Shown here: piece by piece, positions 1-64,000 of the stretch
How the letters are laid out: each line of letters opens with the position of its first letter
How positions within the stretch are numbered: position 1 is the stretch's first letter
Source: Methanomassiliicoccales archaeon
GTDB lineage: Archaea > Thermoplasmatota > Thermoplasmata > Methanomassiliicoccales > UBA472
Direction of reading: 5' to 3'
Length of the DNA stretch: 64,000 nt
Assembly (NCBI GenBank): GCA_026394395.1
Contig: JAPKYK010000001.1
Location: forward strand, 287,940 to 351,939
Notes under the pieces: model-generated
Databases searched by the model: none
The model's input: the letters and a program-made list of their open reading frames with translations, nothing else
What the model was told of the DNA's origin: nothing
Position numbers and translations under genes: made by a program

Positions 1-58
1 AACCCCTTTTTTATTATTTTTTCCTTATGGCCAGCATTTTTTTTAGGTCTAAGTAACC

Positions 59-66
59 TTTATAAA
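59..66 (+). promoter_or_regulatory. TATA box of the PKD surface protein gene
   Basis: TTTATAAA lies about 75 bases ahead of the chosen ATG at 140, in an AT-rich leader. Start would fall near 85-90, leaving a leader of about 50 bases that carries a purine-rich GAGGGAGGG ribosome binding site. Assignment is by motif and position only. Confidence 0.6.
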
Positions 67-139
67 CGGCAACACTATTCCGAAGTAATCCTAGACTCAG
101 TCAGCACAATAGGTGCGCCTATCGCGAGGGAGGGAAATA

Positions 140-3025
140 ATGCAAAGGAATAAAACCTGGAAGCTAGCGACCGGACTGATGGTCCTGATACTCCTGGCCA
201 CGCCATTGTTGGCGTTCGTGCCTTCCGAGGTCAGTGCCGCCACCGGGAACAAACTATCGATCAACGTGTTTGATAACGACGGTCCGATCATTGGAGCCAC
301 TGCCTCCCTTACGGAAGTGCGCAAGCAGGCCACCACCTACTCTGACAACTCCGACAGCGCCGGACTGATCGAGTTCACCCCTGCGACTGGTTACTACCAG
401 CTCAGGATATCCGCCACCGGCTATTACGACTTCGTATACAGCGACGTTATCCGCTTCGATGGCATCAGCGCAAGAAACCTGGGCAACGCGATGATGACCG
501 CTATGGCCACCGCTAACAAGTCCGTCCAGTTCAACGTCACCTCCGGTTCCACCGCGGTCTCATCGGCCGTCGTGACCGTCAAGGAGACCTACAATGGCGT
601 GACCCAGACGGTCGCCACCGGCAGCACGAACGCTTCCGGCCTGCTCAACGTGACCCTGCACACCGGCTCCTTCACCGCCGTGGTAAAGAAGAGCTACTTC
701 GTGACCAAGGTCGTCGCTTTGACCGTCTCGGGCAACATGATGCAGAACGTTTCCCTGAGCGCTTCGGCGTCCTACAGCGGAACCGTAACCGTGGCTGGAT
801 CCCCGGCCACCAGTGTGAAGGCCTACCTGGTCGACAAGGATGACCCGCTGTCCGCTCCGGACGCCAAGATCATCATCGCCGCCACCGTGACCTCCAACTT
901 CTTCCGCTTTGACGCCTATCCGGGCAACTTCACCCTGCTGGTCGATGCCAGCGGCGCACTGGCCCAGATATCCGACGTCACCATTACCGGCAACGACATG
1001 ACCACCGTAGCCCTCGCCGCGCAGAACCTGCAGACCGAGGAGAACACCTTCGCCTTCGCCGCCGACGACTGGAACACCGTCGTGCTGACCAAGGCCCTGG
1101 ATCTGGACTACGACTACACCGTTCCGGGAATAGCTTACTCCTACCTGCCCAGCGCCAGGATGCAGATCGATCTGGCCCTCGGTGACGGAGACGGAGTCGT
1201 GGAAGCCAATGAACTGACCAACTACACGAACGTCATGGCTTCCTTCGGCCCCTGGGACGTCACCACCGACGGCATGCTTACCGTGTCCTCTATAGTATAC
1301 TACTCTGAGGACGTCGACCCGACCTTCAGCGCCACTGGCCTGGACGCTGCCGTAAGCAGCACTTCCGGCTTCCAGCTGGAGATCGTGGCCAACTACGAGT
1401 CCGCATCCGCCATAACCAATGGACTGGGAGCATACACGGCCAAGGTGTACACCTCCGCCGCCACCTCGTCCATGGCCTACAATTACACGCTGGCACTGCC
1501 CAACGGCGATGACATGTACGAACTGGTGAAGAACGTCACCAGCCCGACCAGCATCACCGTCGTCGGCTACACCGAGGTTACCGTCGTGGCCTCGTCCACC
1601 GGCGGATACGCCACCTTGACCATCGACATGTCCGAGGCCCCCGTGGCCGCCGCGGCCGTGGTCACCGGGACCGCCGCCTACAAGGTCCTGAACGGCTCCA
1701 CCCTGATGTACTACATCGTTTCCAGCGGCGTCAACACCACCTTCACCGCCACCGGTTCCAGCGACCCCAACGGCAACCCGTTGAGCTACATCTGGAACTT
1801 CGGCGACAGCAGCAGCGCCACCGTGACCACCCTGACCACCAACCACATCTACACCGTGGCCAAGCAGGTCACCGCGAACCTGACCGTCACCGACAAGGCC
1901 GGCCTGGTCGCCTATAAGGAATTCAAGGTCCGCGTGGACAACGTCGCCCCGGTGATCGTCATGACCTATAACGACTCGGCCGTCGGCAGCATCCTGACCG
2001 TCGACCAGAACAGCGCCGTGACCTTCACCAGCGAGGACAGCTACGACCGCCTGAACGCAACTGCGGACGGGCTGATTGCCAGCTACGCCTGGAACTTCGG
2101 CAACGGGAACGCCGAGACCATCCTGCTGGGCGAAAACCAGAACGTCAGCAACACCTGGACCAAACCGGGTACCTTCAGCATGTACCTCAACGTGACCGAC
2201 GTGGTCAACCACACAACCAGCAAAATGGTCACCGTCACGGTGCTCGACACTAAGGCGCCTGTGGCCAAGTTCACCGTAAAGCTGAACGGCACCACGGTCA
2301 CCACCGCCAAGGAGAACCAGACCCTAGTCTTCAACTGCTCGGCCTCTACGGACGACAGCGAAATCGTCGATTACTTCTGGAACTTCGGCGACGGCACCAA
2401 CAGCACCGAGCAGACCCCCAGCCACAACTTCACCAGCATCGCCACATTCTCGGTGAAGCTGGTCCTGACGGACGAGGCCGGGAACAAGGGCTACTACAAC
2501 TACAGCCTGAAGATCACCACTTCCAACCGCCCGGACATCCGGGTGAACGGAGTGACCTTCGACCCGACCAAGTTCACCGAGGGCGAGAAGGGCACCATAT
2601 ACGTCAACGTGACCAACGTGGGCTCCGCCAAGGCCGAGGGCTTGTACGTCCAGCTGTTCAAGGTCAACCTTGACGGCGACAGCAAGCTGCTCACCGACGT
2701 CGGAACGCTGTGGGTCAACGACAGCGAGGCCACCTACCTCAACATCGGCGAGACCGGCATGCTGAGAATTGAGTACAGCTTCGACTCCAAGGGTGACTAC
2801 ACCCTGCAGGTGAACGTCACCGCCAACAACGAGGTCTCCTCGGTCATGGGCGACAACTCCAACACCGTCTCCCTGGAGGTCCAAGAGGCTTCCTGGAAGG
2901 CCTGGCTGCTGTACGGTGGTATCTTCGCCGTGGTCATCGTGGTCATAGTCCTCTTCCTGTTCAGGAAGAAGCTGCCCATGGTCTCCGGCAAGAAGGCCGC
3001 CGCCCCGCCGACCAAGAAAAAATAA
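140..3025 (+). CDS. Secreted membrane-anchored PKD/CARDB surface protein
   Basis: This 961-residue protein is probably displayed on the cell surface. It opens with a basic stretch and a hydrophobic segment ending near residue 35 (signal peptide), then Ser/Thr/Asn-rich beta repeats. Three PKD domains are marked by WNFGD/WNFGN motifs near residues 550, 650 and 747, followed by a CARDB-like domain at about 795-900. One transmembrane helix at about 919-943 precedes a Lys-rich cytoplasmic tail, so the topology is outside-facing and C-terminally anchored. Many N-x-S/T sequons suggest glycosylation. The ATG at 140 is preferred over an ORF opening at 113 because GAGGGAGGG sits just upstream and the signal peptide then begins properly. 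PKD domains commonly mediate adhesion; the ligand is unknown. It stands alone, with its own promoter. Confidence 0.85.
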   Translation: MQRNKTWKLATGLMVLILLATPLLAFVPSEVSAATGNKLSINVFDNDGPIIGATASLTEVRKQATTYSDNSDSAGLIEFTPATGYYQLRISATGYYDFVYSDVIRFDGISARNLGNAMMTAMATANKSVQFNVTSGSTAVSSAVVTVKETYNGVTQTVATGSTNASGLLNVTLHTGSFTAVVKKSYFVTKVVALTVSGNMMQNVSLSASASYSGTVTVAGSPATSVKAYLVDKDDPLSAPDAKIIIAATVTSNFFRFDAYPGNFTLLVDASGALAQISDVTITGNDMTTVALAAQNLQTEENTFAFAADDWNTVVLTKALDLDYDYTVPGIAYSYLPSARMQIDLALGDGDGVVEANELTNYTNVMASFGPWDVTTDGMLTVSSIVYYSEDVDPTFSATGLDAAVSSTSGFQLEIVANYESASAITNGLGAYTAKVYTSAATSSMAYNYTLALPNGDDMYELVKNVTSPTSITVVGYTEVTVVASSTGGYATLTIDMSEAPVAAAAVVTGTAAYKVLNGSTLMYYIVSSGVNTTFTATGSSDPNGNPLSYIWNFGDSSSATVTTLTTNHIYTVAKQVTANLTVTDKAGLVAYKEFKVRVDNVAPVIVMTYNDSAVGSILTVDQNSAVTFTSEDSYDRLNATADGLIASYAWNFGNGNAETILLGENQNVSNTWTKPGTFSMYLNVTDVVNHTTSKMVTVTVLDTKAPVAKFTVKLNGTTVTTAKENQTLVFNCSASTDDSEIVDYFWNFGDGTNSTEQTPSHNFTSIATFSVKLVLTDEAGNKGYYNYSLKITTSNRPDIRVNGVTFDPTKFTEGEKGTIYVNVTNVGSAKAEGLYVQLFKVNLDGDSKLLTDVGTLWVNDSEATYLNIGETGMLRIEYSFDSKGDYTLQVNVTANNEVSSVMGDNSNTVSLEVQEASWKAWLLYGGIFAVVIVVIVLFLFRKKLPMVSGKKAAAPPTKKK

Positions 3026-3068
3026 TAAAAGCAAGCCCAAAACCCTTTAACCTTCCTCTTTCTTTTTT

Positions 3069-3809
3069 ATGCCAATGCTTCGGCTCATCGACTCCGGCCT
3101 CTGTCATCCTCTTTACACCGTCGCCCTGGAGGAGGCCATAATGGAATCATGCGCCCTGGGGCTCATGCCGCCCACGCTGCACCTGTACTCCCGGGACCGG
3201 CCGACGGTCTCCCTGGGATACTTCGAGAAGGTGACGGAAGCGGTGGACATGGAGGCGGTGATGCGCGAGGACGTGTTCCTGGTCCGCCGCATGTCCGGGG
3301 GCAGCACCATATTCACCGACCAGGGGCAGCTGATATTCTCGCTCACCATCGACCAAGGGGCGCTTCCCCGGCCGGAGGAGGCCTACGCACTTACTTGCAA
3401 CGTCCTGATATCCGCCCTCGGCACCCTGGGGCTGGACGCGGAGCACAAGCCCCCCAACGACGTCCTGGTGGAAGGGAAGAAGATATCCGGCAGCGCCCAG
3501 ACCCGGAAGCGCGGCATGATCCTGGTGCATGGGACGGTCCTGGTGGACACCGACCTGGACCGCATGATGCGCATCCTCCGCCCCCGCCATGATAAGCACG
3601 CCCGGGGCAGGACGGACATGACCTGCCTGAGGGAGGCGTTGGGACGGCCGGTGGACATGGCCCAGGTGAAGAACGCCCTGGTCCAGGCCTACGCCGAGGC
3701 GTTGGAGCAGAGGGTGGTCCCCATCCCGGTGAACGAAAGGGAGAAAGAGCGGGTCAAGGACCTGATAAATGAAAAGTATGGAAAGGAGGAGTACATCCTC
3801 CAGTTCTAA
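3069..3809 (+). CDS. lplA: Lipoate-protein ligase A family protein
   Basis: A 246-residue member of the biotin/lipoate A/B ligase family, which adenylates lipoate or octanoate and transfers it to a lysine of an acceptor such as GcvH or an E2 domain. The RRMSGGS motif near residue 73 corresponds to the family RRxSGGG loop, and NDVLVEGKKISGSAQ near 127-142 holds the conserved lysine. A short C-terminal extension ending in NEKYGKEEYI resembles the accessory-domain start of bacterial LplA. Start is ATG 3069, with a second ATG two codons on. A T-rich stretch upstream separates it from the surface protein gene. No acceptor protein is in the window. Octanoyl or biotin ligase activity is possible. 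Confidence 0.85.
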   Translation: MPMLRLIDSGLCHPLYTVALEEAIMESCALGLMPPTLHLYSRDRPTVSLGYFEKVTEAVDMEAVMREDVFLVRRMSGGSTIFTDQGQLIFSLTIDQGALPRPEEAYALTCNVLISALGTLGLDAEHKPPNDVLVEGKKISGSAQTRKRGMILVHGTVLVDTDLDRMMRILRPRHDKHARGRTDMTCLREALGRPVDMAQVKNALVQAYAEALEQRVVPIPVNEREKERVKDLINEKYGKEEYILQF

Positions 3810-4301
3810 CTACTGAAAGTTCTCCAGGTCCAGGAAGGCGAACTTCCGGCCGTCCATGAAGAAGCCCACCTTCTTATGCAGCATGATCGTGCTCTTGCTG
3901 TCGGGCATGATGACGCTTTGCACCGCCTTGGCGCCCTTCTTCTTGGCGTCCAGCGACGCCTTTCTGAGCAGCTTCAGCCCCACGCCCTTGCGGCGGTGGT
4001 CGGGGTGCACGCCCACGTTCTCGATCCACAGGACCTTTTCGATGCCGTTGACATGCTCCACGATCTGGGAGAACAGGAAGCCGACCACCTGTCCTTTCTC
4101 CAGGGCCACGTAGCTCAGGCCGCTGTTCTGGTAGAACTCGAAGGAGTCCTTGGTCGAGGCGCCCAACTGCTCCATCAGCTCCGGCGGCAGCTCGTCCCAA
4201 TCCTTCTGCAGGGAGCTCTCCAGATACTCCCTGATGCAGAACAGCTCCAAGGTCCTCACGTTCGATCGGTCCTCGTCCTTGACCTTCCTTATGTCTACCA
4301 T
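3810..4301 (-). CDS. GNAT family N-acetyltransferase
   Basis: A 163-residue GNAT-fold acetyltransferase using acetyl-CoA; the substrate cannot be told. The acetyl-CoA loop is the HPDHRRKGVG stretch near residues 105-115, preceded by the beta-strand IENVGV. The ATG at 4301 shares its A with the TGA of argS, so the two genes are translationally coupled. The gene ends in TAG at 3812-3810 immediately after the convergent lplA stop. Linkage to argS is common in Thermoplasmata-like genomes and does not by itself define a role; ribosomal or tRNA-related acetylation is conceivable. Confidence 0.8.
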   Translation of the reverse strand: MVDIRKVKDEDRSNVRTLELFCIREYLESSLQKDWDELPPELMEQLGASTKDSFEFYQNSGLSYVALEKGQVVGFLFSQIVEHVNGIEKVLWIENVGVHPDHRRKGVGLKLLRKASLDAKKKGAKAVQSVIMPDSKSTIMLHKKVGFFMDGRKFAFLDLENFQ

Positions 4302-6013
4302 CACATCTCCTCCGGAGCGGCTATCCCCATGGTCACCAGGGTGTTGTGCAACGCCCAGCGCGCCGCCTCCACCAGGCACAGCCTGGCATCCTGGTGCTCA
4401 GACCTCAGTACCGGCACTACGCCATAGAACTGGTTCAAGGCCGAGGCCAACTCGTGGCCGTAGGTGGGGAGCATGTTTATGCGCCGCTTGTCCCCCGCCT
4501 GCCTTACCACTTCTTGGAACTGCGCCAGTATCCATATGAGCTTGCGCTCGTACGGGTCTGTCAGTACCGATAAGTCAGCCCCTTTATTAAAATCTCCCGT
4601 CTTGCGCAATATAGAGCAGCAACGGGCGTGGGCGTACTGCACGAAGGGGGCGCTGTTGCCCTCGAAGTTCAGCGCTTCCTCCCACTTGAATATGAGCTGC
4701 TTCTCCGCCTGCACCCGGATGATGTTGTAGCGCACCGCACCCACCCCGATCTCCTGGGCTATGCGCCTTTTATGCTCCTCCTCCAGGTCCGGGCGGCGAT
4801 CGCAGACCTCCTTGTGCGCCCTCTCCACCGCCTCCTCCAAGAGGTCGTCCAGATAGACCACGACGCCCTTCCTGGTGGACATGCGCCCCTCGGGCAGGGA
4901 GACGAAGGAATAGAAGATGCATTCCGGGGCCCGGTCGTATCCCAGGATCTTCAGGGCCGAGGCCAGCTGCTTCTGCCCCAGCTTCTGGTCCTCGCCCAGG
5001 ATGTTCATGAGCTGGTCCGCACGGCGGAACTTGTCGATGTGGTAGGCCAGATCCCTAGTGGTGTAAAGCGTCGTCCCGTCCTTGCGGGTGAAGAAGAAGC
5101 GGGTGTCCCGCCCGTGCACGCCGAACTCCTCGAGGTTGAGAAAGTAGGCCCCATCATCGATCTCGGTGTAGCTGGAGGCCTTCAGCTTGTCCACGACCTG
5201 GTGGGCGCTCCCGTCCAGTATGTACTGTGATTCGTAAGTGTAGCGGTCCAGGGTCACGTTGACCCCGCTCAGGCTCACGCGTATACCGTCCAGCATCATG
5301 TCCACGGTGCGCCGTACCCGGGCGATGACCTCGGGATCGCCGGCCTCGAAGCGCTGGGTCATCTGGGCGATTTCTGCCGCCACCTCCGCGGACGATTCCA
5401 TCATCTTGTTGGCCACCTGATAGTAGCCGACCAGTCGGTGGTCGTTCTTCTCCCGGTCCGCTTTGGGTACCTCCTTCTCGGTCAGATGGGTCAGGGCCCA
5501 GGTCAGCAGCACCACCTGCTTGCCCACGTCGTTGACGTAGTACTCGGTGGCGACCTCATGGCCGCACATGCGCAGGCATCTGGCCAGCGTGTCACCTATC
5601 AGCGGATTGCGAGCCCGGCCCACGTGGATCGGCCCGGTGGGGTTGACGGAGGTGTGCTCCAACAAGACCTTCCCCGGCCGGGGGTCACCCCGTCCGAAGT
5701 CACCCTTCCTCTCGAGGGCATCGCGGACCACCATGGTGCCCAGCAACGTCTCGTTCACCCGGAAGTTGAGATATCCCCCGGCCTCCCAGACCTTGCCGAT
5801 GTACTCGTCGACGGTCATCTTTGAGCATAGCTCTTTGGCGATGATCTGGGGCGCCTTGCGCATCTGCTTGGCGAACTGGAAGCAGGGAAGGGCGAAATCG
5901 GCCATCTCGTGGTCCGGCCGCTCCAGAATGAAATCCCCGGTGAAGCCCATGGATGCCAGCTCCCTGTCCGTCCGCTCCCTGATGTGCGATTCGAAATGCC
6001 CTAGCGCGTCCAT
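4301..6013 (-). CDS. argS: Arginyl-tRNA synthetase
   Basis: A 570-residue class I aminoacyl-tRNA synthetase that charges tRNA-Arg. The HIGH-type signature is HVGR in NPTGPIHVGRARN near residues 120-132, and the KMSKS-type loop is MSTRKG near residue 375. The N-terminal region is the ArgS-specific Add-1 domain for D-loop recognition, and the C-terminal part is the all-alpha anticodon-binding (DALR) domain. Length is normal. The ATG at 6013 is only one base from the stop of the aRF1 gene upstream, and the stop overlaps the GNAT start, so aRF1-argS-GNAT looks like one transcript. A tRNA-Arg(TCT) gene is at 58384 in this window. Confidence 0.97.
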   Translation of the reverse strand: MDALGHFESHIRERTDRELASMGFTGDFILERPDHEMADFALPCFQFAKQMRKAPQIIAKELCSKMTVDEYIGKVWEAGGYLNFRVNETLLGTMVVRDALERKGDFGRGDPRPGKVLLEHTSVNPTGPIHVGRARNPLIGDTLARCLRMCGHEVATEYYVNDVGKQVVLLTWALTHLTEKEVPKADREKNDHRLVGYYQVANKMMESSAEVAAEIAQMTQRFEAGDPEVIARVRRTVDMMLDGIRVSLSGVNVTLDRYTYESQYILDGSAHQVVDKLKASSYTEIDDGAYFLNLEEFGVHGRDTRFFFTRKDGTTLYTTRDLAYHIDKFRRADQLMNILGEDQKLGQKQLASALKILGYDRAPECIFYSFVSLPEGRMSTRKGVVVYLDDLLEEAVERAHKEVCDRRPDLEEEHKRRIAQEIGVGAVRYNIIRVQAEKQLIFKWEEALNFEGNSAPFVQYAHARCCSILRKTGDFNKGADLSVLTDPYERKLIWILAQFQEVVRQAGDKRRINMLPTYGHELASALNQFYGVVPVLRSEHQDARLCLVEAARWALHNTLVTMGIAAPEEM

Positions 6014-7261
6014 TTATTCACCTATGCTGAACCTGAGCAGACCGGCGATGCCACCGAAGGCCTTCAGGAGCATCTCCCCCTCCTCCGACTCCGGTGATAT
6101 GAGCTCGACCTTGGTGCCCATCAGCTCGGCCTGCTCGAACAGGTCGTCGACCAGGTCGATGTCCTTGGTCACCGTGCCCGTGGTCCCGCACTTGGGGCAG
6201 GGCATGGTCGCTCCATCCGGGCTCTTGTCCATGGTCTTCTGTATGACGCCGCAGCTAGGACATTCGACGGTCACCCGGCGCCTTCGCAGCCCTTCCGATA
6301 CGAGCAGCACATCCACCGCGCCGATCGTGATGGCGTTGCGTATATGGTCCTCACCGTAGACGGAAAGGCTGTTGTCGCTCTTGCGGATCTCCTCCATGAA
6401 CCTTAGGAAGAAGCGCTTCTCCCGCATTAGGTCCAGGTCATAGAGCTTGTCCTTGGCCTTCTCCATCAGCTCCTTCAGTCCGTACTCGTCCGTGTAGCCG
6501 ATATCGAAGGTGTCGATGACCTTTTTTTCCAGTTCGTGGTGGAGATATCCCTCCTTGAGGAAGAACTCCTTGCTCGGTCCCGGACCTCCGATCAGGATGC
6601 CCTGCAATCCCTCCAGGTTCAGGAAGGATTCGGTCATGATGTCGCTGACCTTCTTGTAGTACTCGTTGGCCGCGATCTCGATCAGCCTTTCGAAACGCTG
6701 GGCGGATTGGCCGCCCATTCGGTGCTTGCTCGGCACCAGTGAATCAAAATTGCGTATGACGCTGATGCGCTTTCCGCGCAGCACACCAATGGTGGCCTCG
6801 CTGCGGTCGATGACCACGAGACCGAAGACCTTCTTGTCCACCAGCATGCTCAGCAGCGGCTCCAGGTAGAAGTCGGAGTCGCATCGGTAAAGGAAGGTGG
6901 TGATGGGGTCCGGGGGCTCCAGAACGTACTGCACCATCTTGGTCTGGTCGCCGGTGGTGGATATCTCCCCCACGAAGAAGATGACGCCGTTGGCCGGCGG
7001 GGCTTTGAAGTACTTCAGCCGAGCCAGTATGGATTGGATGGCTCCCTGCACGTTCTTGCGTGTGCCCTGGGACTTGATGTTGGACGACTGGGAGAACTCC
7101 TCGCGCAGATAGGCGGCGACATCGGAGATCTGCTTGTTGGGCGGCACGTACACTGATATGAGCTCAGTGCCTCGCCCTTTCAGAGCCTGTATCTCCTCCA
7201 AGGACCTCTTGAAATCGTATTTTTGACGATCCGAGAGGGTCTCGCCCTTGATTTCGTCCAT
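6014..7261 (-). CDS. prf1: Archaeal peptide chain release factor aRF1
   Basis: A 415-residue aRF1/eRF1 protein that recognises all three stop codons and triggers peptidyl-tRNA hydrolysis. The stop-codon reading NIKS motif is at about residue 61 and the catalytic GGQ at about 182 (MGGQSAQRF). A zinc-binding pair CPSC...CPKC sits in the C-terminal domain, as in many archaeal factors. It heads the run aRF1-argS-GNAT and is divergent from pyrH over only 56 bases, so both promoters share that gap. Frequent TAG stops in the window fit a factor that terminates at TAG normally. Confidence 0.97.
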   Translation of the reverse strand: MDEIKGETLSDRQKYDFKRSLEEIQALKGRGTELISVYVPPNKQISDVAAYLREEFSQSSNIKSQGTRKNVQGAIQSILARLKYFKAPPANGVIFFVGEISTTGDQTKMVQYVLEPPDPITTFLYRCDSDFYLEPLLSMLVDKKVFGLVVIDRSEATIGVLRGKRISVIRNFDSLVPSKHRMGGQSAQRFERLIEIAANEYYKKVSDIMTESFLNLEGLQGILIGGPGPSKEFFLKEGYLHHELEKKVIDTFDIGYTDEYGLKELMEKAKDKLYDLDLMREKRFFLRFMEEIRKSDNSLSVYGEDHIRNAITIGAVDVLLVSEGLRRRRVTVECPSCGVIQKTMDKSPDGATMPCPKCGTTGTVTKDIDLVDDLFEQAELMGTKVELISPESEEGEMLLKAFGGIAGLLRFSIGE

Positions 7262-7317
7262 ATCTGACGACCTATCCTTTTTTTAGGTGAAAACGGTTCT
7301 AACTTATATCTGTTGGT

Positions 7318-8007
7318 ATGCAAATGGACAAGGTCGTGGTCTCCCTCGGCGGTTCGGTCATCGTGCCAGATGACAAGGACGATGTCTTCTTGAAGAGCTT
7401 CTCCGCGATGATCGAAGGACTTAGCGAACGCTATCAGATATACTTGGTCTGCGGGGGCGGCAAGATCGCCCGCTACTACATCGACGTGGGGCGCTCGCTG
7501 GGCCTTTCGGAACACCAGTTGGATGAGCTGGGCATAATGGCGACCCGTCTCAACGCCTCCCTGGTGGCGAAAGCCATAGGGGACCGGGCGGCGGGCAAGG
7601 TGCCCACGGAGGTCCTGGAGGCCCATCGTCTGGAGCGCAAGGGCAAGGTGGTGGTCATGGGCGGAACGGTCCCGGGACACACCACCGACGCGGTCTCGGC
7701 CATGCTGGCCAAGGAGGTCCATGCCGCCCGCATCATCAACGGCACTTCCGTGGACGCCGCATACACCGCCGACCCCCGCAAGGACCACCAGGCCGAACGC
7801 CTGGCGAAGATCACGCACCAGCAATTGTTCGAGCTGGTCAACGTCGGACTTCATGGGGCTGGACCGTCCAACGTCTTCGACAAGCTGGGAGCGCAGATAG
7901 CCCGGGACAACAGCATCGACATATTCATCGTCAACGGGCGAGACCTGGACGAGATGCAGGCGGCTATCGAAGGAAGGCCGATCAAAGGGACGGTGATTTC
8001 AGATTAG
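7318..8007 (+). CDS. pyrH: Archaeal UMP kinase
   Basis: A 229-residue amino-acid-kinase-fold enzyme converting UMP to UDP with ATP. The glycine-rich LGGSV near residue 10, CGGGKIAR near residue 46 and the C-terminal TADPRKD / NVFDKLGA stretches match the archaeal type, which lacks the bacterial GTP-regulatory features. Length is typical. Start is ATG 7318, with an in-frame ATG at 7324 as the alternative; TTATAT sits just upstream. The gene ends in TAG. The following membrane protein frame overlaps its end, suggesting co-transcription. pyrC and purF, later in the window, are also nucleotide genes but are not linked. Confidence 0.95.
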   Translation: MQMDKVVVSLGGSVIVPDDKDDVFLKSFSAMIEGLSERYQIYLVCGGGKIARYYIDVGRSLGLSEHQLDELGIMATRLNASLVAKAIGDRAAGKVPTEVLEAHRLERKGKVVVMGGTVPGHTTDAVSAMLAKEVHAARIINGTSVDAAYTADPRKDHQAERLAKITHQQLFELVNVGLHGAGPSNVFDKLGAQIARDNSIDIFIVNGRDLDEMQAAIEGRPIKGTVISD

Positions 8008-8041
8008 CTTTTTCCGAAGGAAGAAGACCGCCAAGCAGCAG

Positions 8042-8818
8042 GTGCAGAGGAAGAAGGGCAAAAAGCCCCAGAAAGAATGGGACGATTCCAAGGAGCAACC
8101 TAAGGCCCCGCCCCGGAAAGCCCCATCTCAACCTGCTCCACCGCAAACCAAAGAGCGCCCCAGGCCGACCGCAGGTCTCTCCCAGGTGCAGCACGATTCC
8201 CTATTGGCCGGAGGTTTCTTCTGCATCGTGAGCGGACTTCTCATGCTGCTCTCCCTGTTCCTGCCCTGGCTTACACTGAACGGGACGAACCTGGACCTCA
8301 TCGGCTTGATGGAGGAGAACACCTTCTTCCTGGCCGGACTGCCCGTGCCCTTCCTCGGTGCGGCCTTGCTGGTCGTTTCTATCATCGCCCTGGTGCGAGG
8401 TTTCCGTTCCAGCAAGGGAGCCGGCCGTACCCCGCTGGCCCAGGCCATCCTGGCCATGACCACGTCATTGCTGGTCATCCTGGAGATGCTCCTTCTGGAG
8501 CGGACCTATAACGGACAGGACGCCCTGTACGGCGCCGGCGCCTTCCTGAGCGTGGTCGGAGCCATATTGGCCATGGCCGGGGCGATGCTCATGCAGGTGG
8601 TGTCCAGTAGATCGGTCAAGACCAAGCCCGTAGGGTTCAAGGCCCTGGCCCAACGCAGCGAGGCTCCCGCCGGCAGAAAGGAATGGCAGCCCCCGGAGAG
8701 CTCGGTCAAGGCCCCGCGCTGCCCGTCCTGCGGAGAGGAGGTGCAGCCCGGCTGGAAGGCCTGCCCGGCCTGCGGACACGCCTTCATATCCGGCGGGCGC
8801 GACGACGACAAGCTCTAA
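8042..8818 (+). CDS. Membrane protein with C-terminal zinc ribbon
   Basis: A 258-residue protein of unknown function. A basic, Pro-rich cytoplasmic N-terminus of about 60 residues is followed by four probable transmembrane helices (about 55-80, 95-120, 135-160, 172-195), a short linker, and a C-terminal zinc ribbon with CPSC and CPAC pairs near residues 225-245. GTG 8042 is the first usual start; the frame stays open without ATG back into the end of pyrH. Zinc-ribbon tails on small membrane proteins are common in archaea. It is convergent with dtdA, and the two stops overlap by a few bases. Confidence 0.65.
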   Translation: MQRKKGKKPQKEWDDSKEQPKAPPRKAPSQPAPPQTKERPRPTAGLSQVQHDSLLAGGFFCIVSGLLMLLSLFLPWLTLNGTNLDLIGLMEENTFFLAGLPVPFLGAALLVVSIIALVRGFRSSKGAGRTPLAQAILAMTTSLLVILEMLLLERTYNGQDALYGAGAFLSVVGAILAMAGAMLMQVVSSRSVKTKPVGFKALAQRSEAPAGRKEWQPPESSVKAPRCPSCGEEVQPGWKACPACGHAFISGGRDDDKL

Positions 8819-9645
8819 ATGTCGAGCAGGTCCCCGTCTTCCAGCACCTTGAATCCGGATCCCTCGATGAGCTCGGTCAGGCGTCTGGCCTCAGGGCGGG
8901 AGAACGATTTTTTATGAAGATAGGCGACGTCCGTCCCGCTGGCCTTCATGGCCTTGGCGATTGCCGATATGGCATGGTCGTCGTCCCCCGCCTCCAATAC
9001 ATGCTTGGCCACCATGTGCCCGAAGCTCACCTTTTTGGCCAGGGTGACCTCGGTGAAGCGGGGGGCGTAATGCCCTCCTCCCACGCCCACCACCACTGGC
9101 CCCTGGCTCGGAGTGAAGTTCAGCAAGGACCCGGCCAGGGCCTTGGCTGCGTCCAGATCTCCCCATTTGCTATCATCGCTCCCTATCTCAAGGTAGGTGG
9201 TGGGGACATCCAGGAACGGGCCATGGTGGGTGACCTCGTAGGAGATCTGGAAAGGCAGCCCTTTTCCCCTGACGGCGATTTCCCGCAGCATGCCGCTGAG
9301 AAAGGTCGGCGAGGCCGGGACCAGTGTTCCGTCCTTCCCGCCGTGCTCGGCCTTTCCGAAGTTACCTATGGGGTGGACGGTCAGGGTGGGCCGGCCCGAG
9401 GCCGCCCGATGTTTTGAGAGGAAGACAACCTCGTCCGCCCGGACCCCGACCTCCTCCTTCACCAGTTGGTCGATGTTGTCCAGATACAGGTGCAAGGTGT
9501 CGGTGGTCACCATGACCAGGTCCTTGAGCCGGCGGACCGGCTTCCCTTGGAAGAGCCCCTCCTCGCTCCAATCGGCCGTCTCCAGCAATCGGTCGCGTAG
9601 GTTCACACTGGCCACGTCGGAGGTGCAGCACACAAAGAGGCGCAT
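8815..9645 (-). CDS. dtdA: D-aminoacyl-tRNA deacylase (archaeal DTD2 type)
   Basis: A 276-residue protein of the DtdA/GEK1 family, which hydrolyses D-amino acids mis-attached to tRNA. Family features visible are THHGPFLDVPTTYLEIGS near residues 139-156 and GVGGGHYAPRF near 187-197, both conserved in this zinc-dependent family. ATG 9645 gives the usual length and removes a long non-homologous upstream extension of the same frame. It ends in TAG. It is divergent from the winged-helix/TPR gene at 9772, so the roughly 125-base gap holds both promoters. Confidence 0.92.
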   Translation of the reverse strand: MRLFVCCTSDVASVNLRDRLLETADWSEEGLFQGKPVRRLKDLVMVTTDTLHLYLDNIDQLVKEEVGVRADEVVFLSKHRAASGRPTLTVHPIGNFGKAEHGGKDGTLVPASPTFLSGMLREIAVRGKGLPFQISYEVTHHGPFLDVPTTYLEIGSDDSKWGDLDAAKALAGSLLNFTPSQGPVVVGVGGGHYAPRFTEVTLAKKVSFGHMVAKHVLEAGDDDHAISAIAKAMKASGTDVAYLHKKSFSRPEARRLTELIEGSGFKVLEDGDLLDI

Positions 9646-9771
9646 GACCCGCAAACCCTTTCGGGGGATATTACGGTTGTGGACGCCACAGGCTTTCGGT
9701 CTGATTATCAGAAATGCTACATGTAATCGCATTAGGTTTAAAGCGACCTGTTGTTGGTCTTTCAGATTGAT

Positions 9772-11031
9772 ATGGCGACGCCAATCACGGTCGGGGAAAG
9801 AATAGTACTGCATCTGGCTCAATACACCAAGAACCAGAACGATTTCGACGCTCCCTTCGAGGTGAGCCAGGATGGCATCGGTGAGGCTCTGCGCATCTCC
9901 CGGGCCCACGCGGCCATAGAACTGAAGAAGCTCAAGGAGTCGGGCACGGTCGCGGAGAGGATATCCCATATAAGGGCTGGAGCGGTCAAACGGAAGGTGT
10001 ACTTCCTCACCCAAACCGGCGAGGACAAGGCCCGCAACCTCAAGGACTTCGCCAACCGCCAGGGGATCGAGATAATGCCCCTGCTGGACCTCAAGAAGTG
10101 CAAGGGCGAAGAACTTTGGAACGGACTGAACCCCGAGCTCCGATCGCTGCTGGCCAAGGCCGTGGTGTTCCGAAAACCATTCAAGCGCTCCGCCCTGCCA
10201 TCTTCCAACGTCAGTCTCCTGCCCGAGGACCGCGAGGGCATGGTGGATATCCCGCCGTCCCTGCGAAGCTCCATCCCCGTTCTCATGGAGAGGCCCGCGC
10301 TGAGGGAGGCGCACAGCTTCGCCGCCGACTACTGGCTGCAGGAAGGGGATTACGTCGAAAGGCTGTATCACCTCCTGCAGGCCAATCGGTCCATGGAAGC
10401 GCAGATGCTCCTGGCCAACCGAGGATGGCAGATGGCCCGTTCCTCAGGACCGGAGATGCTGGAGGCGCTCAAGGGGCTTGACCAGGTCATGCCACGCTAC
10501 GCTCGCGAGGTCCGCAGGATCAAGGGGGAATCGGCCAGGCGGAACGGCGACACCCCCTACGGGCTCCAGGTGGCCGAAGATATGCTGCTGACGGGCGAGC
10601 AGGAGGAGATCGACGATGGGCTGGCCCTCAAAGGAAGGCTATTGCTGGCGGGCAGGCAGGTCCAGGAGGCCCTGGACCACCTAAAACAGGCTCAGGAAGG
10701 GCACCCGTCCCCCCTGCTGGATTGCGACATCGCCATGTGCTTGGGGCAGCTGGGGCAGAAGGAGGAGGCCATCAAACTGTTGGAATCGATCGGCCGGAAA
10801 GGGGGCATAGCCGACCCTGACCTCTTGGAGGAGGTGTACGCCCGCAAGGGCCAGGTACTGTCGTTACTGGGTCGCCAGGAGGAATCCATTGCCAACTACA
10901 GCAAGGCCTTGGGGCTGGCCCGTCCGGGGGACAAGCGGGACATCTACAAGGCCATGGCCGCCTGCTACGATGCGCTGGACATGAAGGAGAAGGCCAGGGA
11001 GTACTCCCGCAAGGCCTCCTCTAAAAAATAG
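9772..11031 (+). CDS. Winged-helix DNA-binding protein with TPR repeats
   Basis: A 419-residue protein with an N-terminal winged helix (about residues 5-85) containing a helix-turn-helix (QDGIGEALRISRAHAAIELKKL). Its C-terminal half holds tetratricopeptide-like helical pairs, clearest near 300-410 (ALDHLKQAQ, EEAIKLLESIG, EESIANYSKALGL). This architecture suggests a regulator or scaffold that binds DNA and protein partners. ATG 9772 is chosen over an ATG seven codons earlier because a TTTAAA box lies about 35 bases upstream and the winged helix starts right after it. The gene ends in TAG and overlaps the convergent pheS by 11 bases. Target genes are unknown. Confidence 0.75.
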   Translation: MATPITVGERIVLHLAQYTKNQNDFDAPFEVSQDGIGEALRISRAHAAIELKKLKESGTVAERISHIRAGAVKRKVYFLTQTGEDKARNLKDFANRQGIEIMPLLDLKKCKGEELWNGLNPELRSLLAKAVVFRKPFKRSALPSSNVSLLPEDREGMVDIPPSLRSSIPVLMERPALREAHSFAADYWLQEGDYVERLYHLLQANRSMEAQMLLANRGWQMARSSGPEMLEALKGLDQVMPRYAREVRRIKGESARRNGDTPYGLQVAEDMLLTGEQEEIDDGLALKGRLLLAGRQVQEALDHLKQAQEGHPSPLLDCDIAMCLGQLGQKEEAIKLLESIGRKGGIADPDLLEEVYARKGQVLSLLGRQEESIANYSKALGLARPGDKRDIYKAMAACYDALDMKEKAREYSRKASSKK

Positions 11032-12541
11032 GACTCTGCCGCAGCATGTCCAGGTCGGTGACGTACAGCTCTCGGATGTCCTTCAGGTTCCACTTGAGCA
11101 TGGCCAGGCGCTCGAAGCCCAGTCCCCAGGCCAGCACCGGATACTTTATGCCCAGCGGACCGGCGACCTCAGGGCGGAACACCCCGGCGCCTCCCAGCTC
11201 CATCCAGGAACCGTTGTAGTAGATGTCCACCTCAAGCGACGGCTCAGTGTAGGGGAACGGGCCCGGCCGCACCCGCACCTTGTCGAACCCCATGCGGTGA
11301 TAGAAGTCCTTCAGCATACTGACCAGCATGTCGAAGCTCGCCCCCTCCTCCATGATGATGCCCTCGATCTGCATGAACTCCGGCAGGTGGGTCATGTCGA
11401 TGCTCTCGTTGCGGAAGATGCGGGAGATGGAGAAGATCTTCAGCGGGGGGTCAGGGTGCTCTGAAAGGTAGCGGACGCTGTTGACCGTGGTATGCGTCCT
11501 GAGCAAGGCCCTCTCGGCCTCCTCGCGGGACCAGGCGTAGCGCCATCCGGTGGACCCGGTGTCCCCGCCGTCCTCGTGAACGGCCTTTACCCGGCGCACC
11601 ACCTCTTCGTTATCCAAAACCAGTCGGTTCGGGCTCTTGAGATAGAAGGTGTCCTGCAGATCGCGCGCGGGATGGTCCTGGGGCGTGAACAGGGCGTCCA
11701 TGTTCCAGAAGGCCGGCTGCACGTACTCGTCGTCGACCTCGGTGAACCCCATCTGAATGAATATGCGGCGGACCTCGTCGGCCACCCTGGTCAAGGGATG
11801 CTTCTTGGCCGGGTACTGGCAAGGGGCGAACGTCCGAACGTCGTACTTGCGGAAGTTGACGCTCTTCCACTTGCCGGTCTGTAACAGTTCCGGCGTCAGC
11901 TGCGCCACCTCGTCTACCAGCTCCAGGCCAAGCGATACGATCTCCAGCCCGAGCTTGTTCAGGCAGAGGACGCGGGACACCACCAGCTTTTCCTGGAGAA
12001 CGCCCTTGCGGGCCTTGAGCAGCTCCAGCGCCGCCGGTTCTGTCTCTCCTTCCAGAAGGTCCTTTTCTCCCAGCTTGTTCAGCAGGGCCTCGTCCGGCAT
12101 CTCGACGTCCTGGAACTTCTTACCTTCATCGCTGAGGTGCAGCAGGGATTCCGCTCCGGACTTGTCCAGGCGGGCCAGCTTCTTCTTCATCAGCCAGCCG
12201 ATGGCCATGGAGGACTCCTCCTTGCCCATGGCGGCCTCCAGGTCCTTGACGCCCAACGACCCGCCCTTCTGGGATATGATGGTCAGCGCACGCCTTTCCG
12301 GCACGCCCTTCTGCAGCAGCGCGCGGTCCTTCAGGCAATAGGCCTTGCGGGCGCTCTCCTCTATGTCCAAGGCGCCCTTGGACTGCAGCCAGGAGGCAGC
12401 GTTCATGACCTCCACCAGTTGCTGGAAGCCCCCTTCCTCGAAAACCTTCTCCGGCGGTGCCCTGCCCTCTAATCTCTGCAGGGTCACCAGCACCTTCTTC
12501 TCGGAATGGCTGAGACCTTCCAACACTTCGGCGGCCTTCAT
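11021..12541 (-). CDS. pheS: Phenylalanyl-tRNA synthetase alpha subunit
   Basis: A 506-residue catalytic alpha subunit of the class II (alpha-beta)2 PheRS. The N-terminal 200 residues are winged-helix-like tRNA-binding domains typical of archaeal and eukaryotic PheS. The class II core carries motif 2 around FRNESIDMTHLPEFMQIEG near residue 380 and motif 3 GLGFERLAML near residue 480. The beta subunit gene (pheT) is not adjacent, as is common in archaea. It ends in TAG. The intergenic gap to the MFS gene is only 34 bases, but the reading direction is shared, so read-through from the MFS gene is possible. Confidence 0.96.
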   Translation of the reverse strand: MKAAEVLEGLSHSEKKVLVTLQRLEGRAPPEKVFEEGGFQQLVEVMNAASWLQSKGALDIEESARKAYCLKDRALLQKGVPERRALTIISQKGGSLGVKDLEAAMGKEESSMAIGWLMKKKLARLDKSGAESLLHLSDEGKKFQDVEMPDEALLNKLGEKDLLEGETEPAALELLKARKGVLQEKLVVSRVLCLNKLGLEIVSLGLELVDEVAQLTPELLQTGKWKSVNFRKYDVRTFAPCQYPAKKHPLTRVADEVRRIFIQMGFTEVDDEYVQPAFWNMDALFTPQDHPARDLQDTFYLKSPNRLVLDNEEVVRRVKAVHEDGGDTGSTGWRYAWSREEAERALLRTHTTVNSVRYLSEHPDPPLKIFSISRIFRNESIDMTHLPEFMQIEGIIMEEGASFDMLVSMLKDFYHRMGFDKVRVRPGPFPYTEPSLEVDIYYNGSWMELGGAGVFRPEVAGPLGIKYPVLAWGLGFERLAMLKWNLKDIRELYVTDLDMLRQSPIF

Positions 12542-12575
12542 GGTGGGAGGAGATTTTGTCCAACGTATTAGACAC

Positions 12576-14021
12576 TTATGGGCTTCCTTTACCCAAATTG
12601 CCGTTCCCCGACGGCCTCAGGGAGGACGTCATCACTCCTATCATGGAGATGACGGCGGAAATGATCAGAGAGGCGTGCATGCCGTCCACGAACAGCTGGG
12701 GGTCCAAGGTCCCGGAGCCGCCGCCCAGCGCCTCCATCACTTCCGGGGAGCCGAACATGGAAAGCGCCATGCCCATAATCACCAGGCTCAGGGACATGCC
12801 CACCGTCCTCATCAGGGAGATGGTCCCGCTGGCCAGGCCGAGCTGGTCCCGCCGGACGCAGCCCATGACCGCGCTGGTGTTCGGTGTGGAGAACAACCCC
12901 ATTCCAACCCCTAGGAAGGCCAGCAGCGGGGCGATTTGCATCGGACCGGAGTCAAGGTCCAGGGTAAGCATGGACAACATGGCCACGGTAATGATGACCA
13001 TTCCGCCGGTGGCCAGAGCCCGCGAGCCCAGCCGGTCCGACCCCCATCCGCTGATAGGAGCCACTATCGCCATGGTGACCGGGGTGATCAGTAGCACCAT
13101 GCCGGTGGAAAGGATGGACATGCCCAGCACGCTCTGCATGTAGAAGGACATCATGAAACTGATGCTGTAATATGCCATGTAATTGAGGAACGCGGAGAGG
13201 TTGGCGGCGGCGAACAGCCGATTGCGCCGCACCAGTTCCAGTTCGAACATGGCCCATCCTTTCCTGCTCTTCTCGATGATCAGGAAGAGAGGCAGCAGAA
13301 CCAGGGCCATAATTAGGAGCACTACTGGAAGGGGCGTGTCCCACCCCTGCTTCCCTCCTAGGGTCAATGATACCATCAGGGAGACCAAGGCCACGGAGAA
13401 GACTAGGGCCCCGCGCAGGTCGAAGGGCTTTTTTTCCTTAGCCGGTTCCGTCTCTTTCAGCCAAAAGAGAGCTAAAGTGACCACCAGTATGCCTATCGGC
13501 AGATTGACCAGAAAGATGGAGCGCCAGCCGAAGGCGTGCGTAAGTATGCCCCCCAGGGCCGGTCCTAGCGACAGGCCGGCGTAGACCGCCATGGTGTTGA
13601 TTCCGAGAGCTCGTCCGCGTATGCTGGGCGGCACGGAATTGGTGATTATGGCAGTGGAGGTGGCCGTGATGAACGCACCGCCCACCCCCTGCAGGGCGCG
13701 GAAGGCGATCAGCTGGTCCCCGCTAGAGGACAGGCTGCACAGCAGCGAACCGAGGGTGAAGATGGCGAAACCGGCGACGAAGACCCGTTTCCGCCCATGC
13801 ATGTCGGAGTAGCGTCCCACGGTCAGGAGCAGGACGGCCATGGCCACCAGGTAAGCGGCGGGGACCCAGATGGCCGCGCTCCCGTCCATGCCCAGGTCCT
13901 TGGTTATCGTGGGGAGCGAAACGCTCACGATGGTGCTGTCCAGCGTGCCCATCAGCGAACCGATGCAGGCTACCAGCATCACCTTTCCCAGGTATCCCTG
14001 GAAAAGTTCGCTACGGGCCAT
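12576..14021 (-). CDS. MFS multidrug-type transporter (DHA2/EmrB-QacA family)
   Basis: A 481-residue proton-coupled exporter with about 14 hydrophobic segments, typical of the DHA2 family. The family motif near the first helices is seen in GTLDSTIVSVSLPTI (conserved Asp in TM1), and loop 2-3 has the MFS signature GRYSDMHGRKRVF near residue 80. A further DHA2 motif is the ALGINTMAVYAGLSLGPALGG stretch near TM5, quoted here only in its outline. Start ATG 14021 overlaps the end of trmO by 11 bases, so it is probably the last gene of trpS-trmO-MFS. Substrate is unknown; drugs, bile acids or metabolites are typical for the family. Confidence 0.88.
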   Translation of the reverse strand: MARSELFQGYLGKVMLVACIGSLMGTLDSTIVSVSLPTITKDLGMDGSAAIWVPAAYLVAMAVLLLTVGRYSDMHGRKRVFVAGFAIFTLGSLLCSLSSSGDQLIAFRALQGVGGAFITATSTAIITNSVPPSIRGRALGINTMAVYAGLSLGPALGGILTHAFGWRSIFLVNLPIGILVVTLALFWLKETEPAKEKKPFDLRGALVFSVALVSLMVSLTLGGKQGWDTPLPVVLLIMALVLLPLFLIIEKSRKGWAMFELELVRRNRLFAAANLSAFLNYMAYYSISFMMSFYMQSVLGMSILSTGMVLLITPVTMAIVAPISGWGSDRLGSRALATGGMVIITVAMLSMLTLDLDSGPMQIAPLLAFLGVGMGLFSTPNTSAVMGCVRRDQLGLASGTISLMRTVGMSLSLVIMGMALSMFGSPEVMEALGGGSGTLDPQLFVDGMHASLIISAVISMIGVMTSSLRPSGNGNLGKGSP

Positions 14022-14400
14022 CCGCCACCTTCCCGGTCTTCCGCCAATCAAAACCCTTGCCCGGTACTCCCTTTATGTCCAGTACCGGCGTTCCCAGGAA
14101 GGCGTCCAGGCCCTGCACCCGGAGCACCCTCCCTTTTCTCTCCAGCAGAGTGACCCGGCTGAGCCCGAGCGGGTTGGGGCGACGGGGGCTGCGGGTGCAG
14201 AACACGCCCATCTTCGGATTTTGCGGATCGCTCCTCGGATGGACCAGCGGATCGAAGCCCTCGCTGCGGTCAAAGACGAAGATTACGTCCAGCTCCCTCA
14301 TCTGCTCGATGCGGTAAAGACCTTCCTCGAACTCCGGAAGGACCTCTATCTCGGAGATGCCATAGTCCTCGACCGAGGACACCTGACCTATGGGGATCAT
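14011..14400 (-). CDS. trmO: tRNA m6t6A37 methyltransferase TrmO (TsaA/YaeB family)
   Basis: A 129-residue single-domain TsaA-fold protein. The family N-methylates t6A37 of certain tRNAs using S-adenosylmethionine. Visible signatures are IPIGQV at the N-terminus, FDRSEGFDPLVHPR near residues 42-57, and the highly conserved GVFCTRSPRRPNPLGLS run near 65-81. Bacterial homologues carry a C-terminal domain; this one stops at DFxGTPVLDIK plus a short tail, as in archaeal versions. Its ATG overlaps the trpS TGA in an ATGA arrangement. Translational linkage to trpS fits a tRNA role. It ends in TAG. Confidence 0.9.
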   Translation of the reverse strand: MIPIGQVSSVEDYGISEIEVLPEFEEGLYRIEQMRELDVIFVFDRSEGFDPLVHPRSDPQNPKMGVFCTRSPRRPNPLGLSRVTLLERKGRVLRVQGLDAFLGTPVLDIKGVPGKGFDWRKTGKVADGP

Positions 14401-15515
14401 TTGGTAGGGAGCAGATATTCGTGGAGGTGCTCTTTGGCCTCCTTCCTCTTCCTCTGATGCTCTTCCAGGAACGCGTTTATCCTCTGGGTCAGCAGCTGCT
14501 TGCACTCTCCGCACAGAATCTCCCCCTTGCGGCACTTTTCGGCCAAAACGTCCAGCGCCTTGTCGTCCTTCTCGAACAGGTAATACTCGTATTTGAACAC
14601 GGAGCACACTTCCGGGCGCCCTCCCAGCTTGCGCTGCTCCTCCACCGAGACCTGCCCGCCGGTGAAGGCGTTGTCGATCTTCTTCTTGACCTCCTTGGGC
14701 TTGTCGGTGGTGAATATGGTGGTCTGCGGCTGGGACGAGGACATCTTGTCCGTGCCGGCCAGCCCGGGGAACATTTTGTTGTAGATGAGGGTCGGCTTGG
14801 GATATCCTAACAACGGTGCGACGTCCCTGGCCACCCGGAAGTGGGCGTCCTGGTCGATGCCGCAGGGGATGAGGCATGGCGTCTTCTTCCCGTATAAGGC
14901 GTCCTCGATGAAGCAAGGGGCAGCCTGGATGCTGGTGTAGAAGATGCTGCCGATGTTGTGGCTGTTATCGAATCCGAACACGGCCTTGGCCGTGGAGAAG
15001 GTCACGCGCTTGGCGACCTTGAGCGCAAGAGGGTAGAGTAGCTTGATATCCTCGGTGTCCACGATGATCTTGGTGTTCTCCGGCTGGAAGCCGAGGGCGA
15101 TGAAGTCCAGGGCGTTCTCGTAAGCGGCCTTCCGGGTGTCCTCCAAGTTCAGGTTCTCGTTGAAGAGATACTTCTCGTCGTCGGTCAGCTGGAAGTACAT
15201 GTTGACCTTGAACAGGTCCTGAAGATAGCGGTTGAGCATCCAGGGCATGAGATGCCCCAGGTGGGTCCCTCCGGACGGCCCCCGGCCGGTGTAGAGGAAG
15301 AACTTCTGCCCCTTGTCGTAAAGGTCCAGCAACCATTCCAGGTCCCTATGTGAGTAAACGACCCCGCGGCGCAGCATGGGGTGCAGCTCTCCGTAGCCCG
15401 CCAGACGGTCCAGCAGCTCCTGGTCTATCTTCTTGGTGCCGAAGCGGACGATGAGCTGATCGTAATCGATGTCCCCGGTGACCTCCCATGGGGTGACCTT
15501 GAAGTCGTCGTTCAT
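14397..15515 (-). CDS. trpS: Tryptophanyl-tRNA synthetase
   Basis: A 372-residue class I synthetase of the archaeal/eukaryotic TrpRS type. The HIGH-type motif is in GPSGGTHLGHLMPW near residue 82 and the KMSKS loop is KMSSSQPQT near residue 257. An N-terminal extension before the Rossmann fold is normal for the archaeal form. Start ATG 15515. It is followed by trmO with a 4-base overlap. The tRNA-Trp gene, which has a guide-RNA intron, is at 59911 in the same window but is not linked to this operon. Confidence 0.96.
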   Translation of the reverse strand: MNDDFKVTPWEVTGDIDYDQLIVRFGTKKIDQELLDRLAGYGELHPMLRRGVVYSHRDLEWLLDLYDKGQKFFLYTGRGPSGGTHLGHLMPWMLNRYLQDLFKVNMYFQLTDDEKYLFNENLNLEDTRKAAYENALDFIALGFQPENTKIIVDTEDIKLLYPLALKVAKRVTFSTAKAVFGFDNSHNIGSIFYTSIQAAPCFIEDALYGKKTPCLIPCGIDQDAHFRVARDVAPLLGYPKPTLIYNKMFPGLAGTDKMSSSQPQTTIFTTDKPKEVKKKIDNAFTGGQVSVEEQRKLGGRPEVCSVFKYEYYLFEKDDKALDVLAEKCRKGEILCGECKQLLTQRINAFLEEHQRKRKEAKEHLHEYLLPTK

Positions 15516-15546
15516 CTTCTTCCGGCCGCAGGAACGGTTTACTGGT

Positions 15547-16224
15547 TCAAAAGGATTGTTGATGTTTGGCGGCCTCGCTCTGAGCCAGCTCCCGGGCGCG
15601 GTTGAGGAACCTCGCCAGGTTGGTCGTCCCGCAAGGCCGGATCACGTGCTTCAACCCCAGCTCTTCCGCGAACTGGCGCGAGAGCCCCTCGTACTTCTCC
15701 GCCTCGCCCACCGCGGTGTCTACGTAGGCGCATAGCTCGTAGTTCTCGAAGAGCATGTCCAGGAAGTACTTCGGCTCATACCCCTGATCGACCATGGCGT
15801 CGAGGTGCAATTCCTTGACCGCGCCCTCGATGCCCCTGAGCGCCCATCCAGGAGTATTGAACCAGGTGCCCCCACACAGCCGTTTCTGCCGCTCGTACTC
15901 CACAGGGCCGAGTATTGCGGCGATGCAGTCGTCCCCTTCCAGCATGACCGTAGGTACCTTGAGCTTGGAGGTGATGCCCGACAATGATTGGCAGACGGCG
16001 TACCCCAGGAAGACGGCATCGGCCTGTCCTGTCAAGGCGTCAACCTTGTCCTGTACCTTGGCCCGCAGCTCGTCGACGTTGATGTGCAAAGCGAACTCCA
16101 GGTATTCCTTGTGCACCACGTCGTCCCAGCCTTCAGTGAGCTTCTCCAGTTCCGGTTTGAGTATCTCGCAGGCGATTATGGCCAGGCGGCCCCTTCCGTT
16201 GGGGGTAGAGGTCGCCCCGTCCAA
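15547..16224 (-). CDS. DUF1638 family protein
   Basis: A 225-residue member of the DUF1638 family, found mostly in methanogens and anaerobes with corrinoid methyltransferases. The function is unknown. It starts RLAIIACEILKPELEKL, has a GYAVCQSLSG stretch near residue 75 and LEGDDCIAAILG near 95, and conserved Cys residues that could bind a metal. The start appears to be TTG 16224, with a GGAGGGA ribosome binding site in front. It directly follows the small 103-residue gene, in the same operon. Association with methylamine- and methoxy-type methyltransfer genes elsewhere makes a supporting role there plausible; that is inference. Confidence 0.8.
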   Translation of the reverse strand: MDGATSTPNGRGRLAIIACEILKPELEKLTEGWDDVVHKEYLEFALHINVDELRAKVQDKVDALTGQADAVFLGYAVCQSLSGITSKLKVPTVMLEGDDCIAAILGPVEYERQKRLCGGTWFNTPGWALRGIEGAVKELHLDAMVDQGYEPKYFLDMLFENYELCAYVDTAVGEAEKYEGLSRQFAEELGLKHVIRPCGTTNLARFLNRARELAQSEAAKHQQSF

Positions 16225-16225
16225 A

Positions 16226-16537
16226 TTAATCCCTCCGGGACAAGCGGAACAGGCGCTCCAGGTATTCCGCGGTCATGTTCCAGTCCTTGCAATCGACTAT
16301 AGAGTCGAATATGGGGTTCTCGTCGTCCAGGGTCCACATGTGCTCGGGCGCCGGGGAATCGAAATGGATCACCATCATGCGATAGCCCCCTTTCTTGCTC
16401 GCATCGCTCTTGGGACTGGAAACGACCGAGGCCCCGTAATCGTTGGGGAAGCGGTAGATTTTATGAAAGCGGTTCCCTTCCATGCAGCCGCAGGGGCATT
16501 TGGCATTCAGGTCGATGACGTAGGGGTCGAAGTCCAA
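16226..16537 (-). CDS. Small uncharacterised protein with CPCGC motif
   Basis: A 103-residue protein I do not recognise. Near the N-terminus it has a CPCGCMEGNRFHKI stretch, which could hold a metal, and its C-terminal half is charged and helical. The start is TTG 16537, supported by GAGGTAG a few bases upstream; there is no nearby in-frame ATG. It is one base from the DUF1638 gene, so the two probably form one transcript, divergent from fur. The shared gap carries the Fur-type palindrome, so metal control of this pair is possible. Confidence 0.55.
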   Translation of the reverse strand: MDFDPYVIDLNAKCPCGCMEGNRFHKIYRFPNDYGASVVSSPKSDASKKGGYRMMVIHFDSPAPEHMWTLDDENPIFDSIVDCKDWNMTAEYLERLFRLSRRD

Positions 16538-16656
16538 ATCGCTACCTCACATGATATTTGAAACTTGCCAAGGCCGGTCCGAGCGGTTCGGTCAGGCGAG
16601 TCGCTTTTCGTTAAAACGCATAACTATCTGATATGTCTTCCGAAGATAACAATAAT

Positions 16657-16665
16657 TTTATAAAC
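16657..16665 (+). promoter_or_regulatory. TATA box of fur-cbiMNQO
   Basis: TTTATAAAC in an AT-rich gap, placing transcription start near 16685-16690 and leaving almost no leader before the fur ATG at 16692. The overlapping palindrome at 16675-16689 would block initiation when bound. Confidence 0.6.
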
Positions 16666-16674
16666 TTAATAAGG

Positions 16675-16689
16675 TAGTAATGATTACTA
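16675..16689 (+). promoter_or_regulatory. 7-1-7 palindrome, probable Fur-family operator
   Basis: TAGTAAT-G-ATTACTA is a perfect 7-1-7 inverted repeat, the classic symmetry of Fur/Zur/Nur boxes. It covers the predicted transcription start of fur and runs to three bases before the ATG at 16692. Position and symmetry support metal-dependent autoregulation and control of the downstream cbiMNQO genes. Confidence 0.6.
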
Positions 16690-16691
16690 TT

Positions 16692-17078
16692 ATGAATTCG
16701 TACCCTTCCCGATGGACCAAGCAGATGAAGGTCGTGGTCGACATCGTCTATGACGCCCAGGCTCCGGTCACCGCGGACCATGTATACGAAAGCGCCAGGA
16801 GCGTCCTTCCCCGCATTAGCCTGGGGACCGTGTACCGCAACCTGAACCGGCTGGTGCAGTCCGGGCTCATATCCGAGTCCAAGGTCGGCGCGGTGCAGTG
16901 CTTCTTCTCCCACCCTTATTCCAACACCCATCTGGAATGCAAGGTTTGCGGCCGGCTGTTCAACGTCAGCTACGAACTGCAACTGGGGCAGGTAGCCAGG
17001 GAGACCGGGCTGCGGTTGGAGGGGTATGAGCTACGATTGAAAGGCCTATGTAAGGAGTGTGCCTCGAAATGCATATAA
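16692..17078 (+). CDS. fur: Fur family metal-responsive repressor
   Basis: A 128-residue Fur/PerR/Nur-type regulator: an N-terminal winged helix (SLGTVYRNLNRL is the recognition helix region, about residues 45-57) and a C-terminal dimerisation domain with zinc cysteines in CKVCGRLF and CKECASKC. HPYSNTHLEC supplies histidine ligands. ATG 16692 is preferred over an ATG four codons earlier because the operator palindrome covers the earlier one. Its end overlaps the cbiM start by 10 bases, so it is the first gene of a metal-uptake operon. Whether it senses nickel, cobalt or iron cannot be decided; the downstream genes favour nickel or cobalt. Confidence 0.88.
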   Translation: MNSYPSRWTKQMKVVVDIVYDAQAPVTADHVYESARSVLPRISLGTVYRNLNRLVQSGLISESKVGAVQCFFSHPYSNTHLECKVCGRLFNVSYELQLGQVARETGLRLEGYELRLKGLCKECASKCI

Positions 17079-17737
17079 TGGAGGGTTATCTGGACATCTA
17101 TTGGTGCTTGTTCTGGGCCTTGCTAGCGCTGCCCTTCCTGATTTACGGGTTCTACTCCATCAGGAGGATGCTGAGGGAGGACCCGGGGCAAAAGACGGTC
17201 CTGGCATTGTCCGGGGCGTTCATCTTCGTTCTTTCCTCTCTAAAGATGCCTTCGGTTACCGGTTCCTCATCCCATCCCACTGGAACCGGATTCTCCACTA
17301 TGTTCTATGGTGTCGGCGTGACCTCCATCCTTTCTCTCATCGTGCTGATATTCCAGGCATTACTGCTAGCGCATGGCGGCCTGACCACCCTCGGTGCAAA
17401 TGTGTTCTCCATGGGCATTGCTGGCCCTCTGGTCGCCTTCCTGGTATTCAAAGCCCTGACCAAGGCTGGCGCATCCACTCCGGTGAAGGTGTTCATCACA
17501 GTTTTCATCGCGGACCTCATGACCTACGTTATGACCTCCATCGAATTGGCGCTGGCCTTCGGCCCGTTCACTGATTCTTTTATAAGCTTCATGTCGATCT
17601 TCGCCATAACCCAGATACCCCTGGGAATCGTGGAAGGCATACTCTTCACCATTTTCATCGACTACCTGGAAAGGGCCAGGCCAGACCTAACGGAAAGGAT
17701 ATTCCCTAAAAAGAGGGGGACTGAAGCTGAATCGTAA
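17069..17737 (+). CDS. cbiM: Cobalt/nickel ECF transporter S component CbiM
   Basis: A 222-residue substrate-binding membrane component of an ECF metal importer with about six transmembrane helices. ATG 17069 gives an N-terminus MHIMEGYL. In CbiM/NikM proteins the first residues (Met1, His2) themselves coordinate Co2+ or Ni2+, so this start is strongly favoured over an ORF start four codons upstream. A His at SSSHPTG near residue 70 matches the second ligand region. It overlaps the end of fur. Cobalt uptake would supply the corrinoid methyltransferase genes nearby; nickel is the other option. Confidence 0.92.
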   Translation: MHIMEGYLDIYWCLFWALLALPFLIYGFYSIRRMLREDPGQKTVLALSGAFIFVLSSLKMPSVTGSSSHPTGTGFSTMFYGVGVTSILSLIVLIFQALLLAHGGLTTLGANVFSMGIAGPLVAFLVFKALTKAGASTPVKVFITVFIADLMTYVMTSIELALAFGPFTDSFISFMSIFAITQIPLGIVEGILFTIFIDYLERARPDLTERIFPKKRGTEAES

Positions 17738-18026
17738 TTACTATTATTTTCTGGGTTTCGTCGCCATCGCCATGATATTGGTCGCAGCCATAATTTTGAA
17801 CCCGTCCTCTGATTTCGGAGGCACTGACGACAGCGGCGGAAAGACGATAGGTAAGATCGACCCGAACTATGAGCCGTGGTTCCACAGTCTGTGGGAGCCC
17901 TCCGGCGAAACGGCGACGCTGCTGTTCTGCCTGCAGACAGCCATAGGCGCCCTGGTGATCGGATATTTCATCGGTGTCACCCATCAGAGGAATTTGACCG
18001 TCAACAAGGAACAGGGAAAGGAGTAA
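17727..18026 (+). CDS. cbiN: ECF cobalt transport accessory protein CbiN
   Basis: A two-helix accessory protein that assists metal loading of CbiM. The second half is diagnostic: SSDFGGTDD, then IDPNYEPWFHSLWEPSGE and a second helix LLFCLQTAIGALVIGYFIG. The only ATG in the frame (17772) would cut the first membrane helix in half, and there is no ATG, GTG or TTG between that ATG and the in-frame TAA at 17688-17690. CTG codons at 17721 and 17727 follow a GAGGGGGA ribosome binding site and restore the helix, so a CTG start is proposed (99 residues; 84 if ATG 17772). It overlaps the cbiM stop. Confidence 0.85.
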   Translation: MNRNYYYFLGFVAIAMILVAAIILNPSSDFGGTDDSGGKTIGKIDPNYEPWFHSLWEPSGETATLLFCLQTAIGALVIGYFIGVTHQRNLTVNKEQGKE

Positions 18027-18029
18027 GGG

Positions 18030-18815
18030 ATGTTCGAACTCGACGAGCTTGCATACCGGTCCGCATGTTTGAAGTGGTCCCCCACTGGCAAGTTCGTTTT
18101 CGTTCTGACCCTGCTGATATCCTCGCTCCTATCCAAGTCCCTGTTGGTGCCCATAGTGATAGCGGTCATCGGCATCGTCCTGCTGGGATATTCCATCCGC
18201 TTCAGATTCCCCAAGATCATAGGTATCATTTTGCTGGACGCTATAGGAATGATGATCCTGGGTGCGATCATCATAGCCGCGGTCACGCCCGGGGACACCA
18301 TATACAACCTAGACCTATGGCTGTTCCAGATTGATTTCTCGAATGCTGGAATATTCATCGCTACCCTGGTCACAATGCGGGCGTTGGCCGGTATGAGCGT
18401 CATGCTGTTCTTCGCCACCTCCACCCCCATTCCCTACTTCGCGGACATGCTGGTCCGGATGAAGGTGCCGAAGGAGTTCGCCGAGCTCATGACCTTGGTC
18501 TACCGCTATTCCTTCATGCTGTTCGACGAACTGGAAAAAATGTATCTGGCAGCCCAGTGCCGGCTCGGTTTCCGGGGCAAGATGAACTCCCTGCGCACCT
18601 ACGCCAAGATGCTTACCGGGATGTTCATCCGGTCCATCGAGACGGCGGAGAGGCAGAACATCGGCATGCAGTGCCGCAACTATCAGAGCAGCGTCAGCAT
18701 GTTACGAGAGCCAAAAGGGATCACCTACGCCTGGGGCATCGTCAGCGTCATCGCCTTCCTGGGGCTGTTCCAGCTCAACTTAATGTGCGTCCACGTCGGA
18801 TTACTGTTGGGGTAG
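18030..18815 (+). CDS. cbiQ: ECF transporter T component CbiQ
   Basis: A 261-residue transmembrane coupling protein that links CbiM to the ATPase. It has five or six hydrophobic segments. The coupling-helix signatures are seen as AAQCRLGF near residue 170 and AERQNIGMQCRNY near 208-220, corresponding to the two A-R-G motifs of T components. It sits three bases after cbiN and four before cbiO. It ends in TAG. Confidence 0.93.
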   Translation: MFELDELAYRSACLKWSPTGKFVFVLTLLISSLLSKSLLVPIVIAVIGIVLLGYSIRFRFPKIIGIILLDAIGMMILGAIIIAAVTPGDTIYNLDLWLFQIDFSNAGIFIATLVTMRALAGMSVMLFFATSTPIPYFADMLVRMKVPKEFAELMTLVYRYSFMLFDELEKMYLAAQCRLGFRGKMNSLRTYAKMLTGMFIRSIETAERQNIGMQCRNYQSSVSMLREPKGITYAWGIVSVIAFLGLFQLNLMCVHVGLLLG

Positions 18816-18819
18816 ATCG

Positions 18820-19962
18820 ATGAGCAGGACCTTGGTCGAATGTCAGAACGTCAGCTTCGAATATCCCAACCGAGGCCAGGCCCTGCGCGACATCTCCCTC
18901 AGCATCGAGGAGGGGAAAAAGACCGCCATAATCGGCCCCAACGGCGCCGGCAAGTCCACTCTGTTCCTGCATTTCAACGGCGTGCTGAAACCCAAATCAG
19001 GCCAGGTGCTGTTCCAAGGCCAACCGATCGTCTACCGCAACAAGGAGCTCAGCCAGCTGCGAAAGGAGGTGGCGGTCATACTGCAGAACCCGGACGACCA
19101 GATATTCTCGGCCACAGTGGAGGAGGACGTGGCCTTCGGTCCCCTGAACCTGGGGCTGCCCCGGGACGAGGTAGAGGCCCGGGTGGACGAGGCGCTGTCA
19201 TTGGTCGACATGTCCCACATACGAGAACGACCGTCGCAGCAGCTGTCCTTCGGACAAAGGAAACGGCTTGCGCTGGCCGGTGCCCTGGCCATGCGCCCTA
19301 AGGTGCTAATAATGGACGAGCCGACCGCGGGCCTGGACCCGCACATGGTGCAGGAGGTCCTAGAGCTCACGGAGGAGCTGCACATGAAAGGCATAACGCT
19401 CATCATGTCCACCCACGAGATGGAGGTGGCCTACTCCTGGGCCGATGACTTCAAGGTCGTGCACCAGGGGCGGCTGATGTTCTCGGGTGGGGCGGACGAG
19501 CTGTTCGCCAACCGCACCTTGCTAGAGCTTTTGGGCTTCCAAGCCCCGCCGGTCTACCGCATGAACGAGGAGATGGTCAGGTCCGCGCTCATGTCCGTGG
19601 AGCCGGTGCCGAGGAATATGACCGAGATGAGATTGAAGATCAGCCACATGAACCGCCGGCCTATCGGCGGCATGCACATCAAGGAGGTGGACCAAGACCG
19701 TATCCCGACCATACTGGAAGTGCACGGACTGATCTCCCAGGGGAAGGTGGTGGGATACTACGGTTCCACGGCCAAGCACCTGCTGGCCAGCACCCTGCCC
19801 ACCGACGTGAGGCTGCCGGGATTGACCGAATGCTTGGACAAGATGATCGACGGCCGGGAGGCGGTGCTGTACGCCGAACCTAAGCTGATGCCCTTCATCG
19901 AGCATCATATTAATAATTTAGCTCGAAAGCATCATTCCCGCATCGAAGTGACCCGCGATTGA
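18820..19962 (+). CDS. cbiO: ECF transporter ATPase CbiO with C-terminal extension
   Basis: A 380-residue ABC ATPase powering the metal importer. Walker A is GPNGAGKST near residue 40, the Q-loop is in LQNPDDQIF near 88, the signature is LSFGQRKRLALAG near 143 and Walker B is VLIMDEPTAGLDP near 162. CbiO proteins are usually about 270-290 residues; here about 100 extra C-terminal residues follow, with a mixed alpha/beta character of unknown role. It ends the fur-cbiMNQO run with TGA. A fresh TATA box at 20012 begins the next unit. Confidence 0.93.
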   Translation: MSRTLVECQNVSFEYPNRGQALRDISLSIEEGKKTAIIGPNGAGKSTLFLHFNGVLKPKSGQVLFQGQPIVYRNKELSQLRKEVAVILQNPDDQIFSATVEEDVAFGPLNLGLPRDEVEARVDEALSLVDMSHIRERPSQQLSFGQRKRLALAGALAMRPKVLIMDEPTAGLDPHMVQEVLELTEELHMKGITLIMSTHEMEVAYSWADDFKVVHQGRLMFSGGADELFANRTLLELLGFQAPPVYRMNEEMVRSALMSVEPVPRNMTEMRLKISHMNRRPIGGMHIKEVDQDRIPTILEVHGLISQGKVVGYYGSTAKHLLASTLPTDVRLPGLTECLDKMIDGREAVLYAEPKLMPFIEHHINNLARKHHSRIEVTRD

Positions 19963-20011
19963 GGTCGACCCCAGCTGTGATTTCGTACGATGAACAGGGC
20001 TTAACGATTGC

Positions 20012-20020
20012 CTTATAAAC
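20012..20020 (+). promoter_or_regulatory. TATA box of the hydantoinase-DGC operon
   Basis: CTTATAAAC about 50 bases before the ATG at 20068. A GGAGGG ribosome binding site at 20055-20060 follows, so a short leader is expected. Confidence 0.6.
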
Positions 20021-20067
20021 ACTTGATTGATTCAAAACATAGCACAGCAAAGATGGAGGGTCAGAAG

Positions 20068-22095
20068 ATGAATCTGGGATTGGGAATCGACACCGGAGGA
20101 ACTTACACTGACACGGCGCTGATCGACCTGAGCAACGGCAAGGTCCTGGTCAAGGCCAAGGCCCTGACCACCAGGAACGACCTGAGCATAGGCATCTCCG
20201 GTTCCATAAAGAACCTTGGGCAGATACAGTTCCAGGACATTCGCCTCGTATCGCTATCATCCACCCTGGCCACCAACTCCGTGGTCGAGGGGAAGGGGTG
20301 CCGGGTGGCGCTCATTATAGCCGGCGAGGAGTACAAGGAGAGCGTGCCGGTCGAGCACGTCATCCAGATACAGGGCGGTCACACCATCCGGGGCAAGGCC
20401 ATCTGCGACGTGGACCTGGCCGCGGCCAAGGACTTCATCCAGGGCATCGCCGACCAGATCGACGCCGTGGCGATATCCACATTCTTCAGCGTGCGCAACC
20501 CCGAGCACGAGATCGCTCTAAAGGAGATGATCTCCAGCAACTGGGGCATTCCCGTGGTCTGCGGCCACGAGCTGTCCACGCAGCTGGGGTTCTACGAACG
20601 CACGCTTACCGCGGTGCTCAACGCCAAGCTCATCCCGATCATGGCCGACCTTCTTCAGTCGGTCAAGAAGGTGCTCAAGGAGAACGCCATAGCCGCTCCG
20701 TTGATGATCGTCAAGGGTGACGGTTCGCTGATGGGCGAACAGATGGGCATCGAGCGCCCGGTCGAAACGATATTGTCTGGACCGGCGGCAAGCCTGGTGG
20801 GGGCCAGGAACCTGACGGGCGAGGACGAGGGTGTGGTCGTGGACGTCGGTGGGACCACCACGGACATCGGGGTGCTGCGCGGCGGCAAACCTCGTCTGGA
20901 CCCAGAAGGAGCTATCATTGGCGGCTGGCGCACCAGGGTCAAGGCCGCAGACATATCCACGTCCGGCATCGGCGGCGACAGCCGGGTGGTCATCGTCAAC
21001 GAGAACATCGTCCTGGGCGCGCTGCGGGTTATGCCGCTGTGCATCGCCTCCAGCCAATACCCGAGAGTGAAGGAGGCCCTGGTCAAGGCCAAGGGGCTCA
21101 AGCAGACCCCCCCGGCCACGCACATCGCCCTGGAGAACATATTGCAGGCCGACGAGCTGTTCATCTTCTCCCGCCTGGCCAAGGGCTACGAGCTCTCCGA
21201 GAGCGAGAAGGTCCTGGTGGACCAGATCAAGGAGCAGCCCAAGACCTTGCACGAGATCTCCGAAGCGACCAAGGTGCACCCGTACAGCTACAACGTGCGC
21301 AAACTGGAGGAGCTGGGAATAATCACTCGCATCGGTTTCACCCCCACCGACGCCCTGCACGCCTCCGGCGAGTACGTGGAGTACGACGCCGAGGCCTCGA
21401 AGATCGCTGCGGAATACCGTGCCAGGCTGTGCGGGATGGAGGTCAAGGAGTTCTGCGCCGCGGTCAAGGAGGCGGTGATACAGAAGATCGCCCGGGAGAT
21501 CATCTACCGTCTGGTCTACGAGGATACTGGCAAGATGTCCCATTGCGAGGTCTGTGACTCCTTCTACGAGAAGATGATCACCCACCGTGCAGGTATCGAC
21601 TACTCCGCGGACATCCGGGTTCACAAGAACATCATAGGTATCGGCGCACCCATCGCCGCCTACCTGCCATCGGTGGCCGAGAGGTTGCACACCAGTCTGC
21701 TCATGCCCCAAAACTCGGACGTAGGGAACGCCGTCGGAGCGATCACTGGCAGCATAATGGAGTCCGTGGAGGTGCTCATAAAACCAAAGCCCGGTCTCGG
21801 GGTCATGGAGGACCCGCCCTGCAGCCTGCACTCCCAGGCCGAGATGAGGGAGTTCGAGACCGTCACCGAGGCGGTCACCTATGCCAGTTCGTGGGGTGAC
21901 ATCATAGTACGTCGCATGGCCTCGATGGCCGGTGCCGACGAGATCGAAGTAGTCGTGGAGAACAACCGTATCATGGGCCAGATCGGTAAAACATGGGGCG
22001 AGGGGCTGCTGCTGGAGGTTCACTTGAAAGTGACGGCGGTAGGCAAGCCCCGTATGTACTTCGAGGTGGAGCATGAGTCAGACGAGTTCGATTGA
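20068..22095 (+). CDS. Hydantoinase/oxoprolinase-like ASKHA protein with winged-helix insert
   Basis: A 675-residue protein of the hydantoinase A/5-oxoprolinase family, whose members use ATP in an ASKHA fold to open cyclic amides or activate ketones. Hydantoinase A N-terminal phosphate-binding loop GIDTGGTYTDTALID is at residues 5-19 and the second nucleotide loop VDVGGTTTDIGVL at about 258-270. Around residues 382-421 is an insert that reads as a winged helix (TLHEISEATKVHPYSYNVRK then LEELGIITR). ATG 20068 is chosen because GGAGGG precedes it and the ATP loop begins five residues in. Two DGC-domain genes follow with overlaps. The hydantoinase B partner is missing, so a true hydantoinase is doubtful; an ATP-dependent role in corrinoid or C1 metabolism is an inference from the neighbours. 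Confidence 0.8.
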   Translation: MNLGLGIDTGGTYTDTALIDLSNGKVLVKAKALTTRNDLSIGISGSIKNLGQIQFQDIRLVSLSSTLATNSVVEGKGCRVALIIAGEEYKESVPVEHVIQIQGGHTIRGKAICDVDLAAAKDFIQGIADQIDAVAISTFFSVRNPEHEIALKEMISSNWGIPVVCGHELSTQLGFYERTLTAVLNAKLIPIMADLLQSVKKVLKENAIAAPLMIVKGDGSLMGEQMGIERPVETILSGPAASLVGARNLTGEDEGVVVDVGGTTTDIGVLRGGKPRLDPEGAIIGGWRTRVKAADISTSGIGGDSRVVIVNENIVLGALRVMPLCIASSQYPRVKEALVKAKGLKQTPPATHIALENILQADELFIFSRLAKGYELSESEKVLVDQIKEQPKTLHEISEATKVHPYSYNVRKLEELGIITRIGFTPTDALHASGEYVEYDAEASKIAAEYRARLCGMEVKEFCAAVKEAVIQKIAREIIYRLVYEDTGKMSHCEVCDSFYEKMITHRAGIDYSADIRVHKNIIGIGAPIAAYLPSVAERLHTSLLMPQNSDVGNAVGAITGSIMESVEVLIKPKPGLGVMEDPPCSLHSQAEMREFETVTEAVTYASSWGDIIVRRMASMAGADEIEVVVENNRIMGQIGKTWGEGLLLEVHLKVTAVGKPRMYFEVEHESDEFD

Positions 22096-22426
22096 CCTAG
22101 CCATTTGCAGCGGCTTCAGTCCCGGGGCCCGGGTCCTGCGAGCTGCAGTCAGAGAGCTGGCCAAGGAAGAGGGCATCCGCGTCGTCACCATAGCCCCCGC
22201 CCTGGCCGGAATTCCGAAGGCCGTGGAGGAGATGCGCTCCCTGCAGGAACGGAAGGTCATCGTTGTCGATGGCTGCGAAGGGGGATGCGGCCTACAGGTC
22301 CTCAACCGCTTCGAGGTGCTGCCATCATCCATCGTCATGATCGAGAAGCATTTCAACGTCACCAGGAAAGGCATCGATAAGGCGAAGGAGCAGATCCGCC
22401 AGGCCATCAAGGAGGTGCGCGGTTGA
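22073..22426 (+). CDS. DGC-domain putative zinc-binding protein
   Basis: A 117-residue member of the DGC family of small, cysteine-bearing proteins. The eponymous motif is VVDGCEGGCGLQ near residues 64-75, with an additional Cys at ICSGFSPGAR near residue 13. The family is predicted to bind zinc; the biochemical role is not established. It overlaps the hydantoinase end by 23 bases and hands over to the second DGC gene in a TTGA overlap, so the three are one translational unit. Partner proteins for metal or cofactor handling is the best guess. Confidence 0.75.
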   Translation: MSQTSSIDLAICSGFSPGARVLRAAVRELAKEEGIRVVTIAPALAGIPKAVEEMRSLQERKVIVVDGCEGGCGLQVLNRFEVLPSSIVMIEKHFNVTRKGIDKAKEQIRQAIKEVRG

Positions 22427-22800
22427 GGAAGGGGGTCATCGTCTGCGGGGCCAACGGGGAGAGGGGCTACCTTCTAGAGAAGGTGACGGAATCCTTCGCC
22501 AAGGGCAACATGGACAAGGTCATCCAGTTCTCGGTGTGCACCGTGGGCCTCAGCCCGATAATGCTGGAGATGGGCGGGGTGGACATGGGCACCCTGGTCA
22601 CCGTCAACGGTTGTCGTAACCGCTGCTGCGACCGGCTGATGGAACAGAACGAGTTGAGGATAGGGAAGTCCGTGACCGTCGACGATCACGTCCAGCGGAA
22701 GCTCAGGCCTTGCCAGTTCACCTCAGACTTCGACTTCGAGGAAGCGACCGAGGACGAGGTGTCGGCGATGGTCAAAGCCATGGAAGAGGCTATACGCTGA
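22423..22800 (+). CDS. Second DGC-domain protein
   Basis: A 125-residue paralogue-like neighbour of the previous gene. It keeps the layout with VIVCGANGERG at the N-terminus and VTVNGCRNRCCDRL near residues 60-73, where the DGC motif has become NGC followed by a CC pair. The start is TTG 22423, overlapping the upstream stop. Its own stop abuts the stop of the convergent zinc-ribbon gene, leaving no room for a terminator between the two operons. Two different DGC proteins side by side suggest a heterodimer; that is inference. Confidence 0.72.
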   Translation: MRKGVIVCGANGERGYLLEKVTESFAKGNMDKVIQFSVCTVGLSPIMLEMGGVDMGTLVTVNGCRNRCCDRLMEQNELRIGKSVTVDDHVQRKLRPCQFTSDFDFEEATEDEVSAMVKAMEEAIR

Positions 22801-23118
22801 TTAGCGGTTCTTCTTCCAGCCTTGCTGATTATAATAATCCTTGACGACCGAGGTGACGTGCTGGGAGATCTGGCGCTCCCTCAGGTCTCCCCGGATGTGC
22901 GGGGCTTCCTTGAAGTAGAACTCGTAATCGCACTTGGCGCAGCGGACCTTGGGGCAGTTGTTCATGACCTCGGCGCAGCCTCGGCAGGCGAAGGTGCGGG
23001 CGTAGGTGATAGAGAACTCGAAGCCGCAGTTAGGGCACTTGAACTTGCGGATGGAGTCGACGGTGTTGCGCGAGAACCCCTGGGCCCTCATGGCCTGATA
23101 GTACGTGTCCATGCTCAA
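22801..23118 (-). CDS. Multi-zinc-ribbon small protein
   Basis: A 105-residue protein with three CxxC-type pairs: CPNCGFEF near residue 28, CRGCAEVM near 46 and CAKCDYEF near 60, plus an extra Cys at NNCPKVRC. This looks like two rubredoxin-like or zinc-ribbon knuckles. The C-terminus is basic. ATG 23118 overlaps the stop of the 157-residue gene by four bases. It is the last gene of the G3E GTPase operon. I do not recognise the family; a metallochaperone or electron carrier would fit. Confidence 0.6.
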   Translation of the reverse strand: MSMDTYYQAMRAQGFSRNTVDSIRKFKCPNCGFEFSITYARTFACRGCAEVMNNCPKVRCAKCDYEFYFKEAPHIRGDLRERQISQHVTSVVKDYYNQQGWKKNR

Positions 23119-23588
23119 CCCCCGTGATGCGCCGCGCTCTTCTCCTTATCGTAGGAGTCCTTGATGATCTGGAACTTCACTCCGTGCTTCTTGGCCAGGT
23201 CCTCCAGGACACCCATGGTCTGCTCGCGCACCTCCGGGTCCCAGATGCCATGGACGATCACGTGCACGATGACCTCGGCCTTCTCTATGGTATCGTTCTT
23301 CAGCTGCTTGGTGATGTTGACCTTCATGTTCTGATGTATGAGGGAGAAACCTACAGTGGAGCCATCGTCCACCATCATGAACGCCTTTACATGTCCTACC
23401 AGGTCGGCACCGTGGTGCAGGCAGGCGTCCGTGGTCTTGATGAGCAACTCTTCGATGAACGAGATCGCCCTATCTGCCGAAGCTCCCTTACCAAAGTCGG
23501 TCTTCATATGCAAAGAGAATTTACCAAGCTCGTCCACCGCCCGGTGCATTTCTAGATGTAGGTCATCGTCCTCATCCAGTTCCGTCAT
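23115..23588 (-). CDS. Uncharacterised 157-residue protein between a G3E GTPase and a zinc-ribbon gene
   Basis: I do not recognise this protein. It starts acidic, has an alpha/beta pattern and an unusual set of histidines (DACLHHGADLVGH near residue 57, VIVHVIVHGIW near 108), and ends SAAHHGG, a possible metal-binding tail. There are no membrane segments. It overlaps both neighbours by four bases (ATGA junctions), so it is obligatorily co-expressed with the G3E GTPase. His-rich tails next to COG0523 GTPases often indicate metal delivery; that role is inferred from context only. Confidence 0.55.
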   Translation of the reverse strand: MTELDEDDDLHLEMHRAVDELGKFSLHMKTDFGKGASADRAISFIEELLIKTTDACLHHGADLVGHVKAFMMVDDGSTVGFSLIHQNMKVNITKQLKNDTIEKAEVIVHVIVHGIWDPEVREQTMGVLEDLAKKHGVKFQIIKDSYDKEKSAAHHGG

Positions 23589-24259
23589 TGGGTCTTACCC
23601 CCGTAGTCCCTCTTGAGCATCTCCTTCTCACAGGACTCATCGTAGCGAGGAGATGTCCTGATCTCGATCAGGTCGGCCGCTTCTCTAACTCCTTCGTTGT
23701 TCCTTCCCGAACCGAACATAATCTCAGCCTTGGGGTTGATGGATCTGGAGAACTGAACCGACAGATCGATCTTCTCCTGGGTGGCGCTGTCAATCTTGTT
23801 GATGAAGACCACATCGGCCTCGCGTATCTGCGTCTCGACAAGGCGGCGAACTGAATGCATTAGCTCCTCGATCCTCAATGCGTCCACCAAGGTGATAACC
23901 GGCGCGTGGACGATGGTCTCATCCATCTCCTCCTCGGAATACTCGGCGGCGCGCTTCAATCCCCACGGGATGGCCACTCCCGACGGTTCTACAATAATGA
24001 GGTCAGGATGGAACGTTTTCTGCAACACTGCGATGGTGTTGGCAAAATTGCCAGCTATCTGGCAGCAAATGCATCCACCCGATATCTCCTTGGCTTTCAG
24101 CCCATACATCTCAACTATCCTGACATCTACGTTGATCTCGCCTACATCGTTGACGATGATGGCGATCTTATGGCCGCGGTCCACCAGAATCTTGGCCAAC
24201 TCTATGAGGAAGGTGGTCTTGCCGCTTCCCAGAAAACCTGCGACCTGAGCGATCTTCAT
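23585..24259 (-). CDS. G3E family GTPase (CobW/HypB-like metallochaperone)
   Basis: A 224-residue P-loop GTPase of the G3E group, which drives insertion of metals or cofactors. Walker A is GFLGSGKTT at residues 8-16, the metal-binding CxCC motif is GGCICCQ near 63-69, and the base-specifying motif is NKID near 157. It is shorter than CobW proteins, lacking their C-terminal domain. ATG 24259 is chosen because the P-loop then starts normally. It lies 97 bases downstream of the methyltransferase gene across a UUCG-loop hairpin. Service to the corrinoid protein or zinc methyltransferase is a reasonable inference. Confidence 0.85.
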   Translation of the reverse strand: MKIAQVAGFLGSGKTTFLIELAKILVDRGHKIAIIVNDVGEINVDVRIVEMYGLKAKEISGGCICCQIAGNFANTIAVLQKTFHPDLIIVEPSGVAIPWGLKRAAEYSEEEMDETIVHAPVITLVDALRIEELMHSVRRLVETQIREADVVFINKIDSATQEKIDLSVQFSRSINPKAEIMFGSGRNNEGVREAADLIEIRTSPRYDESCEKEMLKRDYGGKTQ

Positions 24260-24309
24260 CAGTTCACCAGTATGTTCGGAAATCAAGTTCCAAGTATGAA
24301 TAGGTTGTT

Positions 24310-24354
24310 AAAAAATGAAAAGGAAAAGGTTTGAAGGTGATGGCCGAAGCCATC
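24310..24354 (-). terminator. UUCG-loop hairpin followed by pyrimidine-rich tract
   Basis: On the minus strand GATGGC-TTCG-GCCATC (24354-24339) forms a perfect 6-bp stem with a UUCG tetraloop, starting three bases after the methyltransferase stop, and runs into CCTTTTCCTTTTCATTTTTT. This looks like a terminator or a processing/stability element that lowers expression of the downstream G3E genes relative to the methyltransferase pair. Confidence 0.6.
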
Positions 24355-24356
24355 GT

Positions 24357-25454
24357 TCAGCACTTAACCTGACCGTACTGCTTGACGGTGTTCACGCACT
24401 CCTTGATGTTCTCCAGGCGGGTGGTTACCGACGGAGGCACTTCGCAGCCGGAGGCAACAACGTACCTGGACTTCAGGCCGCGGGCGCACAGGGCCGTCTT
24501 GACCTCCTGGCATAGGTTCATGGTGGTCTTCTGCATCTTCTCCTGGCTCCACCTGATGAAGCCCTGAGGGTCGATATTTCCGGCCACCAGGCAGTTGTCC
24601 GCGAAGCCCTTCCCGATGGTCTCCGTCGGAGACGGGGAACCGGGTATCAGCGGGTAATAGGCCATGGAGTAGATGGCCGGCTTCATTTTCTTGATTTGGG
24701 TGTCCAGATGGGGCAGGTCGGCGCAGTTGTGGATGCAGTTGGCCATCCCTTCCTTGGCCACCAGCTCGTTCAGCGAGCCAGCGTACTTGTGCTGTCCCTC
24801 GAACTCGTCGTACTCCTGGTCGCCCAAACAGGAGTAGGAGCCCCAGAGGTAGTCCCATACCAGTCCGGCAGGTTTCGCCTTTGCCATACCCTTCACCATC
24901 TCCTTGTCGAACTCGGTGATAGTGGCGAGCGCCTTGTGCACTGCGGAGCGGTTGTTGTACATATCCATGAAGACCTTCTCCGCGCTGGCTGACTGCGTCA
25001 GCACCAGCAGTGGTCCCTCTACAAACCCGGCGGTGATGGTCTCGTTCTTCAAGGCGTCCACCCACAGTCTGGTCCCCTCAAGGAGAACTCCCGAGCGGCC
25101 TTTGGTCACATCAGGCACTTTGAGCTTTTCATAGTCCTCTGGCCCCTTGATCGCCGGGACATCAACGAACGGGGTGTTCTGCTCGTCCATCCTGACATGC
25201 GCACCCAGATCCCCGGCCATGACCGACAAATCCACCAGACCGATGGTGAAATCGAAGTCGAAGTACTTCTGCCCGGAGATGAATCCCTGAGCGAGCTTCT
25301 TGGGGTCGGAACACCAATCCCTGTACAGCATCTTGCCGTCCCCGACCGTCCGGCGGCAAACGCCGCAGGCGATAGGGTATACCGGCAGCCTGTCAACCGG
25401 CTGGTTAGTCAGGGCTGCCATGCACCTCTCTTGATGTTTCATTGTGTCAGTCAT
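24357..25454 (-). CDS. Uroporphyrinogen-decarboxylase-type corrinoid methyltransferase
   Basis: A 365-residue zinc enzyme of the UroD/MtaA/MtbA superfamily, which moves methyl groups between a corrinoid protein and a thiol such as coenzyme M, or from a methylated substrate to the corrinoid. The zinc ligands are visible as HNC near residues 246-248 and a downstream Cys in ASGCEVPPSV near 336-345, the usual H-x-C...C set. It follows the corrinoid protein gene after a single base, so they form the core of a methyltransfer system. Which half-reaction it catalyses, and on which substrate, cannot be read. ATG 25454 is preferred to a long ORF overlapping the corrinoid gene. No in-frame TAG is present, so it is not a pyrrolysine enzyme. 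Confidence 0.88.
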   Translation of the reverse strand: MTDTMKHQERCMAALTNQPVDRLPVYPIACGVCRRTVGDGKMLYRDWCSDPKKLAQGFISGQKYFDFDFTIGLVDLSVMAGDLGAHVRMDEQNTPFVDVPAIKGPEDYEKLKVPDVTKGRSGVLLEGTRLWVDALKNETITAGFVEGPLLVLTQSASAEKVFMDMYNNRSAVHKALATITEFDKEMVKGMAKAKPAGLVWDYLWGSYSCLGDQEYDEFEGQHKYAGSLNELVAKEGMANCIHNCADLPHLDTQIKKMKPAIYSMAYYPLIPGSPSPTETIGKGFADNCLVAGNIDPQGFIRWSQEKMQKTTMNLCQEVKTALCARGLKSRYVVASGCEVPPSVTTRLENIKECVNTVKQYGQVKC

Positions 25455-25455
25455 C

Positions 25456-26094
25456 TTACATCGCCCCCTTGACCTTCTTGACCGCTTCCTGGGCATTGAT
25501 GGCGTGCATGTCCGCCCCGATGTCATCCGCGAACGGTTGGGACGTCGGCGCACCACCGATGATGATCTTTACCTTCGTGCGGTCCCCGTTCTCGATCAGT
25601 CCGTCGACCACGGCCTTCATGCCGTCCATTGTGGGCGTCATCAAGGTGCTCATGGCAATCAGGTTGGCCTTCTCTTTCTTAACAGAGTTCACGAAGTTCT
25701 CGATCGGAACGTCCCTCCCGAAGTCGTGCATGTCCAGACCGGCGGCGGTCAGCATGGTCTTGACGATGTTCTTGCCGATATCATGAACATCTCCCTCGAT
25801 CACGCCAATGACACCGACCCTCTTCTTGTCGCTATCTGCCTTCGGGATATGAGGAAGCAGAACGTCCAGACCACCATACATTGCGTTGGCGGCCAGCAAC
25901 ACCTGGGGCAGGAAGAATTCGTGTTTTGCGTACTTATCCCCGACAATCGTCATTCCCTTCACGAGCCCATTGTCGATGGCGTCCAAAGCTTTGACGCCTC
26001 CGGCCAAGGCATCCTTGGCGAATTTTATGGAGTCGGCCTTGTTGCCAGTGATGACAGCCTTCTCCAATCCAGCCAAAATATCCTTTCCTTGCAT
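25456..26094 (-). CDS. Corrinoid (B12-binding) methyl-carrier protein, MtbC/MttC type
   Basis: A 212-residue methyl carrier: a helical cap domain (residues 1-85) followed by a Rossmann B12-binding domain. The cobalt-ligand motif is EGDVHDIGKN near residues 98-107, the DxHxxG signature, with a matching MSTLMT near 148 and IIIGGAP near 176-182. It is the first gene of the methyltransferase operon, with a TATA box at 26159-26151 and GGAGAGG ribosome binding site. It carries the methyl group between substrate-side and thiol-side methyltransferases. Only one methyltransferase is adjacent, so a second one must be elsewhere. Confidence 0.92.
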   Translation of the reverse strand: MQGKDILAGLEKAVITGNKADSIKFAKDALAGGVKALDAIDNGLVKGMTIVGDKYAKHEFFLPQVLLAANAMYGGLDVLLPHIPKADSDKKRVGVIGVIEGDVHDIGKNIVKTMLTAAGLDMHDFGRDVPIENFVNSVKKEKANLIAMSTLMTPTMDGMKAVVDGLIENGDRTKVKIIIGGAPTSQPFADDIGADMHAINAQEAVKKVKGAM

Positions 26095-26150
26095 TTGTTC
26101 AACACCTCTCCACTTACCAAATTATGGTAATAATTACAAACGCAGATGGG

Positions 26151-26159
26151 GATATAAAC
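26151..26159 (-). promoter_or_regulatory. TATA box of the corrinoid methyltransferase operon
   Basis: Read on the minus strand this is GTTTATATC, about 60 bases before the corrinoid gene ATG at 26094. Initiation near 26125-26130 would give a 30-base leader with GGAGAGG near its end. Confidence 0.55.
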
Positions 26160-26167
26160 TATCGTTA

Positions 26168-26186
26168 TGGATGGTTTATCCATCCA
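26168..26186. promoter_or_regulatory. 7-5-7 palindrome upstream of the methyltransferase operon
   Basis: TGGATGG-TTTAT-CCATCCA is a perfect inverted repeat lying just upstream of the TATA box of the corrinoid methyltransferase operon. A matching half-site (ATCCATCCAAT) recurs at 26344-26354 beside the rhodanese stop; the copy at 26178-26188 is the identical 11 bases. The placement suits an activator or a repressor of methyltransfer genes. Confidence 0.5.
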
Positions 26187-26267
26187 ATATTGAATGCCCC
26201 TGTCGATGAAAAAGAAGGGATTTCGAAAAACAGGAATAGGAATTATTCCTATTACTGGACATATGGA

Positions 26268-26308
26268 GAAAACAATTAAATAATAAAATAAAAAACGAAA
26301 AAACCTTT
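26268..26308 (-). terminator. T-rich terminator of the rhodanese gene
   Basis: On the minus strand this reads GGTTTTTTCGTTTTTTATTTTATT and onward, a series of T runs 50-90 bases past the rhodanese stop. Archaeal terminators are typically T runs without a hairpin. Confidence 0.55.
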
Positions 26309-26355
26309 ATTATCGTATCGGATTCCGATGAAAGTTGGGGTAGATCCATCCAATG

Positions 26356-26628
26356 TCAATTAGCGACCGTCGCCCAGCTCTTTTCGATCTTGAGGTGGTG
26401 CGCCTTCCACGTTTCGATGCCGCCGTCTAGAACGCGGACATCGTGGAAGCCCATCTCATTCAATTGGTATACGACCCTTACGCAACGCTTGCCGACCTTG
26501 CAATAGACCAGCAGAGAAGTGTCCCGGTCCATCCTTTCGAGGCTGAACCTCAAGGAGTCGACGGGGACGTTCCTGGGCCCCTCAATCCTCTCGTTGCGAT
26601 ACTCCTCGGGGTTCCACACGTCCAGCAA
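26356..26628 (-). CDS. Rhodanese-like sulfurtransferase domain protein, start unclear
   Basis: A single rhodanese domain. The active-site loop is CKVGKRC near residues 43-49 of this frame, the thiol carrier Cys being the first. The rhodanese fold clearly extends upstream of the only usual start (TTG 26628): codons back to about 26700 encode sensible residues ending in ENGEYVLLDVWNPEEY, yet the frame reaches a TAA without an ATG, GTG or other TTG. A tandem ATG with a GGGAG site lies near 26711 in another frame, so a one-base indel or an unusual start is likely. It would bind persulfide sulfur. It is divergent from glcD. Confidence 0.6.
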   Translation of the reverse strand: MLDVWNPEEYRNERIEGPRNVPVDSLRFSLERMDRDTSLLVYCKVGKRCVRVVYQLNEMGFHDVRVLDGGIETWKAHHLKIEKSWATVAN

Positions 26629-26804
26629 TACGTATTCGCCGTTCTCGACCTTCTCTAAAAGCGGAATGAACTCCTGAGCGGAGACGTGGGTCGCCTTTCT
26701 TTGCGCATCATGCTCCCTGGAACCCGTATCTTGATGACGGGATAGATTATCTTATCGTTCTCCGAGTAACGATTATCTATCACCGGCTGCGTATCTCGCA
26801 CGAA

Positions 26805-28250
26805 ATGACCCTGAATGAAGGAGTGGTAAAGGAGATGGCCGCCATTGTGGGCGAGGAGAACTGCTCCACCAGAATCGCGGACCTCTACACCTACGGCTTC
26901 GACTCATCCATCCACCATCACAACCCGGACGTGGTAGTGCGTCCCAAGAGCACGTCGGAGGTCTCCGCACTGGTAAGATTGGCGGCCAGGGTGAGGATTC
27001 CCGTGGTGCCCCGAGGCGGAGGCACCGGTCTTTGTGGCGCGGCAGTGCCCATCGCCGGCGGCATGGTCATGGACCTCACCCGCATGAACGAGATCAAGGA
27101 GGTCAGGGTGAACGACCTCTATTGCGTGGTCCAGGCCGGCGTAGTATACGACCGACTGAACGAAGCGCTTGCCCCTCACAAGTTCTTCTTTCCCCCCTCG
27201 CCAGGGAGCGGCGAGGCCTGCACCATCGGAGGCATGGTGGCCACCAACGCCTCGGGAATGAGAGCGGTGAAGTACGGTGCCACCCGCGACTACGTGCTCG
27301 GCCTGGAGGTAGTCCTGGCCGACGGCTCGGTCATGCACACTGGAACGAGAACGATAAAGAACTCCTCCGGGTACCAGCTGGAACGTCTCTTCGTAGGCAG
27401 CGAGGGAACGCTAGGAATAATCACCGAGGTCACCCTCAAGGTCGCCCCAAAGCCCAAGAAGGCGGCCATGGTGCTGGCGGCCTTCGACCGCCTGGAGGAC
27501 GCCGGGGCCTGCGTCTCCAACCTGATATCCATCCCCCTCATCCCGTCGGCCACCGAGCTGATGGATGACATCTGCATCCGGGCGGTCAACAAGGCATTAA
27601 ATGCCGGGCTGCCCGACGTCCAGGCCCTATGCATGATCGAGGTCGACGGGGAGCCGGAGATCGTGGCCAAGGAGCTGAAAGTGGTCGAGGACGTGGCCCG
27701 CCGAAGCGGCGCCTCCACGGTGCAGATATCCGACGACGCCAAGCAGATGGCCAGATGGACCAGCGCCCGCAAGTCGGTGATGTCGGCGCTCAGCCGGCTG
27801 GGAGACGACCTGGTGTCCGTCTCACTCGCGGACGACATGGCAGTGCCCATATCCAGGATACCTGAGGCGGTGGTGGCGTTCCACCGCATAGCCGAGGAGA
27901 ACCAGGTGATAGTCGGTACCTACGGACACGCCGCCGACGGCAACCTGCACACCAAGATGCTGCTCAACCCCTGCTCGGAGGACGCCTGGAGGAGGGGAGA
28001 GAGGGCTGTCGGTCAAATTTTCGATAAGGTCATCTCCCTCGGAGGAACGGTGACCGGGGAGCACGGGGTGGGCATGACCAAAGCGCCTTACATGATGAAG
28101 GAGCGGCCGGACGCCTGGAGGACCATGCTGACGTTGAAAAGAGCGCTGGACCCCCAGAACATCCTGAACCCGGGAAAGATGATGCAGTGGGAGGGCGGGA
28201 TCATCCGCGACCTGCGCTACCCCTGCCGGGACCTTTGCACCCCTAAATGA
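26805..28250 (+). CDS. glcD: FAD-dependent glycolate/D-lactate dehydrogenase GlcD family
   Basis: A 481-residue flavoprotein of the vanillyl-alcohol-oxidase fold that oxidises 2-hydroxy acids. The FAD-binding domain shows VPRGGGTGLCGAAVP near residues 66-80 and the GSGEACTIGGMVATNASG region near 131-148. The C-terminal cap ends with HGVGMTKAPYM near 424, and the metal/substrate histidines lie in GTYGHAADGNLHT near 369-381. The electron acceptor partner (a GlcF-type iron-sulfur protein) is not adjacent. ATG 26805 sits after a region with a large imperfect inverted repeat. It overlaps the convergent protease gene by eight bases. Confidence 0.92.
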   Translation: MTLNEGVVKEMAAIVGEENCSTRIADLYTYGFDSSIHHHNPDVVVRPKSTSEVSALVRLAARVRIPVVPRGGGTGLCGAAVPIAGGMVMDLTRMNEIKEVRVNDLYCVVQAGVVYDRLNEALAPHKFFFPPSPGSGEACTIGGMVATNASGMRAVKYGATRDYVLGLEVVLADGSVMHTGTRTIKNSSGYQLERLFVGSEGTLGIITEVTLKVAPKPKKAAMVLAAFDRLEDAGACVSNLISIPLIPSATELMDDICIRAVNKALNAGLPDVQALCMIEVDGEPEIVAKELKVVEDVARRSGASTVQISDDAKQMARWTSARKSVMSALSRLGDDLVSVSLADDMAVPISRIPEAVVAFHRIAEENQVIVGTYGHAADGNLHTKMLLNPCSEDAWRRGERAVGQIFDKVISLGGTVTGEHGVGMTKAPYMMKERPDAWRTMLTLKRALDPQNILNPGKMMQWEGGIIRDLRYPCRDLCTPK

Positions 28251-28914
28251 TCCCCCATCCGATGAACAGGGGGATGGCGGTGGCCACCACGGCAACGAGC
28301 CAGGCCGCTTTGCTCCAGCTGAACACCTTTTTGCCGTCCAGCGGTCCAAACGGTATCAGGTTGAACCCGGCCAGGAAGAGGGACAGCACCCCGACCAGGT
28401 TGAAGGCGAAGGACCAGATGCCCATTTCGGGGAAAAGGAGCCACAGGGCAATGAAGATCGTGCCGAATACGATGTTGGTGGCTGGTCCGGCTATAGATAT
28501 CAGGCCGTTCTGCTTGCGGTTGATGCGCCCTTGGATGTAGACCGCTCCCGGGGCGGCGAAGAGGAAGCCCAGGAAAGCGAAGACGATAGCGAATAACAGA
28601 CCAGTAGGGTACATGCGGAACTCCGCCCAAGCCCCGTAGTGCTGGGCCACGAACTTGTGGGCCAGCTCATGCAGGAGGAATCCGGTGACGGATACCACGA
28701 CCGAAACCCCGAGGGCGAACATCCAGTCTAGGGCGGTGTATTCCCCGATGTCCCCGAAGGCTCCTCCCAGCAGAACTATGGTGAAGGCGGCGGTCAGAGC
28801 AGCCACGCTGATCAGGATCTGCCTTATCTCCACCTTGCTAAAGTGGATGCGTCCGTAGTTATGCGGGATTATCAGGTTCCCGTACTCGTCGTACATCTCG
28901 ACGGCCCACTGCAT
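28243..28914 (-). CDS. M50 family membrane zinc metalloprotease
   Basis: A 223-residue integral membrane protease of the site-2 protease group. The zinc motif is HELAH (HExxH) near residues 82-86 inside a hydrophobic helix, and the third ligand lies in FGPLDGKKV near 188-196, corresponding to the NPDG motif. About six transmembrane segments are present. It is compact, with no PDZ or CBS domain. It ends in TAG. Substrates are unknown; this family cleaves membrane-bound regulators or processes membrane peptides. An ATG six codons inside is an alternative start. Confidence 0.88.
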   Translation of the reverse strand: MQWAVEMYDEYGNLIIPHNYGRIHFSKVEIRQILISVAALTAAFTIVLLGGAFGDIGEYTALDWMFALGVSVVVSVTGFLLHELAHKFVAQHYGAWAEFRMYPTGLLFAIVFAFLGFLFAAPGAVYIQGRINRKQNGLISIAGPATNIVFGTIFIALWLLFPEMGIWSFAFNLVGVLSLFLAGFNLIPFGPLDGKKVFSWSKAAWLVAVVATAIPLFIGWGII

Positions 28915-28995
28915 CCCCTCATAGATAAAAGTTATCCGCCGACGCCGCGGTCGATGGCAAGGTTGAAGTACCTAGGGGAAGGATAGCTTCCGAAA

Positions 28996-30915
28996 ATGAA
29001 GAGATACCAGCACGGAAAAGTGATTTTCGGGTGGTGCGACACCTGCGGGACCCTGGTCCTAGGCGACAAATGCGGCAAATGCGGCGGTCCGGGCAGAGAT
29101 TTCGAGGTGTCCGCCCCCGGCGACATACGTCCCTGCTTCGGAAAGGGCGTCGATACGGTGGCCAACCTCTTCCTCAAGCACTTCGGTACCGCCGGGGTGC
29201 TGCGCACTCGGAACCTGTTCCTGAACAAGGTGGCCGGGGAGGACCGCACCGACGAGATCGTGCTGGATGGACGGGTGATCGGCGTCCTGCGCTTCGAACT
29301 GATCAAGAACGACTTCTCGCTGGAGCTGAAGGCGGAGGGCGCCGCCCTGATGGCCAAAGCGGCCAGGAAAGGCCTGGTCAAGGCCCATCGACCGCCAGGC
29401 CACCTCAAGGGAAAGAAGCTGAACGGGGCGGACGTGATCGAGACGCTGGGCGAGTTCCAGGCCGGGGACCCGGTCGTGGTGGTCATGGGCAACAACGTGG
29501 CCGCCGGGGAAGCCCGAACGGATTCCGCCCACGTCAAGGAGGACGAGAAGGTCATCCACCTCCGGGACGTGGGCAAGGCCGACATCCCCTTCCCCCTGGT
29601 ATCCGCCTCCTGGGAGGACTTCGTTAAAGCTAACAAGAATCATCTCCAGGCCTTGGAATCGAGCGCGGTCAGCGACATCCGCTCCTTCATCAATAATACG
29701 AAGCTGCCCATCACCCTATCCTTCTCCGGAGGAAAAGACTCGCTGGCCTGCTATGGCCTGGCCAAGAAGGCCCTGAAACGCTTCGACCTGCTCTTCGTGG
29801 ACACCGGCCTAGAGTTCCCGGAGACGGTGGAGTACGTGCAAAACTTCGCCCAGGCCAGAAAGGAAAGGTTAAGGGTGGCTAGTGCTGGGAACGCCTTCTG
29901 GGAGCAGGTAGGCTCCTTCGGCCCTCCGGCCAAGGACTTCCGCTGGTGCTGCAAGGTGTGCAAGCTGGGGCCATTGACCTCCATGATCGAGGCTCACTTC
30001 CCCCAGGGAACGGTCACCATCGAAGGCAACCGGGCCTTGGAGTCCTTCGCCCGCTCGGAGATAGGCTTCGTGGAGCGCAACCCCTTCGTCCCCAACCAGA
30101 CCGTGCTGAACCCCATTAGGCACTGGACGGCCGCGGAGGTCTGGGGCTACATCTGGCTCGAGGAGCTGGAATACAACCCCCTGTACGAGAACGACTTCGA
30201 GCGCATCGGCTGCTACCTGTGCGCCTCCTGCCTGGGCAGCGAGTGGAAGGCCACCGGCGAACTGCACCCGGACCTGCACTCGGAGTGGGAAGCCCAATTG
30301 AACGAATGGGGAGAGAAGGTGGGCGTGTCGCCCGAGTTCGTCCGTTACGGGTTCTGGCGCTGGAAATCGCTGCCGCCCAAGATGAGGTTGGTGGCCGAGG
30401 AACTGCACATGAAGGTGCCGCAAATGAGGAGCGATAGCATGGAACTGAGGATCTCCAAAGGAGCCAGCCCCTGCGTGGCCGGGGGCTTCTCCATGGAAGG
30501 TGTGCTGACCGTGCCGCACAAAAGGGACTTCTCCCAGGTGGCCGAGGTCCTGAAGACCGTGGGCAAGGTGAAGTACTCCCCGGAGTTCGAGGTTGTGATG
30601 GTCAAGACCAGGGACGGGACGCTCAAGATGTTCGGCGGCGGGCACATCTCCGCCATCGCCCCGACCAAGGAGGGGACCGAGAAACTGTTCCGCGCTGGCG
30701 CCGAAGCTTTCCTCAAAGGGCAGATGTGCACCAACTGCCGCATCTGCGAGCGCAACTGCAAGTTCGGAGCCATCACCGCCGATGGGCAGCTCAGGGTGGA
30801 CGAATACAAGTGCCGACAGTGCGGGAAATGCGCGGAGGCCTGCGTCGTGGCCCATTACTACGACAAGCTGGTGGACGCTGGAAAAGGAAAACCGGCCTAC
30901 GCAGGCGTTAAATAA
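28996..30915 (+). CDS. Zinc ribbon-PUA-PAPS reductase-like-ferredoxin fusion protein
   Basis: A 639-residue multidomain protein of the archaeal phosphoadenosine-phosphosulfate-reductase-like group. The order is an N-terminal zinc ribbon (CDTCG...CGKCGG, residues 13-33), a PUA-like RNA-binding region (about 60-180), an ATP-pyrophosphatase domain with the SFSGGKDS loop near 241-248 and CCKVCK near 318, a cysteine pair CYLCASC near 407, and two C-terminal 4Fe-4S clusters (CTNCRICERNC, CRQCGKCAEAC) near 577-620. Ferredoxin and PUA domains argue for nucleic-acid thiolation or cofactor sulfur chemistry rather than plain sulfate assimilation. The function of this architecture is not established. Confidence 0.87.
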   Translation: MKRYQHGKVIFGWCDTCGTLVLGDKCGKCGGPGRDFEVSAPGDIRPCFGKGVDTVANLFLKHFGTAGVLRTRNLFLNKVAGEDRTDEIVLDGRVIGVLRFELIKNDFSLELKAEGAALMAKAARKGLVKAHRPPGHLKGKKLNGADVIETLGEFQAGDPVVVVMGNNVAAGEARTDSAHVKEDEKVIHLRDVGKADIPFPLVSASWEDFVKANKNHLQALESSAVSDIRSFINNTKLPITLSFSGGKDSLACYGLAKKALKRFDLLFVDTGLEFPETVEYVQNFAQARKERLRVASAGNAFWEQVGSFGPPAKDFRWCCKVCKLGPLTSMIEAHFPQGTVTIEGNRALESFARSEIGFVERNPFVPNQTVLNPIRHWTAAEVWGYIWLEELEYNPLYENDFERIGCYLCASCLGSEWKATGELHPDLHSEWEAQLNEWGEKVGVSPEFVRYGFWRWKSLPPKMRLVAEELHMKVPQMRSDSMELRISKGASPCVAGGFSMEGVLTVPHKRDFSQVAEVLKTVGKVKYSPEFEVVMVKTRDGTLKMFGGGHISAIAPTKEGTEKLFRAGAEAFLKGQMCTNCRICERNCKFGAITADGQLRVDEYKCRQCGKCAEACVVAHYYDKLVDAGKGKPAYAGVK

Positions 30916-30941
30916 TCGGACGTTAGTGAGGCGACCCGGAC

Positions 30942-31637
30942 ATGGATTGGCAGATGATGATCGCCGCGGCCCTGGGCATAGGGCCGGCCCTGACGCTGAT
31001 GTTCTGGACCCTGAAGGACTTCACCTACCCTGCAGTCGACAGGCCGTTCTTCGACGACCGCAAGCTGTTCCTGATGCTGGCGGTGGGCATGGTCCTCGGC
31101 GTCGTCATATACGTGGTCCAATCCTACTTCTATCTGGGCTACCTGCTGTTCGCCCTGTTGTTCGCCGTGTTCGAGGAGCTGATCAAGCTGATCATACTCA
31201 ACATGCCCCAGTTCAGCCAGAAGTTGGACACTTCCTTCTACGGTTACGCCCTGGGCCTAGGCATAGGCAGTACCATGGGCTTTGGGACCGTCTTCTACAC
31301 CATGCAGCAGTCCGGGGACATGGGGATCGAGGTCTGGGCCACGGTCTTCCTTATTGCCGTCCAGCTGGTGATGCTTCATGCCTCCAATGGGGCCATGATC
31401 GGCGCCGGAGCCGCCCGGGGAGAGATGTGGGGATACTTCGCCCAAGCCTGTCTGTTGCACATCGGTTACAATCTGCTCATGGCCGTGCCGCTGAACGTGG
31501 ACAATATCTACATCGCCTGGGCCGGGGTCATTCTGGCCACGCTGCTGACGGTGTACTTCTACCTGCAGATACACCGTCACGTGCTGCCAGCCATGGTGAA
31601 AGAAGCGCTCGACCATATGAATAAGGCGAAAGCTTGA
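30942..31637 (+). CDS. PrsW-like intramembrane protease
   Basis: A 231-residue protein with seven or eight transmembrane helices. The key motif FEELIKLIIL near residue 77 matches the EExxK signature of PrsW, and later hydrophobic segments carry HASNGAMIGAG near 145 and the HIGYN stretch near 173, which can supply the second and third catalytic positions. PrsW-family enzymes cleave membrane-anchored regulators. It is followed at 26 bases by a transglutaminase-like protein in the same direction. The archaeal substrate is unknown. Confidence 0.75.
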   Translation: MDWQMMIAAALGIGPALTLMFWTLKDFTYPAVDRPFFDDRKLFLMLAVGMVLGVVIYVVQSYFYLGYLLFALLFAVFEELIKLIILNMPQFSQKLDTSFYGYALGLGIGSTMGFGTVFYTMQQSGDMGIEVWATVFLIAVQLVMLHASNGAMIGAGAARGEMWGYFAQACLLHIGYNLLMAVPLNVDNIYIAWAGVILATLLTVYFYLQIHRHVLPAMVKEALDHMNKAKA

Positions 31638-31663
31638 ATAATCCAACCATTGGTTGAACCACT

Positions 31664-32743
31664 GTGGCGTTCAACAAGCGCAGGGCGGGAAAGGCGCTGC
31701 TGGTGGTGGCGGTGCTGCTGATCGTAGTCTTCCTTCTGCTCCTGCCGCCCACCCAGGACCTCCTGCGCAAATATCTGGTGGATCCCTTCTCCACCCAATA
31801 CCCGGAAGGGGTGGAGATGGAGGTAAGCCTTACCATGACCATCGACGCCAACGGCGGCCACATTACCAGCTATCGCCTAGACCTTCCTCTACCGGTGGAC
31901 CAGTTCAGTGACGGGGTGCGGCAGCAGGACGTCACTTCCATCATCACGGCCCCGCATTACGACCAACTGCTGGACGCCGGTGGGGCCAACATGATGGTCT
32001 GGGAGGGCGATGATCTCTATTCGGAAAGAACGATCACATTCACCGTCAACCTGACCCAGACGCTTCACGCATGGGACCTAGACGAGGACACGGTCATGGA
32101 CAAGGACGAGATATCGTTGGCCACTAGGGACCGTTACCTAAGCGATGAATGGAAGATAGTGGTCAACGACCCAGCCATAGCCGATCTCAGGCAAGACGTC
32201 GTGGGCAACGAGACCAACGTGTACCTCATCGCCCGCTCCATCTATGACTGGATAGTGAACAACGTGGACTACCCCGAGCAGACCACCAACGACATCCCCA
32301 AGTCCTCGCTGCAGACGCTCAACGACCTGGAAGGGGACTGTGACGACCAGTCCATACTCTTCTGCGCCCTGGCCCGCTCCGCCGGTGTTCCGGCATGGAT
32401 ACAGCTGGGGGCCATATACGACCGCTCCGCAGGGACCATGGGCGGCCACGGCTGGGTCCAGATGTGCATGCCCACCGATGAGGGGGACGTCAACGTCACC
32501 ATCGACATAGTCAACCGCAACTTCCTGGTCTGGATGCCCAATCTGTTCTGCGAGTATACCGACGATGGGAACGGGACGGCCTTGGAGGACTTCTACCACC
32601 CTATCAGCATCACCTACGATCCAAGCAGCTACGCCCCTGGTGAGACGCCCCAGTTCATCAGCTCCTGGGAGGTGCTGAGCTACAAGGAGAGCGACGAGAA
32701 GGTCACGCTGTCCACGCCCCTTATGACCAGGGTGGAGGACTAG
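31664..32743 (+). CDS. Membrane-anchored transglutaminase-like protein
   Basis: A 359-residue protein with an N-terminal membrane anchor (about residues 9-30) and an extracellular domain. The transglutaminase-like triad is visible: Cys in GDCDDQSILFC near 225, His in GGHGWVQM near 262 and Asp in TIDIVN near 280. In archaea such domains usually act as proteases or amide hydrolases rather than crosslinkers. The start is GTG 31664. It ends in TAG, two bases into the stop of the convergent zinc-ribbon gene. It probably shares a transcript with the PrsW-like gene. Confidence 0.85.
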   Translation: MAFNKRRAGKALLVVAVLLIVVFLLLLPPTQDLLRKYLVDPFSTQYPEGVEMEVSLTMTIDANGGHITSYRLDLPLPVDQFSDGVRQQDVTSIITAPHYDQLLDAGGANMMVWEGDDLYSERTITFTVNLTQTLHAWDLDEDTVMDKDEISLATRDRYLSDEWKIVVNDPAIADLRQDVVGNETNVYLIARSIYDWIVNNVDYPEQTTNDIPKSSLQTLNDLEGDCDDQSILFCALARSAGVPAWIQLGAIYDRSAGTMGGHGWVQMCMPTDEGDVNVTIDIVNRNFLVWMPNLFCEYTDDGNGTALEDFYHPISITYDPSSYAPGETPQFISSWEVLSYKESDEKVTLSTPLMTRVED

Positions 32744-33141
32744 ACCCTGCGATAGCGGCCGAGGGAGGATTCGTACACCGATCCCAGCAGGAGCAGGCGT
32801 TTCAGCATCTCCTCGGCGGTCTCCCGCCCTCCAAGCAAGGCCTCCAAATCGGAGAGACCGAACTCGTCCAGCTCCTGCAGAAATGACTCGACGCGCTCCG
32901 GGGAGCAGGACGGTCTGTCAACTTTCAGCTCCACCTCGCCGTCGAAGGCCTTCAGGGTCCGCCCCTTGCTGTTGAGCTCCCCCACGGCTTTAGCGGTTAG
33001 AAAGGCTGAAGAAGAGGTGAAATGCGTTTTCATGCGGTTGGTCTGGACCTGGCGACCGCAGTGCGGGCAGGAGGATGTGCGCCGCTCCAGGTCGATGGCG
33101 AAGCCTTTCCGGCAACGGGGGCACACCACTGCGCCGAACAT
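32740..33141 (-). CDS. Zinc-ribbon protein with helical C-terminus
   Basis: A 133-residue protein. An N-terminal zinc ribbon (CPRC near residue 7 and CPHC near 25) is followed by a linker and an acidic helical C-terminal domain. It resembles archaeal zinc-ribbon families such as DUF5817, with low certainty. ATG 33141 shares its A with the pdaD TGA, indicating translational coupling. It ends in TAG. Small zinc-ribbon proteins of this type may bind RNA or DNA; nothing more specific can be said. Confidence 0.62.
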   Translation of the reverse strand: MFGAVVCPRCRKGFAIDLERRTSSCPHCGRQVQTNRMKTHFTSSSAFLTAKAVGELNSKGRTLKAFDGEVELKVDRPSCSPERVESFLQELDEFGLSDLEALLGGRETAEEMLKRLLLLGSVYESSLGRYRRV

Positions 33142-33611
33142 CAGTATTCGACGAAGACCAAGGCGCCGAGGCAGGTCCCGTAATGGTCCATGGGGACGGA
33201 GAGCTCTTCCACGGCGTAGCTGATGCGCATGAGCTTGATGCCCCGCAGAGCTTCCATCTCGTTCATCTTCCACTCCAGGACTTCCTTCAGGGCCTTCTTG
33301 GTGCCGTGCATGTGCCCTTCGGCGACATATCCGCCCTTGCCATCCTTGCGGAAGGCGTAGGCTATCCCGGCGGAGATCATCTCACCCTCGCCGCCCCTCA
33401 TCTGGGCTAGCACGCAGTGGGTGATGGCGCCCATAGGCAGCTCGCGGACCGGCACCTTCTTGGCACCGATGGGCAGTACGGAAGAAACGGACACGAGGTT
33501 CTGCTCTCCGATCTGCGCCTTCTTCAAAGCCTCATCGAAGGCGTTAAGGTCGGAAACCTTGCTCACGGCCGATCCCTGGGTGACAAAGAACTTCTTCGGG
33601 ACTAGATTCAT
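33141..33611 (-). CDS. pdaD: Pyruvoyl-dependent arginine decarboxylase
   Basis: A 156-residue proenzyme that self-cleaves to form a pyruvoyl cofactor and decarboxylates arginine to agmatine, the first step of archaeal polyamine synthesis. The cleavage site is the Ser-Ser-Val in SVSSVLPIG at residues 41-49. The remainder matches the family in length and in GAITHCVLAQM and EGHMHGTKK stretches. ATG 33611 is chosen over an ATG three codons upstream on homology with the family start VPKKFFVT. The zinc-ribbon gene follows with overlapping stop and start. Confidence 0.95.
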   Translation of the reverse strand: MNLVPKKFFVTQGSAVSKVSDLNAFDEALKKAQIGEQNLVSVSSVLPIGAKKVPVRELPMGAITHCVLAQMRGGEGEMISAGIAYAFRKDGKGGYVAEGHMHGTKKALKEVLEWKMNEMEALRGIKLMRISYAVEELSVPMDHYGTCLGALVFVEY

Positions 33612-33651
33612 GTCTCCCAAGTAAAAACGAATTTCGATTTAAGGTTTGCCT

Positions 33652-34593
33652 TCAATCCACGTCGAGCACGCGCAGCTCGCGCTCCAGCATCTTGACGTCC
33701 TGGGGGTTCAGAGCCTCGGGCACCATCGGTATGATGAGCATGGAGCCGGTCATGGACACATTGTCGTTCAGCAGCTGCAGCAGCTTGAGGACCTTCAGGA
33801 AGTTGTTCTGACTTATGAGGTATTCCAGCCCGGACAGCAGGACCACCGCCCGGCTGTTGGCCTCCAGGAAGTTCTTGATCTCGCTGTATATCATAGGGAT
33901 GTCCGTGGGCTCGCGGGCGTAGCGCTTCCCCCTCTCGTAGGAAAGCCAAAGTACAGCGCCCTCCCCGATGCCGTACATCCTCTGCACCCTCTCCGGGTAC
34001 TCCCGGGCCAATACCATACCGGTGCAGCCGTCCTCCACCTGGTCCGTGTACATCTGGTAGGCGGAGTCGGGCGTGGCCGCCTCCACCAAGTACGAGGTCC
34101 CCGCTTCCAGCAGGTACTTCCGCTCCCGCTCGTCCTCCGTCCTGATGGCGCTCCGCCCTTCTATGCGATAGGTCGGGGAAGGGGTGAACACGTGGACGCA
34201 CTTAGCCGCCCCGTCGGAGATGCAGGACGCTTCGAAGGCATCGTACTTCTTCTTCATGAGCGAGGAGATGATGCCAGAAAGGTAGCCGCGGGTGAAGTCG
34301 CAATGGTCGCCGTTCTCCGCCTCCACCGATTCCTTGAAAGTGATGACGATCTCCGTCTCGTTGATGATCTCGATGTTCAGGCGGCTGAGGCCAGTCTCGG
34401 TCCACACCTGTTCTATTATCGCTCTTGCTTCGGCTATGTCAGTGCATTCCAGTCCGAGCGTACGGACCAACCCCACCCCAGCGCGGAAGCCGTAGCGCTC
34501 CATGGTCCGGGCGGAGTCCGTTCCGTTCAAAAGTTGGAGCTCCTCCCGCAGGTCCTTCAAGGCTGACCCTGGCATAACGAAGAAGGGGTGCAT
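33652..34593 (-). CDS. V4R and DUF835 domain protein
   Basis: A 313-residue protein with an N-terminal V4R (4-vinyl reductase-like, ligand-sensing) domain to about residue 145, ending in the typical Cys-rich stretch EASCISDGAAKCVHVF, and a C-terminal DUF835 domain (about 170-313; REYPERVQRMYGIGEGAVLW). ATG 34593 is given; a TTG at 34605 is six bases after a GGAGGG site inside the end of the upstream gene and is equally likely. The start overlaps or abuts the Ras-like GTPase gene, so they are coupled. V4R domains bind small hydrophobic ligands; the GTPase pairing suggests a sensor and switch. Confidence 0.78.
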   Translation of the reverse strand: MHPFFVMPGSALKDLREELQLLNGTDSARTMERYGFRAGVGLVRTLGLECTDIAEARAIIEQVWTETGLSRLNIEIINETEIVITFKESVEAENGDHCDFTRGYLSGIISSLMKKKYDAFEASCISDGAAKCVHVFTPSPTYRIEGRSAIRTEDERERKYLLEAGTSYLVEAATPDSAYQMYTDQVEDGCTGMVLAREYPERVQRMYGIGEGAVLWLSYERGKRYAREPTDIPMIYSEIKNFLEANSRAVVLLSGLEYLISQNNFLKVLKLLQLLNDNVSMTGSMLIIPMVPEALNPQDVKMLERELRVLDVD

Positions 34594-34607
34594 GTCCTTG
34601 CCCAATT

Positions 34608-35123
34608 TCAACCCTCCATGACCCTTCCGCCCAACAGCTCGAAGACCTCCTGGACGTTCTCCCCGGTCCGGGCGCTGGTCAACATGGTCGGCGCGCCTGT
34701 CTCTGCGGCGAAGCGCTGCATCTCCGCCTTGTCGATCTTCATCTCCAGGTCGCACTTGTTACCGATTATTATGATGGGGATGTCCCCGGCCACCTCCCTC
34801 AGGTCGGCCACCCAGTGCTCTAGGTTGGCCATGGTCTCCGGTCGGGTCATGTCGCAGACCACCAGCGCTCCGTTGGCCCCGGAATAATAGGTGGAGTGCA
34901 GCGCCTTCTGGGTCTTCTGTCCCAGCACGTCCCATATCATCAACGTGAGGTTGACGTCCTCCAGCTCCAGCACCTTCTTGCTGACCTTGGCCCCGAAGGT
35001 CTGGATGTACTGGTCGTCGAAAAGGTCCAGCACATAGCGTCTTATCAGGCTGGTCTTGCCCACCTCCCCGTCCCCAAGAAGGCAGATCTTCTTCACAAAC
35101 TGACGCTTCCCCATGCCATTCAC
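34608..35123 (-). CDS. Ras/Rab-like small GTPase
   Basis: A 171-residue Ras-superfamily GTPase with all G boxes: GDGEVGKTS at residues 17-25 (P-loop), the switch I Thr in IQTFGAKV near 40-47, WDVLGQ at 64-69 (switch II, Gln preserved), NKCD at 122-125 and TSA at 149-151. No lipid-modification Cys is present at the C-terminus, which ends GGRVMEG, so membrane attachment would be indirect. The start is GTG 35123 or ATG 35114; a TATA box at 35150-35141 makes a nearly leaderless transcript. The V4R/DUF835 gene follows directly. Archaeal relatives of eukaryotic small GTPases are sporadic. Confidence 0.88.
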   Translation of the reverse strand: MNGMGKRQFVKKICLLGDGEVGKTSLIRRYVLDLFDDQYIQTFGAKVSKKVLELEDVNLTLMIWDVLGQKTQKALHSTYYSGANGALVVCDMTRPETMANLEHWVADLREVAGDIPIIIIGNKCDLEMKIDKAEMQRFAAETGAPTMLTSARTGENVQEVFELLGGRVMEG

Positions 35124-35140
35124 AGTATGTAGCCAGAGTC

Positions 35141-35150
35141 TATATATATT
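35141..35150 (-). promoter_or_regulatory. TATA box of the GTPase-V4R operon
   Basis: The minus strand reads AATATATATA about 20-30 bases ahead of the GTG at 35123 and ATG at 35114, placing initiation at or next to the start codon. Confidence 0.6.
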
Positions 35151-35155
35151 CGTTC

Positions 35156-35917
35156 CTAACCGTACAATTGCGAGTACTCGATCGGCTTCTTGGGCGGCTG
35201 CACCGATTCCATAGCCTTTTGCATATCAGCTTCTATCTGCTCGGCCTCCTTTATCAGCGGCTCGGGGTCAAGCTTGATCTCCGGCAGCATGTCCCCTACG
35301 ACGTCGAGAAGATTGGCCGCCCCCCTGGCGTCCGGGAGGTCGGTGCGGGCGGAGCCCAGCAGGCAGATGACGTCCATCTGGTAGCGCTCACCTTCCGAGA
35401 GCAGCAGTCCAGACATGCCCGTGACCATGCCCTCCCTCAGCTCCTTTATGCCATACTGGCCCAGCATCTCTCTGGTCCTGGCGGTGGTGCCTACCCCGTA
35501 GACCTTGACATCGGTCTCCCCGACCATGTTTATACCTTCGAGGGTCAGGATCTTGGATATGCCCTTCTTCTTGCACCAGCTCAAGATGGTGTCGGAAAGG
35601 TCCTTGATTAGCTCTGGCTGAGGCATGAACTCGCAGGTGATGACCGCCAGCTTCTCGCACTTCTCCCCGGACTGGTCGCAGTCGCGATGACCGGAGTATA
35701 TGCGCATGGGTGGCGAGGGGACGCCCTCGTGGATTATAGTGAAGGGCGGGAAGTACTGGGATATGATGGCCGCCTTGCGCTCCAATTTCATGGACCGCAC
35801 GATGAAGTTGGCGGCGATCGAGCTCACCAATCCCACGCTGGGAAAGCCCACAATGGCCATTCCGTCCTTCAGGTCCGCCTCGTCGTACTCGTGGATGAAC
35901 ATCTCGCCATCTTTCAT
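35156..35917 (-). CDS. PAC2 family protein (proteasome assembly chaperone-like)
   Basis: A 253-residue PAC2-fold protein, related to proteasome assembly chaperone 2 and common in archaea. The N-terminal GFPSVGLVSSIAANFIV run near residues 22-38 is the family signature. A conserved core with LTLEGINM and GMSGLLL follows. The C-terminal 60 residues form acidic helices. ATG 35917 follows a TTTAAA box at about 20 bases and gives the family start. It ends in TAG. Archaeal members are thought to assist proteasome assembly; not shown for all. Confidence 0.9.
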   Translation of the reverse strand: MKDGEMFIHEYDEADLKDGMAIVGFPSVGLVSSIAANFIVRSMKLERKAAIISQYFPPFTIIHEGVPSPPMRIYSGHRDCDQSGEKCEKLAVITCEFMPQPELIKDLSDTILSWCKKKGISKILTLEGINMVGETDVKVYGVGTTARTREMLGQYGIKELREGMVTGMSGLLLSEGERYQMDVICLLGSARTDLPDARGAANLLDVVGDMLPEIKLDPEPLIKEAEQIEADMQKAMESVQPPKKPIEYSQLYG

Positions 35918-36017
35918 TTGGTTCACTGGCGCTTTAAATGGAGAAGGGCGACTTAATACTTGACGGTGGGAACCGGGTGAAAAAAGAATTAACTCAGGGA
36001 ACGCCATCACCGGGGGC

Positions 36018-37295
36018 GTGACAGAGGAAGGACCGGTACTGCATCACACCTCGGCGGGCATACCCGTCATCATAGAGGCATCTCCCCACGCCAGGACCGC
36101 CGCCCTGTCGGTCAATTTCCGCGTCGGCTCGCGGGACGAGCCCTTGGACCATTGCGGCACCGCCCATCTGCTCGAGCACATAATGTTCAAGGGGACCAAG
36201 GAAAGGAACGCCAAGCAGTTCTCAGAGATGGTGGAAGGGGCCGGGGGCGAGATGAACGCCTATACCACCAAGGAGACCACCTCCTACCATGTGTTCTCCT
36301 TGGACGAGACGTTCGACGTGATGAAGGGACTGATGGCCGACATGATGACCTCCCCTTTGATCGACCGGGCGCATGTGGAGCTGGAGAAGGGCGTGGTGCT
36401 GCAGGAGATCAGCATGCTCGAGGACGACCCCGAGGATTACTCCCGGGAGCTCCTGGACCGCTCCATGTGGGAAGGGCATCCCATGTCCAAAACGGAGACC
36501 GGTCGGCCGGACTGCGTCTCCCAGCTCAAGGCCCAGGACCTGAGGGATTTCTTCGAGAAACACTACCGCCCGCCCAAGATGTGCGTGGTGGCCTGCGGGA
36601 ACGTGAACGTGACGGACGTCCTGGATTGGGCCGAGAGGACCTTCGACAGCCTTCCCCGGGCGGCGCCCAACGGGGAGCGCGTGCCGCCAGTGCCCAAGGC
36701 CTGCACCAAGGTATTCCCCCGGGAGGGGGACCAGGCCTACGTGGAGATAGGTTTTCCCGGGCTGTCGAGCCGGCACCCGGACCGTAAGGCGCTGATGTTG
36801 GCCTGCATCATCCTGGGCGGAGGGACCTCCTCCCGCCTGTACCAGACGGTGAGGGAGGACCAGGGGCTGGTGTATCACATCAGCATGTTCCCCCAGGCCT
36901 ACACCGACTGTGGCATCGTGGACACCTTCTTCTCCGCCTCCATGGACAAGCTGGACCGGGTGATGGGCATTCTGTCTGCGGAGATCACCCGCTTCAAGGA
37001 ACAAGGGCCCTCGCCGGAGGAGGTGCTCAAGGCCAAGCGCTGGATCAAAGGCATGCTCATGCGCAAGCTGGAGGCAACGGACAGCCGCCTCTACTGGTAC
37101 GGAGAGCATTTCATGCTGAACGGGGAGCTGGCGATAACGGACCGTACCTTGAGCGAGTTCGAGCGCATCACCCGGGAGGACGTGCTAAGGACGGTCAACG
37201 AGATCTTCCAGAGAAAGAGGATGTGCGTCACGATGCTGGCCCCGGAGAAGGAAGGGGGGCTGGCGGCCCGGCGCATGCAGGCGCTCGACTTCTAA
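36018..37295 (+). CDS. M16 family zinc peptidase (processing peptidase-like)
   Basis: A 425-residue pitrilysin/insulinase-type protease. The inverted zinc motif HLLEH (HxxEH) is near residues 50-54 in HLLEHIMFKGT, with the third ligand Glu about 75 residues further in HVELEKGVVLQEI. The C-terminal half is the inactive M16 domain (LILGG-type stretch, RLYQTVREDQGLVYH near 275-290). The size matches single-polypeptide half-cage enzymes such as PqqF-like or mitochondrial-processing-like peptidases that dimerise. The start is GTG 36018. It overlaps the convergent hydrogenase protease by four bases. Confidence 0.93.
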   Translation: MTEEGPVLHHTSAGIPVIIEASPHARTAALSVNFRVGSRDEPLDHCGTAHLLEHIMFKGTKERNAKQFSEMVEGAGGEMNAYTTKETTSYHVFSLDETFDVMKGLMADMMTSPLIDRAHVELEKGVVLQEISMLEDDPEDYSRELLDRSMWEGHPMSKTETGRPDCVSQLKAQDLRDFFEKHYRPPKMCVVACGNVNVTDVLDWAERTFDSLPRAAPNGERVPPVPKACTKVFPREGDQAYVEIGFPGLSSRHPDRKALMLACIILGGGTSSRLYQTVREDQGLVYHISMFPQAYTDCGIVDTFFSASMDKLDRVMGILSAEITRFKEQGPSPEEVLKAKRWIKGMLMRKLEATDSRLYWYGEHFMLNGELAITDRTLSEFERITREDVLRTVNEIFQRKRMCVTMLAPEKEGGLAARRMQALDF

Positions 37296-37753
37296 TCACC
37301 GAGTATCTTCAGCACCGCTTCCACGGCCACGGGGACGGCCTTCTCCACGTCCTCGGTCATGACGTCGGTGACGGTCCACACGTCGTTCACCTCTATGGCC
37401 ACGAACTGCACGTCCTTGGGCATCCGGTCCGGAGCCAACATCCGTCCGAGCTCGATGGCCATGTGGATGTTGGTCTCGTGCGGGTTGGTGCCGTGCAAAG
37501 CGTTCTTAAAATCCTCCGGCTGCAGCAGCATGACCGTGCCGGCCGGGAACTGCTCGGTGACTATGGCGTCGACCACTACCACCCTCTGATAGTCCATCAT
37601 GATTTCGATGAGGTCCAGGCCGCTTACAGACTGCTGGTCCAGGTCCAGGTCCGGGATGTTCCTGGCCTTGAGATCCTCCACGACCTTGAACCCGACCCCA
37701 TCGTCGCAGATCAGCGGGCTGCCGATGCCTAGCACCAAACGGGAAGCTTTCAT
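37292..37753 (-). CDS. Hydrogenase maturation protease (HycI/HyaD-type)
   Basis: A 153-residue protease that trims the C-terminus of a NiFe-hydrogenase large subunit after nickel insertion. It begins with the family LVLGIGSPLICDDGVGFKV run near residues 6-24; Asp in DDGVG and later Asp in VVVDAIVTE near 53-61 and His in GTNPHETNIH near 88-97 are the nickel-sensing ligands. It ends in TAG. No hydrogenase subunit is in the window, so it works in trans. Its presence implies that the organism makes at least one NiFe hydrogenase. Confidence 0.92.
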   Translation of the reverse strand: MKASRLVLGIGSPLICDDGVGFKVVEDLKARNIPDLDLDQQSVSGLDLIEIMMDYQRVVVVDAIVTEQFPAGTVMLLQPEDFKNALHGTNPHETNIHMAIELGRMLAPDRMPKDVQFVAIEVNDVWTVTDVMTEDVEKAVPVAVEAVLKILGD

Positions 37754-37845
37754 CGGACCCGCGGTAGAAGGGCGTTCATAATTAACTTTGCCCCTTCCCC
37801 CCGCCGGACGGCGGATTAATCTAATCCCAGGCGAATTAGGGCAAC

Positions 37846-38655
37846 GTGACCCAGGTCCAAGCGTCGCTGACGGTGCAGGTGGACGGAAGACCGCTCACCC
37901 CCAGGCAGGCCGAGGCCGTGCTGGCCTTGTTCCTGAACGGCACCCAGAGGGCCGCCGCCCGTTCACTCGGGGTTTCCGCCCCGGTGCTGAACCGCCACCT
38001 GCGCCAGGTGGAGGCCAAGGCCGGCCGTCCGATCATGGAGTGCGGGGCGCGAGGGACGGTGCTGAACGAACTGGGAGAGAACATCGCCCGAGAACAGCTG
38101 GCGCTGCAAGGGAAGCTGCGAGAGCGGGAACGTCTGGTCGTCGGGTGCACCCCCCTGTCCCAGGAGCTCCTGCTGCAGGCCTTGAACGTCGTGGACCCCC
38201 AGGGGGAGGCGGAAGTGGTCATCTCCGAGGACCGCCACAACGTCAATGAGTTCCAGGCGGGAATGCTGGACCTGGTGGTGCTGGACGACCCCTTGTACGC
38301 CTACGATGTGGAAGGGGCCGAATGGGAGGAGGTAGGCAGTGACCGGCTGATGCACGTGCGCCAGGGGGCGGACTACGCCCTGTACCGCTTCGGCCCGCAA
38401 CGTCTGGGATACAAGCACCTGGATTCGCTCAAGGAAGGGTACAAGGTGGTCCGGACCTACTCGTCCCTGACCGCCCTGGTCCGCAGCAACTACAGCTACT
38501 TCGTCAGCGAGAGCCTGATGGCCAGGAAAGGGCACAAGATACGCAGCTCTACCGACCCGACCCTGCTGGCCTACGCCATACTTTGTCTCTACCGTCCCGG
38601 CGTGCCCAAGGTGGAGGAGCTGCTGCGGGCGATGCGCCCCAACGCCCGGACATAG
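37846..38655 (+). CDS. LysR/ModE-like transcriptional regulator
   Basis: A 269-residue regulator. Residues 15-60 form a LysR/ModE-type winged helix (PRQAEAVLALFLNGTQRAAA then SLGVSAPVLNRHLRQVE). The C-terminal 180 residues look like a periplasmic-binding-type effector domain (LVVGCTPLSQELL near 98-110). The archaeal subgroup includes molybdate-related regulators; the ligand cannot be deduced. The start is GTG 37846. It ends in TAG, which lies inside a 24-base palindrome that is also in front of hdrC, so it may control hdrCB. Confidence 0.75.
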   Translation: MTQVQASLTVQVDGRPLTPRQAEAVLALFLNGTQRAAARSLGVSAPVLNRHLRQVEAKAGRPIMECGARGTVLNELGENIAREQLALQGKLRERERLVVGCTPLSQELLLQALNVVDPQGEAEVVISEDRHNVNEFQAGMLDLVVLDDPLYAYDVEGAEWEEVGSDRLMHVRQGADYALYRFGPQRLGYKHLDSLKEGYKVVRTYSSLTALVRSNYSYFVSESLMARKGHKIRSSTDPTLLAYAILCLYRPGVPKVEELLRAMRPNART

Positions 38656-38677
38656 TGTTACCTATATAGCTAACACT
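38654..38677. promoter_or_regulatory. 24-bp near-perfect palindrome before hdrC
   Basis: AGTGTTA and TAACACT flank CCTATATAGC, giving inverted repeats of seven bases around CTATATAG with one mismatched pair. It covers the stop of the LysR/ModE-like gene and lies about 20 bases upstream of the hdrC TATA box. An operator for the adjacent regulator is likely. A following T run (CCTTTTTTG, 38684-38692) could instead make it a terminator. Confidence 0.5.
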
Positions 38678-38696
38678 CCGAGCCTTTTTTGTTCAC

Positions 38697-38706
38697 TTTT
38701 AAATAG
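38697..38706 (+). promoter_or_regulatory. TATA box of hdrCB
   Basis: TTTTAAATAG 36-46 bases before the hdrC ATG at 38743. The leader carries a GAGGAAG ribosome binding site. Confidence 0.6.
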
Positions 38707-38742
38707 CATATCTCCGCTCCCCAGAGGCAGAGGAAGACTTTC

Positions 38743-39252
38743 ATGTCAAATGCAAAGATACCGGACCCGGCCTTCGCCCAGAGCATCATCGATGCTGGCG
38801 GCAAGACCTTGGACCTGTGCTACCAGTGCGGCACCTGCACTGGCAGCTGCCCCTCCGGACGCACCACCGCGTTCCGCACCAGGCAGCTGATCAGGAAAGC
38901 CCAGCTCGGACTGAAGGACGACATCCTGCCCTCCGAGGAACTGTGGATGTGCACCACCTGCTACTCCTGCGTGGAGAGATGCCCGAGGGACGTCGACATC
39001 GTGGACATCATCATCCTGATGAGGAACATGGCCGTACAGAAGGGATACATGGCCGAGGACCACAAGAAGGTCGGGCGCTCCCTGCTGAAGAGCGGTCACA
39101 CCGTCCCTGCCTCCGACAAGATGAAGGCGCTGAGGGTAAGCATGGGCCTTTCCGCCGACCCGCCGACCACCATCGGAGACGCCAAGGCCATGGCCGACTT
39201 CCACAAGATCATGGAGAAGACCGGTTTCGTCAAGCTCATAGGAGGTCAGTAG
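38743..39252 (+). CDS. hdrC: CoB-CoM heterodisulfide reductase subunit C
   Basis: A 169-residue iron-sulfur subunit with two 4Fe-4S motifs: CYQCGTCTGSC near residues 26-36 and CTTCYSCVERC near 66-76. It passes electrons to HdrB in the cytoplasmic HdrABC complex, which couples heterodisulfide reduction to flavin-based bifurcation. HdrA is not in the window. The gene ends in TAG, and the ATG of hdrB follows immediately in the same frame, so suppression of this one codon would fuse the two proteins in HdrD order. A GGAGGT site just ahead supports separate initiation of hdrB. Confidence 0.93.
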   Translation: MSNAKIPDPAFAQSIIDAGGKTLDLCYQCGTCTGSCPSGRTTAFRTRQLIRKAQLGLKDDILPSEELWMCTTCYSCVERCPRDVDIVDIIILMRNMAVQKGYMAEDHKKVGRSLLKSGHTVPASDKMKALRVSMGLSADPPTTIGDAKAMADFHKIMEKTGFVKLIGGQ

Positions 39253-40107
39253 ATGGCCGCTGACAAGTTCGCCCTGTTCCTGGGGTGCGTGGCGCCCCTC
39301 AGATACCCCGGTATCGAGAAGGCCACCAGGGAAATGTTCAAGGCCCTGGGATACGACCTGAAAGAGATGACCGGCGCCGGCTGCTGCCCCGCCCCGGGCG
39401 TCATAAGATCATTCGACCAGGCCACCTGGTTAGCCCTGGCCGCCCGCAACCTATGCATCGCCGAGAAGCAGGACTGCGACATCCTGACCATCTGCAACGG
39501 CTGCTTCGGCTCGCTGTACGAGGCGAACCACATGCTCAAGGAGGACCCCGAGCTGCTGAAGAAGGTCAACGCCATCCTGGCCGAGGTCGGAATGAAGTAC
39601 GAGGGAAAGGTGCGCGTGCGCCACTTCGCCGACGTATTGTTCAACGACGTCGGCATCGAGAAGATGAAGCAGAAGATCACCAACCCGCTGAACTACAACG
39701 TGGCCGTCCACTACGGATGTCACTTCTCCCGCCCCACCAAGATAAAGCACATAGACGACCCGGAGAGGCCGCACATATTGGACGACCTGGTAGAGTGGAC
39801 CGGAGCGAAGAGCCTGCCCTACGCCGACAAGAACATGTGCTGCGGCGCCGGCGGCGGTGTGAGAAGCAGGGATAGCAAGTTCGCCCTGAGCTTCACCGAG
39901 ACCAAGCTGAAGAACATGAAGGCGGTGAAGGCCCAGTTCATCATCGACGTCTGCCCCTTCTGCCACCTACAGTTCGACCGCGGTCAGAAGGACCTGCCCG
40001 GCTACGACATACCGGTCATCCACCTGGCGCAGCTATACGGCCTGGCCATGGGCCTGCCCATGTCCTCGCTCGGACTTGAGGCCCACGAGATCAAGGTCAA
40101 CCTCTGA
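39253..40107 (+). CDS. hdrB: CoB-CoM heterodisulfide reductase subunit B
   Basis: A 284-residue subunit carrying the two CCG domains that bind the non-cubane iron-sulfur clusters and reduce CoM-S-S-CoB. The Cys-rich motifs are GAGCCPAPG with a C near 11 and CNGCF near 80 (first domain), and YGCHF, MCCGAGGG and CPFCH in the second, near 155, 197 and 236. Length is normal. It is joined to hdrC with no gap. HdrBC-type proteins also occur in non-methanogens with other disulfides, so methanogenesis is not proved by this gene pair. Confidence 0.93.
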   Translation: MAADKFALFLGCVAPLRYPGIEKATREMFKALGYDLKEMTGAGCCPAPGVIRSFDQATWLALAARNLCIAEKQDCDILTICNGCFGSLYEANHMLKEDPELLKKVNAILAEVGMKYEGKVRVRHFADVLFNDVGIEKMKQKITNPLNYNVAVHYGCHFSRPTKIKHIDDPERPHILDDLVEWTGAKSLPYADKNMCCGAGGGVRSRDSKFALSFTETKLKNMKAVKAQFIIDVCPFCHLQFDRGQKDLPGYDIPVIHLAQLYGLAMGLPMSSLGLEAHEIKVNL

Positions 40108-40116
40108 GGCCTCGGC

Positions 40117-40410
40117 GTGGACAAAGCTCACCTGGTGGGGGTCTACACCCCCGAGGAGATGCCTGAGGAGCTGGAAGGCTTCGTCAGGTATCAGGCGGCG
40201 CGGGAAGGGCATCAGATGAGGAACGGGGAGAGGATCGCCGTGCTCAACGTCGTGGGCACCTACTCTTACATACCCGTCTTCCTGGGCGACCTGTGCTGCT
40301 ACGAGGACCTGGAGTCCAAGCTGGACCAGCAAGAGGTCCAGGCGGACCCGGTGAGCAAGGTCTCCCTGCAGCGGGTGCTGCAGGAGCTAGCCCTAGTGCA
40401 AACCCCTTAA
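40117..40410 (+). CDS. Small uncharacterised protein downstream of hdrB
   Basis: A 97-residue protein not recognised. It is acidic, mostly alpha/beta, with a CC pair in LGDLCCYED near residue 62. The start is GTG 40117, nine bases after hdrB. Co-transcription with hdrCB is likely from spacing. A T-rich tract then a new TATA box precede the ribosomal protein gene. No function is proposed beyond a possible partner of the Hdr proteins. Confidence 0.55.
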   Translation: MDKAHLVGVYTPEEMPEELEGFVRYQAAREGHQMRNGERIAVLNVVGTYSYIPVFLGDLCCYEDLESKLDQQEVQADPVSKVSLQRVLQELALVQTP

Positions 40411-40463
40411 TTCCATTTCTTTATTTCAGATAACTGATGGCGAGGCTTTTGGGCAATAGAAAA

Positions 40464-40475
40464 CTTATTAATAGG
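40464..40475 (+). promoter_or_regulatory. TATA box of the eS1 gene
   Basis: CTTATTAATAGG about 45-55 bases before the TTG start at 40518. GGAGG at 40506-40510 is the ribosome binding site. Confidence 0.55.
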
Positions 40476-40517
40476 GTTACCTGTTTCCGAGTTCATCTCG
40501 CGATTGGAGGCTATTAA

Positions 40518-41228
40518 TTGGCTGCTACTAAAAAAGCGTCTACGAAGGCCGCCTCAAGGAAGGTCAAGGACCGGTGGAAGGCCAAGGAGTGGTATAAGAT
40601 ATACGCTCCGCGCATGTTCAACCAGGCCCAGCTGGGCGAAACCCCCAGCGCCGATGCCACTAACCTTATCGGCAGAACCACCGAGGCCACCGTACATGAC
40701 ATAAATGGCGACTTCTCGAAGATGCACGTTAAGCTCAAGTTCAAGGTCCAGAACGTCGAAGGCTTCGACGCCCACACTGTTTTCGTGGGGCAGGACCTGA
40801 CCAGCGATTACATCCGCCGGCTGACCCGCAGGAAGCGGACCAAGACCGACCATGTCATCGACGTCCGCACCAAGGACGGATACCTCATCCGCGTGAAGCC
40901 CATGAGCATCACCGAGAAGCGCATCCAGTCCTCCCAGGAGACCGCTGTGCGTGCCTTGATGGATGCCGAGATGGCGAAGATGGGCGAGGAGAAGACCATC
41001 TCCGAGATCGTCAAGGCCATCATCGACGGCGAGATGGCCCACAGGCTGGGAACCGTCTGCAAGGTCATCGTCCCCATCAAGAGGGTCGAGATCCGCAAGA
41101 CCGAAGTGCTGGAAATGGGCTCCGAGCCCCAGGACCAGCCGGTGTTCGCCCCCGAGCCCGTGGCCGAGCCCGCCGCCGAAGAGGTGCCTGCGGAACCCGT
41201 CGCGGAAGCGGCCGAGCCTGACCAGTAA
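40518..41228 (+). CDS. rps3ae: 30S ribosomal protein eS1 (S3Ae)
   Basis: A 236-residue archaeal/eukaryotic-specific small-subunit protein located on the platform near the mRNA exit. The basic N-terminus (WKAKEWYKIYAPRMFN near residues 19-36) and the IGRTTEATV, RRLTRRKRTKTDH and VEIRKTEVLEMG segments are typical. The C-terminal 35 residues are an acidic Pro/Ala/Glu repeat-rich tail beyond the usual fold. TTG 40518 is used because GGAGG is correctly spaced and no ATG is in frame near it. It ends before the tRNA-Met gene in the same direction. Confidence 0.96.
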   Translation: MAATKKASTKAASRKVKDRWKAKEWYKIYAPRMFNQAQLGETPSADATNLIGRTTEATVHDINGDFSKMHVKLKFKVQNVEGFDAHTVFVGQDLTSDYIRRLTRRKRTKTDHVIDVRTKDGYLIRVKPMSITEKRIQSSQETAVRALMDAEMAKMGEEKTISEIVKAIIDGEMAHRLGTVCKVIVPIKRVEIRKTEVLEMGSEPQDQPVFAPEPVAEPAAEEVPAEPVAEAAEPDQ

Positions 41229-41243
41229 ACCACTTCCCCCTAT

Positions 41244-41348
41244 GCCGGGGTGGCTCAGCCTGGTGGAGCGTCGGACTCATAGGGATTAGGACAACAGACC
41301 CTCTCCAGGGAAATCCGAAGGTCAGGGGTTCGAACCCCCTCCCCGGCA
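41244..41348 (+). tRNA. tRNA-Met (CAT), elongator, with intron
   Basis: The acceptor stem GCCGGGG pairs with CCCCGGC, with discriminator A. The anticodon stem TCGGA/TCCGA closes a loop with CAT anticodon. A 31-base intron at 41282-41312 interrupts position 37/38, the usual archaeal site. G1-C72 and the sequence type identify the elongator, not the initiator, tRNA. It is 15 bases after eS1. Confidence 0.93.
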
Positions 41349-41434
41349 CTCCCCTTACACTTTTCATCCCACAGTTGAATTTTCGCATGCAATCTTTCAA
41401 GTAGGACCGGTATGGTGCATCCTGCGGTGAGAGA

Positions 41435-42595
41435 CTGAGGCTGATCATCTATACTGGCAAGGGCGGAGTTGGCAAGACTTCCGTCTCCGCGGCCACCGCC
41501 CTGCGCTGCGCCAAGATGGGCTATCGCACCATCGCCGTGAGCACCGACGCGGCGCATTCGCTCGCTGATTCTTTGGACATCCCCCTTTCCGGGGAGATCA
41601 AGACCATCGAGAAGAACCTGGACGCCATCGAGGTGGACGTCATCCACGAGATGGAGACCCGCTGGAAGGAGATCGGTCAGTACCTCTCGGACTTCATGGT
41701 GTCGCAGGGCCTGGACCCCATCTCGGCCAAGGAGATGACCGTGTGGCCGGGCATGGAGCTGATGTCCGCCCTGTTCTACATCGAGGAGTTCAAGGACAGT
41801 GGACGCTACGATGTGGTGGTCATGGATACGGCGCCGACAGCAGAGACGCTGCGCCTGCTCAGCTTCCCCGACACCGCCGACTGGTACTTCGACAAGATGT
41901 ACAAGATCTTCAAGAACACCATCAAGCTGGCCCGGGCCACGGTGGGCAAGGTCATAAGCATGCCCATGCCCTCCAACGCCTTCCTCAACGACCTGGAGCA
42001 CCTCAAGGAGAGACTGAAGACGGTGCGCATCATCCTGCAGGACGCGGAGATGACCTCCGTCCGGCTGGTGGTCAACCCGGAGAAGATGGTGATCAACGAG
42101 ACGAAGCGCGCCTACACCTACCTCTCCCTGTACAACCTCACCGTGGAATGCCTGGTCATCAACCGGCTACTGCCCGAGGAGGACCGAGGTCATTACCCCG
42201 ACGCCAAGTACGAGGAGCAGGCCAAGTACATGGACCTCATCGACGAGTCCTTCTCGCCCCTGAAGATGCTGAGGGCGTACCAGTCCTCCACCGAGGTCGT
42301 GGGAAAGAAGTCCCTGATGGTGCTCGCCGACCAGCTCTTCGGGGATACCGACCCGGCCCAGGTCTATTCAACGGAGAAGAGCATGGAGATATTCACCCGG
42401 GACGGCGTGGACATGCTGGCTCTGAAACTTCCCTTCTCCAGCAAGGGGCAGGTAGAATTATATAAATCGAGCGATGTATTAATTGTCACGGTCGGCTGGT
42501 ACAAGCGTTCGGTCGCCTTGCCATACTCCCTGGTCCAGAAGGAGGCGCACAAGGCGGAGTTCAAGGATGGCCGGCTGCTCATCAGCTTCAAGTGA
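41435..42595 (+). CDS. ArsA/Get3-family ATPase
   Basis: A 386-residue P-loop ATPase of the ArsA/Get3 group. The deviant Walker A GKGGVGKTS lies near residues 7-15, AVSTDAAHSLADSL near 34-47 is switch I-like, and VMDTAPTAETLRLL near 128-142 is the DTAPTGxTLR motif. The P-loop lies upstream of the only ATG (41516), and the frame back to TAG at 41402 has no ATG, GTG or TTG, so initiation must be at CTG 41435 (or CTG 41441) behind GGTGAGAG. Archaeal members act in tail-anchored protein targeting or metalloid handling. A small 100-residue gene follows at nine bases. Confidence 0.9.
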   Translation: MRLIIYTGKGGVGKTSVSAATALRCAKMGYRTIAVSTDAAHSLADSLDIPLSGEIKTIEKNLDAIEVDVIHEMETRWKEIGQYLSDFMVSQGLDPISAKEMTVWPGMELMSALFYIEEFKDSGRYDVVVMDTAPTAETLRLLSFPDTADWYFDKMYKIFKNTIKLARATVGKVISMPMPSNAFLNDLEHLKERLKTVRIILQDAEMTSVRLVVNPEKMVINETKRAYTYLSLYNLTVECLVINRLLPEEDRGHYPDAKYEEQAKYMDLIDESFSPLKMLRAYQSSTEVVGKKSLMVLADQLFGDTDPAQVYSTEKSMEIFTRDGVDMLALKLPFSSKGQVELYKSSDVLIVTVGWYKRSVALPYSLVQKEAHKAEFKDGRLLISFK

Positions 42596-42604
42596 GGTAG
42601 TCAC

Positions 42605-42907
42605 ATGTCCAGCAAAAAAGAAGAATCCGAGAGCGAGCCGAAGGAGAGGTCCCACCGGTCCAGGACCGCTGGTCCTCTGCCCCAGGATACCGTCGTCCAT
42701 CTAATGAAGTCCGGCACGGAGTTCCTCCTGGCCATGGACACCCTGTTGCCCAAGAACGTCATGACGCCAGAGATCAAGGAGCACTACAAGAACATTAAGA
42801 AGGAGACGATGCTCCTGTTCCGCGCCTTCATAGACAGCCATCTGAAGGACATGGAAGAAAAGGCGGAGGCTCCCGCCCCCCGCCTGAGGAAGATCGACCT
42901 GGAGTGA
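42605..42907 (+). CDS. Small charged protein following the ArsA-like ATPase
   Basis: A 100-residue soluble protein not recognised. The N-terminal 30 residues are Ser/Glu/Lys-rich and likely unstructured; the rest is helical (TVVHLMKSGTEFLLAMD and onwards). It lies nine bases after the ArsA-like gene, so it probably shares its transcript and may be a regulator or partner. Its end is convergent with the CBS protein gene. Confidence 0.55.
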   Translation: MSSKKEESESEPKERSHRSRTAGPLPQDTVVHLMKSGTEFLLAMDTLLPKNVMTPEIKEHYKNIKKETMLLFRAFIDSHLKDMEEKAEAPAPRLRKIDLE

Positions 42908-42911
42908 GATC

Positions 42912-43469
42912 TCACTCTTCCCGGCAGTCCGGGCACAGCAGTATGCCATTCTCCAGATGCAGGTCGATGGAGTAGGACTCGCAGTTCTCGCAGTACCCGG
43001 CCACGGTGCCGTGCCCTTCGGGGCGCTTGCCCATCCCCTGTCCCAGCTTGGACCATTCCCGGGTCAGCTCGATCAGGGAGGGGGACAGCCTCAATATGTC
43101 CTTCTCCGTCAGCATGCCTACGAGCTTGCCGTCCTCCACCACCGGCAGCCGCCGCATATGCAGGTCCGACATGCGCTTGGCCGCCTCGGATATGCTTGAA
43201 CCAGGCGACACGGTGATGACCGGCGAGGACATTACCTTCTCCACCTTGGTGCGCGAGGGCACGCGGCTCTCCGCCACCACTTTATAGAGCAGGTCCCTTT
43301 CGGTCAGTACGCCTATCGGCTCCCCGTCCTCTAGAATCACCAGGCTGCCCACGCCCTCCCGGAGCATGAGCTTGGCCGCCTCTTTCACCGTCATATCCGG
43401 CCGGCCCGTACGGGGCCGGTTGGACATGATTTCCCGAACCAGTATGTCCCTTACCTCTTTGCCCCTCAT
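42912..43469 (-). CDS. CBS-pair protein with C-terminal zinc ribbon
   Basis: A 185-residue protein with two CBS domains (about residues 8-62 and 70-130), which sense adenine nucleotides or S-adenosylmethionine, and a C-terminal zinc ribbon (CENC near 160, CPDC near 180). The arrangement is common in archaea and thought to be an energy-state or ligand sensor. ATG 43469 is chosen because the TATA box at 43501-43493 sits about 25-30 bases upstream, giving a leaderless transcript. Partner genes are not identified. Confidence 0.87.
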   Translation of the reverse strand: MRGKEVRDILVREIMSNRPRTGRPDMTVKEAAKLMLREGVGSLVILEDGEPIGVLTERDLLYKVVAESRVPSRTKVEKVMSSPVITVSPGSSISEAAKRMSDLHMRRLPVVEDGKLVGMLTEKDILRLSPSLIELTREWSKLGQGMGKRPEGHGTVAGYCENCESYSIDLHLENGILLCPDCREE

Positions 43470-43492
43470 GATTGATACTTGTCGCCAAGGCA

Positions 43493-43501
43493 CTATATAC
43501 C
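43493..43501 (-). promoter_or_regulatory. TATA box giving a leaderless CBS-protein transcript
   Basis: The minus strand reads GGTATATAG with its centre about 27 bases from the ATG at 43469, the spacing of leaderless archaeal mRNAs. This supports the start chosen. Confidence 0.6.
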
Positions 43502-43597
43502 TTTCCCAGTTCCTGGCCTATCAACACCGACCGCAGGTCCACGAACAATCCATAGTTATTTTTACCGTGATAATTCCTCATACTATGGGAAAGACTT

Positions 43598-44191
43598 ATG
43601 AAGGACCAAGAGGGCGCCTTGGCGGTGAAATTGGCCCGCCGGGGGGTGGACGCCGAGACCAGGGACCTGGACATCGACGCATTCGACGTTCCGGACAGCT
43701 TCCGGCTGAAGAGCGGGGCCTTCGTCACGCTCAAGACCTTCCCCAGCGAGGAGCTGAGGGGCTGCATAGGATATCCGGAGCCGATATTCTCCCTGGCCGA
43801 GACGATATTGCGGGCGGCCCAGGGAGCCTGTCACGATCCGCGCTTCCCCGCGCTGAGGCCGGAGGAACTGGACCAGATCGTGGTGGAGGTCAGCATACTG
43901 ACCCCTCCTGAGGAGTTCAAGGTGGAGCCCCGGCAGGACATGCCCGGGCGCATCGTCATCGGCCGGGACGGCCTGATCGTGGAGAGGGGGCCGTACCGGG
44001 GGCTGTTGCTCCCGCAGGTCCCGGTGGAATGGGAATGGGACGCCACCACCTTCCTGGAACAGGCCTGCATGAAAGCCGGGCTGACCCCGGACATGTGGCT
44101 GGACCGCCGAACCAGGTTGCAGACCTTCGGGGCGGAGATATTCCACGAGGGGTCGCCATACGGTCAAATACTCCGTGAACTTACCCAGTGA
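43598..44191 (+). CDS. AMMECR1 domain protein
   Basis: A 197-residue member of the AMMECR1 family, found in archaea and eukaryotes. The invariant ELRGCIGYPEP motif is near residues 51-61, and DPRFPAL near 81-87 and VERGPYRGLLLPQVP near 128-142 are conserved. The biochemical function is not established; genomic links to radical SAM and nucleotide genes are known in archaea. It is followed by pyrC with a four-base gap, so the two are probably one operon. Confidence 0.92.
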   Translation: MKDQEGALAVKLARRGVDAETRDLDIDAFDVPDSFRLKSGAFVTLKTFPSEELRGCIGYPEPIFSLAETILRAAQGACHDPRFPALRPEELDQIVVEVSILTPPEEFKVEPRQDMPGRIVIGRDGLIVERGPYRGLLLPQVPVEWEWDATTFLEQACMKAGLTPDMWLDRRTRLQTFGAEIFHEGSPYGQILRELTQ

Positions 44192-44195
44192 TGGA

Positions 44196-45446
44196 ATGGA
44201 CGTAATCGAGGGAAAAGTCCTCTTCCAGGGGAGGCTGCAGAAGGCCTGCGTGGGTGTCGAGGGCGGGCGCATCGTCAGCGTCAAGAAGGTGTTGCACGGG
44301 GAGGATCACCACAAGTTCGGGGAGAGGTTGATCCTCCCCGGGGCGGTGGACCCCCACGTGCACTTCCGAGAGCCCGGGCTCACCAACAAGGAGGATTTCT
44401 CCACCGGCTCGTTATCCGCTCTCTTCGGAGGGGTCACTTGCGTGTTGGACATGCCCAACACCTTGCCCCCGGTCATTGACCAGGAGGCGCTCGAGGAGAA
44501 GAGGCAGCACATATCCGGCCGTTCCTGGGTGGACTACGGGCTGTTCGCCGGCATCTCCCCCAAGACCAAGGTGTCGTCCCTTTCGTCCTGTCAGGCCTAC
44601 AAGATCTTCCTGGGTTCGTCGACCCAGAGCGTACTGGTCCAGGAGGAGGGGGATTTGGAGAAGGCTTTGGACATTGTCGGCGCCACCGGCAAGGTGGTCA
44701 GCGTGCACGCCGAGGAGGACAGGATGCTGACCAGGATGGATGAGCGGTCGCTTCGGGACCACGAGGAATGCCGCCCCCGGCAGGCGGAGATGAAGGCGGT
44801 GGAACGCCTGCTCCGCTACCAGGACCGGGCCCGCATCAACGTGTGCCACGTCAGCTGCCCGGAGACCCTGGCGCTGCTGAAAGGGAGCCGCATGACCTTC
44901 GAGGCCGCCCCGCACCATATGCTCCTCGATTCCAGCATGGACCTGGGCGCCTGGGGCAAGGTCAACCCGCCGCTGAGGCGCCGGGCGGACCGCGAGGCCA
45001 TATTCGCCGCCTTCTGTCGGGGAGAGGTGCCCATGCTGGCCACGGACCACGCTCCCCACGCCCCCGAGGAGAAAGAGCGGGGGTTCGGGGAGGCGCCCTC
45101 CGGGGTGCCGGGAGTGGAGACCGGACTGGCCATGATGCTGGCACTGGTGAAGAGAGGACATCTGTCGCTGGATACGCTGGTCCAGACGGCCTGCTCGAAC
45201 CCGGCCAAGACCTTCGGACTCAACAAGGGGGAGATCGTAGAAGGGCGCGACGCCGACCTGATCGTGATCGACCCCCGCGACGTCACCATCATAAAGGGCA
45301 AGGAGCTGCACAGCAAATGCGGCTGGACGCCCTTCGAGGGCCGGGAGGCCCTGTTCCCCCAGGCCGTGTTCCTGCGGGGGAAACTGATCATGAAGGACGG
45401 CTCGGTCACCGAGGACCGTCTGGGGAGGGAAGTGCCTCATGCCTGA
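44196..45446 (+). CDS. pyrC: Dihydroorotase
   Basis: A 416-residue zinc amidohydrolase of pyrimidine biosynthesis that interconverts carbamoyl-aspartate and dihydroorotate. The metal motif is DPHVHFREPG near residues 50-59, the MPNTLPPV loop near 86-93, and TDHAPHAPEEK near 287-297. ATG 44196 is preferred over an ORF start inside the AMMECR1 end because it gives the standard N-terminus MDVIEGK. The C-terminus overlaps the following cysteine-cluster gene by eight bases. It could be an allantoinase-like relative; the motifs favour dihydroorotase. Confidence 0.93.
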   Translation: MDVIEGKVLFQGRLQKACVGVEGGRIVSVKKVLHGEDHHKFGERLILPGAVDPHVHFREPGLTNKEDFSTGSLSALFGGVTCVLDMPNTLPPVIDQEALEEKRQHISGRSWVDYGLFAGISPKTKVSSLSSCQAYKIFLGSSTQSVLVQEEGDLEKALDIVGATGKVVSVHAEEDRMLTRMDERSLRDHEECRPRQAEMKAVERLLRYQDRARINVCHVSCPETLALLKGSRMTFEAAPHHMLLDSSMDLGAWGKVNPPLRRRADREAIFAAFCRGEVPMLATDHAPHAPEEKERGFGEAPSGVPGVETGLAMMLALVKRGHLSLDTLVQTACSNPAKTFGLNKGEIVEGRDADLIVIDPRDVTIIKGKELHSKCGWTPFEGREALFPQAVFLRGKLIMKDGSVTEDRLGREVPHA

Positions 45447-46566
45447 ACCTTTGCCATTGGACCTTAGCGAGCTGGAAGGGCGCAAGTTCATCTGCCAGGA
45501 CCCCTGCAAGCTGTGCTGCCTGTGCCAGCCGGAGTGCCTGCCGGAGGAGGTGGACTTCTTCAAGAAGAACCACCCCGACCACCTGGTGCTGAAGAAGGAG
45601 CCGCACCGGCATTACGCCCTGACATTGAAGAAGGGGCAGGGGTCCTGCGCTTTCCTGAACCAGGGTCTCTGCGAGGTCTACGCCCACCGCCCTCATTTCT
45701 GCAGGCAGTTTCCCTTTCACATCCATGTGGGATCGCGGGCCCAGGTGGAGCTGGACCTGAGCTGCCGCGGAGTCTGGCTGGACCAGGGGGAGGAGGCCAT
45801 GAGCGAAGGCCTGCGCCTGGTGCAAACGAACGAGGAGAACATCAGGAGGACGCTCAAGGAGTCGGTGCCGGTGTACCGCGAGTTCAACCTGAACTGCCAG
45901 GACGCCGGTCTGGACGTGGATGTGCCCAAGGTGCGCTCCCAGATCTCTGCCCGCCTGGACCAGATGACCGACCTGCGGCTCATCGCCTCATTGCTAGAAG
46001 CGAGCGTGGAGGACGAGGAACTGAGCATCCCGGACCTCCTGGCCAAGCCCTCCCTCGAGGGGAGCACCATGGCCGAGCTGTCCCAGTCGGCCCTGGAGAT
46101 GGTGACGGACTCGTTGGCGGCGGACGAGCTCTTCCAGGCCCCGATCTACTGCGCCCCGGACGGGGTCTGGAATATGTTCCGGGTGGCCGGGCAGAGGGTG
46201 GAGAGGCACGTGCTGGACGTCAGCGGAGACGTGCGCAAGGTCGGGGACATGTCCATCCGGGACATCAAGCTCCGCCAGCCCGAGGGCCGGGACCGCCAGG
46301 TGCTGCGCGATTACATCAAGGTGCTCAACAACCGGGACAGCTTCATGGGTTACGCCTTCAACCTCCTCGACGAGTACGATTACGAGGACCCCTGGCCGAA
46401 CGTCTACGGCGGCGTGCTGTCGACGTCCGTCCTCGACCTGCTGTGGCGCACCTCGCTCATAGCCGCCTTCTTCCCCGGGACCCCGGACGGTGAGCGCATG
46501 AGAGAGGGCATAATATTCTACGACATGGACCGACTAGACGCTCCGACCCTGGGGGCCTTCATCTGA
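45439..46566 (+). CDS. YkgJ-family cysteine cluster protein with extended C-terminus
   Basis: A 375-residue protein with an N-terminal YkgJ/UPF0153-type cluster that binds zinc or iron: CQDPCKLCCLCQPEC near residues 19-33, then CAFLNQGLCEVYAHRPHFCR near 72-91. The remaining 250 residues have no recognised family and are mixed helical and acidic. It overlaps pyrC at its start. The role of the cluster is unknown; oxygen or metal sensing has been suggested for relatives. Confidence 0.75.
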   Translation: MPEPLPLDLSELEGRKFICQDPCKLCCLCQPECLPEEVDFFKKNHPDHLVLKKEPHRHYALTLKKGQGSCAFLNQGLCEVYAHRPHFCRQFPFHIHVGSRAQVELDLSCRGVWLDQGEEAMSEGLRLVQTNEENIRRTLKESVPVYREFNLNCQDAGLDVDVPKVRSQISARLDQMTDLRLIASLLEASVEDEELSIPDLLAKPSLEGSTMAELSQSALEMVTDSLAADELFQAPIYCAPDGVWNMFRVAGQRVERHVLDVSGDVRKVGDMSIRDIKLRQPEGRDRQVLRDYIKVLNNRDSFMGYAFNLLDEYDYEDPWPNVYGGVLSTSVLDLLWRTSLIAAFFPGTPDGERMREGIIFYDMDRLDAPTLGAFI

Positions 46567-46601
46567 CTGGATGCTTCAGCGTGATGTGGGAAACGCAAAA
46601 A

Positions 46602-46611
46602 CTTCATATAC
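46602..46611 (+). promoter_or_regulatory. TATA box of the LSm-eL37-purF operon
   Basis: CTTCATATAC about 40 bases before the LSm ATG at 46647, with AGGTGA at 46633-46638 as ribosome binding site. Confidence 0.5.
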
Positions 46612-46646
46612 TGAACGCTCATTCGACCTTTCAGGTGATTTGAGCG

Positions 46647-46862
46647 ATGCAAAAGCCTCTGAATGTCCTCAACCAATCGATCAACAACCAGGTGATGGTG
46701 ACGTTGAAGGGCAACCGGGAGTACCGTGGGGTCCTGGACGGATACGACCCCCACATGAACCTGGTTCTGAAGAACGCAGAGGAGCTTATAAACAACGAGG
46801 TAGTCCGTAAGCTTCCGCTCACCATTGTCCGCGGGGACAATGTCATCTACATTTCACCCTGA
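46647..46862 (+). CDS. LSm (Sm-like archaeal) RNA-binding protein
   Basis: A 71-residue Sm fold protein that assembles into a heptameric ring binding U-rich RNA. Sm1 is represented by [26 protein letters not shown] near residues 16-41 (not quoted in full) and Sm2 by [15 protein letters not shown] at the C-terminus. Linkage with eL37, nine bases downstream, is the classical archaeal LSm-L37e arrangement. It suggests co-regulation of RNA and ribosome biogenesis. Confidence 0.95.
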
Positions 46863-46871
46863 GGTTATTTT

Positions 46872-47039
46872 ATGACAAAAGGAACGGCTGCACATGGTAA
46901 GATGGGAGACCGCAAGACCCACGTACCCTGCCGCAGGTGCGGGAAGAGGGCCTACAACATCCGCGCATCCTACTGCGCCTCTTGCGGTTACGGCAAGACC
47001 ACCACCATGAGAACGTATAATTGGGCCAAGACTCATTAA
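46872..47039 (+). CDS. rpl37e: 50S ribosomal protein eL37
   Basis: A 55-residue basic zinc-ribbon ribosomal protein of archaea and eukaryotes. Residues 19-38 hold the zinc-finger CRRCGKRAYN and CASCGYG pairs. The HGKMGDRKTHVPC start and TTTMRTYNWAKTH end are family-typical. ATG 46872 follows the LSm gene by nine bases. It is preceded by a GAGGT site. The final A of its TAA (47037-47039) is shared with the purF ATG. Confidence 0.95.
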   Translation: MTKGTAAHGKMGDRKTHVPCRRCGKRAYNIRASYCASCGYGKTTTMRTYNWAKTH

Positions 47040-48466
47040 TGGTCGAGGTTAGTCCCTTGGAGGATGACGACCGGCCGAAGCATTTCTGTGGCGTGGTCGG
47101 CATGGCCTTGGAAGGCGATGTCGTTCCCCATCTCAAGAAAGCCTTGCGGGTCATCCAGCATCGCGGTCAGGAGGCCGCGGGCATAGCCGTCTTCAACGGC
47201 AAGTCCATCTCCTACCATCGCGGCATGGGCCTGGTGCACGAGGTCCTGTCCGGGCGGCAGTACAACGCGTTGATCGGGAACGCCGGTATCGGCCACGTCC
47301 GCTATTCCACCACCGGTTCGTCCTGCGCCGAGAACTGTCAGCCCATCGTCGTCACCACTTTGGCCGGGGACCTGGCCTTGGCGCACAACGGCGACCTGGT
47401 GAACGCCACCGCCATTCGCAACCGGTTGCAGGCGGAAGGTTGGGCCTTCCTGACATCCACCGACTCGGAGATCATCGTGCGCATGCTGGCGACAGAGCTT
47501 TCCATCAACCCTGACCCCATCAGGGCCATCAAGACGGTCATGAAGTCCCTGGAAGGCTCGTACTCCATCGCCCTGATGCTGGGAGGCCGGGTCTTCGGCT
47601 TCCGCGACCCGCTGGGCTTCCGCCCGCTGTGCGTGGGCAAGGCCCCCGGCGGCTACGCCCTGGCCTCTGAAAGTTCCATCTTCGAAATATTGAACGGGGA
47701 GTTCATACGGGACATACTTCCCGGGGAGATCGTGGAGATAACCACGACCTCCATCACCTCCACCCGCACCCCTTCCCCCATGCACACCGCCCACTGCATG
47801 TTCGAGTGGGTGTACTTCGCCCGCCCGGACGCGGTCATCGAGGGTAAGGAGGTCTATCAGGTGCGCATGAGGATAGGGCACATCCTGGCGCAGGAGCAGC
47901 CCACGGAGGCCGATGTGGTCGTCCCCGTCCCCGACTCCGGCAGGGCGCACGGCCTGGGGTACGCCGAGGCCTCCGACATTCCCTACGCCGAGGGGTTCAT
48001 GAAGAACCGTTACATCGAGCGCACCTTCATCATGCCCGACCAGTCCCTCCGGGACGAGGGCGTGCTGCTCAAGCTTAACCCGATACGCTCCACCATGGAG
48101 GGGAAGAGGGTGGTCATCGTGGACGATTCCATCGTCCGCGGGACGACCATGAGGAAGATAGTACAGATGACCAGACGCGCCGGGGCCAAGGAGGTCCACG
48201 TGCGCATCGGTTGCCCGCCGGTCATCGCCCCCTGCTTCTACGGCATCGACATGAAGACCAGGGAGCAGTTCGCGGCTACCAACCGCAACAGCCAGCAGAT
48301 AGCCGATCTTATTACAGCCGATTCCGTCGGCTACCTGAGCATGGACGGACTAGTGAAGGCCCTGGAGATCCCGGAGTCCGAGCTCTGTATGGCCTGCCTG
48401 AGCGGCGAGTACCCGACCAAGATACCTGGGGAGAAGATGCGCTTCCAGAGGACCCTCGAGATCTGA
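47039..48466 (+). CDS. purF: Amidophosphoribosyltransferase
   Basis: A 475-residue enzyme of purine synthesis that makes 5-phosphoribosylamine from PRPP and glutamine. The N-terminal nucleophile is the Cys in FCGVVG near residue 17, so a 16-residue propeptide must be removed. The PRPP-binding motif is VVIVDDSIVRGTT near 357-369, and CMACLSGEYP near 450-459 has Cys residues resembling those that hold a 4Fe-4S cluster in related enzymes. ATG 47039 overlaps the eL37 stop, so the LSm-eL37-purF genes form an operon. Confidence 0.95.
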   Translation: MVEVSPLEDDDRPKHFCGVVGMALEGDVVPHLKKALRVIQHRGQEAAGIAVFNGKSISYHRGMGLVHEVLSGRQYNALIGNAGIGHVRYSTTGSSCAENCQPIVVTTLAGDLALAHNGDLVNATAIRNRLQAEGWAFLTSTDSEIIVRMLATELSINPDPIRAIKTVMKSLEGSYSIALMLGGRVFGFRDPLGFRPLCVGKAPGGYALASESSIFEILNGEFIRDILPGEIVEITTTSITSTRTPSPMHTAHCMFEWVYFARPDAVIEGKEVYQVRMRIGHILAQEQPTEADVVVPVPDSGRAHGLGYAEASDIPYAEGFMKNRYIERTFIMPDQSLRDEGVLLKLNPIRSTMEGKRVVIVDDSIVRGTTMRKIVQMTRRAGAKEVHVRIGCPPVIAPCFYGIDMKTREQFAATNRNSQQIADLITADSVGYLSMDGLVKALEIPESELCMACLSGEYPTKIPGEKMRFQRTLEI

Positions 48467-48521
48467 GCCGCCCACGATCATCGGCATGATCCGAAGCATG
48501 GTCTCCTAGCTCAAAGAAGGC

Positions 48522-48628
48522 ATGGACATGGATGCGATATGGGAGATGCTGGTCGACCTCACTATACCGATCTCATCGTGCTCCATATGAACACCACCAA
48601 CGTCAAGGCCTTCTTCGGCAAGCATTGA
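48522..48628 (+). pseudogene. Possible short gene remnant after purF
   Basis: The stretch contains a codon-like run MDMDAIWEMLVDL in one frame, interrupted, and YTDLIVLHMNTTNVKAFFGK ending in TGA in the next frame. Joining the two frames near 48560 gives a continuous reading without internal stop, which is suggestive of a frameshifted gene end. It has no recognisable family. Chance cannot be excluded. Confidence 0.25.
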
Positions 48629-48640
48629 AACCCTTTCCAG

Positions 48641-48660
48641 CAACCATTTTTTCGTTCTCT
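48641..48660 (+). terminator. T-run terminator after purF
   Basis: The sequence AACCATTTTTTCGTTCTCTT lies about 175 bases past the purF stop and before the tRNA-Ala promoter. It is typical of archaeal T-run termination. Confidence 0.4.
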
Positions 48661-48723
48661 TAGGCGATGGCCAGGTCATCAAGGAAAGGTTAAATAGGGA
48701 AAATCACTTTGGCATTCCCACAC

Positions 48724-48796
48724 GGGCAGGTAGATCAGCTGGAAGATCGCTACCTTGGCATGGTAGAGGCCGGGGGTTCAAATCCCCCCCTGTCCA
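48724..48796 (+). tRNA. tRNA-Ala (GGC)
   Basis: The acceptor GGGCAGG/CCTGTCC includes the G3-U70 wobble pair, the universal alanine identity element. The D stem is GATC/GATC, the anticodon stem CTACC/GGTAG with loop TTGGCAT (anticodon GGC), and the T arm GGGGG-TTCAAAT-CCCCC. The discriminator is A; there is no intron. A TATA-like GGTTAAATAG lies about 30 bases upstream. The 5' half is duplicated at 49567-49607. Confidence 0.95.
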
Positions 48797-48797
48797 C

Positions 48798-49562
48798 TCA
48801 TTTCCTGTTTTTTCCATACGGACATGCGTAAAGGCACATCCCGCAGACTTCCACTTTGCCCTGCGCTTTCAAATGCTTATAGTAACTATCGCATTTGGCT
48901 GCGTCGAACCTCAGCTCTCGAGGCTCGCTTTCCATAAAATTACGCCCAGTGAACGCAGACACGGGGCACGCTTCCACGCATCTCGTACAATTGCCGCACT
49001 TCTGCTCCATCGGCGTCCCTAAAGGTTCCAAGGCGGCGTCCGTGAGCACGGATATCCATCGGACCCTCGGTCCCCGGTCCGGCGTTATTAGCAGACAGCT
49101 CTTGCTGATCCAACCCAATCCGGCCAGGTGGGCGGCCATCTTATGCGAGAAAGGCCCACATATCTTATCGTCGTCAATCCTTTCGGACGCCGGAATGGGC
49201 AAGGCGCGATGTCCCGCCCTCTGCAGCTCACTCGCAACTCGTGAGGCCAAATGGTCCAGACGCGAATTTATTACATCATATGAATGGGACTTGTACATGA
49301 CCGCAGCCCATCTCTCCTCTCGTGATGGCAATAGTTCAACGATATCGTCAATAAGGGCTATTCCTATCGATACCGCGCGAGGATACGTGACGACGTCCAG
49401 GCCGCATTGCCATTTTATGGCGTTCCTGGCAGGTGTAAGGTCAGCAAACCCATAATAATCGACTTCCCCTCTGACCAGGTTCCTTAATCTGTCCTCGAGC
49501 CGCATAGAGGTTTGAGGAGTTCGAACGGATTTAGGCTTTGCTCCAGATATTCGTTTTGCCAT
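48798..49562 (-). CDS. QueG-like 4Fe-4S protein within a tRNA-flanked segment
   Basis: A 254-residue protein with similarity to the QueG/4Fe-4S double-cluster group. Two clusters are formed by CGNCTRCVEACP near residue 189 and CGMCLYACPYG near 241, with an extra CDSYY near 223. It is shorter than full epoxyqueuosine reductases and lacks a clear cobalamin domain, so enzyme activity is uncertain. The stop is one base from tRNA-Ala, and the start is five bases from the second tRNA fragment. Codon use is less GC-rich than neighbours, and the placement suggests an inserted gene. Confidence 0.72.
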   Translation of the reverse strand: MAKRISGAKPKSVRTPQTSMRLEDRLRNLVRGEVDYYGFADLTPARNAIKWQCGLDVVTYPRAVSIGIALIDDIVELLPSREERWAAVMYKSHSYDVINSRLDHLASRVASELQRAGHRALPIPASERIDDDKICGPFSHKMAAHLAGLGWISKSCLLITPDRGPRVRWISVLTDAALEPLGTPMEQKCGNCTRCVEACPVSAFTGRNFMESEPRELRFDAAKCDSYYKHLKAQGKVEVCGMCLYACPYGKNRK

Positions 49563-49566
49563 CCTA

Positions 49567-49607
49567 CACGAATAGGTGGATCAGCTGGAAGATCGCTACC
49601 TTGGCAT
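49567..49607 (+). repeat. Partial copy of tRNA-Ala 5' half, att-like repeat
   Basis: Positions 49567-49607 match 48721-48761 at 37 of 41 bases by eye, including a perfect 29-base block GATCAGC...TTGGCAT (48733-48761 and 49579-49607) that ends at the anticodon loop. The copies are in direct orientation, 846 bases apart, around the QueG-like gene. This is the pattern left by integration at, or recombination with, a tRNA gene. No integrase remains. Confidence 0.8.
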
Positions 49608-49683
49608 TATTCAGAAAAATTGAAGGTAATTCATGCTCGATAATCCGTTACTGTTTATATCGCAAGATTCAATTTGCAATGCG

Positions 49684-49959
49684 ATGAGCGAGCCCAGTGA
49701 AATTAATAAAAATCCTAGCATTGCCGCGCTCCTTTCAGCTTTCATCATTGGCACCGGTCACATTTACATTAGAAAATGGAAGACCGGGATTTGCTGCATC
49801 GCAATTGAAATCCTCTTGATCTATTCCATCTTCTACTTTCAACATCCATTTCCCATATGGCCCCTTTCCATCCTTTGGTACTGGCAGATATGGGACGCCT
49901 TTGACAAGGCGGAGGAGTTCAATCAAGAGGTGTCGTTCACTGGCTATAGACCTTGGTAA
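49684..49959 (+). CDS. TM2-domain-like small membrane protein
   Basis: A 91-residue protein with two hydrophobic segments (about residues 12-30 and 37-58) joined by GHIYIRKWKTGI, resembling the TM2 domain pattern. ATG 49684 is preferred over an ATG 17 codons upstream because hydrophilic residues then lead into the first helix. The region is AT-rich relative to neighbours. The function is unknown. Confidence 0.55.
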   Translation: MSEPSEINKNPSIAALLSAFIIGTGHIYIRKWKTGICCIAIEILLIYSIFYFQHPFPIWPLSILWYWQIWDAFDKAEEFNQEVSFTGYRPW

Positions 49960-50023
49960 AAATCACTGTGCACACAGAAACAAGTGAAAAGGCACAAAGT
50001 GACCATTGAAAGTATTATCCTGG

Positions 50024-50035
50024 ATTATATATAAT
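50024..50035 (+). promoter_or_regulatory. Strong TATA box of the double ABC cassette
   Basis: ATTATATATAAT, about 30-42 bases before GTG 50066. A GGTGAGGGA ribosome binding site lies between. It is the best match to a TATA consensus in this part of the window. Confidence 0.65.
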
Positions 50036-50065
50036 GAAATATCGAATGCTTATCGGGGTGAGGGA

Positions 50066-51031
50066 GTGGGGGACGACGTGGCCGATACTGACAAGCTGAA
50101 AAGAGAGCACACCATCACAGCCTCGGACGTCATCGTCCGGTACGACAACATCCTCGCTCTCGACAATTTCAGCGTAAGCATACCCAGGGGGATCGTCGGC
50201 CTCTTAGGCCCGAACGGGGCTGGCAAGAGCACGTTCATCAAGACGGTCCTAGGTCTGGTCGAGCCAGAATCGGGCGAGATCGACATCGTTGGCCTGGACC
50301 CCAAGAAGGACATCATGGTCATAAGGGACCAGGTCGGCTATATGCCGGAGCACGACTGCCTCATCGACACGATGAGCGGCCTGGAGATGGTGACCTATTT
50401 CGGCAGGCTGAGCGGGATGACCAAGGAGGATTCCATCCCCCGCAGCCACGAGGTCCTCGACTTCGTCGGTCTGGGCGAGGAACGTTATCGGCCCACGGCC
50501 AGCTATTCCACCGGCATGAAGCAGCGGGTGAAGCTGGCCCAGGCCATCGTGCACGACCCCGACATACTGTTCCTGGACGAGCCGACCAACGGCATGGACC
50601 CGCTAGGCCGGGAAGAAATGCTCGAGCTGATCAGCCGGATCGCCGCCTCGGACAAGTCCATTCTCGTATCCTCCCACATCATGCAGGACATGGAGAAGGT
50701 CTGCCAGCACATCATCATCATAAACGGCGGCAGGTCTGTGACCCAGGGGACCATGGCCAGCCTCCTCGATCAGGAGAAGGCCAAAATGAAGATGACGGTC
50801 CGGGGGAGCGCCAAAGCGCTTCAGATATTCTCCGAACGGATACGCCAGGAATATGAGGTTACGTCCATCTCCGAGGAGTTCGGGCAGATGACCATCGTGC
50901 TGGTCAGGAAAGGACCGAGCACGGCGATCCTGGACCTGGCGAGAGATCACGGTGTGCAGGTTCGTTCCTACGTCCCTGACCGGCTATCGCTGGAGGACGT
51001 CTTCATACGGTCCATGAAGGAGGGGGTCTGA
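50066..51031 (+). CDS. ABC transporter ATPase, first of a two-transporter cassette
   Basis: A 321-residue ABC ATPase of the export/ABC-2 type. Walker A is GPNGAGKST near residue 49, the signature YSTGMKQR near 147 and Walker B ILFLDEPTNGMDP near 167. An extra C-terminal domain of about 100 residues follows, as in ABC-2 exporters. GTG 50066 is chosen for its TATA box and ribosome site; an upstream ATG at 50006 lies before the TATA box. The stop TGA overlaps the ATG of the permease. Substrate is unknown; antibiotics, peptides or polymers are typical. Confidence 0.88.
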   Translation: MGDDVADTDKLKREHTITASDVIVRYDNILALDNFSVSIPRGIVGLLGPNGAGKSTFIKTVLGLVEPESGEIDIVGLDPKKDIMVIRDQVGYMPEHDCLIDTMSGLEMVTYFGRLSGMTKEDSIPRSHEVLDFVGLGEERYRPTASYSTGMKQRVKLAQAIVHDPDILFLDEPTNGMDPLGREEMLELISRIAASDKSILVSSHIMQDMEKVCQHIIIINGGRSVTQGTMASLLDQEKAKMKMTVRGSAKALQIFSERIRQEYEVTSISEEFGQMTIVLVRKGPSTAILDLARDHGVQVRSYVPDRLSLEDVFIRSMKEGV

Positions 51032-51852
51032 TGGGGCTTGACCCCATCGGCTACAAGCCCTGGGCGGGGAAGCGCACGGAGCACAACCGCCGCTTCCTGG
51101 TCATCGCCGACGCCATCCTCCGTCATAAGCTCAAGGGCAAATGGTTCCTGGGGATGCTGATACTGGGCACTTTCCTGGTGCACATCCTGCCCCTGATCAT
51201 CTATTCGACGGTCCCGCACGAAGACCTTAGCGCGACCCTTATGAGGGACTATCTGGGCGACGGGCTCTTCTTCATCTTCGAGGTCATCCTGGTGGCCCTG
51301 GTATGCTCCGATCTGATCTCGGAAGACATCCGGTCCAACTCCATCATCCTGTACCTCTCAAGGGCGCTGAGGGTGGATGGATATCTATTAGGGAAATGGT
51401 GCGGTGCGATGGTCACGGTCTGCCTCTTCACCCTCCTGCCGCCCATGGCAGTATCGATCGCCATCACCGCCACCCAGTCCGGCACCGATTACATATCCAG
51501 CCTGACCGTGGTCGGCCAGACCTTCTTGGCCGGACTGTGGTCCGCGGCGTTCTTCGTCCCGATAGGATTGGCGATATCTTCCATCACCCGTAAGAGGACC
51601 TATGCCGGGGTAGGGACGTTCATGTTCTTCTTCGTCCTCATGATCGTGGCGTCCATCTTCTCCGGGTTCTCCGCGGACTGGGCCTTGCTGAGCCCCCAGG
51701 TATTGCTGTACGATTACCATACGGTGCTCTACGGGCTGACCCTTCCCGGAGATACCAACGTGGCATTGCTGGGGGCCATGGCCTTCATCCTCACCGTCCC
51801 GCCTCTGCTGCTGGTCTACCTTCGCGTATTGCGCAAGGGGGTGGGTAAATGA
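51031..51852 (+). CDS. ABC-2 type transporter permease, first cassette
   Basis: A 273-residue membrane protein with about six transmembrane helices (near residues 40-60, 78-100, 125-150, 158-185, 190-210 and 235-260). The second half has glycines typical of ABC-2 permeases. ATG 51031 shares a base with the upstream TGA. The end overlaps the second ATPase by four bases. It pairs with the first ATPase to form an export pump. Confidence 0.85.
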   Translation: MGLDPIGYKPWAGKRTEHNRRFLVIADAILRHKLKGKWFLGMLILGTFLVHILPLIIYSTVPHEDLSATLMRDYLGDGLFFIFEVILVALVCSDLISEDIRSNSIILYLSRALRVDGYLLGKWCGAMVTVCLFTLLPPMAVSIAITATQSGTDYISSLTVVGQTFLAGLWSAAFFVPIGLAISSITRKRTYAGVGTFMFFFVLMIVASIFSGFSADWALLSPQVLLYDYHTVLYGLTLPGDTNVALLGAMAFILTVPPLLLVYLRVLRKGVGK

Positions 51853-52778
51853 CGAACGTGGTCGAGGCCCGGAACATTTCCAAATGGTACGGGGAGGTGA
51901 TCGGGCTAAACAATTTCAGCATAGACGTCCCCACTGGCATCACGGGCATAGTCGGTCCCAACGGGTCGGGCAAGAGCACCTTCTTCAAGCTCCTGACCGG
52001 AAACATCCGGACGAACGTCGGGCAGCTGAGCGTGCTCGGGCTGAGCCCCTGGAAGAACCCGCCTCTGCTAGCCCAACTGGGCTTTTGTCCCGACTATGAC
52101 TTCCTGCCCCCAGAGCTAAAAGGAAGGGAATACCTGCGCTTCGTCGGGGGGCTGCATGGCATGGCACCTGGTCAGATGACCCAGAGGGTGGACGAGGTCC
52201 TGCAGATCGTGGGCATGACCAAGGATGCCGACCGGCCCATGGGCGGGTACAGCAAGGGCATGAGGCAGCGGATCAAGATCGCCGGTTCGCTGCTGCACAA
52301 TCCCCGGCTCCTGCTGCTGGACGAGCCTCTCACGGGCACCGATCCGCTGATACGCAAGGAGATAATCGACCTGATCAAGGACCTGCACAAGGTGCATGGG
52401 CATGACGTCATCGTCTCCTCCCACGTCCTTCATGAGATCGAGAGGATGACCCATCAGGTGGCGTTGATCTACAAGGGAAGGGCGGTGGCCACCGGGGAAA
52501 TATCTGAGATACGACAGCTCATGAGCGGTCATCCTCACAACATCATCCTTGAGGGCAAAGGCATGGTGGAACTGGCCAAGGTCCTGTTGACCAAACCGTA
52601 CACCGCATCTATCGAGCTGCGGCCGGACCGTACGGGCATGTTCGTCAAGGTCGACAAACCCGAGGACTTCTTCAATGCCATCCCTGACCTGGTGGCCGAG
52701 GCCGGGTGCGAGCTGGAAAGGATGGAGAGCCTGGACGACGACCTCGAATCCGTCTTCCGCTATCTAGTGAGATGGTGA
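51849..52778 (+). CDS. ABC transporter ATPase, second of the cassette
   Basis: A 309-residue ABC ATPase with Walker A GPNGSGKST near residue 38, signature YSKGMRQR near 134 and Walker B LLLLDEPLTGTDP near 154. It has the same C-terminal extension as the first ATPase but clearly different sequence, so they are paralogues not duplicates. It is preceded by a four-base overlap and followed by the second permease in an overlap of seven bases. Together the four genes are ATPase-permease-ATPase-permease. Confidence 0.88.
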   Translation: MTNVVEARNISKWYGEVIGLNNFSIDVPTGITGIVGPNGSGKSTFFKLLTGNIRTNVGQLSVLGLSPWKNPPLLAQLGFCPDYDFLPPELKGREYLRFVGGLHGMAPGQMTQRVDEVLQIVGMTKDADRPMGGYSKGMRQRIKIAGSLLHNPRLLLLDEPLTGTDPLIRKEIIDLIKDLHKVHGHDVIVSSHVLHEIERMTHQVALIYKGRAVATGEISEIRQLMSGHPHNIILEGKGMVELAKVLLTKPYTASIELRPDRTGMFVKVDKPEDFFNAIPDLVAEAGCELERMESLDDDLESVFRYLVRW

Positions 52779-53527
52779 GCATGTCCTCCAACTTGATCGG
52801 TCTATGGACGATGGTGGTGTTCTCCGCCCGGAAGCTGCTGCAGAACAGACGCTGGATAATTATGGTCCTCCTCACCGCGCTCGTGACGGTGGTTATGGGA
52901 TATGCCGCCGTCCAGGACGAGACCGATATGAACACGGCGAGCGACCTGATGGCCCTTCTCCTGATAGCGTTCCTATTGCCGGTGCTGGCCCTGATATACG
53001 GCGCCTCGATGATACGCAACGAGATCGATGACCGTAGCATCGTGCAGGTCATCACCTCCCCCCTCGATCGGCGGATCGCCTATGTCGGTTATTATCTGGC
53101 ATTGACGATCGTGCTGTCCGCCCTGCTCGCCGTGGCCACCCTGGTCGGCGGGCTTACGTTCATCGTGCTCTGCCCGAACGGGGGCGGGGGGATAGAGCTG
53201 ATGCTGGCCTTCATCGTCGTGCAATGCCTTGGCGCACTGGTCTATTCGTCGCTGTTCCTTCTGATGGGGACGGTCATCAAGCAGCCGGTCTACCTGGGCC
53301 TCCTCTACGTCTTCGTATGGGAAGGGTTCGTCGCCTCGGTCCCCGGGGCCATCGGGTCCTATACCATCAGACAGCAGTTGCGGGTAGTAGCGTCCGGGAT
53401 GATCAGCAAGGGCGACATCACCAACGTGACAGGGGACGGCGCAGTTGCCGCCATCGTCCTCATCGCCTTTGCGATCGTGTTCGTGACGTTGGGCGCCTTC
53501 CTGTTCAGGGAGATGGAGGTCCCCTGA
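52772..53527 (+). CDS. ABC-2 type transporter permease, second cassette
   Basis: A 251-residue membrane protein with about six transmembrane segments. It starts at ATG 52772, inside the last codons of the second ATPase (a second ATG at 52781 is possible). The periplasm-facing loop before the third helix is short. Its closest local relative is the first permease, but the sequences are not alike beyond topology. The pair could form a heterodimeric pump with the first. Confidence 0.83.
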   Translation: MVSMSSNLIGLWTMVVFSARKLLQNRRWIIMVLLTALVTVVMGYAAVQDETDMNTASDLMALLLIAFLLPVLALIYGASMIRNEIDDRSIVQVITSPLDRRIAYVGYYLALTIVLSALLAVATLVGGLTFIVLCPNGGGGIELMLAFIVVQCLGALVYSSLFLLMGTVIKQPVYLGLLYVFVWEGFVASVPGAIGSYTIRQQLRVVASGMISKGDITNVTGDGAVAAIVLIAFAIVFVTLGAFLFREMEVP

Positions 53528-53568
53528 TCGAGGGAATATCCCGCGCTCCGCTTCTCATCTTGGACGTT

Positions 53569-53757
53569 CTAATAGCTGGTGTATTGGCCGAGGCCCAGGA
53601 CCGCGCGGCAATTAGGGCATGAGAACATCGTGGTCCTTACATACATCGAGATCAGGGTGTCGATCTTTGCTTTCTGGCCGTCGTCTATGCGCTCTCTAAG
53701 GATGTTATATCCGTTCACTTCCGATTTGCAATTGGGGCAAATAGCCAACTTCCTCAC
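53569..53757 (-). CDS. Small double-CPNC zinc-ribbon protein
   Basis: A 62-residue protein containing two CPNC knuckles, near residues 7-10 and 47-50, separated by a helical linker (RERIDDGQKAKIDTLI). Likely one zinc site. The ATG at 53757 follows a purine-rich site. It ends in TAG. It lies between the ABC cassette and the ferredoxin-like protein and shows no link to either. Function unknown. Confidence 0.55.
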   Translation of the reverse strand: MRKLAICPNCKSEVNGYNILRERIDDGQKAKIDTLISMYVRTTMFSCPNCRAVLGLGQYTSY

Positions 53758-53775
53758 CAGGATGCATAATATGAT

Positions 53776-53806
53776 TAATGGAATAAAAAGGAAAAGGGGT
53801 TTGAAA
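53776..53806 (-). terminator. Pyrimidine-rich terminator of the ferredoxin-like gene
   Basis: Minus-strand sequence CCCCTTTTCCTTTTTATTCC lies a few bases past the stop at 53810. The same CCTTTTCCTTTT core follows three other minus-strand genes in this window. Confidence 0.5.
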
Positions 53807-53809
53807 AAA

Positions 53810-54697
53810 TTAAGTTTTTACAACGGCCGCATCCTTTGGCCCCACCTGCGCGATCATACGCACGTCCATCGGTATTCCCTTCTTATCGTCCAAGGCCAGG
53901 GACCAGACGTGCTGAGGGCACTGCCCCACGCATACCCCGCAGCCCATGCATTTTGCCCAATCAAAACCGACCTTCTTGTTCTCGAAGGTTATGGCTTCGA
54001 ACGGGCACGCTTTAGCGCATTTTCCACAGGCTTTACATTTCCCCTCGTCCATGTGAGCGGAATATCCCGACGATGCGATCATGTTCGTCCCATTGACCAT
54101 CATGGCCCTCAGGCCCACACAACAACACTTACAGCAATTGCATATCGCGTAGAATCGTCCGATGCAGGCATCCTTGAACCATGCAGTATGCATGTGCCCC
54201 CGTTCGTCCTCATCTCTCAGCAATTGTAAGGCTTCCTCGATCGTGGCACGATGGCTCCTATCTGGATGCAATGCGAGCACGCTGTCAGTGAATGGTTTTC
54301 CAATGACCATGCATACCCTAGACGGTTTGCACCCGTTCTCGCTCGCTGCGCGACAACCGCATTCGTAAAGGACCACTTCCGTCGGGGATTTAATCACGAT
54401 GTCCCGGGCCATGGTGTACGGTATCACCTGTTCGAGGTCTTGTAATGGGATGTCCTTGTCGATGGTTATGATCGATTCCGCCAGCTCCAGTGGCAGGACC
54501 TTACTATGGTAGTGCTCGCTCCATCTTCTCTTCTTCTTCTCACTTGCATTCGGCAGAGTATGGTTTCTCAGCCATCTGATGTACTGTGGGGTCCATCTGA
54601 CATAGATATAGCCGTGAATCTGCTTGGTAAAACCATTGTTATTTTTCTTGGCCTCAGCCATAAAAGCCTTGGTTGCCGGTTTCATAAGAATGCTCAT
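53810..54697 (-). CDS. Ferredoxin-domain protein with extra cysteine cluster
   Basis: A 295-residue protein with two 4Fe-4S motifs at the C-terminus, CKACGKCAKACP near residue 218 and CMGCGVCVGQCP near 248. An unusual cysteine-rich segment CNCCKCCC lies near residue 186, and ECGCRAASENGCKPSRVC near 126-143 adds more. This resembles iron-sulfur subunits linked to oxidoreductases, but no catalytic domain is recognised. ATG 54697 is chosen because a TATA box at 54747-54737 gives a leader with GGGAG. It lies next to the AT-rich island. Confidence 0.7.
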   Translation of the reverse strand: MSILMKPATKAFMAEAKKNNNGFTKQIHGYIYVRWTPQYIRWLRNHTLPNASEKKKRRWSEHYHSKVLPLELAESIITIDKDIPLQDLEQVIPYTMARDIVIKSPTEVVLYECGCRAASENGCKPSRVCMVIGKPFTDSVLALHPDRSHRATIEEALQLLRDEDERGHMHTAWFKDACIGRFYAICNCCKCCCVGLRAMMVNGTNMIASSGYSAHMDEGKCKACGKCAKACPFEAITFENKKVGFDWAKCMGCGVCVGQCPQHVWSLALDDKKGIPMDVRMIAQVGPKDAAVVKT

Positions 54698-54736
54698 GGT
54701 GATCAACTCCCGGTGTATCGTTTTAAGTAAAGAGGC

Positions 54737-54747
54737 TATATATTTTA
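54737..54747 (-). promoter_or_regulatory. TATA box of the ferredoxin-like gene
   Basis: Minus strand TAAAATATATA, about 40-50 bases ahead of the ATG at 54697. A TTACGA-TTAT-TCGTAA inverted repeat (54768-54783) lies immediately upstream and could be an operator. Confidence 0.55.
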
Positions 54748-54754
54748 GCATCAA

Positions 54755-55108
54755 AAATTAAAAAATATTACGATTATTCGTAAATTGAAAAATTAAATTA
54801 TTTCGTCTATTGTCGTTATAAATTCTCGATCTCATAATATTCTTTCATAAATCGGACAACATGAATATTTATCAATTGTCGAATATTTATTAATTGTACT
54901 ACGAGGGCGATATCTCAAGGTAAATGCGAAGAATCGTAATAGCGATAACAATGGTTATGATTTAATTATATTAATGAAAAACGCGTAATAATCTAAATAT
55001 TTCAAAAGACTTGTTTAAATAAATAAAAAATATTTTATTGAATGGACACAACATTTCCTATGCTCATCCATTCAATTTCGGTGAGCTATCTAAAATTAAA
55101 TCCTGTGT
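54755..55108. other. AT-rich intergenic island with tandem and inverted repeats
   Basis: About 350 bases without any credible gene, much richer in A/T than the rest of the window. It contains TTACGA-TTAT-TCGTAA at 54768-54783, two adjacent 18-base near-identical units at 54863-54898, and long A/T runs towards 55040. I see no gene or tRNA here. A promoter or operator region for the flanking genes, or a replication-origin-like site, are options; nothing decides between them. Confidence 0.5.
54863..54898. repeat. Tandem 18-bp repeat, two units
   Basis: GAATATTTATCAATTGTC is followed directly by GAATATTTATTAATTGTA, two mismatches in 18. Head-to-tail repeats of this size can be binding sites for a repeated protein, in an otherwise unexplained gap. 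Confidence 0.6.
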
Positions 55109-55513
55109 TTAGTGGCTCACGACCTTTGACAGCTTCTTCGCCTGGGCGATCCACTTCTCCACCATCTTCTCGGTAGGCGTCCGGCGAACCAGCTTCTTCT
55201 GGGCGTTGACCTCTTCCATCTTCTTTACCAGATTGGGCGCCTTCCGTAGAGCAAGTTCCACGACGGTGTCCACGCCCGACACTTCCAACAGTTCAGAGTA
55301 CTCCGACCCGACGCCTTTGATGCGGAAAAGGTCCGCATGATTGGTCCAGGTCAACAGGTCCGTCTTGTTCAATCCGGTCTTCTTGGCCACTTCCTCGCGG
55401 CCCTTTGCCGTGGCACAGGCCTCTAGCAGCTTTTCTACAGTGAGAATATCAGCCGTCGCCAATTTCCCCGCGATTGCTGGCCCGATGCCTTCTATCTCAG
55501 CGATTTTGGTCAT
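55109..55513 (-). CDS. DUF4332-like helix-hairpin-helix protein
   Basis: A 134-residue all-helical protein built of two helix-hairpin-helix units (IEGIGPAIAGKLATADI near residues 7-23, and IKGVGSEYSELLEVSGV near 64-80). The DUF4332 family has this composition. HhH units usually bind DNA without sequence preference. The C-terminal 40 residues are basic. Stop is TAA at 55111-55109. Confidence 0.78.
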   Translation of the reverse strand: MTKIAEIEGIGPAIAGKLATADILTVEKLLEACATAKGREEVAKKTGLNKTDLLTWTNHADLFRIKGVGSEYSELLEVSGVDTVVELALRKAPNLVKKMEEVNAQKKLVRRTPTEKMVEKWIAQAKKLSKVVSH

Positions 55514-55757
55514 TTTCTGCCTCTGATCCTCTCATCCCGTCCCAACCTTAACAATTGAATAGGTCTGTCGATATATTATCGTTTTTGATAACGCCGATGA
55601 GAATCATCAGATTGTCCTATTCTGTTATAGAATGGCCAACGCTGTTCTCAGGTCACCGCATCGGCAGCGGGAAAGAGGCCCGCTCCTAAGGCCGTCCTAT
55701 CACTGCTGGATGACGATGGATTAATACGCCTTCAAGTCATGTCCCGCCAGAACCACC

Positions 55758-56648
55758 ATGATTATCGACAGCCACGTCCACATCTGGTTGAGGGACCATC
55801 TGCCCGATTCGATGGTCCGAGCCTACCTCGAGCCTTTGGCGATACTCAAGGAGGTCATGGACTGGGAGGTGGACATCGACACTGTCTGGCCAGAATACAC
55901 GGTCGACCCGCAGAAGATCATGGATATGCTCAAGGAGAGCGGCGCGGACAAGGCGGTAGCGTTACCCATCGACTTCAATCTGGTGGAGCCCGCCCGCATC
56001 GACATCTACGATTACAACACCTGGGTCTTCGAGAGTTGCGCACCTTATGCGGACAAGATTGTGCCGTTCATCGGCGTCGACCCGCAGCGGGGCGCGGAGG
56101 CGCTCAAGCTCCTGGACCACTTCACGTCCAAGTACGACGCCCGGGGGGTCAAGCTTTACCCTTCGACAGGCTGGTATCCGTACGAGGAGAGGATCAAGGC
56201 CTTCTACGACAAGGTGGAGGACCTGGGACTGTCGGTCATCACCCACGCCGGGGCGGCCTGGGGGTCGCTGGAGGAGAAGTTCACCGAGCCGAACTTTTGG
56301 GCCGGCGTACTGGAAAGGTATCCGAACACGAACATTGTCCTGGCCCATCTCGGCGGAAGGTGGCGCCAGCAGGTCTTCGAGCTCTGCCGGGAGTTTCCCA
56401 ACTGCTACACGGACTGCTCTGCCTTACAGGGCTGGTTGCCCTCCGAGCCGGAGACCGCGCTGTCCAGGTTGAGAGAGGTGGCGGAGAAGGTGCCAGACAA
56501 GGTCTGCTACGGCTCCGACTTCCCGCTGTTCGACCTGAGCTATTCGTCCCCCACGTGGCTGGATTTCGTGAGGACGCAGCCCTGGGCCGACGACGAGGTC
56601 AAAGCGAAGATGCTGGGCGGGAACATGCAGAAGGTCCTCGGTCTTTGA
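55758..56648 (+). CDS. Amidohydrolase-2 family metal-dependent hydrolase, first of a tandem pair
   Basis: A 296-residue TIM-barrel metal hydrolase. Metal ligands are HVH in IDSHVHIW near residues 4-9, His in VITHAGAAWG near 176, and Asp in YGSDFPLFD near 256, with AHLGGRW near 208. This is the ACMSD/gamma-resorcylate decarboxylase/amidohydrolase-2 fold, which includes decarboxylases and lactonases. Its substrate is not deducible. The neighbouring gene is a clear paralogue, so the pair arose by duplication. Start ATG 55758. Confidence 0.87.
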   Translation: MIIDSHVHIWLRDHLPDSMVRAYLEPLAILKEVMDWEVDIDTVWPEYTVDPQKIMDMLKESGADKAVALPIDFNLVEPARIDIYDYNTWVFESCAPYADKIVPFIGVDPQRGAEALKLLDHFTSKYDARGVKLYPSTGWYPYEERIKAFYDKVEDLGLSVITHAGAAWGSLEEKFTEPNFWAGVLERYPNTNIVLAHLGGRWRQQVFELCREFPNCYTDCSALQGWLPSEPETALSRLREVAEKVPDKVCYGSDFPLFDLSYSSPTWLDFVRTQPWADDEVKAKMLGGNMQKVLGL

Positions 56649-56702
56649 GCGCGTGAAAAAGATAACGGCCACGCCTAGCAAAGATATTCTATCGGCAGTT
56701 CG

Positions 56703-57605
56703 ATGCTTAGGGCGATGATCATCGACGGTCACGTACACCTCTGGCTCCGGCCGATGTACCCCGATTCCATCATCAACGCCTATCTGGAACCATGGCTGGC
56801 GATGGCGGAGTTCATGGACATGACCCGGGACAAGGAAGAGAACTTCCCCACCTCCGAGGTGCGCCCGGAGACCCTGGTAGAATACATGGAGCGGGCCAGG
56901 GTCGACAGGTCCGTGGTCCTACCTTTGGACTTCGGCACGGTAGAGGAACCGAAGGTCGGGGTGGAAGCCTACAACGATTGGATTTTCGAGAGCGCCGAGA
57001 CCTATCCGGACAAGATCATCCCGTTCATGGGCATAGACCCCACCCGCGGCGAACAGGCCATACGGCTGATGAGGAAGTACCATTCGAAGTTTGGGCCGAA
57101 GGGCATCAAGATCTATCCTCCCAACGGTTTCTATCCTTTCGAAGAGCGGCTGGACCCGTTCTGGAAAGAGGTGATGGATATGGGGTTAATAGTCATCAGC
57201 CACGCCGGGGCCAGCTGGGGTCCGCTCGACGAAGAGAAGAGCCGCCCTATCCATTTCCGCCCGGTCCTCGAGCGGTATCCGGAGCTCAAGCTCATCATCG
57301 CCCACTTGGGCGGCAAGTACCGTCAGGACACCTACGAGCTGGCGAAGGACTATGATAATCTTTACACCGACTGCTCCGCGCTGCAAGGATGGTTGCCTGG
57401 GGAGCCCGAGGTAGTGAACGACCGCCTCCGGGAGGCCTTCACACACATGGGCGACCGGGTCATATTCGGAACGGACTGGCCGCTGTTCGACCTTGCCTAT
57501 CCGTACGAGGGTTGGTGCAGTTTCGTTCGAGACCAGCCCTTCTGCTCCGAGGAAAGGAAAGAGAAGTTGCTCGGCGGTACGATGCAGAGGCTGCTGGGCC
57601 TCTGA
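56703..57605 (+). CDS. Amidohydrolase-2 family metal-dependent hydrolase, second of the pair
   Basis: A 300-residue paralogue of the preceding gene: same IDGHVHLW metal motif, VISHAGASWG, AHLGGKY, DCSALQGWLPGEPE and FGTDWPLFD stretches in the same positions. The two are obviously alike along their length, but many substitutions show that the duplication is not recent. Start ATG 56703, with ATG 56715 as an alternative that matches the first gene. The product may use a related substrate or form a heteromer. Confidence 0.87.
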   Translation: MLRAMIIDGHVHLWLRPMYPDSIINAYLEPWLAMAEFMDMTRDKEENFPTSEVRPETLVEYMERARVDRSVVLPLDFGTVEEPKVGVEAYNDWIFESAETYPDKIIPFMGIDPTRGEQAIRLMRKYHSKFGPKGIKIYPPNGFYPFEERLDPFWKEVMDMGLIVISHAGASWGPLDEEKSRPIHFRPVLERYPELKLIIAHLGGKYRQDTYELAKDYDNLYTDCSALQGWLPGEPEVVNDRLREAFTHMGDRVIFGTDWPLFDLAYPYEGWCSFVRDQPFCSEERKEKLLGGTMQRLLGL

Positions 57606-58172
57606 TCAGGCCCAGGACCGGCCCCAGCGTCCTTTGAAGAAGTTCTCACCCGACGGCTTCCTGGACGGCCTCTCTCTTTCTGCCAGGAGCTGCTTCTCCG
57701 ACAGCATGGAGGTGTCCGTCCCGGGATATCCGCATATGACCAGGGTGATGAGGACGTAATCATCCGGTATGCCAAGCTTCTGCTTTATGGTCAGGGCGTC
57801 GTATCCAGCAATGGGATGAGCGATGAGGCCCAGTTCGGTAGCCCTCAGCATCATCTCGCCCACGGCCAGGCCGGTGCTGAACAGGTAATAATCGCGTCTG
57901 TCGGCCAGTTTGCAATCGTCGTCCAGTCGAGCGCAGACGACCATGATGAGAGGCGATTTGGTGGCCCAGGTGTTGCCTCTGGGCATAGAGGACTTGACGG
58001 CATCCAACGACGGCGGGTCCTGAGCGACGATGACCCGCCAGGGCTGGTTGTTGTTGCACGACGGGGAAAGGCGCATGGCCTCTATGAGCTCAGCGATAAC
58101 ATCTTCGGCCACTGATCGAGCGTCCAAAGCCCTGGTCGCCCTCCGTTTGAGCACCGCATCTTGAACTTCCAT
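57606..58172 (-). CDS. Nitroreductase family flavoprotein
   Basis: A 188-residue FMN-dependent nitroreductase-fold protein. FMN-binding RRATRALD near residue 9, SPSCNNNQPWRVIVA near 35-50 and the C-terminal GYPGT segment are typical. ATG 58172 follows the family start; an in-frame ORF continues 58 codons upstream without homology. It is convergent with the amidohydrolase pair. The enzyme may reduce nitro-compounds, quinones or a flavin-related substrate. Confidence 0.88.
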   Translation of the reverse strand: MEVQDAVLKRRATRALDARSVAEDVIAELIEAMRLSPSCNNNQPWRVIVAQDPPSLDAVKSSMPRGNTWATKSPLIMVVCARLDDDCKLADRRDYYLFSTGLAVGEMMLRATELGLIAHPIAGYDALTIKQKLGIPDDYVLITLVICGYPGTDTSMLSEKQLLAERERPSRKPSGENFFKGRWGRSWA

Positions 58173-58383
58173 GATGATCGAGCCAAAATAAGGGCGTTCC
58201 GTAAATATCCTTTTGCCAGACCGTCCCCCTACACATTCATAACCGGGCGGACCAAGTGATCGCAAGAAAGACCGAGGGTTATTCAGGGCCATTACAGTTA
58301 CTGGCAATATGCTCCGTATGGCATTTCCAAGCCCGTAACCGACCATAAACCTTTAAATCGGGAACGGTTATTGCGGAGCGTTC

Positions 58384-58484
<101 letters not shown>

Positions 58485-58588
58485 ATATTGCTCCATCGAT
58501 CCATATCTGTTCCAAGTTCACAGGATCCTGGAGTGGGGTTATATCATTCCAATTTTATTATCGTGAATATTGATAAATTTATCAAATA

Positions 58589-58616
58589 AAGATAAAAAAG
58601 GAAAAGATTTAGAAAA
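58589..58616 (-). terminator. Pyrimidine-rich terminator of the PH-SHOCT gene
   Basis: On the minus strand this reads CTTTTCTAAATCTTTTCCTTTTTT, starting a few bases past the stop at 58623. It carries the CTTTTCCTTTTTT core repeated after other genes in the window. Confidence 0.5.
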
Positions 58617-58622
58617 GAGAGA

Positions 58623-59459
58623 TCACAGCTCGTCGAGTATTTTCTTCCTCTCCTTCTCGTATTCTTCCTGGGTGATCATACCTTTCTGCTTGAGGTCCTC
58701 GATCTCCTTGAGCTTGTCGTGCGCGCTGGCCTCGACTGGCTGGTTTATCACAACTGCCGGGGGATCGAAGTGAATTACCGCACTGGCTATCTTGGTGACC
58801 TCGAAAGGCTTGCCCACGTTCTCCCAGGAGACCGCTCCGCCGCTCATCAGCTTGATGCCCGGAGATTCGTAATCGATCCCTCCCTTCTCACCAGCCGTAG
58901 CGAAGAAGACATCGCCATATCCGAATATCCTCTCGTACCAAGGCTGGATGGTCGTAACGCTCTGGACCTTCTCTATGCCAATGTCCGCATACCGCAAGGT
59001 GAAGATACCGTAACGCGTGATGATCCTTTGATCGGTGACCACGAACATCACCCGGCTAAGGTAGATGTAATTGATGACCAGACAGAGTATTGCGAAGACC
59101 AGCGGTATCAGGAACCAGTACCACTCGATGCCACCGCTGTCCAATGCCGCCCACGTCGCGATGGCTATTCCGGCCAGACCGCCGATCAGGCCCAGACGTT
59201 TCTCGATGACCACCATTAGCAGACATGCGACCACGGCGAGACCCAAGGCCAGCAGGTCACCATGATCGCCGTTGAAGAAGAAGACCATGCTTATCATATA
59301 GATCAGGGCGAAAGCGGTCAGCAACAGCCCCCTACCGAGTATGACGATGGCAGCCGGCTTTCCCTTCCATTTGATGCTCTCGCCCTCGATCAGATAATCC
59401 GAGGCCGGCGAACCGCTCGCCGCTCGAGACAATAATGATCCTCCCTTGTTCTTCCCCAT
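58623..59459 (-). CDS. PH-like membrane protein with SHOCT domain
   Basis: A 278-residue protein: about four transmembrane helices in the first 135 residues, a bacterial PH-like domain (bPH2, about 135-225; FVVTDQRIITRYGIFTL near 138), and a C-terminal SHOCT domain (KLKEIEDLKQKGMITQEEY near 248). ATG 59459 is an alternative to the ORF start six codons upstream. Such PH/SHOCT proteins are widespread; the function is unknown, membrane-related sensing being plausible. Confidence 0.82.
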   Translation of the reverse strand: MGKNKGGSLLSRAASGSPASDYLIEGESIKWKGKPAAIVILGRGLLLTAFALIYMISMVFFFNGDHGDLLALGLAVVACLLMVVIEKRLGLIGGLAGIAIATWAALDSGGIEWYWFLIPLVFAILCLVINYIYLSRVMFVVTDQRIITRYGIFTLRYADIGIEKVQSVTTIQPWYERIFGYGDVFFATAGEKGGIDYESPGIKLMSGGAVSWENVGKPFEVTKIASAVIHFDPPAVVINQPVEASAHDKLKEIEDLKQKGMITQEEYEKERKKILDEL

Positions 59460-59789
59460 TGCATTGTTCCCCCTCACTCCCTCATCCTGGCACAGTACGG
59501 ATCATCCGGCCATTATGGTACAAAGTGTGGGAGAATCATTGTCATCCCGATTATTAGTAGGATTTGGATGGAAAACGATTCGTTAAAAAAATATCGATGA
59601 TTGCCTTCGAACCCCGATAATTAAGCGCGCTCAAATACAAAGAAGACATCTGGTAATACTGATAATCCTTGATTTCTCATGGGTCATTTGCCCGATCAAA
59701 ATACGTCACGCAGGTCCTGCGGACCCCCCATTTGTAGAAAAGGTTATTAAATACCCATTGAATCAGGGCAGATAGTCTGGTGTGTACAG
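59460..59789. other. Intergenic stretch with promoter of the eL41-tRNA unit
   Basis: About 330 bases hold no supported gene. A palindrome GCAGG-T-CCTGC at 59710-59720 overlaps GGTCC-TGC-GGACC just beside it. A TATA box (GTTATTAAATA, 59743-59753) precedes the eL41 ATG at 59790 by about 40 bases. Nothing else is evident. Confidence 0.5.
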
Positions 59790-59897
59790 ATGAAAAGAAG
59801 TTCACGCGCCTGGAAGAAGAAGGGCAAGCAGCGCTGGAAATGGCGCAAGAAAAAGATGAGACGACGGAAGCGGGCCCAGAAGATGCGCAAGCGCTAA
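59790..59897 (+). CDS. rpl41e: 50S ribosomal protein eL41
   Basis: A 35-codon gene for the tiny, arginine- and lysine-rich ribosomal protein eL41. The product starts MKRSSRAWKKKG and its core WKWRKKKMRRRKRAQKMRKR matches the W-R-K-K-x-M-R-R-x-K-R-x-x-x-K-M-R pattern of the eukaryotic 25-residue protein with a short extension. A longer frame at 59780-59962 overlaps it and is a decoy. ATG 59790, TAA 59895-59897. It lies 13 bases before tRNA-Trp, so both may share a transcript from the TATA box at 59743. Confidence 0.9.
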   Translation: MKRSSRAWKKKGKQRWKWRKKKMRRRKRAQKMRKR

Positions 59898-59910
59898 TAC
59901 TGAACCAAGT

Positions 59911-60082
59911 GGGGGTATGGGGTAACACGGTATCCTCGCGGGCTCCAGTTAATATGGAGTGATTGCTAACGGGTTTGCTGATCCGGTGATGAATAACTGG
60001 AGCGATGACCTGTTAATTCGCGTGGGGTCGCTCCCCACGTGGTGGAAACCCGCTGATCTGGGTTCAAATCCCAGTGCCCCCA
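59911..60082 (+). tRNA. tRNA-Trp (CCA) with 99-base C/D guide-RNA intron
   Basis: The acceptor GGGGGTA pairs with TGCCCCC, with discriminator A; T arm CTGGG-TTCAAAT-CCCAG; anticodon stem GCGGG/CCCGC around CCA. The intron runs about 59949-60047. Within it, box D' CTGA at 59978-59981 and guide CGGGTTT (59970-59976) pair with AAACCCG of the 3' exon, placing position 39 at the fifth pair. GTGATGA (59986-59992) is box C', and the guide at 59994-60002 pairs with CTCCAGTTA (59943-59951) so that C34 is the fifth nucleotide upstream of a variant box D ATGA (60005-60008). This is the known archaeal tRNA-Trp intron guide organisation. Confidence 0.92.
59949..60047 (+). ncRNA. Box C/D methylation guide RNA inside the tRNA-Trp intron
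   Basis: Two antisense elements target C39 (via D' CTGA) and C34 (via a variant box D ATGA) of the same pre-tRNA. Box C' GTGATGA is perfect; box C is represented by GTGATTG near 59959-59965. A CGTGGGG...CCCCACG hairpin near 60021-60039 closes the structure near the splice site. The +5 rule fits both targets exactly. Confidence 0.85.
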
Positions 60083-60208
60083 CCTCTTAATCTTCTTAGG
60101 GGCGAAAGTCCCCCAAACCTCACTTTTCCATATTTATGTCTGAATCGCAGCTCACGCCATCGAAAGTTCAATGAGCGTCCGGACCGATGGTTTTTACGAG
60201 ATGGTACC

Positions 60209-60595
60209 TTGGACGGAGTCAAATCGTTCAACATTCCAGTTCAGGACATGAAAGCGCAGGCGGTCTTCTATCGAAGTGTGTTCGGATGGGGCGTTACGGC
60301 AATCGAAGGCAGTTCAGGCGATTATCACAGCGTGATCACCACCGAGACCGACAAGGCCGGGATCCCGGTCAGTAAGGGTTTCATCAACGGTGGCCTGTTC
60401 CAGAAGGGCACGCATGGCATAGACGGCACTTTCCTCGAGGTGGAGGTCAATTCCATCGATGAATCGTTGGACAAGGTCATTCGATCAGGAGGGAAGGTAG
60501 TGAAGCCGAAATCCCCCATATTGGACTTCGGTTTTTTCGCCATCATCCAAGACCCCGAAGGAAATTGCATCGGGCTGATGGAATATCTGAAGTAG
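60209..60595 (+). CDS. VOC (glyoxalase-like) superfamily protein
   Basis: A 128-residue vicinal-oxygen-chelate protein with the betaalphabetabetabeta repeat: AQAVFYRSVFGWGVTAIEG near residues 14-32 and the closing DPEGNCIGLMEYL at the C-terminus. It is of the type found as stand-alone small metal-binding proteins; enzyme role unknown. The frame extends upstream into tRNA-Trp, so the true start must lie after 60082; TTG 60209 gives the usual N-terminus MDGVKSFNIPVQD. It ends in TAG. Confidence 0.78.
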   Translation: MDGVKSFNIPVQDMKAQAVFYRSVFGWGVTAIEGSSGDYHSVITTETDKAGIPVSKGFINGGLFQKGTHGIDGTFLEVEVNSIDESLDKVIRSGGKVVKPKSPILDFGFFAIIQDPEGNCIGLMEYLK

Positions 60596-60671
60596 GCCAA
60601 GATCCCATTAAAATATGGCGGATGGCTCAGAGGATGGAATCTTTATAGAATACGTTACGACTAACGCACAC

Positions 60672-60680
60672 CTTTTATAA
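60672..60680 (+). promoter_or_regulatory. TATA box ahead of the unexplained hairpin
   Basis: CTTTTATAA, about 25 bases upstream of position 60704, the spacing expected for transcription starting at the base of the hairpin. Confidence 0.5.
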
Positions 60681-60697
60681 TCAGCAACGAAATTAGG

Positions 60698-60762
60698 ATG
60701 ATGGGAGTCCCCGCGGACCTTCTCCAACTTCCCCACTATATATCGTTTTGCGGGGGCTCCTT
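60698..60762 (+). ncRNA. Putative small structured RNA
   Basis: GGAGTCCCCGC (60704-60714) pairs with GCGGGGGCTCC (60750-60760) in an 11-base-pair stem with one G-U, enclosing a 35-base pyrimidine-rich loop. A TATA box lies at 60672. There is no ORF of note. It lies between the VOC gene and a convergent gene and is not part of either. Alternative: a bidirectional terminator. Confidence 0.4.
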
Positions 60763-60767
60763 ACCAG

Positions 60768-60800
60768 TTATGAAAAAAGAAAAAAGGAAAGGGGTTTTGT
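60768..60800 (-). terminator. Pyrimidine-rich terminator of the secreted protein gene
   Basis: On the minus strand, CCCCTTTCCTTTTTTCTTTT lies just past the stop at 60808, the fourth copy of this motif class in the window. Confidence 0.5.
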
Positions 60801-60807
60801 AGATCGA

Positions 60808-61416
60808 TCAAAGAGTTAGATCTAAGAACTCCGGAAGCCAGATCTTGACCCAGAAATTACCGTTCATATAGTGAACGATGACATGTGCGCTAAGGTCCAA
60901 GTTCAGCGGTTCCAGTCCGATATCATCCGGATATCCCGAGGCCAGGTCGGCGTTCATGTGCGCGTTGATAATGACCTGCTCAAGGCAATCGCCATCACAC
61001 ATCTCCAGGTGGGCCATTATCTGTAGGTTCTTAACGTCAAGGGAGTAGACCATTTCCGATTGACCTTCGTTATTTAACCACAGTTCAATTGATCCATGGA
61101 AGAACCCTTCCACCTTTACATCAAGGCAATCTTTCTGCTCACTGCACTTCAGGTTCAAGTGCACCTTTCCGTCGATCTTGACGGTTGCGGTCATACCTTC
61201 GGGCCATTCATCATAATATGGTATCAGGTTCGGGAACAGCTCGTCCGTCAGTTCTAGCACTTCTGACGGGATATCGAAGGATTCTTCGATATCCTCCTTC
61301 AATACAACATGCTGAATATTATTGGCAGCGGCTGCGGAGGGCGCGCTCAAACAGAAAGCGCCCAACATCACCATCACCATTACGATCGCCATCGTCGTCT
61401 TCATAATGGTTTTCAT
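60808..61416 (-). CDS. Secreted protein with two Cys-Asp motifs
   Basis: A 202-residue exported protein not recognised. It has a typical signal peptide (basic MKTIMKTTM then hydrophobic run to about residue 30, cleavage near AAAANN). The mature part is beta-rich with two cysteine pairs, CSEQKDC near 91 and CDGDC near 140, which may form disulfides. ATG 61416 is chosen because GGGGGGA lies just upstream and the signal peptide then starts properly. No neighbours point to a role. Confidence 0.65.
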   Translation of the reverse strand: MKTIMKTTMAIVMVMVMLGAFCLSAPSAAAANNIQHVVLKEDIEESFDIPSEVLELTDELFPNLIPYYDEWPEGMTATVKIDGKVHLNLKCSEQKDCLDVKVEGFFHGSIELWLNNEGQSEMVYSLDVKNLQIMAHLEMCDGDCLEQVIINAHMNADLASGYPDDIGLEPLNLDLSAHVIVHYMNGNFWVKIWLPEFLDLTL

Positions 61417-61560
61417 ATAGTCCCCCCCGAGATCTTCCGATCTCATGGTGATTAAGACTTGAGCGTTGGACCTTATATAATGTACGCAAAAAGACAATGA
61501 TTGACCGGATGGGCATCCTAACGATGGATGAGCAAGCCGGCCGACGAGAGATAAGGTTCC

Positions 61561-62496
61561 TCACACCAACAAGCGACGGATGACCTCTTGCGTCTCCTGA
61601 GGCGTTCTGGTGGTGTTCACCAGATGCACCCTGGACTGTGATAGGAACTGGCGGAAGAACTTCTCCCGGACCTTCATCTTGCGTTCTCCGCGCACCATCT
61701 GGTGCGGGTTGCACAGATCGTTGGCGTTCAAGTAATCCCAGGCCTGGTCCGGAGTAAGTTCTCGAACCTGCTCTGGGTCATCACGGTCCCGTTTCAGCAG
61801 CACGACCTCGCGTATTGTGGTCATGGGGACGACAGAGCCCTTCCCCACCACCCAGCGGACGTTGACCACCGCCCTCTGGCGGTTGTCGAACTTGGCCTTC
61901 TCCACCAACGCGCGGTACTCTTCCCAGATGCTGCCGATGTCCGCGTCGATGTAGCAGTTCTTCTCCGAGGCGAAGGCCATGGGCCTACGGTCGGATAAAC
62001 GCACGAAGTACCAGTCGTCGGTGACCAATCGCGCCTCCTTCATGCGCAGCAACCCCCAAGAATGGGTGGTCTTCCCGGTCTTCGACGGAGCGATGAGCGT
62101 TATGCCCTTCCCGCCAACGTCCAGGGCGGCCCCGTGCACCGAGAATATCTGGTGCTCGTCCTCCAGCACGTCCCCGGCCACGGCGAGCGCGACGCTCTTT
62201 ATCCAGCCGTAATAATCGAAGTTGTAAAGGAACGCGGTCTTGGCCAAAGGCTCGTAAAGCACCTCGAGCGGTCGCCCCGGCTCCTCCAGGCATATGATCC
62301 GCCCGTGGGAGCGCACGTTCTCCGACATGGAGAAGAAGTTGTCCTCCCACATGTCCTGCACCGCGTCGCTCAGGGTGTACAGCTTGATGCAGCAACCGTT
62401 TACGTCCGCCTTGGCGGTGTGGAAGTTTAGCGAGGAATACTTATCGTATAATGCTTCCTTCTCCTCAGGCGTGATCAGCCGCACGGGGTAGCTCAT
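61561..62496 (-). CDS. HprK/PEPCK-like kinase domain protein
   Basis: A 311-residue protein with an HprK-like P-loop: APSKTGKTTHSW near residues 136-147, preceded by FSVHGAAL (HprK-type strand) and followed by TDDWYFVR near 157-164. HprK-related folds in archaea are not linked to the PTS; they may phosphorylate small molecules or proteins. The protein is longer than minimal HprK domains, with helical flanks. ATG 62496. It lies 15 bases from citA-type citramalate synthase and runs in the same direction downstream of it, so a shared transcript is possible. Confidence 0.7.
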   Translation of the reverse strand: MSYPVRLITPEEKEALYDKYSSLNFHTAKADVNGCCIKLYTLSDAVQDMWEDNFFSMSENVRSHGRIICLEEPGRPLEVLYEPLAKTAFLYNFDYYGWIKSVALAVAGDVLEDEHQIFSVHGAALDVGGKGITLIAPSKTGKTTHSWGLLRMKEARLVTDDWYFVRLSDRRPMAFASEKNCYIDADIGSIWEEYRALVEKAKFDNRQRAVVNVRWVVGKGSVVPMTTIREVVLLKRDRDDPEQVRELTPDQAWDYLNANDLCNPHQMVRGERKMKVREKFFRQFLSQSRVHLVNTTRTPQETQEVIRRLLV

Positions 62497-62511
62497 GACC
62501 CCCGATAGTAA

Positions 62512-64000
62512 TTACTGGCAGTTCAATTTACCGCCGCTGTTGACCCCGGCCTTCATGAGCTTGTACTCGATGCTGTCGATCAGCGCCATCAAGGACGCCT
62601 CGATGATGTTCTCCGAGACCCCTATGGTGGTCCAAGTATGCGTCCCGTCGGTGGAGCTGATGAGCACTCGGACCTTGGCCGCGGTGGCTTCCTTGCCGTC
62701 GATGACCCTGACCTTGTAGTCGATCAGGCGCACCTCCTTAAGCACGGGGTAGAATCGCTCCAACGCTTTACGCAGCGCGCGGTCCAGAGCGTTCACCGGC
62801 CCGTTGCCGTCAGCGGCCGTATGCTCCACGGTGCCGTCGGAATCGACTACCCTGACCGAAGCTTCCGAGGTCATGACGTCCCCGGTCACGTCCATGAAGG
62901 TGCGGAACCCTTCCAAATGGAACGGCGAGGTGTTCTGCCCCTTGAGCTTGCGTATCAACAGCTCCAGGCTGGCATCGGCGGCCTCGTACTGGAATCCCTG
63001 CGCCTCCAGCTCCTTCATCCTCTCCAGTATGGATCGCCCACCGTCCTTTTCGGTGTCTATGCCTAGCTCCCCCACCTTGACCATGATGTTGGAGACGCCG
63101 GAAAGTTCGGAGACCAGTATGCGCCTTTGGTTGCCCACTTGCTCTGGGTTAACGTGCTCATAGGTACGCGCGTCCTTCAGCATGGCGCTGACATGCAGCC
63201 CGCCCTTATGGGCGAAGGCGCTCTTCCCCACGTAAGGAGCGTGGGAGTTCGGTGAGACGTTGGCCATCTCGGCCACGAAATTGGACAGCTTGGTCAGTTG
63301 GTCCAGATCGCTGACGTTGGTCTGCACCTTCATCTTCAGCATAAGGTTGGGTATCACGGAGCACAGGTTGGCGTTGCCGCACCTCTCCCCCAGCCCGTTC
63401 ATGGTGCCCTGCACCATGGAGGCCCCGGCCTCCACCGCGGCCAGGGAGTTGCCCACGGCCAGCTCGCTGTCGTTGTGGGCGTGCATCCCCAGCGGTACTT
63501 TTATCAGCTTACGAACGCGAGAAACCGTCTGGAACACCTCGCTGGGGAACGCTCCCCCGTTGGTGTCACAGAGACATATCCAGTCTGCCCCGGCCTCCTC
63601 GGCCTGCTTCAGCACCTTAAGTGCGTAATCTGGATCGCACTTGTATCCGTCGAAGAAGTGCTCGGCGTCGAAGATCACCTTGCGCCCGTTCTTCTTGAGG
63701 TAGGCGACGGTGTCGTGCACGATATGCAGATTCTCATCCAAGGTCACCTGCAAAGCCTTCTCCACGTGCAGGTCCCAGGCCTTCCCAAATACGCTGACCC
63801 ATTCGGTCTTCGTGTCCAGGAGCGCGGCCATGCCCTTGTCTTCCTCCGGAGGCGTTCCCGGCCGGTGCGTGGAGCCGAAGGCGACCAGCTTGGCGTTCTT
63901 CAGCTTAACGTTTCTCGCGGCCTTGAAGAAGGCCTTGTCCTTAGGGTTGGAGCCGGGATAACCGCCCTCTATGAAGTCGATGCCGAACTCGTCCAGACGG
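62512..64000 (-). CDS. cimA: (R)-citramalate synthase, 5' end beyond the window
   Basis: A DRE-TIM metallolyase making citramalate from pyruvate and acetyl-CoA, the entry to isoleucine synthesis without threonine. The reading frame continues past an internal ATG (63831) to the right edge of the window with DFIEGGYPGSNPKDKAFF, typical of CimA and not 2-isopropylmalate synthase. Further family motifs are HAHNDSELAVGNSLAA and KGGLHVSA. The C-terminal LeuA-type allosteric domain is complete. It ends at TAA 62514-62512. Confidence 0.93.
   Translation of the reverse strand, partial: RLDEFGIDFIEGGYPGSNPKDKAFFKAARNVKLKNAKLVAFGSTHRPGTPPEEDKGMAALLDTKTEWVSVFGKAWDLHVEKALQVTLDENLHIVHDTVAYLKKNGRKVIFDAEHFFDGYKCDPDYALKVLKQAEEAGADWICLCDTNGGAFPSEVFQTVSRVRKLIKVPLGMHAHNDSELAVGNSLAAVEAGASMVQGTMNGLGERCGNANLCSVIPNLMLKMKVQTNVSDLDQLTKLSNFVAEMANVSPNSHAPYVGKSAFAHKGGLHVSAMLKDARTYEHVNPEQVGNQRRILVSELSGVSNIMVKVGELGIDTEKDGGRSILERMKELEAQGFQYEAADASLELLIRKLKGQNTSPFHLEGFRTFMDVTGDVMTSEASVRVVDSDGTVEHTAADGNGPVNALDRALRKALERFYPVLKEVRLIDYKVRVIDGKEATAAKVRVLISSTDGTHTWTTIGVSENIIEASLMALIDSIEYKLMKAGVNSGGKLNCQ

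Follow-up and report, generated by a model that had tools for sequence, protein, structure and literature searches.

The corrinoid protein and UroD-type methyltransferase genes of a Methanomassiliicoccales methanogen near UBA472 lie within a conserved unit at approximately 15547–26094 of the window (the whole 64,000-nucleotide stretch that was analyzed), and its recurrence in related genomes supports one corrinoid methyl-transfer system that is inherited as a set. We predict, with a probability of roughly 0.5, that this island encodes a thioether or thiol (or selenium) methyl-transfer module, a pair of proteins for metal loading and an ATP-dependent factor for corrinoid maintenance; the substrate and the accessory functions are what we infer from the evidence below. 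The metal supply and upkeep of corrinoid methyltransferases are poorly known, and the island links these enzymes, across a whole order, to a constant group of accessory genes. It offers testable partners for the hydantoinase-A-like protein HydA and for DUF1638 and COG0523 proteins, and it adds three unnamed protein families. For environmental methanogens with poorly defined substrates, it provides a candidate route for methyl-sulfur (or selenium) compounds.

Gene content and conservation of the island

ORF calls on the window recovered all eight ORFs (8/8, 20068–26094) of an earlier sequence-only reading of this DNA, and the Pfam and NCBIfam profile searches from which families were assigned confirmed the island where that reading had placed it. 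The conserved unit is larger than these eight ORFs, and adds the genes for DUF1638, a 103-aa protein, Fur and CbiMNQO. The features, with one neighboring gene, are:

15547–16224, minus strand: DUF1638 protein (Pfam PF07796, 1e-31)
16226–16537, minus: 103-aa protein (C-x-C-G-C invariant in 27 sequences of its family)
16680–17078, plus: Fur-family regulator (Pfam FUR, 4e-13)
17078–17737, plus: CbiM, cobalt ECF transporter S component (Pfam 2e-54; TIGR00123, 283 bits)
17772–18026, plus: CbiN-like ORF (by position and sequence only)
18030–18815, plus: CbiQ-like permease (by position; kept in related neighborhoods)
18820–19962, plus: CbiO-like ATPase (by sequence and position; kept in related neighborhoods)
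20068–22095, plus: HydA, stand-alone hydantoinase-A-like ASKHA ATPase, 675 aa (Hydantoinase_A, Hydant_A_N)
22073–22426, plus: DGC1, putative metal-binding protein (Pfam DGC, 4e-13)
22423–22800, plus: DGC2, in tandem with DGC1 (Pfam DGC, 7e-5, below cut-off)
22801–23118, minus: zinc-ribbon protein, 105 aa (seven Cys near-invariant among 59 sequences)
23115–23588, minus: P157, a 157-aa protein, probably a CobW_C-like partner to the GTPase, encoded separately
23585–24259, minus: short G3E GTPase of COG0523 type (GGCxCC present, CobW_C absent; CobW, 1e-38)
24357–25454, minus: UroD-superfamily methyltransferase with His-Cys-Cys zinc ligands (URO-D, 7e-42)
25456–26094, minus: CorP, methyl-corrinoid protein, DxHxxG intact (B12-binding 5e-22, cap 1e-18)
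26356–26628, minus: rhodanese-like protein (Pfam, 3e-14)

Against the Pfam cut-off of 27 bits for DGC (PF08859), DGC1 scored 49.6 bits and DGC2 23.2 bits, and no Pfam family matched the 157-aa, 105-aa or 103-aa proteins above cut-off. The gene for the 103-aa family is often the divergent neighbor of a corrinoid protein gene. Four adjoining gene pairs of the island overlap by 4–23 nt, and where the two gene runs converge there are 0 nt between DGC2 (plus) and the zinc-ribbon gene (minus). The rhodanese-like gene is linked to the island only in the host's genus (loci L080–L084).

The gene-neighborhood check that the sequence-only reading had proposed for other archaeal genomes revealed co-occurrence conserved across Methanomassiliicoccales: the whole set (CorP, UroD, short GTPase, P157, zinc ribbon and HydA) recurs order-wide in at least three gene orders, accompanied by DUF1638, Fur, CbiMNQO or two DGC proteins. 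Because the set recurs across the order, we consider the linkage of the island to be beyond chance. The GTPase gene is immediately upstream of P157 in 70 of 72 P157-family loci; among the 30 P157 loci for which 18 kb or more of sequence was available, CorP was found in 27, HydA in 26, UroD in 21 and the zinc ribbon in 20; and cluster-type HydA orthologues had CorP within 9 kb in 25/29 cases. These counts are the opposite of a pattern in which homologues of HydA or P157 are never near corrinoid methyltransferases. In other families, some rearranged loci are single co-directional runs, the DUF1638 gene is the next one after HydA within a shared operon (L056, L088, L104, L106 and L139), and outside f2 DGC1 comes after HydA in most families. 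The gene runs of the window do converge, as first described, but what had been taken for two operons is better read as one system that was rearranged in the host's genus.

The GTPase–P157 pair and the methyl donor

The island GTPase has the features of COG0523 proteins, with the CxCC motif in 77/77 sequences and a Pfam cobW match at 1e-38; it has no CobW_C domain, and PF07683 was present in only one of 61 GTPase relatives. A P157 model from 59 sequences (pLDDT 87) gave YjiA as its best Foldseek match in the PDB (E 1.5e-3, with a low TM of 0.31), and three YjiA entries were among the top 20 PDB matches. Against this, profile–profile alignment by hhalign with the C-terminal domains of eight CobW proteins gave no match for P157 (probability 0.6%), and a P157 profile found no related sequence in the PDB. 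The 59-sequence model replaced a single-sequence fold (pLDDT 61.6) whose peptidase-type matches were not credible. From the missing CobW_C domain and the fold match, the GTPase and P157 probably form a split COG0523 metallochaperone, as two halves of one protein that would load zinc into UroD. Genes for UroD, MtaA, MtrAH, RamA or MtaB/MtaC lie near GTPase–P157 pairs at various loci, and the pair could instead load CorP with cobalt, or be a MeaB-like chaperone that loads corrinoid into CorP rather than zinc into UroD. The MeaB-like role would agree with the corrinoid proteins or MtrAH found near it in most locus types, with a weak MeaB profile match and with the cobalt importer in the island. 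We consider this somewhat unlikely, since the invariant CxCC is the COG0523 metal motif, the fold match YjiA was solved with Zn(II), and two zinc enzymes, MtaA and MtaB (PMC2770081), are encoded close to pairs of this kind. The cofactor loading suggested by the sequence-only reading fits the pair and is retained here in part, as a prediction.

In the methyltransferase itself, zinc ligands H239, C241 and C334 (a His-x-Cys...Cys site) were present in 51/51 UroD sequences. This His-Cys-Cys site is a mark of sulfur and selenium methyltransferases (PMC10418091), and its conservation suggests that the substrate carries an S- or Se-methyl group. Against the curated models for methylcobamide:CoM methyltransferases (SCMT) of the MtaA/MtbA type, UroD scored 57.9, 48.4 and 61.7 bits where the cut-offs are 235, 600 and 244 for MtaA/CmuA, MtbA and PRK06252, respectively; this distance from all of the models counts against the proposed module. 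CorP, with its B12-binding and cap domains and DxHxxG, is a methyl-corrinoid protein of the MtaC/MtbC/MtgC type and scored 214.4 bits against TIGR02370, slightly below the cut-off of 215.3. The two proteins may form an MtsA/MtsB-like arrangement in which UroD would demethylate a thioether, thiol or selenium compound and pass the methyl group to CorP, or onward to coenzyme M; MtaA, encoded elsewhere in the host genome, could complete the transfer. Genes annotated mtsDFH, for methyl-sulfur use, are expressed in a UBA472-family MAG (PMC12203004). The near-complete host genome encodes McrA, and the four MT1 families that were tested, MtaB, MttB, MtmB and MtbB, were not found in it. That all methyl groups pass through two PF02607 corrinoid proteins was ruled out, as the second locus has MtrA and MtrH; MtrH is encoded at locus L040.

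The same zinc site would also suit an assimilatory or salvage module, for sulfur, selenium or methionine recycling rather than energy-yielding methanogenesis, in which UroD demethylates a by-product to a free thiol or selenide and CorP passes the methyl group on. S/Se methyl-recycling clusters have been published (PMC10418091), the rhodanese gene adjoins the island in the host's genus, and some genomes that carry the island also have complete systems for methanol or methylamines. The cobalt importer and dedicated maintenance genes, however, suggest high flux, and the island contains no methionine synthase, which leaves salvage an unlikely main function in our judgment.

HydA and the remaining accessory proteins

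HydA matched Hydantoinase_A (8e-31) and Hydant_A_N (1e-28) with its ATP motifs intact, and it also matched MutL/GlmL, accessory ATPases of B12 enzymes. There was no HydB-like gene among the conserved HydA neighborhoods, which bears out the earlier description of a HydA without its B partner. HydA lacks an Fe-S motif and matched neither RamA nor DUF4445, and the genome has a RamA, so a redox role for HydA would need a partner; the separate RamA also ruled out HydA as a stand-in for a missing one. HydA relatives flank MttB-type methyltransferases in bacteria and in archaeal G128, and several bacterial and some archaeal relatives lie away from corrinoid genes. Genetic evidence connects DUF1638 with corrinoid reactivation: in Phaeobacter, it and a RamA-like protein are both required for B12-dependent methionine synthesis (PMC5764234). 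Searches with the window's DUF1638 and DGC2 gave no plasmid relatives. We propose that HydA, as an ASKHA factor driven by ATP, may maintain corrinoid proteins in their active state or swap their cofactor, and that DUF1638 and the small Cys-rich proteins are its putative partners; the ATP-dependent reactivation suggested earlier is a fair reading of HydA and is adopted here provisionally.

Alternatively, HydA might activate the methyl donor, using ATP to phosphorylate its carbonyl or amide before UroD demethylates it, on the model of 5-oxoprolinase or acetophenone carboxylase. Its two hydantoinase domains with intact ATP motifs and its nearest solved relatives, 5-oxoprolinase and N-methylhydantoinase, are compatible with such chemistry. 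Yet the HydB subunit is absent, the Hydantoinase_A match spans only half of the Pfam profile, and HydA paralogues beside UroD, MtaA/RamA and MttB types are better explained by a generic role; we regard donor activation as improbable.

In the proposed system, Fur would regulate the island and CbiMNQO would supply metal. Fur, CbiMNQO, the DGC proteins and the zinc-ribbon proteins are all metal-linked, but that they are a loose group of metal-homeostasis genes next to a methyltransferase by chance, with no joint function, is very hard to reconcile with the recurrence of this set in different families and in several arrangements, some of them co-directional. More speculatively, and doubtful as a whole, the island of this host, with McrA but none of those four MT1 families, would be a main entry of methyl groups into methane formation from an S- or Se-methyl substrate, served by a split COG0523 metallochaperone, and HydA would use ATP to maintain corrinoid methyltransferases generally, in archaea and bacteria alike.

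Comparison with known systems

A two-protein parallel is MtsA/MtsB, the methylthiol:coenzyme M methyltransferase of Methanosarcina, which demethylates methylthiols and methylates CoM and consists of a UroD-type zinc methyltransferase with a His-Cys-Cys site and a small corrinoid protein, with no third MT1 gene. The island resembles it in all these features of composition and differs in that its UroD falls far under the curated CoM methyltransferase cut-offs. To our knowledge, the accessory genes of the island are not part of the MtsA/MtsB system.

The sequence-only reading did not recognize this combination of genes. It is not entirely new, as parts of the association have already been reported (PMC2770081, PMC9768040, PMC5764234); a literature search that paired corrinoid with "hydantoinase A" gave no match. 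COG0523 subfamily 13 GTPases were described beside corrinoid methyltransferase genes in Methanosarcina in 2009 (Haas et al., PMC2770081), likewise a CobW-family GTPase adjoining such genes in a methanogen, whereas the island GTPase lacks CobW_C, is followed by a separate P157 and has UroD, CorP and HydA as partners. Type 1 mlp gene clusters comprise at least Mlp2 and Mlp3 with CP and Ram/RACE (Kountz and Balskus, PMC10418091) and share with the island a His-Cys-Cys UroD methyltransferase, a corrinoid protein and predicted S/Se chemistry; the island has one UroD rather than two or three SCMT-like Mlps, lacks Ram/RACE and adds HydA, the GTPase and small proteins. HydA is present in published glycine betaine methyltransferase clusters of strain DCMF and relatives (PMC9768040), and we found stand-alone HydA with an MttB-type methyltransferase in Azoarcus KH32C, whose region also has a corrinoid protein, DUF1638 and RACE, and on Mesorhizobium plasmids. 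No GTPase–P157 pair was seen in these glycine betaine and HydA–MttB clusters, and the glycine betaine clusters use the MttB family and a folate acceptor, in contrast to UroD and the predicted CoM acceptor in the island. Finally, HydA would resemble RamA/RACE as an ASKHA-type ATPase serving corrinoid proteins, and it differs from them in lacking the Fe-S domain and in matching hydantoinase models rather than RamA.

Anatomy and conservation of the island

All eight genes proposed by the sequence-only reading lie where it had placed them, with families confirmed by profile: HydA (a stand-alone hydantoinase-A-like ASKHA ATPase), DGC1 and DGC2 on the plus strand, and CorP (methyl-corrinoid protein), UroD (UroD-superfamily methyltransferase), a short COG0523-type G3E GTPase, P157 (157 aa) and a zinc ribbon (105 aa) on the minus strand. 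The convergent runs, described there as gapless, are indeed separated by 0 bases; overlaps of 4 to 23 nt occur at four gene pairs, UroD lies 1 nt downstream of CorP, and only UroD and the GTPase stand further apart (97 nt). DGC2 scored below the DGC cut-off, and P157, the zinc ribbon and a 103-aa protein of the wider unit (16226-16537) matched no Pfam family above cut-off. Elsewhere in the window, a PAPS-reductase-like protein with ferredoxin-type Cys motifs (28996-30915, plus strand) sits within the conserved background neighbourhood GlcD-c35-c34-c33.

Searching named species genomes with the P157 profile returned 72 loci, all of them belonging to Methanomassiliicoccales or to records compatible with this order, the nearest relatives being in Methanomassiliicoccales OWC_0010 and UBA472; among 243 genomes of the phylum, P157 was confined to this order. 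The GTPase is directly upstream of P157 at 70 of the 72 loci, and at least one of the other two is a contig end (L114). Where at least 18 kb of sequence surrounded P157 (n=30), CorP was present at 27 loci, HydA at 26, UroD at 21 and the zinc ribbon at 20. HydA lies within 9 kb of a CorP in 25/29 cluster-type cases and 33/45 overall, against a chance expectation of a few per cent, our own estimate based on the small number of corrinoid genes in 1.6 Mb. Because these neighbourhood sets were selected by P157 and HydA, the counts of DGC and DUF1638 are not free of bias. The earlier reading conceded that homologues never beside corrinoid methyltransferases would undo it; P157 and HydA are mostly near CorP, and that objection therefore falls. 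The island genes recur in varied layouts across families f1, f2, f3 and others.

Layouts of the island genes in individual neighbourhoods
L080-L084 (genus of the window): layout as in the window
L095: Fur-CbiMQO-CorP-UroD-GTPase-P157 opposing DGC2-DGC1-HydA
L104: 103-aa protein, then CorP-UroD-GTPase-P157-zinc ribbon-HydA-DUF1638-Fur-CbiM, all co-directional from CorP on
L106: single run from UroD to HydA, DUF1638, Fur, CbiM and CbiO

The anatomy and conservation are direct observations. The genes form a single system: a genuine corrinoid methyl-transfer island, conserved across the order, whose accessory set is largely uncharacterised. By eye, an apparent homologue of its zinc ribbon was noted at L167:11646-11951 (minus strand), where an ABC transporter and a further UroD gene are close by.

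HydA as a candidate maintenance factor

The ATP motifs of HydA are intact and C324 is invariant; no Fe-S motif was visible in its sequence. HydA matches hydantoinase and 5-oxoprolinase; its match to MutL/GlmL, which serve B12-dependent mutases as accessory ATPases, is weaker. It lies 0.4 kb from MttB in one archaeal genome (G128), and has plasmid relatives in proteobacteria (98% coverage, ~35% identity). The Azoarcus KH32C relative belongs to a choline/glycine-betaine region: an MttB-family gene is ~7 kb off, and RACE, DUF1638 and a corrinoid protein all fall within 18 kb. In Mesorhizobium amorphae and strain NZP2077, an MttB-family gene and a betaine transporter are found 1-2 kb from the relative; five other annotated loci with HydA relatives had no MttB- or corrinoid-type neighbour. 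HydA has already been labelled in glycine-betaine methyltransferase clusters (PMC9768040). Because it is found alongside several methyltransferase types, its distribution suggests maintenance rather than substrate activation, and we infer that HydA is an ATP-dependent maintenance factor. DUF1638, for its part, is required together with a RamA-like protein for a split methionine synthase in Phaeobacter, for which Price et al. offered no mechanism (PMC5764234).

Two further HydA arrangements were seen. Ahead of the DGC pair, the f3 genomes carry two tandem HydA genes (L048, L050, L105, L119, L121), which are non-identical and possibly encode a HydA heterodimer. In Rhodobacter CZR27, a full-length relative (L170, 8364-10547) is found close to mnmH and two genes away from selD, which may link it to selenium.

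The GTPase-P157 pair

The COG0523 metal motif, GGCxCC, was observed in 77/77 GTPases, the chain stops after the GTPase domain, and CobW_C was detected in only 1 of 61 relatives. A P157 model built from 59 sequences (pLDDT 87, pTM 0.80) has the topology helix-strand-helix-four strands-helix-strand, and its top PDB match was YjiA, with three YjiA entries among the top 20. Because the TM-scores were low and hhalign of P157 was negative, we infer, rather than conclude, that GTPase and P157 constitute a split COG0523 protein. Judging from sequence, the nearly invariant P157 residues H14, C55, H65, H108 and H112 (A2 numbering) could bind metal. Distant GTPase-P157 pairs adjoin RamA and MtaBC (L078) or MtrAH (L137, L143-L147), or lie near a RACE-like gene (L077). 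In Methanosarcina, Haas et al. (PMC2770081) found COG0523 genes adjacent to mtaABC and ramM and pointed out that both MtaA and MtaB require zinc. Zinc is accordingly the favoured cargo; that the pair instead loads corrinoid is less likely. The putative split COG0523 pair would be a zinc loader. At L014 and L110 (G122:C30), in a Methanoplasma genome using TAG in methyltransferases, P157 is broken by an in-frame TAG, representing either amber read-through or a pseudogene.

Substrate and methyl routes in the host

For CorP, the score against the methyltransferase corrinoid model falls at the cut-off, and the DxHxxG motif was seen in 45/45 sequences. UroD residues H239, C241 and C334 are invariant (51 sequences). 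Such His-Cys-Cys ligands mark S-methyltransferases of the UroD superfamily, whose O-demethylases have Cys swapped for carboxylates or non-coordinating residues (Kountz and Balskus, PMC10418091). By curated cut-offs UroD is not an MtaA/MtbA-type methylcobamide:CoM methyltransferase, and its sole PDB match, MtaA, was weak; the host has six UroD-family genes, one of them MtaA-like (305 and 301 bits). The island substrate is probably an S- or Se-methyl compound.

The host genome (1.64 Mb, 99.85% complete) encodes McrA, and we observed none of MtaB, MttB, MtmB and MtbB, the four MT1 families searched for. G062 and G083 (both 99%) likewise have McrA and lack all four; these two and G352, G243, G174, G246 and G134 (each >=95%) are near-complete, McrA-bearing genomes without these families. 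In G189 (96%) neither the four families nor McrA was found.

The host has only two PF02607 corrinoid proteins. One is CorP; the other, CorP2, belongs to a second locus (G000:C5 ~104400-119500; L040, L163, L164), which also comprises HydA-b, an ArsP-like permease, MtaA, UroD-b, P157, GTPase, RamA, MtrH and MtrA. MtrA is a third corrinoid carrier, and the statement that all methyl groups obligatorily pass via CorP or CorP2 is therefore withdrawn. By eye, a RACE-like ferredoxin/ASKHA protein (L166:13006-14925, plus strand) has both a MetE/MesB-like gene and a UroD gene nearby; the host may thus carry two corrinoid activases. Methanomassiliicoccales have been described as lacking Mtr, yet mtrAH is present in this host. 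Genes annotated mtsDFH are expressed by a UBA472-family MAG (PMC12203004) and might be UroD/CorP genes of this kind. For the related MALP genome, which carries mtaABC and mtrAH, methyl-THF:CoM transfer has been proposed (PMC6147122); such transfer is a possible alternative route in the host.
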